Assembly (NCBI GenBank): GCA_031177865.1
Contig: JAPSKD010000011.1
Coordinates: forward strand, 1 to 38,907
DNA: 38,907 nucleotides
Reading direction: 5' to 3'
Source: Bacillus sp. (in: firmicutes)
Lineage (GTDB): Bacteria; Bacillota; Bacilli; Bacillales; Cytobacillaceae
Shown: positions 1 to 38,907 of the stretch, in pieces
Numbering within the stretch: position 1 is the stretch's first letter
Layout: every line of letters starts with the position of its first letter
Notes under the pieces: generated by a model
Database searches by the model: none
The model's input: only the letters and a program-made list of their open reading frames with translations
Told to the model about the DNA's origin: nothing
Translations under genes and position numbers: made by a program

Positions 1-138
1 ATAAACCTTGGCTGGATTTACGCGGAAGGTCTTACTCATTTTGAAGTGGATGAGCAAAACCGTTTGCTGCTAGCCGGTCATGATAACAAAGGAAAACTCG
101 CGGTAGCTCTTGAAATCAGTGCTACACCGTTTGAGTAA
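1..138 (+). CDS. yojF: YojF/DUF1806 family protein, 3' end only
   Basis: An open frame enters from the left edge and stops with TAA at 136-138. Only the last 45 residues are present; they include GWIYAEGLTHFEV and end in ATPFE. The tail resembles what I recall of B. subtilis YojF (DUF1806), a small protein of unknown function encoded immediately upstream of the bacillithiol deacetylase YojG/BshB2. The 19-base gap to the next start and the next gene's identity reproduce the yojF-yojG pair, so the two are probably cotranscribed. The start and promoter lie outside the window. The assignment rests mainly on gene order plus the remembered C-terminus. Confidence 0.7.
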   Translation: MNLGWIYAEGLTHFEVDEQNRLLLAGHDNKGKLAVALEISATPFE

Positions 139-157
139 AGGAAGGAGTAGCCTTATT

Positions 158-829
158 ATGGAAAAAGAACGTCATGTATTAGTCATCTTTCCACATCCGG
201 ATGACGAAGCTTTTGGAGTGTCAGGAACCATTGCCACTCATGTACAAAATGGTACTCCTGTCACCTATGCTTGTTTAACCTTGGGCGAAATGGGACGCAA
301 CATGGGGAATCCCCCTTTTACCAATCGAGAAAATCTTCCGAAAATCAGAAGAGAAGAGCTTAAGGCTGCTGCAGCGGCATTAGGTATTCAGGATTTAAGA
401 ATGCTTGGGTACCGTGATAAAACCGTGGAGTTTGAAGACGATGAAAAACTAGCGAATGCGATGTTGTCGTTAATAAATGAGGTAAATCCATCATTAATTA
501 TTACTTTTTATCCAGGATACTCCGTTCACCCGGACCATGACGCCACCGGTGCGGCCGTTGTAAAGGCAGTAGAAAAGCTTCCTGTGGCCGCAAGACCTAA
601 ACTGCACTGTGTTGCTTTTTCAAATAATTGCGTAGAGGAGCTCGGTGAGGCTGACATTATCCATAACATAAGTGCTGTTGCCGATAAAAAGCTTGCTGCG
701 ATTCAGGCACATCGTTCCCAGACTGAGCAAATGTTCGGCGACGTAACTGAGAAACTAAAAAACCAAGACCCGCAAATGATGGTCTGGATTAACAACGAAC
801 GATTCTGGACGTATAAATTTAATAAATAA
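158..829 (+). CDS. bshB2: bacillithiol biosynthesis deacetylase BshB2
   Basis: This 223-residue LmbE/PIG-L-family enzyme is expected to remove the acetyl group from GlcNAc-malate, giving GlcN-malate, the second step of bacillithiol synthesis; it may also act as a bacillithiol-conjugate amidase. The zinc-binding HPDDE motif lies near the N-terminus (residues 13-17), and the second conserved histidine block HPDHDATG is in the middle of the protein. The ATG at 158 is chosen because GGAAGGAG at 140-147 sits ten bases upstream; a longer in-frame ATG at 110 would overlap yojF and has no ribosome site. BshB1/BshB2 paralogues can be confused, but adjacency to YojF and the length favour BshB2. Confidence 0.88.
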   Translation: MEKERHVLVIFPHPDDEAFGVSGTIATHVQNGTPVTYACLTLGEMGRNMGNPPFTNRENLPKIRREELKAAAAALGIQDLRMLGYRDKTVEFEDDEKLANAMLSLINEVNPSLIITFYPGYSVHPDHDATGAAVVKAVEKLPVAARPKLHCVAFSNNCVEELGEADIIHNISAVADKKLAAIQAHRSQTEQMFGDVTEKLKNQDPQMMVWINNERFWTYKFNK

Positions 830-845
830 TCAATAAGAGATCATT

Positions 846-1148
846 ACTCGGACAGCGACGTATTGAATTTTGCACTGCTAGTCCGAATGCTTGCCTTATT
901 CGGACAGAGCGCATTGGTTTCCCCTTCGCTTGTCTAAATACACGCCTTATTCGGACAGGACGTACTGGATTTTGCCTCCGCTTGTCTAAATGAACGCCTT
1001 ATTCGGACAGGAGGCATTGGATTTTCATTCCACTTGTCTAAATGAACGCCTTATTCGGACAGAGCGCATTGGATTTTCCCTTCGCTTGTCCAAATGCATA
1101 CTTTATTCGGACTGGCCACATCGGATTTTGAATGCAGCTGTCCGAATA
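846..1148. repeat. 52-bp tandem repeat, six copies
   Basis: The core CGGAC(AG) recurs at 849, 901, 952, 1004, 1056 and 1108, giving periods of 52, 51, 52, 52 and 52 bases. Each unit reads roughly TTATTCGGACAG, then GCATTGGATTTT, then CTTGTCTAAATGAACGCC. The first and last copies can pair CGGAC with a downstream GTCCG (for example TATTCGGAC at 1104-1112 with GTCCGAATA at 1140-1148), while in interior copies the right arm has drifted to TTGTCTAAA. The period is not a multiple of three, so reading frames crossing it are not protein repeats. It starts just past the bshB2 stop. Confidence 0.85.
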
Positions 1149-1178
1149 CCTTACCTGATTCTTAAAAGACTCACTAGT

Positions 1179-1206
1179 AAACCCTTCGCCACTGGCGAAG
1201 GGTTTT
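1179..1206. terminator. bidirectional intrinsic terminator
   Basis: AAACCCTTCGCC (1179-1190), loop ACT, then GGCGAAGGGTTT (1194-1205) forms a 12-bp stem. It sits just past the stop of the broken Crp-like fragment on the minus strand and also downstream of bshB2 and the tandem repeats on the plus strand. The T-tracts on both sides are short. Confidence 0.7.
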
Positions 1207-1207
1207 A

Positions 1208-1368
1208 TTAATAGGAGGTATTCATCAGTGCACAGAGCCTGCACATATCCAGGATAATAATCTTCCTTGATTTCATTTCAATGATTCCCTCTTTTTCAAT
1301 TTCGAAATTACCCGGCGGACGCTTTCCCTCGCTGTCCCTACTACAGTCGCAAATTCTTGAATCGTCAC
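1208..1368 (-). pseudogene. Crp/Fnr-type HTH fragment, frameshifted
   Basis: Read from 1368 downward, the minus strand encodes TIQEFATVVGTARESVRRV followed by ISKL, a good match to the winged-helix DNA-binding domain of Crp/Fnr regulators (recognition helix around TARESVRRVISKL). The frame then shifts by one base: the other frame continues EKEGIIEMKSRKIIILD and ends with TAA at 1208-1210. Restoring a single G after the TT at the junction rejoins the two parts into a normal Crp C-terminus. The cyclic-nucleotide-like N-terminal domain is absent, replaced by unrelated sequence. It is therefore a remnant, not a working regulator. Confidence 0.75.
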
Positions 1369-1400
1369 TCATCGTCCTGTCCCAAAAAGTACAAAAAGAC

Positions 1401-1580
1401 ATGATTGAAAAGGTAAAAAAAGAAAACCCAAAAATGAGCCAACAAGAAATCAACTTCCATGCCCAAAAACAATACGAAGAACTCCTAGGATCACAGGTAC
1501 TCTTTGAAAATAGAGATTCTTTAACGGTGACAGGCACCATTTATGCAAAATTCACCATTTATGCAAGCATTTGTGCATAA
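1401..1580 (+). other. unidentified coding-like fragment
   Basis: From about 1380 to 1535 the plus strand reads as a plausible lysine/glutamine-rich helical segment (for example MIEKVKKENPKMSQQE, then INFHAQKQYEELL), with composition unlike a random antisense frame. There is no ribosome site, the upstream part of the frame is the antisense of the Crp remnant, and the end runs into the hairpin at 1547-1592. It looks like the tail of a broken gene joined to the Crp fragment. I do not recognise the family. Confidence 0.3.
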
Positions 1581-1592
1581 ATGGTGAATTTT
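1547..1592. terminator. 19-bp perfect hairpin, convergent terminator
   Basis: AAAATTCACCATTTATGCA (1547-1565) is exactly complementary to 1574-1592 across an 8-base loop, and A/T runs flank both sides, so it can end transcription in either direction. The left arm contains CACCATTTATGCAA, which is also directly repeated at 1537-1550. The stop codon of the following minus-strand gene overlaps the right arm. Confidence 0.75.
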
Positions 1593-1825
1593 TAGTCTTC
1601 TGGTGTGTTGATGATTTTTAGGGTTTTGAATCCGAGGTTGATTTTGTAGTTTAGGTTCCAGTTTGCGCCTAGGATTTCGATTTCGTTTTCTTGGAGTGTA
1701 AATCTGAGCATGACGTCATTGTCTTCGTCGATGATGACGTAGGCGTTTTTATTCGTAAAGATTTGATAGGTTGGATGGGATATCAGTGTCCATCCATATT
1801 GTAATTTATTGCTTTTTGTCGTCAT
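1592..1825 (-). CDS. small hypothetical protein (77 aa)
   Basis: This 77-residue soluble protein starts MTTKSNKLQYGWTLISHP and ends in NTPED. It has no signal peptide or membrane segment. Alternating hydrophobic and polar residues (AYVIIDEDNDVMLRF, EIEILGANWNL) suggest a compact beta-sheet fold. I do not recognise the family. It begins 21 bases after the stop of the sugar-dehydrogenase-like lipoprotein gene on the same strand, so it is probably the last gene of that transcript. The ribosome site is weak (GGGTAAAGGCTGGTG upstream of the ATG). It ends in the strong hairpin at 1547-1592, which supports a real gene end. Confidence 0.6.
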   Translation of the reverse strand: MTTKSNKLQYGWTLISHPTYQIFTNKNAYVIIDEDNDVMLRFTLQENEIEILGANWNLNYKINLGFKTLKIINTPED

Positions 1826-1846
1826 AATACACCAGCCTTTACCCTT

Positions 1847-2926
1847 TTACTTCAGATTGGTCAGCAACACTCGGTACAATTTGTCATCCTTTTCATCGGG
1901 ATTTCCTCTACCGTCTGTATTGTTGCTGACAAAATAGAGGTATTCACCCTCCACATACACATCACGTAATCTTCCTAAACCTGTAATAACTGGACTTGTC
2001 GTATTTCTTCCTAGGTCAAATTCCCGGATGGCATTTCCTCGTAATGTAGCTACATATAACTTACCGTCGTGCACTGCCATTCCTGATGGGGCCCAAGTTT
2101 CGTTATCAGACTGGAACAAAGGTGACTCCATTCCGGCTTTCTTCTCATCTCCTTGAATCACCGGCCAGCCGTAATTCGTACCTGGCTTTATTAAATTTAC
2201 CTCATCGTGTGCGGATTGACCATGCTCGCTCGCATATAATGTATCACCCATCCACACTAACCCCTGAGGATTCCGATGTCCATAACTGTATACAAAGGAA
2301 TGATCAAAGGGATTATCCTCTGGAATACTGCCATCTACATTCATTCTTAAAATCTTCCCATTCAAGGACCGTATATCCTGAGAGAGTTCCGGGGTAGTGG
2401 CGTCACCGGTGGTAATGTACAGCTTTCCATCCGGACCAATCTTCAAACGCCCTCCATGGTGGTAGGCAGCACTCGGAATCCCGTCAAGCAGGATTCTTTC
2501 TTCGGTCCACTTATTCCCATCAAGCTGCAATTCAACCACTCTGTTAAACTGTCCCTGTCCATTCTCATACGTATAATAAGCAAACGCCTTCTGATTAGTA
2601 GGAAATTGAGGGGCGAGAACAAAGCCAAGCAGTCCAGCTTCAGCTGCCTTCGCCAGCGGTTTTTCTAATGCTACTTGTTGTCGTTCCATTTTTCCATTAT
2701 CAATTTTGACAATACTTCCTGTTCGTTCACTCACGTAAAAAACCTGATTTACCTCATTAATCGACCATGGCACACGCAGCGTTTCAGCAACTACTTCAAT
2801 CTCTGGTTGCAGGACAATTGCCTCATCCTCTTGCTGGTCTTTTGGCTGCAGATTTTCCTTTTCAAAAAGAGAACAACCTGATATCAACAGAATCATCGAT
2901 AATAAAATGGAACCTACTTTGACCAT
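1847..2926 (-). CDS. PQQ-dependent sugar dehydrogenase-like lipoprotein
   Basis: A 359-residue lipoprotein: the lysine-bearing, hydrophobic N-terminus is followed by the lipobox LISGC, so Cys18 should be lipidated and the protein anchored outside the membrane. The remainder matches the glucose/sorbosone dehydrogenase six-bladed propeller family (YliI/Asd type). Supporting motifs are LRVPWSI near the start, EAGLLGFVLAPQF, the AAYHHGGRLKIGPDGKLYIT block with the histidine used in catalysis by PQQ enzymes, LNGKILRMNVDGSIP, YSYGHRNPQGLVW and SEHGQSAHDEVN followed by NYGWP. Such proteins oxidise aldose sugars with PQQ in characterised homologues; the true substrate here is unknown, and many Bacillus strains lack PQQ synthesis. 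It precedes the small 77-residue gene in one transcript. Confidence 0.85.
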   Translation of the reverse strand: MVKVGSILLSMILLISGCSLFEKENLQPKDQQEDEAIVLQPEIEVVAETLRVPWSINEVNQVFYVSERTGSIVKIDNGKMERQQVALEKPLAKAAEAGLLGFVLAPQFPTNQKAFAYYTYENGQGQFNRVVELQLDGNKWTEERILLDGIPSAAYHHGGRLKIGPDGKLYITTGDATTPELSQDIRSLNGKILRMNVDGSIPEDNPFDHSFVYSYGHRNPQGLVWMGDTLYASEHGQSAHDEVNLIKPGTNYGWPVIQGDEKKAGMESPLFQSDNETWAPSGMAVHDGKLYVATLRGNAIREFDLGRNTTSPVITGLGRLRDVYVEGEYLYFVSNNTDGRGNPDEKDDKLYRVLLTNLK

Positions 2927-2941
2927 GTATCTCGTCCTTTC

Positions 2942-3796
2942 CTATAACACTTCAAGGATTGCCTTGGCTACTCCATGTTCATCATTTGTTGCTGTAATCA
3001 CGTCACATAGAGATTTAATTTCATAGTCGGCATTCCCCATCGCTACAGCTCTGCCGACTCTTTCTAGCATAGAGACATCATTAAAACTATCACCCATCGC
3101 CATTGTTTCTGTTAAAGCAATGCCTTTTCCCTTTACAAACGTTTCTAGGGCAATTCCTTTTTGTGCATATCGATTGGTTATTTCCAAATTGTCATGACCT
3201 GAACTAGATACTGCCAACTCCGTTAATTCTTCTAGTGAAGCTTCTGCAGCTCCACGCCTGTCTGAATCCATTGCAAACCCAAAAAGCTTGTAAATTTGGT
3301 GTGTTTCATCATTGAATAGAAGGTCATAACTTTCAACCTGATGCACTAAACCATTACGAGTGCGCTCTTCTGCTCGTTTAACCACATCTTCTGGGTTCAC
3401 ATCAGGATTGGCACTGACTACAATGTCAACTAGAATGGCAACGGCTTTATTAGGATCTAGGGAGTATGTACCTTGGTTTGTATATACTTCGAAATAGATA
3501 TCCTTTTCCATTAGCTTTTCCGCCGCTTTTTTGGCTATGTGCTTTTCAATTGGTGTAGAAGATAAAATTTCTCCTTCTTTTGTGCGAACTTCTGCACCAT
3601 TTACACAAATGACAGGGCATTGTAAATCTGCTTCATCCAGGACGTATCGCACCTCTTGATAAGACCTCCCAGTCGCTATTACTACTTCAATTCCCTGGGA
3701 CTGGGCTTTTAGAATCGCTTCTTTATTTTCCTGACTAACTTGTTGGTACGAATTTAATAAGGTACCATCCATATCTGACGCAATACACTTAATCAT
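2942..3796 (-). CDS. Cof-type HAD-superfamily phosphatase
   Basis: A 284-residue cytoplasmic hydrolase of the HAD IIB (Cof/YidA) group. Motif I is SDMDGTLL near the N-terminus, with the nucleophile and acid/base aspartates. Motif II is VVIATGRS, a lysine lies near the third motif, and motif IV is AMGDSFNDVSML, with aspartates that bind magnesium. The middle of the protein is the type-II cap. Members dephosphorylate sugar phosphates, FMN or pyridoxal phosphate; the substrate cannot be read from sequence. The ATG at 3796 is preferred because AGGTG is six bases upstream; an in-frame GTG at 3805 would include that ribosome site in the coding region. The gene is 15 bases upstream of the lipoprotein gene, so the two may share a transcript. 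Confidence 0.87.
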   Translation of the reverse strand: MIKCIASDMDGTLLNSYQQVSQENKEAILKAQSQGIEVVIATGRSYQEVRYVLDEADLQCPVICVNGAEVRTKEGEILSSTPIEKHIAKKAAEKLMEKDIYFEVYTNQGTYSLDPNKAVAILVDIVVSANPDVNPEDVVKRAEERTRNGLVHQVESYDLLFNDETHQIYKLFGFAMDSDRRGAAEASLEELTELAVSSSGHDNLEITNRYAQKGIALETFVKGKGIALTETMAMGDSFNDVSMLERVGRAVAMGNADYEIKSLCDVITATNDEHGVAKAILEVL

Positions 3797-3867
3797 GCTG
3801 TTCACCTATTTCTATTTTTTGTTACTGCCATCTTATCAGATATCCAGATGCATTTTCACCATTTTGC

Positions 3868-4533
3868 TCATGAAAGATACTTACTGCCTTCTCTTACACT
3901 TAATGGAGCAAGACGTTGTCCTTCAATAAACACCTTAACTGATAAAGAGTTTGTTTTCGAGTATTCTCTTAACGCCCAGCCAATTGCTTTTTGAATGAAG
4001 AATTCTTTACTATCCGCATTCTTAACGATGTACTTATAGAGAAGGTCTTCATTGGTTTGCTGTTTATATTTTAATTGAAAAAGAATCGCACTTCTCCGCA
4101 GCCAAAAGTTATCATGGACCGCCCAACTATCTATAGTCTCTTCGATTACTTCAGGATATTTCCGGGCTAGCTCTCCCACTAGAGGGGCAATCGAATCAAC
4201 ACTATCCCACCATGATTTGGTCGTAATTAACCTTTCCAAAAAAGGAATGATGTCTTTAGGCAATTTCTTTATGAATTTCCCCATGTATGTAATCGCGGTA
4301 TATTGATATTCACGTTCATCTTTTTCCCAAAGCCCTATCACGAAATCCTTGTTAAAGTCCTCTTTCAAAATTTCTGTCTCTTTAAAAAATTGCTTTTCAA
4401 GTTCTTTTCGTAACGGCGACTTAATTCCTAAAAAAGGGAAATGGTCCTTCATATACTTTTTCATTAGACCTGCATTTTTTTCATTTCGGTTCTCTTCAAC
4501 CAAAAGTGTTAGTTTCTCCATTTCATTTTTCAA
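3868..4533 (-). CDS. AlkD-like DNA alkylation repair glycosylase
   Basis: A 221-residue all-helical HEAT-like repeat protein of the DNA alkylation repair family (AlkD). B. cereus AlkD excises positively charged 3-methyl- and 7-methyl-purines. The active-site signature is visible as TTKSWWDSVDSIAP: the second Trp and the Asp four residues later fit AlkD Trp109 and Asp113. A further conserved Trp lies in FFIQKAIGWALREY, and the FWLRRSAILFQL block matches the family. The TTG start at 4533 is preferred: AGGGGG lies about eight bases upstream, whereas the ATG at 4521 has no site. It is separated from its downstream neighbour by about 70 bases and is probably transcribed alone. Confidence 0.88.
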   Translation of the reverse strand: MKNEMEKLTLLVEENRNEKNAGLMKKYMKDHFPFLGIKSPLRKELEKQFFKETEILKEDFNKDFVIGLWEKDEREYQYTAITYMGKFIKKLPKDIIPFLERLITTKSWWDSVDSIAPLVGELARKYPEVIEETIDSWAVHDNFWLRRSAILFQLKYKQQTNEDLLYKYIVKNADSKEFFIQKAIGWALREYSKTNSLSVKVFIEGQRLAPLSVREGSKYLS

Positions 4534-4681
4534 AAAGGGACCCCCTAAAAAATAGCTATAGTTCTATTTTCACTCTCCTAGTAATTCTATAAACACTTTC
4601 TATCCCCTCTATCCAAAATGCATAAAGAATATTGCAAATGCCAAACTAAACTGTACCGTTAGACGAAAGGAGAATACTGAT

Positions 4682-4837
4682 ATGACGAAAAAGGTTAATA
4701 AGGGCAGTAAAAATCAAAACTCCCCGCGTGCAGGGCATGCTGAAGCTGAGTTCGCGAGTGAATTTGTCAGCGGAGATAGCAGCAAGGGAAATAAGCGAAA
4801 TAAAAGTCAGCAAAGCAAAACAAATCCTCATGAATAG
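4682..4837 (+). CDS. 51-aa basic, Asn/Ser/Lys-rich small protein, possibly spore-related
   Basis: ATG at 4682 is preceded by AAAGGAG at 4666-4671 with suitable spacing, and the frame runs 51 codons to TAG at 4835-4837. The peptide is hydrophilic (MTKKVNKGSKNQNSPRAGHA onward) with the segment AEAEFASEF in the middle and a Lys/Asn/Gln-rich tail. The EFASE-like core and composition recall gamma-type and minor small acid-soluble spore proteins, but the resemblance is short and I would not name it. The stop codon lies at the exact edge of a dispersed repeat that begins AAAAGCGGAAG, so the original C-terminus may have been altered by repeat insertion. Confidence 0.55.
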   Translation: MTKKVNKGSKNQNSPRAGHAEAEFASEFVSGDSSKGNKRNKSQQSKTNPHE

Positions 4838-4964
4838 AAAAGCGGAAGGCGCCTGCTTATCGGCGACAGGCATAAGACTAGCCGGTGGAAAGGTTTGCTT
4901 TTTAACCTTTCTGACGGATTGGCTTATGACCCCGAGCCGATGGCGCCTGGAGCTAGACAGTTAT
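4838..4964. repeat. dispersed palindromic repeat, long copy
   Basis: The element begins AAAAGCGGAAGGCGCC immediately after a stop codon and ends about GGCGCCTGGAGCTAGACAG. Inside, GGCATAAGACTAGCCGG and GGCTTATGACCCCGAGCC can pair imperfectly, giving a long branched hairpin. Shorter copies with the same ends (GTCTAGCTGC or GTCCAGCGC at one end, CTTCCGCTTTT at the other) lie at 6521-6590 and 18027-18064. This is the look of the non-coding palindromic repeats dispersed in Bacillaceae genomes. Confidence 0.7.
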
Positions 4965-5000
4965 CTAAGTTCAAGGTTTCATGCTTATTTTGTAAAAGAA

Positions 5001-5029
5001 AGTCGGCTTACCACTTAGGGAAGCCGACT
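5001..5029 (-). terminator. intrinsic terminator
   Basis: AGTCGGCTT (5001-5009) pairs with AAGCCGACT (5021-5029). On the minus strand the stem is followed by TTTCTTTT, and it lies just past the stop of the 67-residue gene at 5040-5243. Confidence 0.75.
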
Positions 5030-5039
5030 CTATTTGGGT

Positions 5040-5243
5040 CTATTGAGGGGTGGAAATGGCTGCAGGAGAAGTACGTATGTCTTTCTTACCATCATTATTG
5101 AACTGATTCTGTAAATCTATGTTGGCTCTCTCTACTTCTGATTGTGCCTGAATGGGAGCATGAACACTTCCATCTTCTAATTGTTTGTTGATTTCAATAT
5201 TGGCTTCTACACTGTTTTTTGCCGAATTTGGGTCATTTTTCAC
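5040..5243 (-). CDS. 67-aa hydrophilic hypothetical protein
   Basis: A 67-residue, Asn/Gln/Glu-rich, soluble peptide beginning MKNDPNSAKNSVEANIEINK. There is no hydrophobic segment or cysteine. Repeated short helical stretches such as VEANIEINKQLEDG and VERANIDLQNQFNNDG look like two related copies of one amphipathic helix. The GTG start at 5243 has AGAAGGAGC eight bases upstream, and a good terminator follows the TAG stop, so I treat it as a real gene despite its size. I do not recognise the family. It is flanked by the dispersed repeat on one side and the double P-loop ATPase gene on the other. Confidence 0.65.
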   Translation of the reverse strand: MKNDPNSAKNSVEANIEINKQLEDGSVHAPIQAQSEVERANIDLQNQFNNDGKKDIRTSPAAISTPQ

Positions 5244-5319
5244 GTTAAATAGCTCCTTCTACAGTAAAATTATAGGCATTACCGTTATCTTCCCCAAGTC
5301 AGGACATAAGTACACGTAA

Positions 5320-5343
5320 AAACTGCCCCTATTCGGGACAGTT
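5320..5343 (-). terminator. intrinsic terminator
   Basis: On the minus strand AACTGTCCC, loop GAATA, then GGGGCAGTT forms a stem with one mismatch, followed by TTTAC. It lies about 25 bases past the stop of the double P-loop gene. Confidence 0.6.
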
Positions 5344-5368
5344 CCTATACTTCCTTTTTCTCTTTTTA

Positions 5369-6481
5369 TTACTGAGTGCTTACAATTGTGTCGTGTTCTA
5401 ATTCTCTGATTTCCTCTGAGATCCTTGCCTGTATATGTTCGACAACAGCAAAATCCATCGCTGGAACATAGATTGCTTCGAGTTGGTCGTGAAGTTCTTT
5501 CGCTCTCGCTAAATACGAGATGGCTTCCTTCATTTTACTCTTGTAGCTTTCTGCGATAGGCTTAATTTTATCTTCATATATTTCGTCTGTCCCTGGGGTA
5601 ATCAACAGCTCATACATATCAATGATTTCATCACCGGCACGGCTCGGGAAATACTCGTGTGGAGCGGTACTGTCAAAAATGGCAATGCCAAGCTCTCTAA
5701 ATATCACCATATCCAAGCTGTTAGGGTCAAATCCACAGTGATAAACCTCTGTATCAATTCCTCTCGCTTCTGCCGCTGCCGCGAGCTTTTTCAACATCGT
5801 TGATTTTCCAGAACCAGGGCGTCCTTTAATAAAGTAACGCTTTTCGATGTCCTCTGTTAAATTCGGGACAAAATCGACCGCCCCTTTTGGTGTCGCTGCC
5901 CCTAAGAATCGATGGCGGATATCGGATTGCTTATTTATTTTTAACGTACCAAAAAAGTTTTGAATTAATTTATTGGTCAGCTGGTCTGCCTTTTTAAAAT
6001 CCATGTTATCGATATAAAATTTTTCCCAATCATCATGGACATCCAAAGCCTGCTTAAAGGTTGAATAAGCTAAATGAAAGGACGCACTGATTTGTTTGGT
6101 TAAACGCTGTATGTTTTTTTTCTCACCAGCAAGTGCTTTTGCGTCCCACGCTTCACCCAAATTAATATACTGTTCTACCGCACCTGGAGCCTTTGGTTCG
6201 ATGACATGCGGAGCTGTTCCATCAACGATTCCTACCTTTAAGGCGCGAATAATGACTCCATCAATAGAACGATTATCTGACGAGCAATGCAAGAACTCGA
6301 TATCATATCCTTTTTCAACCCATTCATTGCCTATGTTTTTCATCAACGAGGATTTTCCTGTTCCAGGGCCGCCTTTAAGAATATAGATGCGTTCCAGCCC
6401 TTGAAGATTTGAATCATACAGGTTATGAAATCCCCTAGCTGTATTTCCGCCTGCATAATAATTTTTTATCTTTCCTGCCAC
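5369..6481 (-). CDS. double P-loop ATPase-like protein (PRK06851-like)
   Basis: A 370-residue soluble protein with two Walker A motifs: GGPGTGKSS (about residues 37-45) and GRPGSGKST (about 220-228). After each P-loop the same pattern recurs: an HC pair (HCSSDNRSID, then HCGFDPNSLD), a DxVIxRxL block, then a TAPH tetrapeptide followed by P(x)nG. The protein is thus a tandem duplication of one domain. No classical Walker B or sensor motif is obvious, so nucleotide hydrolysis is inferred only from the P-loops. It matches my memory of an uncharacterised Firmicute family (PRK06851); no function is known to me. The GTG at 6481 is chosen because AAAAGGGAG is nine bases upstream; the in-frame ATG at 6508 lacks a site. 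Confidence 0.75.
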   Translation of the reverse strand: MAGKIKNYYAGGNTARGFHNLYDSNLQGLERIYILKGGPGTGKSSLMKNIGNEWVEKGYDIEFLHCSSDNRSIDGVIIRALKVGIVDGTAPHVIEPKAPGAVEQYINLGEAWDAKALAGEKKNIQRLTKQISASFHLAYSTFKQALDVHDDWEKFYIDNMDFKKADQLTNKLIQNFFGTLKINKQSDIRHRFLGAATPKGAVDFVPNLTEDIEKRYFIKGRPGSGKSTMLKKLAAAAEARGIDTEVYHCGFDPNSLDMVIFRELGIAIFDSTAPHEYFPSRAGDEIIDMYELLITPGTDEIYEDKIKPIAESYKSKMKEAISYLARAKELHDQLEAIYVPAMDFAVVEHIQARISEEIRELEHDTIVSTQ

Positions 6482-6520
6482 TTGCGAACACTCCCTTTTA
6501 CGTGACATAGCAAAGTTTCA

Positions 6521-6590
6521 TTTGTCTAGCTGCAGCGCCTAGGGGCTCTTGAGGTCATAAGCCCCTTATCAAGGCACTTCCGCTTTTCAT
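6521..6590. repeat. dispersed palindromic repeat, short copy
   Basis: Starts TTTGTCTAGCTGCAGCGCCT and ends AAGGCACTTCCGCTTTT, i.e. the reverse orientation of the copy at 4838-4964. The centre GGGGCT and AAGCCCC can pair. It lies between the double P-loop gene and the YbaK gene and contains no reading frame. Confidence 0.65.
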
Positions 6591-6638
6591 TTCACCATAT
6601 CTTATGCAATGTCGGTTTATAGGTGAATGCCTATTACA

Positions 6639-7124
6639 CTATTTTCTAACATCAACAGTTGTAGCTTTTGTTAGAATTACTAACAATTTTGGATCCAGTA
6701 CGATTTGGACCCCTATTTTACCAGCACTGACAACCATATTCTCAAGCTCCAAACAGCTTTCATCGATAAATGTCTTATATTCCTTTTTCATCCCAATAGG
6801 CGAGCAGCCGCCGCGGATATATCCCGTCCATTTCAAAATATCTTTAACAGGAATCATTTCTACATTCTTTTCTCCGGCTGCCTTTGCTGCTTTTTTTAAA
6901 TCTAATTCTGCTTCTACAGGTATCACGTAAACATAGATACTTTTACTTGCTCCTTGGGCAACTAATGTTTTATATACTTCACGGGCGTCTCTGCCTATTT
7001 TCGCCGCAACAGAAACTCCATCTATTTTTCCATCTTGATTATCGTATGTAAGCACCTCATAGGCGATCTTTTTGCTATCGAGAATTCGAATTGCATTCGT
7101 TTTAACCTTTGCCAAGTTCATCAT
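6639..7124 (-). CDS. ybaK: Cys-tRNA(Pro)/Cys-tRNA(Cys) deacylase YbaK
   Basis: A 161-residue YbaK/EbsC-family protein. Family members clear Cys mischarged on tRNA(Pro) by ProRS, acting in trans. Visible family features are the N-terminal ILDSKKIAYEVLTYD, then REVYKTLVAQ containing the conserved lysine expected at the active site, the VIPVEAELDLKKAAKAAG block, and YIRGGCSPIGMKKEY followed by a VVSAGKIGVQI strand. Length is typical. The start is one of two consecutive ATGs; the ribosome site TTAGG is weak. An extended -10 element just upstream suggests its own promoter. Confidence 0.9.
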   Translation of the reverse strand: MMNLAKVKTNAIRILDSKKIAYEVLTYDNQDGKIDGVSVAAKIGRDAREVYKTLVAQGASKSIYVYVIPVEAELDLKKAAKAAGEKNVEMIPVKDILKWTGYIRGGCSPIGMKKEYKTFIDESCLELENMVVSAGKIGVQIVLDPKLLVILTKATTVDVRK

Positions 7125-7141
7125 CCTAAGATTTTTCTTTT

Positions 7142-7150
7142 ATTATACCA
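7142..7150 (-). promoter_or_regulatory. extended -10 promoter element for ybaK
   Basis: On the minus strand TGGTATAAT is an extended -10 (TGn plus consensus TATAAT) about 20 bases before the ybaK start. No good -35 is visible, as expected for an extended -10 type. It partly overlaps the terminator of the upstream protease gene. Confidence 0.5.
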
Positions 7151-7180
7151 AAAAGGAGGAGAGCGTTTATCTCTCCTCCA
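7150..7180 (-). terminator. intrinsic terminator of the protease gene
   Basis: On the minus strand GGAGGAGAG, loop ATAAACG, CTCTCCTCC is followed by TTTTT. It begins a few bases after the protease stop codon. Confidence 0.85.
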
Positions 7181-7188
7181 CCTTTTTA

Positions 7189-9645
7189 TTAAAACCATGC
7201 TTGGTAATAACGCGTGATAGCAACAGCATAATCTGCTCTTGTCACCTTTTTACCAGGATTAAAACTCGCTTCTACCTTTGGTACTAAATCGTATGGACCC
7301 TGTGTCACTGAAAAGCTGGCATTCAGAATATTTAAATCAAGGGCTAATTGAACATAACCCTTAAGGGCAGCGGGAACTGAGGCACTATCTTTTACAGGAA
7401 TTCTCTCATCTTTATATTGTACGGTTATATCCCCATTGAAATCCTTTGCCTGTTTTTCTAAACCAAGGGCTTGAACAAGTGAATACGCAAGCGCCGCACG
7501 GTCTACCTCACCACTTGGATTAAAATTTCCTGAAGTATCAAGCTGCATGACGCCGCCCTGCGTTTGGACTCCATCACGGATTGCTGCTCCTTTTGTAACC
7601 GCCGCTTTTGCAAAAGGTAAATCTGCAGTTGAAACATCCTTCACATTAACCGACTGACTTTGACGGATACCTGTCCCCATCACTAAGTATCTGGCTAATT
7701 CACTGCGTGTAAGATACTGTTTTGGCTTAAAACTCCCATCAGCATAGCCATCCACAAGTCGTTCGCTTACTGCCATTTGAATGGCGGAAGCTGCTGGATT
7801 TCCTGAGATATCTTTTAATCCAGAAAAACTGCCTACCTTTGAGAAGGCAAGGGTACCATGTACCGTTTCAGGTAGTCCCACTCCTACAGGATTAGCACCA
7901 TTTCCATGCAACCCATCAACCTTCACCTGCCACTCTCCTGCTAGCGGAGAAGTGACGGACACGGTGCGGTCATAATAAAGTGGAAACAATAAGCTCACTC
8001 CAGAGCTATAGGATGTTCCATCTGGTGCGACTAAAATTACATTTAACGGATTTCCAGTTTGCCCTATTAACCCAGAGGCATCAATTCTTGCACTAATTTG
8101 ACCGACACCTTCCCGAACGTTAAATGAATAGGAGTTCGATGACAGCAGCAGCGGGTTATAGTCCACTTGGAAATCTATACGCTCAACTGTCACATTTGCA
8201 TTGCTATTAAAGGACTGATAAGCATTAACGGTTTCGCCGTATGATTTATCAAACATAACTGTCTCAAGAGCAGCATATGCGTTTACGTAGCCTGTTCCCA
8301 CTTCCCATGCCTCATACCCAGGCATATTGGTTGCGGAATCTTGTAATACCTTCTTAATTTCGTCAGGAGAAAGGGTTGGGTCTGCTTCGAGTAAAAGTGC
8401 TACAATACCAGCTACATGTGGCGTTGCCATGGAAGTTCCACTCATGGATGTATAAAATGGCAGATAGGCTGGCTCGATCAGTTCTGCATCCGATGTGATG
8501 GCTAAGCTTGAGACTGGAGCAAGGACACGCGTTGAGATAATATCCACTCCTGGAGCGGTAACGCTAGGCTCATCCTTCCATGTCCACGTTTTACCATCCA
8601 TTTCAAACGTGCCACCCACTCCTTTTGTACCCCGGGATGAAAAATCAGCTAACGAACCATCTTTTTCACCCGCAGCTACAGAGATTACCCATGGAGCTTT
8701 TGCATATGGATTATGAGTGTTTTCACCTGGTCCTTCATTTCCGGCTGCAAACAGAACTGTAATACCACGATCATAAGCTGCCTTACTTGCTATATTAATC
8801 GGATCATTTGGATCAAAATCACCAGAAGAACCCCACGAATTTGTGATGACACGAATATTGTATTGCGATTGGTGTGTGATGGCATAATCAAACCCGCCAA
8901 TCCCGTCGAGAACAAAGAGGGCTGCTCCGGAACCATAACCGATTAAGTCAGCACCAGGGGCTACTCCTTCATATTTACCACCTGAGGCTGCACCTGTTCC
9001 ACCAACTGTACCAGCTACATGCGTACCATGTCCTGAGTTCGTATCCGTATTTGGTACATTTTCTACATAAGTTATCGGAAGCAGTTCCGGTGCTAATGCA
9101 TTTAAGTTTGTACTCCCCATCACGTTTTGAACAAGGTGAGTGCCAAACTGAAGGTCTTGATGCGTCCCGTCCACCCCGCTATCGTTGACCACTACGCCAA
9201 TTCCCTTTCCCGTTAGCGGCAGTCCGCCATTTGCTTTTTGCATTGCTCCATCCGATCTTGCCTTATCGACTCCTGTTAGATTATTTGCGTCAAAGTTTGA
9301 ATACGTTAACCTTTTATTTAAATAGATTGATTTAATACCCGGCGTTGCTGCGAGCTTATTAATTTGCTCCTTTGTGGCTAAAATACCGGAAATCGGTAAA
9401 GACTTCATCGTAATTCCTGTTGAAATCCCTAATTTTTTTAATAGATTGAGATGATCCGCAGTTGGTCCACCCTGTCCCTCAAATGTTACGATCACTTGAA
9501 GTGGTTCAACGGCCGTTTCTAATGCCTTTACTAGGCTGCTGTCAATAACAGCAGAAACGATACTTGTATTGGCTTTCGACAGTCCAGGAACCATCAGCAT
9601 AAATAATAAAGCTACCGTTAAGAAAATCGACACATATTTTTTCAA
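7189..9645 (-). CDS. secreted subtilisin-like S8 protease with SLH repeats
   Basis: An 818-residue exported serine protease. The signal peptide (KK start, hydrophobic core, cleavage near residues 25-27) is followed by an inhibitor-like prodomain to about residue 115. The catalytic triad is readable: Asp155 in NDSGVDG, His206 in SGHGTHVAG and Ser405 in GTSMATPH, with oxyanion Asn303 in AAGNEGPG. A beta-rich region follows, and from about residue 625 there are S-layer homology repeats (AVSERLVDGYADGSFKPKQY, and a C-terminal KKVTRADYAVAITRYY), which should bind secondary cell-wall polymer and hold the enzyme on the cell surface. The TTG start has GAGGGG eight bases upstream. It is transcribed in the same direction as, but separately from, the two-component genes upstream. 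Confidence 0.92.
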   Translation of the reverse strand: MKKYVSIFLTVALLFMLMVPGLSKANTSIVSAVIDSSLVKALETAVEPLQVIVTFEGQGGPTADHLNLLKKLGISTGITMKSLPISGILATKEQINKLAATPGIKSIYLNKRLTYSNFDANNLTGVDKARSDGAMQKANGGLPLTGKGIGVVVNDSGVDGTHQDLQFGTHLVQNVMGSTNLNALAPELLPITYVENVPNTDTNSGHGTHVAGTVGGTGAASGGKYEGVAPGADLIGYGSGAALFVLDGIGGFDYAITHQSQYNIRVITNSWGSSGDFDPNDPINIASKAAYDRGITVLFAAGNEGPGENTHNPYAKAPWVISVAAGEKDGSLADFSSRGTKGVGGTFEMDGKTWTWKDEPSVTAPGVDIISTRVLAPVSSLAITSDAELIEPAYLPFYTSMSGTSMATPHVAGIVALLLEADPTLSPDEIKKVLQDSATNMPGYEAWEVGTGYVNAYAALETVMFDKSYGETVNAYQSFNSNANVTVERIDFQVDYNPLLLSSNSYSFNVREGVGQISARIDASGLIGQTGNPLNVILVAPDGTSYSSGVSLLFPLYYDRTVSVTSPLAGEWQVKVDGLHGNGANPVGVGLPETVHGTLAFSKVGSFSGLKDISGNPAASAIQMAVSERLVDGYADGSFKPKQYLTRSELARYLVMGTGIRQSQSVNVKDVSTADLPFAKAAVTKGAAIRDGVQTQGGVMQLDTSGNFNPSGEVDRAALAYSLVQALGLEKQAKDFNGDITVQYKDERIPVKDSASVPAALKGYVQLALDLNILNASFSVTQGPYDLVPKVEASFNPGKKVTRADYAVAITRYYQAWF

Positions 9646-9777
9646 ATTCTATACCCCTCTCGTCTTTCTAACCCTATTTTCTTACTTTTCAATAGGGTAT
9701 ACTATTCCGCAAAGGACGTATTTCAGGAAGGTAGAAGTACTATTTTATCTCATACAAAGGTAGTAGTCTCTTGGCTA

Positions 9778-9810
9778 AAAAAGAGGACGACCAGGCTATT
9801 ACTGGTCGTC
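9778..9810 (-). terminator. intrinsic terminator of the two-component operon
   Basis: On the minus strand GACGACCAG, loop TAATAGC, CTGGTCGTC is followed by CTCTTTTTT. It lies directly at the response-regulator stop codon. Confidence 0.88.
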
Positions 9811-10461
9811 TTACGATAATGGTATTAACTGATTTTGCACTGCATAAATAACTACTTGTGAGCGGCTTTTCACTTCAAGTTTTTTAAAAATATTACTTAC
9901 ATGGATTTTTACTGTTTTATCACTAATAAAAAGATTTTGAGCGATTTCTTTGTTATTCATTCCTTTTACGAGGCAGAGAAGTACATCCTTTTCTCTTTCG
10001 GTCAGCAAAGACTCCTTTTTTTCCACTGCCGCATTCTCTTTTTTCGGAGAAGAAAAGTTTAAAAACTTTTTGGTCATTGAAGGATGAATAACAGATTGTC
10101 CCTTCGCTACAGCACGAATCGCATCCACGACATGATCTGAGGGCGCATCCTTTAATAAATACCCATCTGCCCCCTGACGAATGGCTGAAAGGAAATATTC
10201 TTCATGATTGTACATGGTTAAGATTAATATTTTTATAGAAGGATAAATTCCTTTTATCAACCCGGTAACTTCAATCCCATTCCTTTCGGGTATATTGATA
10301 TCCATTAAGATGACATCTGGCATGAACTCTTCTACTTTTCCAAGTGCCTCAATTCCATTTACTGCTTCACCAACTACTTCGATATCTGATTCCATACCTA
10401 ATATATTTTTCAGACCATCCCTCAATACTGCATGGTCATCGACCAGCATAAGCTTTATCAT
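9811..10461 (-). CDS. NarL/FixJ-family response regulator
   Basis: A 216-residue response regulator. The receiver domain (residues 1-120) has acidic Asp8-Asp9, the phospho-acceptor Asp54 in ILMDINIP, the Thr of ILILTMYN and the Lys of YLLKDAPS. A linker leads to a LuxR-type HTH (about 148-212) with LTEREKDVLLCLVKGMNNKE followed by IAQNLFISDKTVKIHVSNIF. It should be phosphorylated by the adjacent histidine kinase and bind DNA as a dimer. Its start overlaps the end of the kinase gene by 26 bases, so translation is probably coupled. Targets cannot be told from the window; the secreted protease immediately downstream is one candidate. Confidence 0.93.
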   Translation of the reverse strand: MIKLMLVDDHAVLRDGLKNILGMESDIEVVGEAVNGIEALGKVEEFMPDVILMDINIPERNGIEVTGLIKGIYPSIKILILTMYNHEEYFLSAIRQGADGYLLKDAPSDHVVDAIRAVAKGQSVIHPSMTKKFLNFSSPKKENAAVEKKESLLTEREKDVLLCLVKGMNNKEIAQNLFISDKTVKIHVSNIFKKLEVKSRSQVVIYAVQNQLIPLS

Positions 10462-12301
10462 GGATTATCGCCCCCTCTATGCCCATCCTAGGTACAGTTA
10501 ACGTTATCTCTGTACCAGCCCCTTCTTTACTATCTACCTGCAGCGATGCTTGTATCTTTTCGGCCGCTTCGTTCATGTGTAATATCCCAAAATGGGGATG
10601 ATTTCTTGCTTTAATCATCGCCTGAAAAAGTGAAAATCCACTTCCATTATCTTTTACCTTTAAGAGGACATGTTCCTTTTGAAAGCTAATTAATACATCA
10701 ATTTTTGTTGCCCCTGCATGTTTCAGTGCGTTTTGGGTACTTTCTTGGAAAATATCAAAGATAATTTTTTCCACCATCGGACTGAGTTGGAACTTTGGAC
10801 CCCTTGTTTCTAACTTAATAAGCACATTTGATTCCTTTTGGATCTCATTAATTTTGGTTGTTATCGCTGATAAAAGCCCTTCTCTTTCTGTTGGGTAAGG
10901 GCGGAGGGCATAAATAGATTCCCTTACTTCTTTTAAGCACTTTCGTAATTTTACAGTGCTTTCAATCATTAACTGACGAGACTCTTCAGGTGTTTTCGTG
11001 AATTTGCGATTGGCTGTATCAAGGTTCATAATTGCACCGGCTAGAGATTGTGCCACACCATCATGGATATCTCTGGCAATCCGATTTCTTTCCTCTAAAA
11101 TTAACCTTTTTTCTTGTTCAGAAATCAGCCACCTTGTCTTAATTAATACAGCTAATTGATTCGCAAGAGTAGCAGCCGCCTGCTTATCTTCTTCAACAAA
11201 ACTTTTCGTACGACTTCTTCCAAATATAAATAGTCCAACTATCTCCTCCTCCAAAATTAAAGGTGCATATAATAAAGAACGAATTTCAGGGTCCAATAAT
11301 CCATTAGCAGGACCCCCTGCCTCGTTTGTATTCGGATAAACTCTTAAACTTTTTATTTTATCAAAACCCTTAATCCTTTCATCACTTAAAGATAGATTTT
11401 CTACCGCTAAACCTACCGCAAACTTTAAATTCCAACCATCCCTATCCTTTTTTAACAATACCCATGCATCTACATCAATAAATTCCTTTAAATTGTCCTT
11501 CAAAAAATCCAGCCAATCAGCAGCAGCCATTTTCTTATTTAGTTCTGAAGAAATGCTAAATAGTGCTTTGAGTTTAGCCTTTTCCCTTTTTAAATTCGCA
11601 ATGATTGAACTTAATAAAGCAAAACATACAAGGGGGGAAAAGAAGAAGAAAAAAGCGATTGCGTCGATTTCACCTCTGTTTTGATTCCCAAAAAGATGAA
11701 AGAAAAAGAGGTAGATAAAAGAAATGGTCAAACTATTAACTTCCTGCCCTGTTTTTTGCCTCCAATCCCGAAAATTATAGGTTTGCGGCCTAATAATTAA
11801 AAGGAGATCTACAATTAAATTATTCATAACGTAAAAAGGAACCATAATAGTGGTGAAATGAACGATGCCTATAAGTACCCTTGGTTTTCCATCAATTGAA
11901 TAATGTGAAAACAATTGATCACCAATCACATAGGCAAAATAAAAACTGATGATTAATAAAGCAGGATTAAAAAAAACAATCCGGAGCGGTCGCTTCCTGA
12001 ACAAATTTACAGCACAGACAACAAGTGCATAGGTAAAAATGGTGTATGCCAGACCTTCCATAACATAAATTGCATAGACAAGAGGGAAAGAAATGGTGAT
12101 CGTTCCCTTCCATACAGGAAGGGGAAACAGTTCTACAATGAATAAGAAAAAAACTAGAAGGACTAAAATCATTGACTGATTTATTTCTGCTAATTTTAAT
12201 AAACCATGTTTTACAAAAAACCAGCCGCCGACACATGAGACGACCAGTAAAAATAGTTTAGACTGACGTTCCTTTATCTGTAAGGCTGAAGACTCGATCA
12301 T
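10436..12301 (-). CDS. membrane sensor histidine kinase with GAF domain (HisKA_3 type)
   Basis: A 621-residue sensor kinase. Residues 15-235 form about seven to eight hydrophobic membrane segments rather than the usual pair around an extracellular loop, so sensing is probably intramembrane or cytoplasmic. A GAF domain covers about 250-390. The dimerisation/phosphoacceptor block ERNRIARDIHDGVAQSLAG places the phosphorylated histidine at His413. An HATPase domain follows, with the N box (QESTQNALKHAGATK) and DNGSGFS. This is the DegS/LiaS/NarX class. ATG at 12301 has GGGAGAGGA upstream. It overlaps the response-regulator gene and is driven by a promoter at 12344-12372. The ligand is unknown. 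Confidence 0.92.
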   Translation of the reverse strand: MIESSALQIKERQSKLFLLVVSCVGGWFFVKHGLLKLAEINQSMILVLLVFFLFIVELFPLPVWKGTITISFPLVYAIYVMEGLAYTIFTYALVVCAVNLFRKRPLRIVFFNPALLIISFYFAYVIGDQLFSHYSIDGKPRVLIGIVHFTTIMVPFYVMNNLIVDLLLIIRPQTYNFRDWRQKTGQEVNSLTISFIYLFFFHLFGNQNRGEIDAIAFFFFFSPLVCFALLSSIIANLKREKAKLKALFSISSELNKKMAAADWLDFLKDNLKEFIDVDAWVLLKKDRDGWNLKFAVGLAVENLSLSDERIKGFDKIKSLRVYPNTNEAGGPANGLLDPEIRSLLYAPLILEEEIVGLFIFGRSRTKSFVEEDKQAAATLANQLAVLIKTRWLISEQEKRLILEERNRIARDIHDGVAQSLAGAIMNLDTANRKFTKTPEESRQLMIESTVKLRKCLKEVRESIYALRPYPTEREGLLSAITTKINEIQKESNVLIKLETRGPKFQLSPMVEKIIFDIFQESTQNALKHAGATKIDVLISFQKEHVLLKVKDNGSGFSLFQAMIKARNHPHFGILHMNEAAEKIQASLQVDSKEGAGTEITLTVPRMGIEGAIIHDKAYAGR

Positions 12302-12343
12302 CCATTCCTCTCCCTATCCCAAAATTTTTAATATTCTGTTAAA

Positions 12344-12372
12344 AATATACCTAATACATTCTTCGCTAACAA
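12344..12372 (-). promoter_or_regulatory. sigma-A-type promoter of the two-component operon
   Basis: On the minus strand TTGTTA (12367-12372) is separated by 17 bases from TATATT (12344-12349), which predicts a start near 12337 and a leader of about 36 bases before the kinase ATG. Confidence 0.6.
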
Positions 12373-12713
12373 GTTATTTTTTAGTAGGTTAATTGGAAAA
12401 TTTTTGTTGTCGCCAAAAAGCCCAGACCGGTCCAATGACACTCACTGACCGATACTGGGACAAACCCTTTAGGTTTGTTGTTACTATTATGGCAAATGAA
12501 TGGTTCATTTCCTATTCTGCTAAAGGATTATTCTTCCGTACTACTTTTGTATTACCTAGTTTCCACGGAATCTCCATATTGTTGTCACCCGTTTGTCACT
12601 CTATTAATCCATCATTATAGTAAAATAAAGATAGTTAGAAAATAATGACAGTAGTGTATTTTGGTAAGAATTTATCTGGTTTATGACTTTTCACAGTTAA
12701 AACAAAGAAAACA
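12373..12713. other. intergenic stretch without recognisable gene
   Basis: Between the kinase promoter and the FNR-like site I see no convincing coding region on either strand. The longest plus-strand frame here lacks a ribosome site and has no recognisable protein. A small hairpin is possible (ACAAACC with GGTTTGT near 12473-12491). The rest is AT-rich leader sequence. Confidence 0.4.
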
Positions 12714-12729
12714 TGTGAAATTATTCACA
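12714..12729 (+). promoter_or_regulatory. FNR/CRP-type palindrome upstream of the radical SAM gene
   Basis: TGTGAAATTATTCACA is a perfect TGTGA-N6-TCACA inverted repeat, the operator class of Crp/Fnr proteins; Bacillus Fnr sites have this form. A further half-site (TTTTCACAG) lies about 30 bases upstream. The centre is about 50 bases before the ATG at 12771. If TATTAT at 12743-12748 is the -10, the centre falls near -34, over the -35 region, so either repression or non-canonical activation is possible. Confidence 0.55.
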
Positions 12730-12770
12730 ATAACAATAGTAATATTATTCAATTAAAAAGGGTGGCTTAT

Positions 12771-14579
12771 ATGAAGTATGATTTAGTCCTTTTACACGCA
12801 CCGAGTGTTTATGACTTTAGAAAAAATTCTCTGCTTGCAGGTCCGATCAGCGATGTAGTGCCGTCATCACCAGTGTTTGAAATGTATCCAATAGGGTTAA
12901 CCAGTATTGCTGACTATTTAGAACGGTTTGGACTTCGCGTAAAAATTATCAACATTGCCAATAGGATGCTGATGAGTGAAAATTTCGATGTAGAAAAAAA
13001 GCTAAAAAAAATTAAAACACGTGCTTTCGGAATTGACCTTCATTGGCTGCCGCATGCACATGGCAGTATTGAACTAGCTAAAATTGTTAAAAAGCTTCAT
13101 CCTGATACACCGATGATTTTTGGGGGCTTATCTGCTACCTATTATCATAAAGAGTTAATTGAATATCCTTTTATTGATTTTGTTTTGCGTGGTGACTCTA
13201 CGGAAAAGCTTATGCTTCTGTTGATGAATAAATTGGATCTTGGAAATACGCACTATGCTGACATTCCAAATCTAACTTGGAAAAAAGGCAGTGAGATTGG
13301 TTATAACCCCATCACTTATGTACCAAAGGATTTGGATGATATAGATGTACCAGGCTATCGTTACACCGTCCGGTCTGTCTTTAAATATCGTAACTTCCTT
13401 GATCCACTGCCATACAATGGCTGGCTGCAATATCCTAATACGGCATTACTGACAGCAAGAGGCTGTTCGCAAAACTGCCTCATCTGCGGCGGTTCAAAGG
13501 ACGCCTATGATCAAAACTGCGGAAGAAGTTCTCTGGCTTTACGATCACCAGAAAAGCTTGTCGAAGACATTCAATTTATTTCACGCTTCAGCCGGGCACC
13601 AATCTTTATTCTGCATGACCTGCGCCAAGGCGGACCTGAATATGTAAAAGAATTCTTCAGCCGTCTTAAGAAGCTTAATCTCAAAAATGAAATCGTGTTT
13701 GAATTATTCCAATACGCTGGTGAAGAGTTCTTCCAAATGATAAATGAAAGCTGTCCAAAATACAGCATTGAAATTACGCTTGAAACTCATGATGAAAAAA
13801 TTAGACGCTATAATGGTAAGTTTCATTGTACGAATCCTAAAGTAATTGAAACGCTTAATTTCGCCTTAAAGCATGGTGCCAAGAAAATCGATTTATTCTT
13901 CATGACAGGTATTCCGAGTCAGACCTATCAAAGTGCGATTGAAAACATCGAATTCTGTGAAGAAATTCATCTAGCCTGCAATCAAGATCCTAGACTTTTC
14001 TACTTTGTCGCACCGCTTGCACCGTTCCTTGATCCTGCAAGCCCAGCTTTTGAAAATCCAGAGCTTCACGGCTTTAAAAAATTCTGTCATACCCTTGAGG
14101 ACCACCGCAAGGCGATTACCCAGCCATCATGGAAGTATATGCTAAGCTATGAAACAACACAAATGACACGCGATGATATCGTAAAATCAACCTATGATTC
14201 TGCGCAAAAACTGAATGATTTTAAATTAAAGTATGGTTTGATTGATCAAGCCGGCTACGAAGAAATTAAAGGCAAGATTGAGAAGTCTCAAGCTTATATT
14301 GAAATGATTGATAATGTTCTTTCGCTTCCTGAGGCAGAACAGCAAGTGGAATTAGCAAAAATCCAAAAGGAAATCGAAGAATTAAATAAATACAGTATTT
14401 GTGGTAAGAACGAGTTAAAGTGGGAGGTTCAAAAGAATTACGCAAATTTCTTCTCCCTTGCATTAGTTGGTTTAGAGCAGCTGTATGAAGAGTATGCGAT
14501 TAAAATTAAACATGCCTTTCAGCCAAAGCTTCGTCATCAATTCAAACTAGAAACACAACACCAAAAAGCAAAGATGTAA
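12771..14579 (+). CDS. B12-binding-type radical SAM protein (TIGR04190-like)
   Basis: A 602-residue cytoplasmic enzyme. The first ~150 residues look like a cobalamin-binding-type Rossmann domain (DLVLLHAPSVYDF, then MYPIGLTSIADYLERFG, then MIFGGLSATYY), though the classical DxHxxG cobalamin motif is not clean. The radical SAM cluster motif is TARGCSQNCLICGGS, with Cys232, Cys236 and Cys239 as the [4Fe-4S] ligands. The C-terminal ~150 residues are helical and charged. It recalls the B12-binding radical SAM family described as Ta0216-like (TIGR04190), whose reaction is unknown to me. ATG at 12771 is preferred: AAGGGTGG lies five bases upstream, whereas GTG at 12762 overlaps that site. It is monocistronic, and the FNR-like palindrome fits an oxygen-sensitive Fe-S enzyme. 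Confidence 0.82.
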   Translation: MKYDLVLLHAPSVYDFRKNSLLAGPISDVVPSSPVFEMYPIGLTSIADYLERFGLRVKIINIANRMLMSENFDVEKKLKKIKTRAFGIDLHWLPHAHGSIELAKIVKKLHPDTPMIFGGLSATYYHKELIEYPFIDFVLRGDSTEKLMLLLMNKLDLGNTHYADIPNLTWKKGSEIGYNPITYVPKDLDDIDVPGYRYTVRSVFKYRNFLDPLPYNGWLQYPNTALLTARGCSQNCLICGGSKDAYDQNCGRSSLALRSPEKLVEDIQFISRFSRAPIFILHDLRQGGPEYVKEFFSRLKKLNLKNEIVFELFQYAGEEFFQMINESCPKYSIEITLETHDEKIRRYNGKFHCTNPKVIETLNFALKHGAKKIDLFFMTGIPSQTYQSAIENIEFCEEIHLACNQDPRLFYFVAPLAPFLDPASPAFENPELHGFKKFCHTLEDHRKAITQPSWKYMLSYETTQMTRDDIVKSTYDSAQKLNDFKLKYGLIDQAGYEEIKGKIEKSQAYIEMIDNVLSLPEAEQQVELAKIQKEIEELNKYSICGKNELKWEVQKNYANFFSLALVGLEQLYEEYAIKIKHAFQPKLRHQFKLETQHQKAKM

Positions 14580-14582
14580 TCA

Positions 14583-14611
14583 AAAAAGACGTGTGAATCA
14601 CACGTCTTTTT
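14583..14611. terminator. bidirectional terminator between the radical SAM gene and livF
   Basis: AAAAAGACGTGTG (14583-14595) pairs with CACACGTCTTTTT (14599-14611). The A and T runs form U-tails in both directions, and both convergent genes stop at its edges. Confidence 0.92.
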
Positions 14612-15317
14612 AATGTCCGCCGAGGTAGGCCATTCTTATTTGGTCACTTTGATTTAATTCATCGGAAGAACCTGAAAGAACAATTTTTCCAGTCTCAATA
14701 ACATAGGCACGGTCTGCAATCGATAATGCCATGTTCGCATTCTGCTCAACCAATAGGATGGTAGTACCAGACTTATTAATCTCTTCAATGATTCTAAAAA
14801 TGGTTTTAACTAAAAGGGGAGCAAGACCCATAGAAGGCTCGTCTAATAGTAATAGCTTCGGACGTGCCATCAACGCTCTGCCCATTGCAAGCATTTGCTG
14901 CTCACCGCCTGATAGTGTACCTGAGAACTGCTTACGCCGCTCGAGAAGACGTGGAAACAGGTTATAGACCTTCTCAAAGTCCTCTTTAATACCTTGCTTA
15001 TCTTTTCGTAAATAAGCCCCTAATTCAAGATTCTCTTCTACAGACATATTGGCAAACACACGACGTCCTTCGGGAACATGTGAAAGGCCTTGTTTCACAA
15101 TTGCCTGTGCTACCTTGCCTGAAATGGATTGGCCCTCAAACAAAATGTTGCCGTTCTTTGGCTTTAGTAATCCGGAAATCGTTTTTAACAGCGTACTTTT
15201 CCCTGCTCCATTCGCTCCAATCAAGGTAACGATTTCCCCTTCATTAATATCGAGAGAAACGCCCTTTAAGGCATGGATATTGCCATAGTATACATTGATA
15301 TCTTCAATTTTCAGCAT
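14610..15317 (-). CDS. livF: branched-chain amino-acid ABC importer ATPase LivF
   Basis: A 235-residue ATPase, the second nucleotide-binding subunit of the Leu/Ile/Val (HAAT) importer. Walker A is GANGAGKST, the Q-loop lies ahead of LSHVPEGRRVF (a LivF hallmark), the signature is LSGGEQQ, Walker B is LLLLDEPSMGLAP and the H-loop region reads LLVEQNA, where Gln replaces the usual His as in other LivF proteins. Its ATG overlaps the livG stop by one base (TAATG), so the two ATPases are translationally coupled in equal amounts. It is the last gene of the operon. Confidence 0.95.
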   Translation of the reverse strand: MLKIEDINVYYGNIHALKGVSLDINEGEIVTLIGANGAGKSTLLKTISGLLKPKNGNILFEGQSISGKVAQAIVKQGLSHVPEGRRVFANMSVEENLELGAYLRKDKQGIKEDFEKVYNLFPRLLERRKQFSGTLSGGEQQMLAMGRALMARPKLLLLDEPSMGLAPLLVKTIFRIIEEINKSGTTILLVEQNANMALSIADRAYVIETGKIVLSGSSDELNQSDQIRMAYLGGH

Positions 15318-16096
15318 TATGAAACCTCCTCCCCAAGATACGCCTCGATGACTTTTGGATTATTTCTGATTTGCTCGGGAGTCCCATCTGCAATAAGTTG
15401 ACCATGGTCAAGCACATAGATTCGTTCGCATACCCCCATGACTAGGAGCATGTCATGCTCAATCAAAAGAATCGTTAAATCAAACCTTTTACGAATTAAG
15501 GCAATTAGATTCATTAATTCTTCTGTTTCCTGTGGATTCATACCCGCTGCCGGTTCATCCAGCAGCAGTAATTTTGGATTTGCTGCCAGTGCTCTAGCAA
15601 TCTCTAGACGGCGCTGCTGACCGTACGGCAGATTCTTTGCCTTTTCATGCAAGACATTATCTAAATTAAAGATGTTCAAAAACTCAATCGCCTTTTCCTC
15701 CATATACTTTTCTTCTGAAAAGTGCTTAGGAAGGCGGAAGATCGAACTCATAATCGAATGCTTGGCAAGGGAGTGGTAGGCTACCTTTACATTATCAAGT
15801 ACAGACAATTCATTAAACAAACGAATGTTTTGAAAGGTTCTGCTGATTCCCTTTTTGGTAATCTTATAGGGTGCTAATCCATTTAATTTATCTCCATCTA
15901 ACTCAATACTGCCTTCAGTTGGTACATACACGCCTGTTAACAAGTTGAAGAATGTTGTTTTACCGGCACCGTTCGGTCCAATCAATCCGACTAATTCGCC
16001 TTGCTTTAATTCGAGGTTCACGTCAGAAACAGCCTTTAATCCGCCAAAACGGATGCCTGCATTATTTACTTTAAGCAACGGGTTGTTTGCTGTCAT
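15317..16096 (-). CDS. livG: branched-chain amino-acid ABC importer ATPase LivG
   Basis: A 259-residue ATPase partner of LivF. Walker A is GPNGAGKTT, followed by FFNLLTGVYVPTEG; the ISRTFQNIRLFNELSVLDNV stretch is typical of LivG. The degenerate signature reads LPYGQQRRLEIARAL, and Walker B is LLLLDEPAAGMNPQE with the H-loop LLIEHDM. ATG at 16096 is chosen because AAAGGAGGAG lies about eight bases upstream; a longer in-frame start at 16126 would extend deep into livM. The gene overlaps the end of livM by 26 bases and shares one base with livF. Confidence 0.95.
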   Translation of the reverse strand: MTANNPLLKVNNAGIRFGGLKAVSDVNLELKQGELVGLIGPNGAGKTTFFNLLTGVYVPTEGSIELDGDKLNGLAPYKITKKGISRTFQNIRLFNELSVLDNVKVAYHSLAKHSIMSSIFRLPKHFSEEKYMEEKAIEFLNIFNLDNVLHEKAKNLPYGQQRRLEIARALAANPKLLLLDEPAAGMNPQETEELMNLIALIRKRFDLTILLIEHDMLLVMGVCERIYVLDHGQLIADGTPEQIRNNPKVIEAYLGEEVS

Positions 16097-17045
16097 CGCG
16101 GACTCCTCCTTTTGCAGACTTTCCAATCTTAAAGAATGAGGTTAATTCTCTTGTCCCCATAATTCCTTGTGGACGGTAAAGCATCATAATGATTAATACT
16201 AAGCTATAAATAATCATCCGTAATTCAGGATAGCTTTGCAGGAAGGTAGAAACAATCGTTAAAAGGATTGCGGCCAATACTGCACCAGACATGCTTCCTA
16301 GCCCTCCTAGAACAACGAAGATTAAGATATCAAAAGATTTTAAGAAACCGAAGTTTGTCGGCTGGATAATGAAAAAGTTGTGTGCATATAAGGCACCCGC
16401 GACACCAGCAAAAAAGGAGCCGATGACAAATGCAATAACTTTATAATAAGTTGTGTTAATTCCCATGGCGTCAGCCGCAATTTCATTTTCTCTAACAGAG
16501 ATACAAGCTCGTCCATGAGTTGAATTCGTAAAGTTCCTGATGACAAGAAGTGTTAAAAGGATACTTCCAAATAGCCATGGCCAAGTAGTGAGCTGCGTAA
16601 CGGTCATACCGCTTGCTCCGCCGACATATTCAATATTTAAAAAGACAATCCGAACAATTTCACCAAACCCAAGCGTGGCAATTGCTAGATAATCTCCTTT
16701 TAGCCGAAGTGTAGGAATACCAATAATTAAGCCTGCAATGGCAGCTGCTACTCCTCCCGCCAATAATCCAAGCGCGAAAGGAAGCTCTAATTTCATTGTA
16801 ATGATCGCAGAGGCATAAGCGCCTACAGCAAGGAAGCCTGCATGTCCAATTGAAAACTGTCCGGTAATTCCAATAATCAGATGTAAGCTCGCAGCAAGAA
16901 TAATGTTGATACCAATAAAATAAAGGGTATTTACATAAAAGAAATTAATTATTTCTCCGGTAATTAAAAATTGCATGACAACACCAAAAACAATGGCTAA
17001 AACGATTGATGACCAAAAACCTTTCGCATGCTTGATAATATTCAT
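16071..17045 (-). CDS. livM: branched-chain amino-acid ABC importer permease LivM
   Basis: A 324-residue integral membrane permease with about eight to ten hydrophobic segments. Family signatures include ITGQFSIGHAGFLAVGAYASA and the cytoplasmic coupling loop GRACISVRENEIAADAMGIN, whose EAA-like region contacts LivG/LivF. It pairs with LivH to form the transmembrane channel. The ATG at 17045 has AAGGGGG about eight bases upstream; the in-frame ATG at 17078 lies inside livH. The gap to livH is only 13 bases. Confidence 0.94.
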   Translation of the reverse strand: MNIIKHAKGFWSSIVLAIVFGVVMQFLITGEIINFFYVNTLYFIGINIILAASLHLIIGITGQFSIGHAGFLAVGAYASAIITMKLELPFALGLLAGGVAAAIAGLIIGIPTLRLKGDYLAIATLGFGEIVRIVFLNIEYVGGASGMTVTQLTTWPWLFGSILLTLLVIRNFTNSTHGRACISVRENEIAADAMGINTTYYKVIAFVIGSFFAGVAGALYAHNFFIIQPTNFGFLKSFDILIFVVLGGLGSMSGAVLAAILLTIVSTFLQSYPELRMIIYSLVLIIMMLYRPQGIMGTRELTSFFKIGKSAKGGVRDDSKQPVA

Positions 17046-17058
17046 CGCTATAGCCCCC

Positions 17059-17937
17059 TTACACTTTTTCCCGTACATTTTTACCGAATAAACCGGCTGG
17101 ACGGAAAATCAAAATTAAGATCAGTACAACAAACGCTACGCCATCTCGCCATAATGAGAAGCCAGCAGCACTTACAAGGGATTCAATGACACCCAACAAC
17201 AAGCCGCCAACCATTGCGCCTGGAATAATTCCAATACCACCTAGTACGGCCGCAACGAAGGCTTTAAGGCCTGGAATAATCCCCATTAATGGTTCAATTT
17301 TTGTATAGTACATTCCAAAAGCAACACCGGCTGCACCTGCTAACGCTGATCCAATTGCAAAAGTTGCGGAAATGGTATTGTTAACGTTAATTCCCATCAG
17401 TCTTGCAGCATCCATATCGTGGGAAACTGCACGCATTGCCTTTCCAATCTTTGTTTTGTGAACAATAAATTGCAACAAGATCATTAATACAACCGAAGTA
17501 CCTAAGATCAACAGTGACTGGCTGCTCACTTTTACTCCAAGGAATTCTAGGCTTGTTGCCGGAATAATATCACCTGGGTAAGCCTCTGGCTGAGCACCTC
17601 GAACATAAATCATCCCATATTCAATGAGCAGGGATACCCCAATCGCAGTAATAAGTGCCGCAATCCTGGTGGCATTACGCAAAGGTTTGTAGGCGATTCT
17701 TTCAATTAAAACTCCTAATATCGCACAAGTAGCCATGGAAATGAGCAGGGAAGTGAAAAATCCTAAATCTAATATAGTGATAGAATAGAAACCGATAAAT
17801 GCACCGACCATGAAGACATCTCCATGGGCAAAGTTAATTAATTTTACAATTCCGTAGACCATTGTATAACCAAGGGCTATCAACGCATAAATACTGCCTA
17901 ATGACACACCGTTAACAAGCTGTTGTAAAAATTCCAT
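17059..17937 (-). CDS. livH: branched-chain amino-acid ABC importer permease LivH
   Basis: A 292-residue permease whose N-terminus (NGVSLGSIYALIALGYTMVY, then GIVKLINFAHGDVFMVGAF) is the standard LivH opening. A coupling-loop segment AMRAVSHDMDAARLMGINVN is visible in the middle. It has about eight hydrophobic segments. ATG at 17937 is preceded by AGGAGGG at ideal spacing. It is the first gene of the livHMGF block and is separated from livK by a hairpin and a dispersed repeat, an arrangement that would let the binding protein be made in excess over the membrane parts. Confidence 0.94.
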   Translation of the reverse strand: MEFLQQLVNGVSLGSIYALIALGYTMVYGIVKLINFAHGDVFMVGAFIGFYSITILDLGFFTSLLISMATCAILGVLIERIAYKPLRNATRIAALITAIGVSLLIEYGMIYVRGAQPEAYPGDIIPATSLEFLGVKVSSQSLLILGTSVVLMILLQFIVHKTKIGKAMRAVSHDMDAARLMGINVNNTISATFAIGSALAGAAGVAFGMYYTKIEPLMGIIPGLKAFVAAVLGGIGIIPGAMVGGLLLGVIESLVSAAGFSLWRDGVAFVVLILILIFRPAGLFGKNVREKV

Positions 17938-17978
17938 GTCTTGACCCTCCTAAAATTAGGAAAATATTATCTAAATAG

Positions 17979-18007
17979 GAATAGGGAGACAAAATAGCTC
18001 CCTATTC
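17979..18007 (-). terminator. hairpin between livK and livH, possible attenuator
   Basis: GAATAGGGAG (17979-17988) pairs with CTCCCTATTC (17998-18007), a 10-bp stem. On the minus strand the stem is followed by CTATTTAGATAATATTTTCC, a poor U-tract, so it is more likely a partial terminator or RNA-stabilising stem at the livK 3' end. Confidence 0.5.
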
Positions 18008-18026
18008 TTTTTGACCACTATATAAT

Positions 18027-18064
18027 TTGTCCAGCGCAAGCAGCCTAAAGGCGCTTCCGCTTTT
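18027..18064. repeat. dispersed palindromic repeat, shortest copy
   Basis: TTGTCCAGCGCAAGCAGCCT and the following AAAGGCGCTTCCGCTTTT share the ends of the repeats at 4838-4964 and 6521-6590 but lack most of the centre. On the minus strand it begins immediately after the livK TAG stop, exactly as the copy at 4838 abuts the stop of the 51-residue gene. Confidence 0.6.
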
Positions 18065-19240
18065 CTATTCTGGATCTACCTTTGTATTAAATTCTTGCTT
18101 TCCGCCTTTGTATTCAAGGATTACTGCAGATTTAATTGGATCATGGTTTTTATCAAGTTTCATTGTTCCAGATACTAATTGAAGACCATCTGTTTCCTCA
18201 AGTGCTTTTTGGATTTTTTCAGGGTCAGCACTTCCTGCACGTTTAATGGCATCTGCAAGGAAATAAAGTGAGTCATAGCCTAATGCATTAAAGGCATCAG
18301 GAGATTTACCATCATATTTTGCTTCAAATGCTTTTACGAAATCTTGTACCTTTGGATCAGAGTCTCCAGAAGAGTAGTGATTTGTGATAAACGTATTGTT
18401 TAACGGATCCGCGCCAGCGATTTCTACTAGTTTAGGAGAATCCCAGCCATCGCCGCCCATAAATGGAGCTTTAATACCAAGGGCACGAGCCTGTTTAATA
18501 ATTAAGCCTACTTCCTCATAATATCCAGGAAGGAAAATAAAGTCAGGATTTGCAGATTTAATATTTGTTAAGATTGCATTAAAATCTGTATCCTTCGCAA
18601 CATAAGCTTCTTCTTTAACAATTTTTCCGCCATTTGCTTCAAATGCTTCTGTGAATGCTGCTGCAAGCCCTTTTGCATAGTCACTTGAGCTGTCAATAAT
18701 GATTGCTGCATTTTTCACCTTTAGATCTTTAGAAGCAAAGTTAGCTGCCACTGTTCCTTGGAAGGGATCGATGAAGCAAGTACGGAATACGAAGTCACTT
18801 AGGACGCCATCTTTATTTGTAATCGTTGGATTTGTTCCAGTCGGTGTCAATAATGGAATTTTATTTTTCTGGGCGATTTGGACTTGAGCCAATGTGTTTG
18901 TACTTGTAGCTGCACCGATAATGGCTGATACCTTATCTTGGCTAATCAGCTTCGTTGTACCACTTGTTGCCTCGGCAGCATCTGATTTATTATCGAAGGT
19001 CACAAGTTCAAGTTTCTTCCCATCAATACCTTCTTTATTAATTTCTTCTAACGCCAATTTGATACCTTCTTCAATGGACTGACCATAAGAAGCTACCCCG
19101 CCTGAAAGTTCTAGGTTGGCCCCGATTTTGATGGTATCTCCATCCTTTTCACCGCTTGTGCTTGATGAGTTACAGCCTGCTAATACGCCTGCCGCCATCA
19201 TAAACGACATAAAAACACCTGCTAACTTTTTCTTCCTCAC
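18065..19240 (-). CDS. livK: branched-chain amino-acid ABC importer substrate-binding lipoprotein LivK
   Basis: A 391-residue binding lipoprotein: signal peptide and lipobox VLAGC place the lipidated cysteine at residue 23. The mature protein has the two-lobed periplasmic-binding fold of the Leu/Ile/Val group (NLELSGGVASYGQSIEEGIK near the start, then KVSAIIGAATSTNTLA, PLLTPTGTNPTIT and DFIFLPGYYEEVG). It captures Leu, Ile or Val outside the membrane and delivers them to LivHM; related proteins also bind amides or urea, so the ligand is inferred from the operon. GTG at 19240 has GGGGG eight bases upstream. CodY-like boxes and a promoter lie just upstream. Confidence 0.93.
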   Translation of the reverse strand: MRKKKLAGVFMSFMMAAGVLAGCNSSSTSGEKDGDTIKIGANLELSGGVASYGQSIEEGIKLALEEINKEGIDGKKLELVTFDNKSDAAEATSGTTKLISQDKVSAIIGAATSTNTLAQVQIAQKNKIPLLTPTGTNPTITNKDGVLSDFVFRTCFIDPFQGTVAANFASKDLKVKNAAIIIDSSSDYAKGLAAAFTEAFEANGGKIVKEEAYVAKDTDFNAILTNIKSANPDFIFLPGYYEEVGLIIKQARALGIKAPFMGGDGWDSPKLVEIAGADPLNNTFITNHYSSGDSDPKVQDFVKAFEAKYDGKSPDAFNALGYDSLYFLADAIKRAGSADPEKIQKALEETDGLQLVSGTMKLDKNHDPIKSAVILEYKGGKQEFNTKVDPE

Positions 19241-19310
19241 TGTCTATACCCCCTATTTTTGAATAGTCCCCTTTACACGTTGTTTATCTCTAAGATGTTT
19301 AAAAAAAGAT

Positions 19311-19353
19311 AATATTCTGAAAACATTGTACAAAATAATATCCTGTTCGTCTA
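19311..19353 (-). promoter_or_regulatory. livK promoter with overlapping CodY-like box
   Basis: On the minus strand TAGACG (19348-19353), a 17-base spacer and TACAAT (19325-19330) form a sigma-A-type promoter; start near 19318, leader about 78 bases. The 15-mer at 19311-19325 (plus strand AATATTCTGAAAACA) matches the CodY consensus AATTTTCWGAAAATT at 12 of 15 positions and covers the end of the -10 and the predicted start, the expected place for repression when branched-chain amino acids and GTP are plentiful. Confidence 0.5.
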
Positions 19354-19375
19354 GTAGGAACTGCATTATTTTAAT

Positions 19376-19390
19376 ATAATTCTGAAAAAT
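19376..19390. promoter_or_regulatory. second CodY-like box upstream of livK
   Basis: ATAATTCTGAAAAAT matches the CodY consensus at 11 of 15 positions. It lies about 22 bases upstream of the proposed livK -35, one box-to-box distance of 65 bases from the first site. Confidence 0.35.
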
Positions 19391-19492
19391 TAATATAATG
19401 TTGAATTCCTACTATTATCATAGGGTTAAACAGTTGTGTTGCAAGGCTTTTTCACGTTAAAGGGCTAAAATCATACTGTGTTAAAAAATAAA

Positions 19493-19520
19493 AGAGAGAT
19501 TCTTCAATAGAAATCTCTCT
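19493..19520 (-). terminator. intrinsic terminator of niaP
   Basis: On the minus strand AGAGAGATT, an 10-base loop and AATCTCTCT are followed by TTTATTTTTT, a few bases past the niaP stop. Confidence 0.85.
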
Positions 19521-19530
19521 CATCAAAACA

Positions 19531-20730
19531 TTATACTAATACTTTATTTTTTGTTTCTTTTCCTAAAAAGATAACGGCAAATGCAGCAATGAAAACCGAG
19601 ATACAAAAGATTGTAAAAATAGTAGAAATCGGTGTTTCTTGTGCTACTAGATATCCTACCAATAAGGGACCAAGCACTCCGCCTATCCGGCCAAATGCCG
19701 CCGCTGAACCTGAACCAGTTCCGCGAATAATCGTTGGATATTGTTCTGGAGTATAGGCATATAATCCGCCCCATGCCCCAAGATTAAAGAAGGATAAAAG
19801 AATTCCTGATGTGATTAACAGGGCCGTCGACTCTGCATTTCCAAACAGAAAAGCACTGATTGCCGTTCCAATTAAATAGACAGCTAAGACAAATTTCCGG
19901 CCAAATCTTTCAATACACCATGCAGCCGTAAAATAACCAGGCAATTGAGCAAGCGTCATAATCAACACATATCCAAAGCTTTTGATGAGACTAAAACCCT
20001 TTAGTACCATCACACTTGGGAGCCATAAGAACATTCCATAATAGGAAAAAACGACACAGAACCAAACAATCCATAGCATAGTGGTCCTGCGGCGATACTC
20101 ATTGGTCCATAGGTTCGCGATACTTTGAAATGCAGAAATCTTTTCTTTATCCTTAATCGCTTCAAATCTAGGAGAGTCGGGTAATCCAACCCGTAGATAT
20201 AAGGCATACAATGCAGGTGTCGCACTAATTAACAAGGCTGTTTGCCAGCCAAACTTCGGAATAATAAAATAGGAAATGACTGCTGCAATCAGCCAGCCGG
20301 CTGCCCAAAAGCTTTCCAATAACACAACAGTTTGTCCTCGCTTTTCTGCCGGGACACTTTCCGAAACTAGAGTCGATGCAACAGGAAGCTCACCGCCTAG
20401 TCCCATCCCAATAAAAAATCTTAATATAAGGAAAATGGTAATCGATGTGGCAAATGCGGAAATCCCGCTTCCTATTGAGAATAATAATAAGGTAAGGATA
20501 AAAACATTTTTACGGCCAATTCGATCTGCCATTAAGCCAAAAATTAATGCCCCAACAGCCATTCCGATGGATTGAATGCTGCCAATCCAGCCCATTTGTT
20601 CGGCAGTTAAATCCCACTCCACACTTAATGCCGCAATAATGAAAGAAAGCATTCCAACATCCATTGCGTCAAACATCCAGCCCGTTCCAGAAACCCAGAG
20701 TAATCTCCGGTTAGAAATCTCTTTTTTCAT
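19531..20730 (-). CDS. niaP: MFS niacin permease NiaP
   Basis: A 399-residue major facilitator with 12 predicted membrane spans. The sequence follows my memory of B. subtilis NiaP (YceI) closely: GWMFDAMDVGMLSFIIAAL in span 1, the loop 2-3 motif GLMADRIGRKNVF, FIGMGLGGELPVASTLVSE, ESFWAAGWL, WFCVVFSYYGMFLWLPSVM and AYTPEQYPTIIRGTGSG. NiaP takes up nicotinic acid (and nicotinamide) as an NAD precursor. In B. subtilis it is repressed by NiaR; I could not identify a clear NiaR operator upstream. It appears monocistronic, between livK and a dispersed repeat. Confidence 0.88.
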   Translation of the reverse strand: MKKEISNRRLLWVSGTGWMFDAMDVGMLSFIIAALSVEWDLTAEQMGWIGSIQSIGMAVGALIFGLMADRIGRKNVFILTLLLFSIGSGISAFATSITIFLILRFFIGMGLGGELPVASTLVSESVPAEKRGQTVVLLESFWAAGWLIAAVISYFIIPKFGWQTALLISATPALYALYLRVGLPDSPRFEAIKDKEKISAFQSIANLWTNEYRRRTTMLWIVWFCVVFSYYGMFLWLPSVMVLKGFSLIKSFGYVLIMTLAQLPGYFTAAWCIERFGRKFVLAVYLIGTAISAFLFGNAESTALLITSGILLSFFNLGAWGGLYAYTPEQYPTIIRGTGSGSAAAFGRIGGVLGPLLVGYLVAQETPISTIFTIFCISVFIAAFAVIFLGKETKNKVLV

Positions 20731-20792
20731 AACCAGCCCCCTTTATGAGTACCATTAGTTTCATTATTCCCTAATGATTTTTCATTATTTAA

Positions 20793-20973
20793 GGCTCTTT
20801 TCTTAAACTTTGTCGCTTTTGGAGAATAAAAACGCTCGAATGAGCTATAGTTTGTTGCAAAATAGCATTCAATTGTAAGAAAAGAGCTTGCAAACTTAAT
20901 TTCAAGCACAAAAATAGTTTGTTCCGCGTTAAAATCGGCTTTAAGATTTTAACAACAACTTTACGAAAACAGC
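20793..20973. repeat. ~170-bp dispersed repeat, copy 1
   Basis: Begins GGCTCTTTTCTTAAACTTTG, has the inverted partner TAAGAAAAGAGC at 20876-20887, and then contains GTTAAAATC, GGCTTTAA, GATTTTAAC, a second hairpin. The same modules occur in the same order and orientation at 24602-24764. The interior between the first inverted pair differs between copies. It has no coding capacity and lies directly downstream of the ABC exporter pair. Confidence 0.75.
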
Positions 20974-20978
20974 CTTAT

Positions 20979-22841
20979 TTAATCTACTGCAATTTCAACG
21001 TTTTTAAATTGATTGTAGAACATATTATAGTATCTGCCTTGCTTACCCATGAGTTCGCCGTGATTTCCTTGTTCTACAATCTTCCCATTATCAATAACCA
21101 TGATTCTATCCGCGTCACGAATGGTGTTTAGACGATGGGCGATAATAAAACTTGTCCTTCCCTCCATTAGAGATAGCAGTGCCTCTTGAATATGAAGCTC
21201 GGTACGGGTATCAATACTGCTTGTGGCCTCATCTAATATCAATACAGCTGGCTTTGCGAGAATCACCCTGGCGATCGCAATCAACTGGCGCTGCCCTTGA
21301 CTTAAGTTTCCGCCATTTTCTGAGAGGATTGTCTCATATTGATTAGGCAAACGTTTAATAAAAGCATCCGCATTTGCCATCTTCGCAGCACGGATGACTT
21401 CCTCAACACTTGCCGCAGGCTTTCCATACTTAATATTTTCCTTAATCGTCCCTGAAAAAAGATATGTATCCTGCAGAACAAAGCCGAAACAGCTTCTTAA
21501 GCTATCGCGGGTATATTCTCGAATGTCACGGCCGTCTAACAATATCCTGCCCTCAGTGACATCATAAAACCTTGTCAGCAAGTTAACGATTGTCGTTTTT
21601 CCCGCTCCTGTGGGTCCAACCAATGCCGTACTGCTGCCAATATCACTTTGAAAACTAACATTTTTTAAAATTGGCACATCTCCACGGTAGCCGAAGCTGA
21701 CATTCTCAAACACAACATGTCCCTTTGGATTGTCCAGCACAACCGCATTTTGCACATCATCTGGTTCCTCTTGCTCGTCAAGAATCTCAAATACGCGCTC
21801 CGCACCGGCAACACCTGACTGGAGCATATTGAAAATTTGCGCAAGGTCATTTAGCGGCCTGACAAACTGACGAGAGTAGGTGATAAAGCTCGCAATCGCG
21901 CCTACGGTAATCATATTCTCAACAGCAAGAAATCCCCCCGTTACGGCGACAATGGCAAAGCCTAAATTGTTGATTACGTTCATGATTGGCATAAGAAAGC
22001 CCGACCAAATTTGCGCCTTAAGGCCGACCTCACGCAGTTTCTGATTAACCTCCTCAAACTCTGAAATCACTTTTTCTTCATGATTAAAGGCTTTCACTAC
22101 CTCAATGCCTGAAATGGTCTCCTCAATTTGTCCATTTAGTTTTCCCAGCTGGATTTGCTGATCTTTAAACAGTACACTGGTTCTTTTTGCAATCGTCTTG
22201 GTTAACAGAAAAACAAGCGGAACCGTTACTAAGCTTGCGACCGTTAAAATTGGGCTGAGGATCAGCATCATAATAAACGAACCGCTAATTACAATGACAC
22301 CTGACATCAGCTGTGTCGTCGATTGAGAAATGGTGTTGCTGACATTATCGATATCGTTTGACAGCCTGCTCATTAATTCTCCATGTGTCCGCTTGTCAAA
22401 AAAGGCGACTGGCAGCTTTTGCAGCTTTTTAAAAAGCGCATTCCGCAATCGTTTAACGATTCGTTGAGAGACACCAGCCATCAACCAGCCCTGCAAAAAC
22501 GTCAACACCGCATCTAAAATGAATGCAGATATTAGAATCATCACCATAACTTCAAGAAAATTAAAATCTACTTGTGTTTCCAGGCTTACCGCATCAACGG
22601 CTTTTCCGATTAAAAACGGTGCAAGCAGTGATAATGCTGAGCTTAATAAGATGAACAAAAACACAATGCTAAGCATTTTCCTTTCATTGCCAAAATAATG
22701 CCATAACCTGCGCATTGTTTCTTTAAAGTTTTTTGGTTTTACAATCTGTGCTCCCCGGCGATGGCCTCCAAAGCCGCCAGGTCTTCCCGGGATCGACAGG
22801 GGAGGAGGAGTGTTACTTGATTGATTGGCTGTTTTCGACAT
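20979..22841 (-). CDS. yfiC: heterodimeric ABC exporter half-transporter, catalytic subunit (YfiC-like)
   Basis: A 620-residue half-transporter: a Gly/Pro-rich N-terminal tail (RPGGFGGHRRGAQ), six membrane spans (about 55-330) and an ATPase domain. Walker A is GPTGAGKTT, the signature is LSQGQRQ, Walker B is LILDEATSSID with the catalytic glutamate intact, and the H-loop is FIIAHRLNT. The partner encoded immediately upstream has a degenerate site, so together they form an asymmetric exporter like YfiBC or BmrCD of B. subtilis, probably exporting lipophilic compounds or drugs. The start overlaps the partner's stop by one base (TAATG) with GGAGGTGG upstream. YfiC is the best family guess from length and pairing. 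Confidence 0.85.
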   Translation of the reverse strand: MSKTANQSSNTPPPLSIPGRPGGFGGHRRGAQIVKPKNFKETMRRLWHYFGNERKMLSIVFLFILLSSALSLLAPFLIGKAVDAVSLETQVDFNFLEVMVMILISAFILDAVLTFLQGWLMAGVSQRIVKRLRNALFKKLQKLPVAFFDKRTHGELMSRLSNDIDNVSNTISQSTTQLMSGVIVISGSFIMMLILSPILTVASLVTVPLVFLLTKTIAKRTSVLFKDQQIQLGKLNGQIEETISGIEVVKAFNHEEKVISEFEEVNQKLREVGLKAQIWSGFLMPIMNVINNLGFAIVAVTGGFLAVENMITVGAIASFITYSRQFVRPLNDLAQIFNMLQSGVAGAERVFEILDEQEEPDDVQNAVVLDNPKGHVVFENVSFGYRGDVPILKNVSFQSDIGSSTALVGPTGAGKTTIVNLLTRFYDVTEGRILLDGRDIREYTRDSLRSCFGFVLQDTYLFSGTIKENIKYGKPAASVEEVIRAAKMANADAFIKRLPNQYETILSENGGNLSQGQRQLIAIARVILAKPAVLILDEATSSIDTRTELHIQEALLSLMEGRTSFIIAHRLNTIRDADRIMVIDNGKIVEQGNHGELMGKQGRYYNMFYNQFKNVEIAVD

Positions 22842-24571
22842 TAGAAGGCCACCTCCTTACCGACTTGTGATTGATAGATTTCTTGGTAAACCTTGCAGTC
22901 TCTTAATAATTCATCGTGTTTTCCAATTCCAACGATTTCCCCGTGGTCCATGACAACAATTTTATCGGCATCCATAATCGAGGTAATCCGCTGTGCAATG
23001 AGAAGACATGTAAGGCCTTTTGCATATTTTTTCAAACCCTCTTTAATTCTTGCCTCCGTGGTGACGTCAACCGCACTGGTACTATCATCTACTATCAAAA
23101 TTTCGGGATTTTTAATTAATGCCCTTGCAATCGAAAGCCGTTGCTTTTGACCACCTGAAAAGTTGACTCCACCTTGCCCGATTCTTGTTTGATAACCTTC
23201 AGGAGAAGTACTAATAAAGCCATGAGCGCCGGCAATCTCTGCCGCTTTTTTCATTTCTTCAATTGATGCGTCTTCTTTTCCCCATTTAATGTTTTCCTCG
23301 ACAGTTCCGGTAAAAAGAATCGTTTTTTGAGGAACGAATGCGATTTTTTCCCGCAGTCTTTTAGGGTCAACACGGTGTATATCCTCACCATCCACCTTGA
23401 TCCTTCCGGAACTCACATCATAAAAACGGGGAATTAAGCCAACAAGGGTGCTTTTACCAGAGCCTGTCGAGCCAATGATTCCGACTGTCTCACCAGGTGA
23501 GATTGATAGGTTAATATGTTTCAAAACGGGTTCCCCGCTTGTTCCTTCATAAGAAAAGGAGACATTATTAAACTCTATTCTTCCTTTTTCTACTGAAGGA
23601 GGATTCAGGCCATCTTCCCAGGTCAGGTCATCCTCCTGAGAAAAAACCTCACTTATTCTGACCGCGGAGGTTTTCGCACGGACAAACATATTAAATACCA
23701 TGGAGATCATCATTAATGAAAAAAGAATTTGCGTCATGTAGTTAATAAAAGCAATAATATGGCCAACCTGAACATTGCCATTCGTCACCCCGTAACCGCC
23801 AATCCAGAGGACAGCAACAATGCCAAGGTTAACCGTCAGCATAATGGCTGGGCTGAATACCGCCATTAACCGTGTAGCAGAAATCGATTGCTTTTTAAAC
23901 TCTTCATTTGTCTTATCAAACTTGTTCACTTCAACATCAAAACGATTGAACGCTTTAACTACGCGGACACCAGATAAGTACTCACGCATTACACCATTAA
24001 CACGATCTAAGGATTTTTGTACTTTTGAAAACATGGGGAACCCAAGTCTTAGATTTAGAATAATAAATATGGCGACAATTGGGACAACTACAATCAATAC
24101 GACGGATAGATGAAGGTTTAATCGAGTTGCCATGATTAAGCCGCCGATGGCTAAAAGGGGGGATTTTACAAAAATCCGCATTAAACCATTGGCAAAAACT
24201 TGTACCTGTGTCACATCATTGGTCAGCCTCGTGATTAGCGACGCGCGTTCAAAACGGTCAATATTTTTGAATGATAGCGTTTGGATTTTTTTATATAAGT
24301 CCGACCGTAACTCTGACCCAAAGCTTTGCGAGACAATACTGGCTAATATACTTCGTGTTGATGCGGCAATCGCGCCAAAAAGGGTAATTAGCAGCATTAA
24401 TCCACCCATTTTAAGCACATAACCTATATCCCTGCCCGCAACTCCCACATCAATGATCTTCGCCATGATGGTTGGCATTAACAAATCGCTTATGGCCTCA
24501 AAGGTTAAAAATAAAACTGCTAAGCAAAAAGACTTCCAATATTTCTTTATGTATTTTGCTAAAAACCCCAT
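22841..24571 (-). CDS. yfiB: heterodimeric ABC exporter half-transporter, degenerate-site subunit (YfiB-like)
   Basis: A 576-residue half-transporter with six membrane spans followed by an ATPase domain. Walker A is GSTGSGKST and the signature FSGGQKQ is good, but the Walker B end reads LIVDDSTSAVD, with Asp in place of the catalytic Glu, and the H-loop reads LIAQRIT with Gln instead of His. These are the usual losses in the degenerate half of a heterodimeric exporter, so hydrolysis should occur mainly at the site completed by the partner's catalytic residues. ATG at 24571 has GAGGTG seven bases upstream; the TTG just before it is not needed. It is the first gene of the pair and overlaps its partner by one base. 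Confidence 0.87.
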   Translation of the reverse strand: MGFLAKYIKKYWKSFCLAVLFLTFEAISDLLMPTIMAKIIDVGVAGRDIGYVLKMGGLMLLITLFGAIAASTRSILASIVSQSFGSELRSDLYKKIQTLSFKNIDRFERASLITRLTNDVTQVQVFANGLMRIFVKSPLLAIGGLIMATRLNLHLSVVLIVVVPIVAIFIILNLRLGFPMFSKVQKSLDRVNGVMREYLSGVRVVKAFNRFDVEVNKFDKTNEEFKKQSISATRLMAVFSPAIMLTVNLGIVAVLWIGGYGVTNGNVQVGHIIAFINYMTQILFSLMMISMVFNMFVRAKTSAVRISEVFSQEDDLTWEDGLNPPSVEKGRIEFNNVSFSYEGTSGEPVLKHINLSISPGETVGIIGSTGSGKSTLVGLIPRFYDVSSGRIKVDGEDIHRVDPKRLREKIAFVPQKTILFTGTVEENIKWGKEDASIEEMKKAAEIAGAHGFISTSPEGYQTRIGQGGVNFSGGQKQRLSIARALIKNPEILIVDDSTSAVDVTTEARIKEGLKKYAKGLTCLLIAQRITSIMDADKIVVMDHGEIVGIGKHDELLRDCKVYQEIYQSQVGKEVAF

Positions 24572-24601
24572 CAACCTTCACCTCGAGGAAATCTTTTCAA
24601 T

Positions 24602-24764
24602 GGCTCTTTTCTTATACTTTGTTGCTTTTTGAAGCAAAAGTTTTCGCAGAAAATCACATTTTTTTGATAAGAAAAGAGCCAGCAAACTAAATTCAAAAGC
24701 ACAAAATTACTATTACCACGTTAAAATCGGCTTTAAGATTTTAACAACAATCTTTAGAGGACAG
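24602..24764. repeat. ~170-bp dispersed repeat, copy 2
   Basis: TGGCTCTTTTCTTA (24601-24614) pairs exactly with TAAGAAAAGAGCCA (24668-24681), then the common tail GCAAACTAAATTCAAAAGCAC and the hairpin GTTAAAATC/GATTTTAAC (24719-24744) follow. It is a direct copy of 20793-20973 and sits just upstream of the ABC exporter pair, so the two repeats bracket that operon. Confidence 0.75.
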
Positions 24765-24800
24765 CCCTTCAAATTTATGGATAAAGCTATTATAGCAAAA

Positions 24801-24836
24801 AAAAGTATGAGTTCTATGATAAGAACTCATACTTTT
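24801..24836 (-). terminator. intrinsic terminator of the ASCH gene
   Basis: AAAAGTATGAGTTCT (24801-24815) pairs with AGAACTCATACTTTT (24822-24836). On the minus strand an eight-T run follows, immediately after the stop codon of the ASCH-domain gene. Confidence 0.9.
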
Positions 24837-24838
24837 AA

Positions 24839-25186
24839 TTAATCTTCTAGCGGGCGGAATTCATGAACCCAAACACGCATTTGCGGAAGCCATGGCATCC
24901 CAGGGTGAATGCTAAGAATTGATTGCTTATACTCTTCAACCGTAGGGTAGCCCTCACGGCGCGCGTCATCATCCGTTAATTCACCTAAGCTTTGTGAATA
25001 TACTCGTTCAACGACAAATCGACGTCCTTCAAGCGTCATGATTTCTCCTGGATCGGCATATCTACCATTTCTGCGGGTTGCCGTCTTTTCTCCTGCGAGC
25101 ACCTTTTTAACATCAGACTCCATCGTTACTAATCGTTCAATCGAGCATGTTTTTGGGGGTAGTGTAGTGTTTTCATTTTGTTGCAT
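24839..25186 (-). CDS. ASCH-domain protein
   Basis: A 115-residue soluble protein. The segment VKKVLAGEKTATRRNGRYADPGE contains the GxKxxTxR signature of ASCH (PUA-like) domains, and the following EIMTLEGRRFVVERVYSQSLGEL strand pattern plus DDARREGYPTVEEY agree with that fold. ASCH proteins bind RNA or modified nucleosides; some hydrolyse N4-acetylcytidine. No specific role can be assigned here. ATG at 25186 has AAAGGAGGATAA upstream, a strong site, and a good terminator follows. It lies between the exporter pair and the ABC-2 operon and appears monocistronic. Confidence 0.75.
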   Translation of the reverse strand: MQQNENTTLPPKTCSIERLVTMESDVKKVLAGEKTATRRNGRYADPGEIMTLEGRRFVVERVYSQSLGELTDDDARREGYPTVEEYKQSILSIHPGMPWLPQMRVWVHEFRPLED

Positions 25187-25257
25187 AGTGTTATCCTCCT
25201 TTTTCAGGTTGCGCTTTCACTATTTTAACACTATCACTACGTTATTAAAAACACTGT

Positions 25258-26055
25258 TTACACATTCAAATCTCTTTTTTTATAAAAGACAAATGTCGTG
25301 ACTGTAAGTGCTGCAATAAGGACGCCTGATAATAGTACAAAGATAAGCTCAAAACCGCCGCCATACATCACATTTTTAGCCTCAAAATATTTAAACGGGG
25401 TAACGTATTTTAAGCCTTCTATATTTTCATTTAAATCAATCGCAACCGAGATCAGATACGTAAGCAAAAGAACCCCGGTCGCTAAGGAAGCGGCTGTTTT
25501 AGACTTCCTTTTAACCGCTGCAAGGGAGCTGCCGATTACCATAAATAACAGCTGCAAAATAAACAGCCCCGCCATTGTAATCGCAATATCACCTGTCACC
25601 ACTTCACCATTGCTATATTTACCGACCAAAACAAGTGATGAAACGAATGTAACGATATTCAGGATTAAGATATTTACAAATGCAGCAAGCAATTTTGCTG
25701 TAATGATTCTATTCCTTGAAACAGGTTTAACAAATAAAAACTCAGTGGTTTTATCCCGCTCTTCTTTTGCAATAATCGTTGCCCCGAGCATGGCCGCATG
25801 AATGGTTGCCATTAATACCAAATAAATAAACAGTAATCCGTAATAACCACTTGCTGTAGAGATATCAAATTCACCTATCCCTAATACAGCAAGCAAGGAT
25901 TTTGGCATTCCTGCCAGCATTTCATTCATCGGCTGTCCAGAAGAAGATAGACTTTCATATTTAACCATACCAGACGCTACCATAAGGAATATCCCGATAC
26001 TCCAAAATATAAGCGATTTTCTATGTGACTTGATTTCTTTTAAAAAAATATTCAT
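25258..26055 (-). CDS. ABC-2 type transporter permease, second
   Basis: A 265-residue membrane protein with about six hydrophobic segments, starting MNIFLKEIKSHRKSLIFWSI. It carries the cytoplasmic segment IIAKEERDKTTEFLFVKPVSRNRI, typical of ABC-2 permeases. It is a paralogue of the next permease upstream: same length, similar N-terminus, and the matching ISKEVREKTADFLLTKPVTR segment. The two probably form a heterodimeric channel driven by the ATPase encoded first. The substrate is unknown. ATG at 26055 is preceded by AAAGGAGGG, and the gap to the first permease is 27 bases. Confidence 0.85.
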   Translation of the reverse strand: MNIFLKEIKSHRKSLIFWSIGIFLMVASGMVKYESLSSSGQPMNEMLAGMPKSLLAVLGIGEFDISTASGYYGLLFIYLVLMATIHAAMLGATIIAKEERDKTTEFLFVKPVSRNRIITAKLLAAFVNILILNIVTFVSSLVLVGKYSNGEVVTGDIAITMAGLFILQLLFMVIGSSLAAVKRKSKTAASLATGVLLLTYLISVAIDLNENIEGLKYVTPFKYFEAKNVMYGGGFELIFVLLSGVLIAALTVTTFVFYKKRDLNV

Positions 26056-26082
26056 CCTTCCATCACCCTCCTTTGGGCAGCT

Positions 26083-26880
26083 TTATACCGTATGGATATC
26101 CTTTTTAGCATAAATGAAATAACTGATTCCAATTGCGAAAATAATGAAACCGGCGCCAGTGATTAAGAAGGAAGCTTCATAGTTAGATCGTTCCATGATA
26201 TAGGCTGTGTCAAAGAATTTAAACGGGGAAAGATACCGTTTTGCTTCATCACCGGAAGTCGAGCTGAATATCCCTAAAAAGTAAAAAGCAAAAACCGTTG
26301 CCAGCGACGCCGTTAACACTGATTTTATCCTTTGAACAATGACAGAAACGATGATTCCTAGTGCGAGAAAAATCAATTGTGTAAATAAGACGGTCAATGA
26401 AAGCAGGATGAAGATGGTAACATTAAAATCTTCTGCTGCTACCTGATAGGCAAGTAGAGTGGCTGCTGCTATATAAAAAATATTAGTAATGATGATTGAA
26501 ACGAGTGCAGCCAATAGTTTGTTCGTCAAAACAGCGGCACGTGTAACAGGTTTTGTTAATAAGAAGTCAGCTGTTTTTTCCCTGACCTCTTTGCTGATAA
26601 TACTCGTACCTAGGTTCATTGCCTGAATCGCTCCGCAAAGAGTAACAAACGACAGTCCATAGCAATAGAAGCCAAGGATTGAAAAGAAAGTATCCATATT
26701 AATTCCGAGTGCTTCTCTTAGTGCAGCTGGATATCCTTCCAACAGCTTTCTAAATTCCTCTGTATCCTTTGTAAAAGAAGGAAAAAATGACATAAACAGT
26801 GCTGCAACCATGATTAATGATATCGTCCAGATAATAGTAGACTTCCGGTAAGCCTTTAATTCATGCAACAGTATGTTCAT
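26083..26880 (-). CDS. ABC-2 type transporter permease, first
   Basis: A 265-residue protein with six hydrophobic segments, starting MNILLHELKAYRKSTIIWTI. The conserved cytoplasmic block ISKEVREKTADFLLTKPVTR precedes the second span. It is clearly homologous to the following permease, suggesting a local duplication. It begins six bases after the ATPase stop, with GGAGG and AAAGG upstream of its ATG at 26880, so the three transport genes form one operon behind the TetR gene. Such systems often export peptides, antibiotics or lipids; the cargo cannot be read here. Confidence 0.85.
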   Translation of the reverse strand: MNILLHELKAYRKSTIIWTISLIMVAALFMSFFPSFTKDTEEFRKLLEGYPAALREALGINMDTFFSILGFYCYGLSFVTLCGAIQAMNLGTSIISKEVREKTADFLLTKPVTRAAVLTNKLLAALVSIIITNIFYIAAATLLAYQVAAEDFNVTIFILLSLTVLFTQLIFLALGIIVSVIVQRIKSVLTASLATVFAFYFLGIFSSTSGDEAKRYLSPFKFFDTAYIMERSNYEASFLITGAGFIIFAIGISYFIYAKKDIHTV

Positions 26881-26886
26881 CGACCT

Positions 26887-27771
26887 TTAGGCCTCCTTTT
26901 CGTAATAATGCATAAAAATCTCCTCAAGGTCCGGCTCTTCAATCCATAGATTCGTAATTTCAACATCAGCGATTTTCCTCATAATCTCGTTAATATTCCC
27001 TTTAAATAAAAAGCTCGTAAGGTTACCTTTGAACTCCAATTTATTTACACCTGTGAGGTTGAAATAATTTGGATCGAGGACTGATTTTGTTTCTACTTTG
27101 AACTTTTTGTAGGTATTTTCTTTTAAGGTACTAATCTTTTCAACGGTAACGATTTTACCCTCTTTAATAATCGCAACACGATTACACAAGCGCTGAACCT
27201 CCGTTAAAATATGAGAGGAGAATAGAATCGTAGCACCTTTTCTATTCTCCTCCTCAAGAAGCTCAAAGAACTTTTGCTGCATAAGAGGGTCTAATCCACT
27301 CGTCGGTTCATCTAGAATAATTAGCTTTGGCTCATGTAGCAGTCCTTGAACAATCCCGACTTTCTTTTTATTTCCCAGTGAAAGGTCATCGATTTTTTTT
27401 GTGAGATCTAAATCCATAATCTCAGCCAACTCTTTTATTCTCTTACTGCAATCCTTTTTATAAAAACTAGCTGAATAGTTTAATAGATCCTTCACCTTCA
27501 TGTTGTCATAGTAAAATACTTCAGATGGTAAATAGCCAATTTCCTTTTTAATTTCGGGAGTAAATTGAACGGAATCCTTTCCAAAAATAGTCGCACTGCC
27601 GCTGGTTGGATAAATGAGTGATAAAAGCGTCCGAATGGTGGTCGATTTTCCCGCACCATTTGGACCGATAAAACCAAAAATCTCGCCTTCCTCAACGTTA
27701 AAGCTAATGTCGCTAATCCCTCTTGATGTGCCGTAAGTCTTTGTTAGATTCTTAATCTCAATCACATTCAT
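26887..27771 (-). CDS. ABC transporter ATPase of the TetR-linked exporter
   Basis: A 294-residue ATPase. Walker A is GPNGAGKSTT, the Q-loop region is EIGYLPSEVFYYDNM, the signature reads LSLGNKKKVGIVQGL (a variant of LSGGQ seen in ABC-2 type exporters), Walker B is LIILDEPTSGLDPL and the H-loop is LFSSHILTEV. The C-terminal ~80 residues are the accessory domain of this group and end in EEIFMHYYEKEA. ATG at 27771 with GGGGG eight bases upstream is chosen over GTG at 27777, which would lie too close to that site. The gene begins 12 bases after the TetR stop. Confidence 0.9.
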   Translation of the reverse strand: MNVIEIKNLTKTYGTSRGISDISFNVEEGEIFGFIGPNGAGKSTTIRTLLSLIYPTSGSATIFGKDSVQFTPEIKKEIGYLPSEVFYYDNMKVKDLLNYSASFYKKDCSKRIKELAEIMDLDLTKKIDDLSLGNKKKVGIVQGLLHEPKLIILDEPTSGLDPLMQQKFFELLEEENRKGATILFSSHILTEVQRLCNRVAIIKEGKIVTVEKISTLKENTYKKFKVETKSVLDPNYFNLTGVNKLEFKGNLTSFLFKGNINEIMRKIADVEITNLWIEEPDLEEIFMHYYEKEA

Positions 27772-27783
27772 CGTCACTGCCCC

Positions 27784-28407
27784 CTATTTATAAAAGCATT
27801 TAATGAAAATCTCAAAATACTCTTCTGCTTCTAGAAAAAGTTTTTCATAATCAATCTTGTGACCAGGAACCATTTTCGCTTTGTGGAGCTCCTCATCACT
27901 CATTTTTTCAAACGTCCAAGATATAATCTTTAAGATCTTTTGAACATCCACGTCATCCCTAAATTTTGAGAGGTCAATCCCATCATAAATAATCCCAATA
28001 TTAACAGCGTTAAGTTCCTGTTTCTTTTTTTCAAACTCATCTTTTATTTCCGGTGAGTCCTGTATAAATGCCTCTTGGATAAACATTAAGATATCTGGAT
28101 ATTTTGTCTGCAGGTCCATTTTGATGTGTACAGCCTGACGAAGTCTCTTAAAAAAGTCTCTTTCTGTTAAATCGACCTTTTTATAAAACTCATCAGCAAC
28201 AAGGTTATAGCAATAGTCGAACAAAAAGAAAAACAACTGCTTTTTGCTTTGAAAATAATGAAAGAGCAACCCCTTTGAAATTCCAGCTTCCTTTACGATT
28301 TCATTCGTTGAGGCGCTATCATATCCTTTCTGGGCAAATTCCTTAATTGCTGCATTTATTATGCGGTCCTGTTTTTCCGAATACAGGCTTAAAAATTTCG
28401 AAAACAT
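27784..28407 (-). CDS. TetR/AcrR-family regulator of the ABC-2 exporter operon
   Basis: A 207-residue TetR-family repressor. The HTH occupies about residues 13-60: RIINAAIKEFAQKGYDSAST, then NEIVKEAGISKGLLFHYFQS and KKQLFFFLFDY, a textbook match. The C-terminal ligand domain is helical and variable. It is the first gene of the operon, 12 bases ahead of the ATPase gene, so it most likely controls its own expression and that of the exporter through the double palindrome at 28434-28485. ATG at 28407 has AAGGGG nine bases upstream. The inducer is unknown. Confidence 0.93.
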   Translation of the reverse strand: MFSKFLSLYSEKQDRIINAAIKEFAQKGYDSASTNEIVKEAGISKGLLFHYFQSKKQLFFFLFDYCYNLVADEFYKKVDLTERDFFKRLRQAVHIKMDLQTKYPDILMFIQEAFIQDSPEIKDEFEKKKQELNAVNIGIIYDGIDLSKFRDDVDVQKILKIISWTFEKMSDEELHKAKMVPGHKIDYEKLFLEAEEYFEIFIKCFYK

Positions 28408-28433
28408 ACTGGCTGGCCCCTTTCGATTAATTC

Positions 28434-28485
28434 ATTGACCAGGTGAGTCAACTACAGTTTACTCCCGTTGACTCACCCGGTCAAT
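28434..28485 (-). promoter_or_regulatory. double TetR-type operator overlapping the tetR operon promoter
   Basis: Two 19-base arms (28434-28452 and 28467-28485) are inverted copies with one mismatch, and each arm is itself an imperfect palindrome TTGAC(N7)GTCAA. On the minus strand TTGACC, a 17-base spacer and TAAACT form a promoter whose -35 belongs to the upstream arm and whose -10 lies between the arms. Binding of a TetR dimer to either arm would block transcription. Confidence 0.72.
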
Positions 28486-28568
28486 ATTAAACAAGTTATA
28501 TTTTCTACAAAATTATGAAGTTTATTTTTAGGGGCTGGGATGTGCTAGGATACGGATGGAGGTGAAAA

Positions 28569-29125
28569 ATGAAAGAACATTCTGACTCAATTGCGTTAAA
28601 GGGCTTGATTGCTGCCCAAAGTATGCTTCATTACGCATCCAATGGTTTCTGTACTAGCTTCAAAACAATCTATGATTGAGGCTGGTATCGGTGGGGAGCA
28701 ACGAGTGGCAGAAGTCCTAGGAGATATCAGTTTCCATTCAGAAATAACATTTTCCACGACTTATCACTTTCCACAGCAAGGAAAGAGGCTGGATACGTCT
28801 ACATTTAACTGGCTATCTGCTGAACTACTAAGGTGTCATCAAACATACATTCCGAAACCCATTTGTGAATCTTATCAAATTCCATTACGTGATGTTCAAC
28901 CAGGAGTGAGGTGTTTATCATCCCTATTGTAAGGCGAACAATCATTTAGCTCACAAGCCGACTCTGGTCGAGTGGTTTTTAGTCGTGAAGAGAACCATTA
29001 CCAATCGGGAGTGTCGTGAGTTTTTGGGTGTGGACATTTACACTGCCAGAAGGATATTGCAGAGCTTACCTCTTTAAAACAATAGGTACATTTCCGTAAC
29101 AGGTCCTTTTTCATGGACTTTAAAA
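28569..29125 (+). pseudogene. NERD-domain protein, multiply frameshifted
   Basis: A GGAGGTG ribosome site precedes an ATG at 28569, but the frame stops after 36 codons. The protein can be followed across frames: ASKQSMIEAGIGGEQRVAEV (NERD opening, with the conserved GxxGE), then SFHSEITF and FHDLSL in another frame, LDTSTF, then IPKPICESYQIPLRDVQPGV, then HLAHKPTLVEWFLVVKRTIT, NRECREFL and ARRILQSLPL. The last blocks match the C-terminal part of Bacillus nuclease-related-domain proteins. I count at least four frame changes plus an in-frame stop. The gene is dead; intact relatives are about 300 residues long and of uncertain function. Confidence 0.75.
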
Positions 29126-29335
29126 AGTACCCTCTAAAATAGGCACCTTCGTATCCGGGAGTATTTTCAAATCTCCTTATCGGAGAGTATTCTCCAATCT
29201 GAGAGTAAGGCCTCTTATCTGAGAGCTTTTGCCCCTTCCACAAACAAAGACATCACCACACACATCCCATTTCCTCCCAACCCCATCAACGTGCTATTAT
29301 TAGGTTGTAAAATTGATAAGGGGAGTGCTGCAAAA

Positions 29336-30562
29336 GTGAAGAATGAAATTATTGAGAGGTTTACTTCCTATGTTAAGGTGGATACGCAGTCGAATGAGAG
29401 CAATGAGAGCTGTCCTTCTACACCTGGACAACTCACGTTAGCCAACATGCTCGTTGAGGAGTTAAAGTCAATTGGAATGCAAGAGGTAACAATCGATGAA
29501 AATGGGTATGTGATGGCAACCCTCCCGTCCAATACGGATAAGGATGTACCAACGATAGGCTTCTTAGCTCACGTCGATACTGCAACCGATTTCACGGGCA
29601 AGAACGTGAACCCGCAAATCATTGAAAACTATGACGGGAATGATATCCCTCTTAACCCAAACGTCATCATGACAACAAAGGATTTCCCAAGCCTGCCTAG
29701 TTATAAAGGGCATACGCTAATCACCACGGATGGTACTACACTGCTAGGTGCAGATAACAAAGCTGGGATCGCTGAAATCATGACCGCAATGTCTTACCTA
29801 ATTCAACATCCAGAAATTAAGCACGGTAAGGTTCGCGTTGCGTTTACGCCGGATGAGGAAATTGGCAGAGGTCCACATAAGTTTGACGTTGCGGCCTTCA
29901 ATGCCAAATACGCTTACACCGTAGACGGTGGTCCTCTAGGGGAGTTAGAATACGAAAGCTTTAATGCTGCGGCTGCTAAAATCACAATCAACGGCACCAA
30001 TATCCATCCTGGCTCAGCAAAAGATAAAATGGTGAATTCCATGAAGATTGCCATGGAACTACATAGCCAGCTGCCAGCCCTGGAAGCACCAGAACATACA
30101 GAAGGTTACGAAGGTTTCTTCCATCTAATTTCCTTCAACGGGGATGTCGAGCAAACGAAGCTATACTATATTATCAGAGATCATGACAAAGAAATTTTCG
30201 AAGCTCGAAAAAATAGAATTCAATCCATTGTTGATCTCCTTAATGAAAGATATGGAAAAGAAACCGTCCAATTAGAAATGAACGATCAATATTACAATAT
30301 GGGCGAAAAAATCAAACCGGTTATGGAAATAGTCGACATTGCTCAACAGGCAATGGAAAGCTTAGATGTTAAACCGCTCATTAAACCAATCCGCGGCGGT
30401 ACAGATGGCTCTCAGCTTTCTTATATGGGTCTGCCGACTCCGAATATTTTTACAGGCGGAGAGAACTTCCACGGAAAGTTTGAATTTATTTCTGTTGACA
30501 ATATGATCAAAGCAACCAACACCGTCATTGAAATTACAAAACTTTTCGAACAAAAAGCATAA
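29336..30562 (+). CDS. pepT: tripeptide aminopeptidase PepT
   Basis: A 408-residue M20-family peptidase that removes the N-terminal residue from tripeptides in the cytoplasm. The two-zinc site is visible: AHVDTA (His and catalytic Asp), GADNKAG (bridging Asp), TPDEEIGRG (Glu general base and ligand), YTVDGG (Asp) and [11 protein letters not shown] (His). The lid domain contains [17 protein letters not shown]. The GTG start at 29336 is chosen because AAGGGGAG lies about ten bases upstream and it gives the standard family length; the longer in-frame start at 29291 has no site. TGCTATTAT at 29292-29300 could be an extended -10. Confidence 0.95.
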
Positions 30563-30566
30563 AATT

Positions 30567-30590
30567 AAGCCCAACTGCTCGGTTGGGCTT
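30567..30590. terminator. terminator after pepT
   Basis: AAGCCCAAC (30567-30575) pairs with GTTGGGCTT (30582-30590), followed by TTTAC on the plus strand. The decayed LysR gene ends at 30591 on the other strand, so the hairpin is shared. Confidence 0.85.
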
Positions 30591-31139
30591 TTACATTTGG
30601 TAGCGATCCAATATTGAAAAGAAATCTTTTAAAAAATCATAGAAAATACTAACTGTAGGGAGCATTTTGCGTTCTCTTGGAATAATGACCCCGACCGTAC
30701 GGGTAACCTCAGGCTCAATAATCGGTACCTTTTCTGTTGAACGAAGGAACCCATCCACCAGTGTCATTTCCGGAATTAATGTAATTCCAAGTCCTGCTGA
30801 AACCAAACCTTTTATTGAATCAATATCAACTCCCTCGAAAGACACCTTCTGCTGGAAACCCAGCTGCTCAAATTCTTCATCGATAATTTCCCTTAAAATA
30901 TAGTCCTTAGGAAACAAGACAAAGGATTCCTCACTCAGTTGGCTTAATATTATGGTTGACTGTTTGGCTAATGGATGACTAGACGTTAATATGCCACAAT
31001 ATTATCTGTAAATAATGTTTTTCCCATCACCTTCTTCTCGTGTTTTGGAACAAGTCCTATGATTGTACTACGTACAGTACGGTTGCCGCCTCGCAAAACA
31101 TGTTCACGTTTGGCTACTTCCATAAAGTCTTAATTCCAA
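30591..31139 (-). pseudogene. GltC-like LysR-family regulator, internally deleted
   Basis: From a TTG start at 31139 with AGGTG upstream, the remains read MELR, then (after a short deletion and frame change) FMEVAKREHV, the standard opening of GltC-type regulators. The helix-turn-helix and about 120 residues are then missing; sequence resumes at IIGLVPKHEKKVMGKTLFTD, shifts frame again after about NIVA, and continues LTSSHPLAKQ, ESFVLFPKDYILREI, then VDIDSIKGLVSAGLGITLIP to ILDRYQM. The C-terminal effector domain follows my memory of B. subtilis GltC closely. Without the DNA-binding domain it cannot act as a regulator. It is divergent from gdhA. Confidence 0.85.
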
Positions 31140-31155
31140 AGGGTTCACCTCGACT

Positions 31156-31172
31156 CATCTCATTATGAGATG
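31156..31172. promoter_or_regulatory. LysR-type palindrome between the regulator remnant and gdhA
   Basis: CATCTCATTATGAGATG is a perfect 17-base palindrome containing ATC-N9-GAT, the general shape of a LysR-family recognition site. It lies just upstream of the dead regulator's start, about 110 bases before gdhA. A weaker AT-rich inverted repeat (AGATTATTA at 31199-31207, TAATAATCT at 31231-31239) follows. Confidence 0.55.
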
Positions 31173-31241
31173 AATGTTATCTATTATTAATATTGTTTAG
31201 ATTATTATTTAATAATAAAATAATTGATATTAATAATCTAA

Positions 31242-32666
<1,425 letters not shown>

Positions 32667-32673
32667 TAAATAG

Positions 32674-32703
32674 TAAGGGTGCTCCCAACGTGGAGCACCC
32701 TTA
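32674..32703. terminator. terminator after gdhA
   Basis: TAAGGGTGCTCC (32674-32685) pairs with GGAGCACCCTTA (32692-32703), followed by TTTTATG. The symporter remnant ends just beyond it on the other strand. Confidence 0.9.
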
Positions 32704-32705
32704 TT

Positions 32706-33295
32706 TTATGCGGTTTTCTTAAGCCAATTCCGGCCTTCAACCAGTCTTGAAACCATCATTCCCGCACCATTATCTCCACTTTTCGTTCAGCATGGTTGCT
32801 GGCGGATCGATTAACGTAGAAATCGCCGCAATGATGGGCAGTGCCTCAGGCGGGAATCCAACCAGAATGGAAATCACAATAAGCACCAACATATTGCTTC
32901 TAGAAAACAATTCTACAAAACCTGGTACAGTAAAAGTTTTAACAATTTGTGCGACTGGATTTAACTCCTCCGCGGCTTCCGGTTTGACTAGCTTTAAATT
33001 TACGCCTTCACCGGGATTTACGAATTTTACGACAAAGTACATATATATGGCTGATACGAGACCTGTAAAGAGGAAGGTGCCAAACATTTTTCCGAATCTT
33101 TTTGCTCCATTCATATTTGCAATAGAAGAGGAAATCGTAAAGAAAATAAGCGTTACAAAAATCGTGAATAACAGATTTAAAAAGATATCCCCAATCGGCT
33201 GAAAGATTACAGCATCATCCTTCATGACCAACCCTACAATTGCTCCAATTAAAATGGATAGCAATAGTATGAAGTTAATTTTTCATTTTTTCCAT
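32706..33295 (-). pseudogene. DctA/GltP-type Na+/H+-dicarboxylate or glutamate symporter, broken
   Basis: A start ATG at 33295 with GGAG upstream gives MEKMKN and then a stop; shifting one frame continues NFILLLSILIGAIVGLVMKD and FQPIGDIFLNLLFTIFVTLI, the N-terminal region of the dicarboxylate/amino acid:cation symporter family. After SILVGFPPEA the sequence jumps to LPIIAAISTLIDPPATMLN, a C-terminal motif, and a further shift gives SGDNGAGMMVSRLVEGRNWL. Roughly 220 of about 420 residues are missing. It lies convergent to gdhA, and glutamate or a C4 dicarboxylate would have been the likely substrate. Confidence 0.82.
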
Positions 33296-33451
33296 GGTTT
33301 TTCTCCTTTTCTATACATATATAAGAAAATATTTGTTCACTAATTCACTATTTATTATACAATTATAATTTTATTACAATTTAATAGGAATATTTTTTTA
33401 ATATGTTACTTTAAAGTTTAAATAGATTAAAATATGATAAATTCTTTTCTA

Positions 33452-33460
33452 TGCTATAAT
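33452..33460 (+). promoter_or_regulatory. extended -10 promoter of the Ni/Co transporter gene
   Basis: TGCTATAAT is a TGn-TATAAT extended -10 about 40 bases before the ATG at 33501. The upstream region is very AT-rich, and no good -35 or metal-regulator operator is visible. Confidence 0.5.
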
Positions 33461-33500
33461 TAGCCTAATTTCAATTTTGAAAAATAAAGGGGGAGAATGG

Positions 33501-34217
33501 ATGGAAATCGGTTTACTTTCCATACTTGGTTTGGGATTTGTTCTTGGTATCAAACATGCTATTGAGCCGGATCATGTTATCGCTGTATCCACCATCGCTA
33601 GTCAAAGTAAAAATTTATTACGTTCGTCACTAGCTGGTGTTTTTTGGGGGATTGGTCACACTGCAACATTATTTATTATCGGAATCATCCTTATTCTTAT
33701 GAAGGGTGAGATTCCGGAAAAATGGGCCATGTCATTAGAATTTTTAGTAGGAATTATGCTCGTTTATCTTGGTATTACTACTATTCTTTCCTTTAAAAAT
33801 ATTCATTTACATAAGCATGAACATAATGGTGAATTACATAAACATGTCCATTCCCATGAACATAGCGGCACACACCAGCACCGTCATCAGCATAAAAAAG
33901 TTTCCTACCTAAAATCTATGTTGATCGGCTTAGTGCATGGTCTTGCTGGAAGTGGTGCAATGATCGTTTTAACAATGAGTACAGTAAATAGTGCGTGGGA
34001 AGCAGCTGTTTACATCCTGATTTTTGGAGCTGGAACCATAATTGGAATGCTTTTCTTTACTACCTTAATTGGAATACCATTTGTGTTTAGTGCGAAGAAG
34101 TTTAGTTTAAATAAAGCCCTTACCCAGGTTACAGGTGTGATAAGTACTCTGTTTGGTATCTACTACATGTACAACTTAGGAGTAACCGAAGGCTTATTTA
34201 AACTCTGGATTCAATAA
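33501..34217 (+). CDS. NicO/NiCoT-like nickel or cobalt transporter with His-rich loop
   Basis: A 238-residue membrane protein with about six spans. The first span contains HAIEPDH (His19 to His25), the HX4DH signature of nickel/cobalt transporters, and FWGIGHTATLFIIG follows. Between spans three and four (about residues 102-131) a soluble loop is dense in histidine, probably a metal-binding or buffering segment, and the second half carries LVHGLAGSGAMIVL. It belongs to the group that includes UreH-like permeases; nickel or cobalt cannot be distinguished, and no urease genes are nearby. The ATG at 33501 has AAGGGGGAG upstream, better than the earlier in-frame start at 33477. Confidence 0.82.
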   Translation: MEIGLLSILGLGFVLGIKHAIEPDHVIAVSTIASQSKNLLRSSLAGVFWGIGHTATLFIIGIILILMKGEIPEKWAMSLEFLVGIMLVYLGITTILSFKNIHLHKHEHNGELHKHVHSHEHSGTHQHRHQHKKVSYLKSMLIGLVHGLAGSGAMIVLTMSTVNSAWEAAVYILIFGAGTIIGMLFFTTLIGIPFVFSAKKFSLNKALTQVTGVISTLFGIYYMYNLGVTEGLFKLWIQ

Positions 34218-34224
34218 TGAATTG

Positions 34225-34254
34225 AAAATGGACCCAATACATTGGGTCCATTTT
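34225..34254. terminator. bidirectional terminator, transporter gene against parR-like gene
   Basis: AAAATGGACCCAAT (34225-34238) pairs with ATTGGGTCCATTTT (34241-34254). Both convergent genes stop beside it. Confidence 0.9.
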
Positions 34255-34255
34255 T

Positions 34256-34849
34256 CTATTTATTCATACTGGCTAGAAATCCACCCAACAGGTCATCTAA
34301 ATCAGGCTCTTCCTCAACCTTTTCCTCTTGTATCAAAGGTTTTGCATTTTCCCAATCAAACTCATCTAAGTCATCATCCATATCAGATAAATCGATTGAA
34401 GCAGCAATTTCCTCTACAACACGATCATTTTCTGAGTAGGAATTTATATCAAGTTTCTCAGGAAATACTTCTTCTTGCAGGTATAAAGCTTCATCAATAT
34501 CGACCGATCTGCTATTTAAACTTGCAAGCAGAGAAGTGGAACGAACAGGATCTGATATCAATTGATAGATAATACTCCCTAACAATGCTTCAGAATGTTC
34601 ATGCTTCAACCAGTCGCGTTGTGCTTTCGTCAGCTTTTTTGGCAGAGGAACGGTAATCATCTCGCGTTCTCTTGCATTTACGTTACCGACACCTTCCATC
34701 ACAAACTCAGCAATTTTGCTAGAAAAATTTCTTCTTTCGGTTTCCTTTAATTTTTGCAGCTGCTTAATTAAATGGTCAGGTGTATCAGAAGGGACACGGA
34801 AGGAAATCGCCTGTCCCCGCTGAATTTCATTCGATCCAGCTTTTTTCAT
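34256..34849 (-). CDS. ParR-like ribbon-helix-helix partition adaptor
   Basis: A 197-residue protein. Residues about 12-52 (GQAISFRVPSDTPDHLIKQL, then QKLKETERRNFSSKIAEFVM) read as a ribbon-helix-helix: one short strand and two helices, the DNA-binding fold of ParR proteins. A second helical block follows (TKAQRDWLKHEHSEALLGSI). The last ~45 residues are strongly acidic and end with DLDDLLGGFLASMNK; in ParR proteins a C-terminal helix binds the end of the actin filament, so this tail is the natural candidate. It begins 12 bases after the actin gene, with AGGGTG upstream of its ATG, and should bind the iterons at 36168-36350. The assignment is from architecture and context. Confidence 0.65.
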   Translation of the reverse strand: MKKAGSNEIQRGQAISFRVPSDTPDHLIKQLQKLKETERRNFSSKIAEFVMEGVGNVNAREREMITVPLPKKLTKAQRDWLKHEHSEALLGSIIYQLISDPVRSTSLLASLNSRSVDIDEALYLQEEVFPEKLDINSYSENDRVVEEIAASIDLSDMDDDLDEFDWENAKPLIQEEKVEEEPDLDDLLGGFLASMNK

Positions 34850-34861
34850 TTTATCACCCTA

Positions 34862-36049
34862 TTAATTCGTAACAGGTTTTTTAGGTTGTTCAACCTTTGG
34901 TTTCTCTGCTTTTCTAACAAAATCTTGGATCAGCTTATAATAGGCATTTGCCATCATCCAAATACTCTCTTTTTCATCCTCAAAGAAATCAATATTAAAA
35001 CCATCAAGATTATTATTTAATGTTTTAAGATAATCCTTTAAAACAGTTGCTCCGCCGCCCACAAAATAACAGATTTCTGTTTGTGAATTCTTTGACCAAA
35101 CATTTCGTAATAAACGATATTGCTTCTTAGCTAAGTCTAGTAGAATGCGGTCAGTTATATCATGAACACTTGTTCTGCTTCCTTTTACCATGATATGATT
35201 ACGGTCGTTTTTCTTGGTGATGATTTCAACAACATCACGACGGCTGTCTAGTTCAACACCGTGCTTTGTTCTAATTTCTTCACGGATTGCTTCTAATGAT
35301 TCTGAAACTCCAAGATTAAAGCCTTGTGCCTTATCATCATCTACATTGCGGTTTTTAATAACGGCGATATCTGTTGATAATCCGCCAATATCTTGAATCA
35401 AGATACGCTTATCGATTAAGTCCTTATTAATGATTTTTGAGTTATTATCCATTACTAGATTTATATAAGCAGCAAATCCTTCAGGATATACCTTGATTTC
35501 ATCAAACTTGATATTCACTTTTAATCCTTGATATTTTGGTGTAACTAGAAATTCAACTTGATGAACGGATCCTATTAACTTCGAGCGATACCCAGCGTCC
35601 TTGCCTTCTTTAACCTCACGAAGGGGGAGACCTGTTCCAAGTGTATAATTTGCATCAATGACATTTTTCGTTTGACGGAAATTATTCTTATTTCCTTCCT
35701 TCACAGCGTCCAAAGCCAATGTAGTAAATAGCAAAATTAACGTTTGATCTTCTTCAGACTTACTGCTGCCAGGATCTAATTCAGTACCATTGTTACTTTT
35801 AGTTGCTAGATTTCCCACACGATAAATGACGTTATTCTCCTTTAATGCAGGAGAGTGCACTTTTACATGGATACCATCAAGTGGATTTTTATCATCTAAT
35901 TCTTCTATTCCAATTACAGGGCGGTCTTCCGTGTCCCTTGCGATAATATTAGGGATATTAAGTTCATATTCTAGTTCTCCAAAAATCGCCTTAATTGAAT
36001 CATTTCCAACGTCAACGGCTGCAATTCTAGTATTATTCAAAATTGTCAT
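34862..36049 (-). CDS. ParM/StbA-family actin-like partition protein
   Basis: A 395-residue actin-fold ATPase. Phosphate-1 motif AAVDVGNDSIKAIFG has Asp13, Gly15, Asn16 and Lys20; phosphate-2 is QDIGGLSTDIAV (Asp220 to Asp227); the adenosine motif is CYFVGGGATVL (about 328-337). Family members polymerise into filaments that push plasmid copies apart, anchored through ParR bound to a centromere. The C-terminus is Lys/Pro-rich. The start is uncertain: ATG at 36049 has AAAGG directly against it, whereas TTG at 36040 places AAAGG at normal spacing. An iteron array and a consensus -10 lie upstream, and the ParR-like gene follows at 12 bases. No plasmid replication gene is in the window. Confidence 0.88.
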   Translation of the reverse strand: MTILNNTRIAAVDVGNDSIKAIFGELEYELNIPNIIARDTEDRPVIGIEELDDKNPLDGIHVKVHSPALKENNVIYRVGNLATKSNNGTELDPGSSKSEEDQTLILLFTTLALDAVKEGNKNNFRQTKNVIDANYTLGTGLPLREVKEGKDAGYRSKLIGSVHQVEFLVTPKYQGLKVNIKFDEIKVYPEGFAAYINLVMDNNSKIINKDLIDKRILIQDIGGLSTDIAVIKNRNVDDDKAQGFNLGVSESLEAIREEIRTKHGVELDSRRDVVEIITKKNDRNHIMVKGSRTSVHDITDRILLDLAKKQYRLLRNVWSKNSQTEICYFVGGGATVLKDYLKTLNNNLDGFNIDFFEDEKESIWMMANAYYKLIQDFVRKAEKPKVEQPKKPVTN

Positions 36050-36101
36050 CCTTTCATTCTCTTATTTTAGAAGTAAATGAAGATATGTATCTAGCTTCTC
36101 T

Positions 36102-36107
36102 ATTATA
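36102..36107 (-). promoter_or_regulatory. -10 element of the parM-like operon
   Basis: On the minus strand CTTATAATAG contains a perfect TATAAT 53 bases before the ATG. No good -35 is present at 16-18 bases; the iteron array starts about 60 bases further upstream, so ParR binding could assist or repress. Confidence 0.45.
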
Positions 36108-36167
36108 AGAGTATAGAAGATTGGTAGATTCATCAATAATCTGAGCAAAAAAAATGAAAATGTAAAA

Positions 36168-36350
36168 TTGTAAACATTATGTAATCGTTGTACACATTTT
36201 TGTATACAACAATCACAAACTTGTATACATTGCTTAACAACGGCATGTACACAGGTTTGTATACACGTAAACATTTTTGTAAACGTAATGTATACAAGAT
36301 TGTAAACATGTGTACGATTCATGTAAACACGTATACGTTTCTCGTAAACA
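36168..36350. repeat. centromere-like iteron array, about 14 copies of TTGTAWACA
   Basis: Copies or near copies of the 9-mer TTGTAWACA start at 36168, 36188, 36200, 36221, 36245, 36257, 36265, 36277, 36288, 36300, 36309 (degenerate), 36321, 36329 and 36342. Spacing is mostly 8-13 bases or about double that, near one helical turn. Variants swap the first T for A or C and the central W, and TGTATACA is self-complementary. The array lies immediately upstream of the actin gene, where ParR-binding parC sites of type II partition systems are found, and ends at the terminator of the next gene. Confidence 0.8.
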
Positions 36351-36377
36351 AAAAAAGACCCTCATTCAAGAGAGTCT
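36349..36377 (-). terminator. intrinsic terminator of the DUF3052-like gene
   Basis: On the minus strand AGACTCTC, loop TTGAAT, GAGGGTCT is followed by a seven-T run that ends where the iteron array begins. The stop codon lies inside the stem. Confidence 0.85.
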
Positions 36378-36837
36378 ATTCCTGCTCCGTACGTTTTTTA
36401 CCCACTTCTGTTACAGCAAAGGTTCGTACCATTTTCTTAATTTTTTCAGGCTTTCGGAACCTTAATGCAGACCAGTCATCGTCAATCGCAATTTGTCGTA
36501 CTGGCTCAAAGCCTTCTTCAGAGAGCATACCTGTTACAGTTTCACGGCTGCAATCGGACCCTTTATAGGTTTTAGATGATTTCTTTGGATAGCAGAGCCA
36601 TAGTAAACCATCCTCACTTAAATAGGTTACCGCATTTTTCGCGTGTGATTGAAGTTCTAGATTACTTGTTCCAAACACTTGAACAAAATCATACTTCTGT
36701 AGCTCAGCCTGTTCATGTACCTCCCCTTCAAACGCCGCCTTAATATCATCATAAGACTTTGGTGCATTGATAACTAAAACTGGCTGCCCTTGATCCTTAA
36801 AATTCAACTTTTTTAATACAGGAGCTGCTTCTGTCAT
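36376..36837 (-). CDS. DUF3052-like hypothetical protein
   Basis: A 153-residue soluble protein. The order KKLNFKDQGQPVLVINAPKS, VQVFGTSNLELQ, EDGLLWLCYPKKSSKTYKGS and IDDDWSALRFRKPE resembles the DUF3052 family, small proteins of unknown function that keep the YPK(K)xS and WSALRFR motifs. There is no signal or membrane segment. The C-terminus is basic (KKMVRTFAVTEVGKKRTEQE). ATG at 36837 has AGAGGAAG upstream. It sits next to the iteron array but has its own terminator, so cotranscription with the partition genes is unlikely. A lone iteron-like AGTATACAC lies in its promoter region at about 36878-36886. Confidence 0.6.
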   Translation of the reverse strand: MTEAAPVLKKLNFKDQGQPVLVINAPKSYDDIKAAFEGEVHEQAELQKYDFVQVFGTSNLELQSHAKNAVTYLSEDGLLWLCYPKKSSKTYKGSDCSRETVTGMLSEEGFEPVRQIAIDDDWSALRFRKPEKIKKMVRTFAVTEVGKKRTEQE

Positions 36838-37082
36838 GAATATTATCTTCCTCTCATTCTATACGTTCTCTAACTTAGTATACACAAGCTGTCAGAACAT
36901 TATAATAGTGTCTCCATCTTCCTATATATATTTCTATTAATCAAAACTAAAATAGCTAAAAAATGCTAGAAATTAGGTATTTCGCCTCCCTAAACATATA
37001 AAAAATTAGGCATTTTGTTTCTACTTCACATCTGATAATTCTGATATATTTTAATTCTCAAATAATTTTAGGAGTGACGCTC

Positions 37083-38907
37083 ATGTTAAAAGTACTATCA
37101 AAGACCGGTCTAACTCTAGCATTAGCTGGAAGTATTGTGGCAGCAGGCTTTCAACCTACTGAAGCCCCAACCACAACAAAAAGTACATACAACCTAAGTC
37201 CAGCAGAATTCGTTGGAGCCGCCCCAGAGTTAGCTGCAAAGGCAAAGGAACTGGGAGTCGATTTATCTAAGGTTGATCCTGCAGAGAAGGCTAATATAGG
37301 AACTAAGTTCCAGGAGCCTGGTGACAACCACGTAGCATATAAAGCTGCTACAGGAGATGTACCTGTTCTAGTAATCCTAGCGAAATATGCAGATGGCGAT
37401 GAGCCAGTTGGTGACTTAGAAGGACAAGTTCCCGCACATTATTATGAAGACTTAATTTTTGGTACAGAATATAATCCATATGAATTAGACGCATTCAAAC
37501 AATATGCTGAATATAACGGTGTTAAGGCTCCAACAGATCGTACAATGCAAAATGCTTATAAAGAGTCTAGTAATGAAAGAATTAATTTAGTTCGAAAAGA
37601 AAACACTGAATTTGTATGGGTAGAACTTCCTAAAGGCGCTTCTTATTATTTAGATCAAGAAGGAAAGTATGCTGAAAACGGTAAGTATGTACTAGGCAAC
37701 GTAAACGGAGATGCTCACACAGGAGAATTCGTACGTGACCTATTAAAAGCAGCAGATGACCAAATTGACTTTTCAAAGTATGCTGAAAACGGCGAAGTTC
37801 CAAACGTTTTCGTTGTTCATGAAGGGACAGGAGCTGAGTGGAGCCAAGACCCTGCACAATTCTGGTCCCACAAATGGAGTCTATTAAGTGCATTATACTA
37901 TGGTAAATACTATGAAACTGGTAAACCTGCAGATGTTCATGCTGGTATGAGTCAAGGTGCTTGGATCAATAAGACTGTTGCTGAGGATATGACATATGAT
38001 GGCGTAGTTGTAAATAACTACAATATCCAGCCTGCAATTGGCGGTAACGTTGCTGGATTCAATTTAACAACTGGTACCTATGATGAAGCTTCTAAAACAG
38101 GTCCATATCCTGCACAAGCTGGGGTATATGCTCATGAATTTGGACATGCTTTAGGTCTTCCTGATTTCTATGATACTGTCTATACTTCTGAAGGTGTTGG
38201 AAACTACTCAATGATGGCAGGTGGCTCTTGGATGCGTTATCCTGATAACGGGGCTTACTCTGGTAACTCACCAACTCATTTTGATCCATTCTCAAAGGTT
38301 TTCCTTGGATGGGCAGAACCTATTAATGTAACTCCTACGGATGGCGTCAAGGAGATTACTTTACCGGCTATTAATAAAGCGGATGCAACAAATGGAATTG
38401 TAAAAATGGAGGTTCCTGGTTCTAACGGAACAGAGTACTTCTTATTTGAAAACGTACAGCAAGATGGCTTTAATAAAGGATTAATCCGTCAAGGTGCAGA
38501 TTCTCACGGACTATTAGCATGGCATGTCGATGAAAACATCATCAACTTATACCAAACAGCTGGTTTCCGCCCAAACAACGTTGAAAACTGGATGAACAAA
38601 CGCTTCCAGTTTAATCAGTCAGAAACAGCAAGCGACGGCACTGTTGTTACCCATTATGGTTTATCCCTTCTTCAGGCCGATGGAAAATATGACTTAGAAA
38701 AGAACCTAAACCGCGGTGACGCTGGAGACTTCTTTAAGACTGGTGCGATGATTACTCCAAACTCTTCTAATGTTCATACTGGTTCCTACTACTTCTGGAA
38801 GGGCTATAGCGCTACTCCAGCAGACTCTGGAATTCATGTAACCGATATAAAAGAAAATGCTGATGGTTCTATCACAGCTAAATTCTATTATAATTTTAAT
38901 GAAGGCA
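37083..38907 (+). CDS. inhA: immune inhibitor A-type M6 metalloprotease, 3' end outside the window
   Basis: The frame opens with ATG at 37083, with AGGAG upstream, and remains open to the window edge (608 codons so far). A signal peptide (MLKVLSKTGLTLALAG and the following hydrophobic run) is cleaved near residue 27. A propeptide-like region follows. The zinc motif is HEFGHALGLPD, with His351, Glu352, His355 and Asp361, the M6 peptidase signature; a Met follows in YSMMAGGSW. InhA proteins are secreted zinc proteases that in B. cereus group strains degrade host antibacterial proteins, and related enzymes occur in harmless bacilli as general exoproteases. Typical length is about 790 residues, so about 180 are missing. 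Confidence 0.93.
   Translation, partial: MLKVLSKTGLTLALAGSIVAAGFQPTEAPTTTKSTYNLSPAEFVGAAPELAAKAKELGVDLSKVDPAEKANIGTKFQEPGDNHVAYKAATGDVPVLVILAKYADGDEPVGDLEGQVPAHYYEDLIFGTEYNPYELDAFKQYAEYNGVKAPTDRTMQNAYKESSNERINLVRKENTEFVWVELPKGASYYLDQEGKYAENGKYVLGNVNGDAHTGEFVRDLLKAADDQIDFSKYAENGEVPNVFVVHEGTGAEWSQDPAQFWSHKWSLLSALYYGKYYETGKPADVHAGMSQGAWINKTVAEDMTYDGVVVNNYNIQPAIGGNVAGFNLTTGTYDEASKTGPYPAQAGVYAHEFGHALGLPDFYDTVYTSEGVGNYSMMAGGSWMRYPDNGAYSGNSPTHFDPFSKVFLGWAEPINVTPTDGVKEITLPAINKADATNGIVKMEVPGSNGTEYFLFENVQQDGFNKGLIRQGADSHGLLAWHVDENIINLYQTAGFRPNNVENWMNKRFQFNQSETASDGTVVTHYGLSLLQADGKYDLEKNLNRGDAGDFFKTGAMITPNSSNVHTGSYYFWKGYSATPADSGIHVTDIKENADGSITAKFYYNFNEG

Follow-up and report, generated by a model that had tools for sequence, protein, structure and literature searches.

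Which replicon does an actin-type partition module serve when the genes around it look chromosomal? In plasmid R1, ParMRC consists of an actin, a ribbon–helix–helix (RHH) adaptor and an iteron centromere, and Alp7A–Alp7R–alp7C is the partition locus of the Bacillus subtilis plasmid pLS20. We analysed a stretch of 38,907 nucleotides (the window), a contig of a 5.43-Mb, 486-contig Bacillus sp. genome, that holds a module sharing the three-part logic of R1 ParMRC, and the Alp7A_like_C domain and the order iterons–actin–adaptor liken it to Alp7A and plasmid ParM/StbA loci. Its neighbours, which an initial annotation made from the letters had named gdhA, pepT and inhA, matched NADP-glutamate dehydrogenase, peptidase T and an M6-domain metalloprotease in NCBIfam, in agreement with those names. 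The module is made up as follows, with the evidence for each feature in brackets:

34256..34849, minus strand: parR-like adaptor gene, 197 aa (open reading frame, adjoins parM, homology to a plasmid protein)
34259..34300, minus strand: adaptor codons 184–197, conserved C-terminal helix with the motif F[LF]xxMN (motif count, model helix 184–195)
34862..36049, minus strand: parM-like actin gene of the Alp7A/ParM type, 395 aa (open reading frame, Pfam, PHROG, alignment)
36050..36145, minus strand: leader between array and parM, probable promoter region (alignment of 17 leaders)
36170..36349, no strand assigned: parC-like array, 14 iteron cores 8–24 bases apart (positions, shuffles, conservation)

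The 395-aa protein is Alp7A-like by gathering score and a ParM/Alp-type NTPase as found in type II partition: Pfam matched it with PF22128 (Alp7A_like_C; 6e-38, 130.5 bits, cut-off 22) and PF17989 (ALP_N; 6e-10, 39.9 bits, cut-off 26.3), and PHROG 691 (phrog_691), a 'partition protein', with an E value of 1.3e-41. The nucleotide motifs could be read off its sequence as DVGNDSIK, DIGGLSTD and VGGGATVLKDYL, and mean column identity was 81% in an alignment of 20 actin sequences. A sequence search of the PDB returned two ParM matches (E 0.004–0.006). The AlphaFold model was poor (pLDDT 49); with this model, Foldseek placed BtParM, Alp7A, pSK41 ParM and Dh-cParM1 among its top ranks, at a TM of about 0.37. 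The NCBIfam model of FcmB (NF052678) scored 26 bits, under its cut-off of 300, so the actin is not a member of that family.

The adaptor gene lies downstream of parM, across a gap of 12 bases. In an alignment of 20 adaptors, about 110 conserved N-terminal residues are followed by a variable acidic middle, and F[LF]xxMN stands at the C-terminus in 99 of 100 adaptors (one further locus, L112, yielded no protein). In the AlphaFold model (mean pLDDT 62.9), residues 25–37, 42–61, 75–82, 84–99, 101–112 and 118–125 are helical, the acidic linker after them is disordered and a last helix spans 184–195. Because this moderate model shows no ribbon strand, the N-terminal part, with helices after it, is called RHH-like on its sequence pattern. 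No Pfam or PHROG family was found for the adaptor at E 1, NCBIfam gave only a chance-level match (0.087), and comparison with the PDB, by sequence and by fold of the moderate model, returned no meaningful match. A plasmid ParM has a neighbour in the corresponding position, and the adaptor aligned with it (39% over 98 columns, 5e-27); three such plasmid neighbours, of 144–149 aa, are 32–39% identical to the adaptor over 94–98 columns, and have other C-termini than the chromosomal adaptor, ending in acidic tails. The C-terminus of R1 ParR, a protein shorter than the 197-aa adaptor, binds ParM, and we therefore take the C-terminal helix as a candidate actin-contacting tail.

Upstream of parM, the window array contains 14 exact core hexamers of the GTWWAC type (GTATAC, GTAAAC, GTTTAC, GTACAC and GTGTAC). 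Markov shuffles of the region gave a mean of 1.54 cores and a maximum of 9, reaching 14 in 0 of 5,000 trials, and the array is the single cluster in the window with at least four strict cores per 150 bases. We extended the count to 101 loci, the window included; the short genus loci L001–L020 were left out, locus lengths differ and flanks are unevenly covered, some loci are redundant (L059 and L119, for example, are one genome) and parM is present in all by construction. Their upstream regions held 1,200 core-like hexamers against 141 in shuffles, with core spacing peaks at 8, 11–12, 20, 30–33 and 42 bases, and all 101 had at least five cores upstream, 100 in the usual place and one displaced. 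With a stricter core and at least four per 150 bases, one locus out of a subset of 20, L117, was without a cluster; under the wider definition it has 8 cores. When the window was compared with six close relatives, the 84 core columns were 93% conserved and the 107 spacer columns 71%, a comparison that somewhat favours the cores, as they were defined in the window. An iteron array beside the operon, as in type II partition, is thus present. The displaced case, L046 (Cytobacillus citreus), keeps 12 cores at −553 to −393, beyond an insert between array and parM, and an array that persists away from parM is more in keeping with a centromere than with a promoter operator. This insert, at about −390 to −30, is repeat-like, and the array has been pushed upstream by roughly 230 bp. 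Between array and gene, the 17 aligned leaders conserve an element, TTGAWGAATCT..TTCTATA (TTGAWGAATCTA..AATCTTCTATA), that is partly an inverted repeat, and TACATA is invariant among them; positions 36050–36145 are probably the promoter region.

The initial annotation had read from the letters a ParM-family actin with all three nucleotide motifs, a partner 12 bases downstream with an acidic, helical C-terminal part and more length than the classical adaptor, and about 14 upstream iterons. Pfam, PHROG and the motif reading bear out the first and the open reading frame coordinates the second; an acidic linker with a C-terminal helix is indeed predicted, at moderate model quality, the 197 residues exceed the 144–149 of the three plasmid relatives, and the 14 exact cores stand far above the shuffles. 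A search for other iteron clusters in the window and in its own genome found none besides the parM-linked array: a DNA similarity search of the genome, which diverged arrays could escape, gave no second array (next match E 0.48), and a local scan of about 359 kb of origin-side sequence (L121–L139) gave none away from parM. Centromeres dispersed over the chromosome, considered as a candidate, were rejected on these two results. Two of the loci contain a second iteron cluster: in L101 (8483–8601) it lies downstream of parR, in L115 (8263–8380) upstream of parM by about 1 kb.

The repeats of plasmid relatives are different in sequence or in number. Directly ahead of parM, four of these relatives (L189, L190, L191 and L192) carry short repeats that vary among them (GCATAC/GCATGC-like, GTATAC or TGGATAC); plasmid L191 has four GTWWAC cores at −98 to −53 and plasmid L192 four TGGATAC repeats. 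By this comparison the chromosomal form has a larger array, placed further upstream, and a longer adaptor.

The pair of genes keeps together where its surroundings do not. The adaptor adjoined parM in 101 of 101 loci and the next commonest neighbour cluster occurred in 31; comparison of gene order in relatives thus finds the actin–adaptor pair constant and the flanking genes changing, and the module travels as a unit while the surrounding genes turn over. Just upstream of the array, a small protein (36376–36837, minus strand) with a weak, below-cut-off match to DUF3052 belongs to a cluster found in 13 of the 101 loci. Two truncated genes mark the zone beside the module as one with gene remnants: a 164-aa open reading frame (32770–33264, minus strand) whose first 137 residues match positions 15–162 of the 428 in a C4-dicarboxylate transporter model, and a 108-aa fragment (30591–30917, minus strand) that matches the end of GltC.

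Next, we examined where orthologues of the actin occur. In the genus the actin was matched in 61 of 61 genomes, 60 of which have one orthologue at 86–100% identity; the remaining genome, G024, has instead two ParM relatives, at 44% and 40%, about 18 kb apart. Both lie on one of its contigs, C40 (108420–109532 and 127069–128178), possibly a plasmid or element. The family gave matches in 164 of 193 genomes (156 strong, 8 weak) and the order sample in 225 of 397 (201 strong, at E ≤1.1e-199, and 24 weak), with identities of 79–100% among the matches listed for the order; in two strong copies (G065 and G606) a stop interrupts the matched frame. In two families related at class level only (f49 and f73), eight genomes hold an orthologue at 78–81%; across the class, 55 of 299 genomes have the Pfam domain, against 0 of 14 control genomes. 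The closest named matches are in Bacillus sp. 7884-1 and Neobacillus niacini. In seven genomes, mean pairwise identity was 79.8% for ParM, 80.6% for the Soj-type ParA and 82.1% for WalR, which puts ParM on a level with these two proteins in conservation. It is nonetheless dispensable, because 37 of 193 family genomes are without an orthologue.

These orthologues lie on chromosomes. In 50 of 50 single-contig carriers examined, dnaA was on the same contig, and orthologues occur on complete chromosome records such as L035, L041, L082 and L097. Relatives were found in 86 of 72,556 plasmid records, all below 60% identity, the plasmid actins reaching at most about 45% among the matches listed, and in 2 of 50,697 phage records, at 25%. 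The initial annotation had offered the reading of a partition system that was domesticated, or of a chromosomal actin with a centromere-like site of its own, to be abandoned if the contig proved to be a plasmid; the clade is chromosomal, and this location, with adaptor and array in 101 of 101 loci each, supports the proposal.

Among the matches listed, the 50 single-contig carriers comprised 48 from the genus, family and order searches and two from the class-wide search; in 49 of them parM lay on the same side of dnaA, at 34–300 kb, and its transcription ran away from dnaA, and the median distance over all 50 was 76 kb, or 1.6% of the chromosome. The exception, G079 (a shotgun scaffold, L059), has parM 766 kb away on the other side, and its pepT has moved too. 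Reading from dnaA to parM in seven genomes gave a block of dnaA, mnmG, ParA- and ParB-type genes, a DnaB-type helicase gene, purA, walRK and rlmH, some of which were seen in five or six of the seven, with gene names checked on G452; by position, the ParA- and ParB-type genes are soj, spo0J and noc. In all seven, parMR stood 0.5–26 kb outside rlmH, in a slot that is a variable zone.

Whether this linkage is passive can be judged against pepT, the single control gene, which in the window lies 4.3 kb from parM. Of the 50 genomes, 38 had a pepT orthologue (at least 63% identity), which in 23 stood on the same side within 310 kb. Outside the genus, where 12 further genomes are without a pepT orthologue, pepT kept its place in 12 of 27 genomes and parM, in those same genomes, in 26 of 27 (Fisher 5e-5, not corrected for phylogeny). 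We also compared the ParM tree with a tree of five core genes beside dnaA, identified by position as dnaA, dnaN, recF, gyrB and gyrA (19 taxa, G445 dropped): 4 of 16 splits were common to both, and four well-supported ParM splits conflict with strong core-gene splits. ParM distances tracked core-gene distances weakly (Spearman 0.35, against 0.67–0.91 for the five core genes; r 0.36 in a separate comparison), so its history is not simple, and we do not claim simple vertical descent. Together, the pepT control and the tree conflict indicate that the origin linkage is not wholly passive; if the conflict reflects horizontal exchange, exchanged copies still came to lie beside the origin, and the conflict may also stem from in-place replacement by recombination or from hidden paralogy. 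Because the slot beyond rlmH is variable and the surroundings of oriC are considered to be seldom rearranged, the linkage could also be historical.

The carriers share a further property. In the order sample, spoIVA was missing from 15 of 397 genomes, none of which had parM, strong or weak, and strong parM was present in 201 of the 382 with spoIVA (hypergeometric 2e-5, not corrected for phylogeny). The 15 genomes fall in families f7, f14, f26 and f36; in f7, all 14 genomes that have SpoIVA carry parM and neither of the 2 that lack SpoIVA does, and the spore formers of f36 have no strong parM, which leaves about three informative losses to carry the link, itself confounded by small genomes. All eight carriers outside the order have SpoIVA, and neither G726 (no SpoIVA) nor G575 (a remnant only) gave a strong match to the parM domain. 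In this sample parM is confined to spore formers. It is not required for sporulation, because all 28 genomes checked among the 37 family genomes without an orthologue have SpoIVA; the system is possibly useful in sporulation.

The origin region is where RacA and Soj/Spo0J work in B. subtilis, and we considered parM as a replacement for RacA. The RacA-like model (labelled PRK13182.1-1; NF009646, which we take to be the RacA model) matched B. subtilis only among 14 controls, and 0 of 397 genomes exceeded its cut-off. Scored with this model, 127 of the 397 genomes had both, 74 parM only, 116 the RacA-like match only and 80 neither (Fisher p 0.47), and the genome of the window has both. Replacement was rejected, as the RacA-like match showed no association with parM. 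The locus shares the origin region with Soj/Spo0J, ParA- and ParB-type genes lying between it and dnaA; unlike the actin system, neither RacA nor Soj/Spo0J involves an actin.

By sequence, the locus is a widespread, origin-linked, chromosomal ParMRC-like family. Chromosomal ParMs were reported in 2025, when PMC12270681 described, in the part available to us, ParMs encoded on the chromosomes (cParMR) of Desulfitobacterium, Clostridium, Moorella and Bacillus tropicus; those of Desulfitobacterium and Clostridium were characterised, and Bt-cParMR-1 of B. tropicus (Bt-cParM1, WP_001968526.1) was listed, its Bt-cParM being reported as conserved on several Bacillus chromosomes and of unknown function. 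The likeness, a ParM-type actin with an adaptor on a chromosome, is one of description, whereas an origin-linked position, breadth across families and restriction to spore formers were not seen in that part of PMC12270681. In the portion seen of PMC12645912, FcmB of filamentous cyanobacteria is likewise a partition-derived actin fixed on the chromosome, but turned to cell shape, with no DNA array reported there. For the origin link of a chromosomal ParMRC we found no earlier report among the titles and abstract beginnings of the openly licensed PMC literature. Similarity to R1 ParMRC is remote, R1 standing lower in the structure ranking (from a weak model), and the replicon here is a chromosome.

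We propose that the module is a chromosomal type II (ParMRC-like) partition system with the chromosome's own origin region as its cargo, a reading to which we assign a probability of roughly 60%, on the basis of its observed parts, their co-conservation, the conservation of iterons above spacers, the chromosomal location and the origin linkage. Its DNA binding, polymerisation, force and moment of action we infer by analogy. As in plasmid ParMRC, the adaptor, as a multimer, would bind the array of 14 iterons upstream of parM, and its C-terminal helix, held on a flexible acidic linker, would contact or cap ParM-type actin filaments at their ends. Filaments that grow between the two copies of a replicated array could then drive sister origins apart or keep an origin at the pole. 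With ParA- and ParB-type genes present between the locus and dnaA, the actin system would not be the only segregator: it would work alongside ParABS, assisting and not replacing it, possibly at the origin-to-pole stage of sporulation. The wider proposition is that an actin spindle serves the chromosome in many endospore-forming Bacillota: ParM-type filaments would push or hold a true centromere array near oriC and so take the origin to the pole at sporulation, partly in parallel with RacA and Soj/Spo0J. We hold it to be tentative, with the odds against it.

Three other readings were weighed against origin partition. The module might be a neutral or selfish remnant of a par locus from a plasmid or integrative element, settled beside rlmH and perhaps acting against related plasmids by incompatibility. 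Its place in the variable zone 0.5–26 kb beyond rlmH in all seven genomes, the discordant trees, suggestive of exchange between lineages, and the gene remnants nearby would suit such an origin; a protein identity that stays at about 80% over seven families, like that of the Soj-type ParA, would not, nor would the same side and orientation in 49 of 50 carriers. Moreover, no other gene cluster is common to more than 31 of the 101 loci (mobility genes were not searched by name), and the iterons of four plasmid relatives differ in sequence or number, so we regard a remnant as unlikely.

Slightly less probable still is domestication for a job other than segregation, such as cell shape or a membrane scaffold, with the array serving as an autoregulatory operator only. 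Chromosomal fixation with strong protein conservation would be expected of it, and FcmB/FcmC set a precedent (PMC12645912, as far as its available part goes), but the actin falls far short of the FcmB model (26 against 300), a shape function predicts no origin linkage, and the array has 14 cores against about four in plasmid relatives L191 and L192. It is also placed beyond the leader, on the upstream side, its cores are better conserved than the spacers, and it outlasts displacement from parM. That the window itself derives from a plasmid or an integrated plasmid whose module still serves that element is hardly credible: the best-known relatives are plasmid-borne, yet the 86 plasmid records all stay below 60% identity, phages add only two at 25%, and orthologues sit on single contigs with dnaA, which refutes it for the clade; with the complete chromosomes considered as well, a plasmid locus was rejected.

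The location of the module beside the origin in many spore formers suggests that an actin filament may move or hold a bacterium's own chromosome. Should the actin-spindle reading hold, it would give the first known case of an actin-type partition machine moving a bacterial chromosome. As a conserved, origin-linked family with an array occurs in named, cultured genera, chromosome segregation by a ParMRC machine becomes a testable question.
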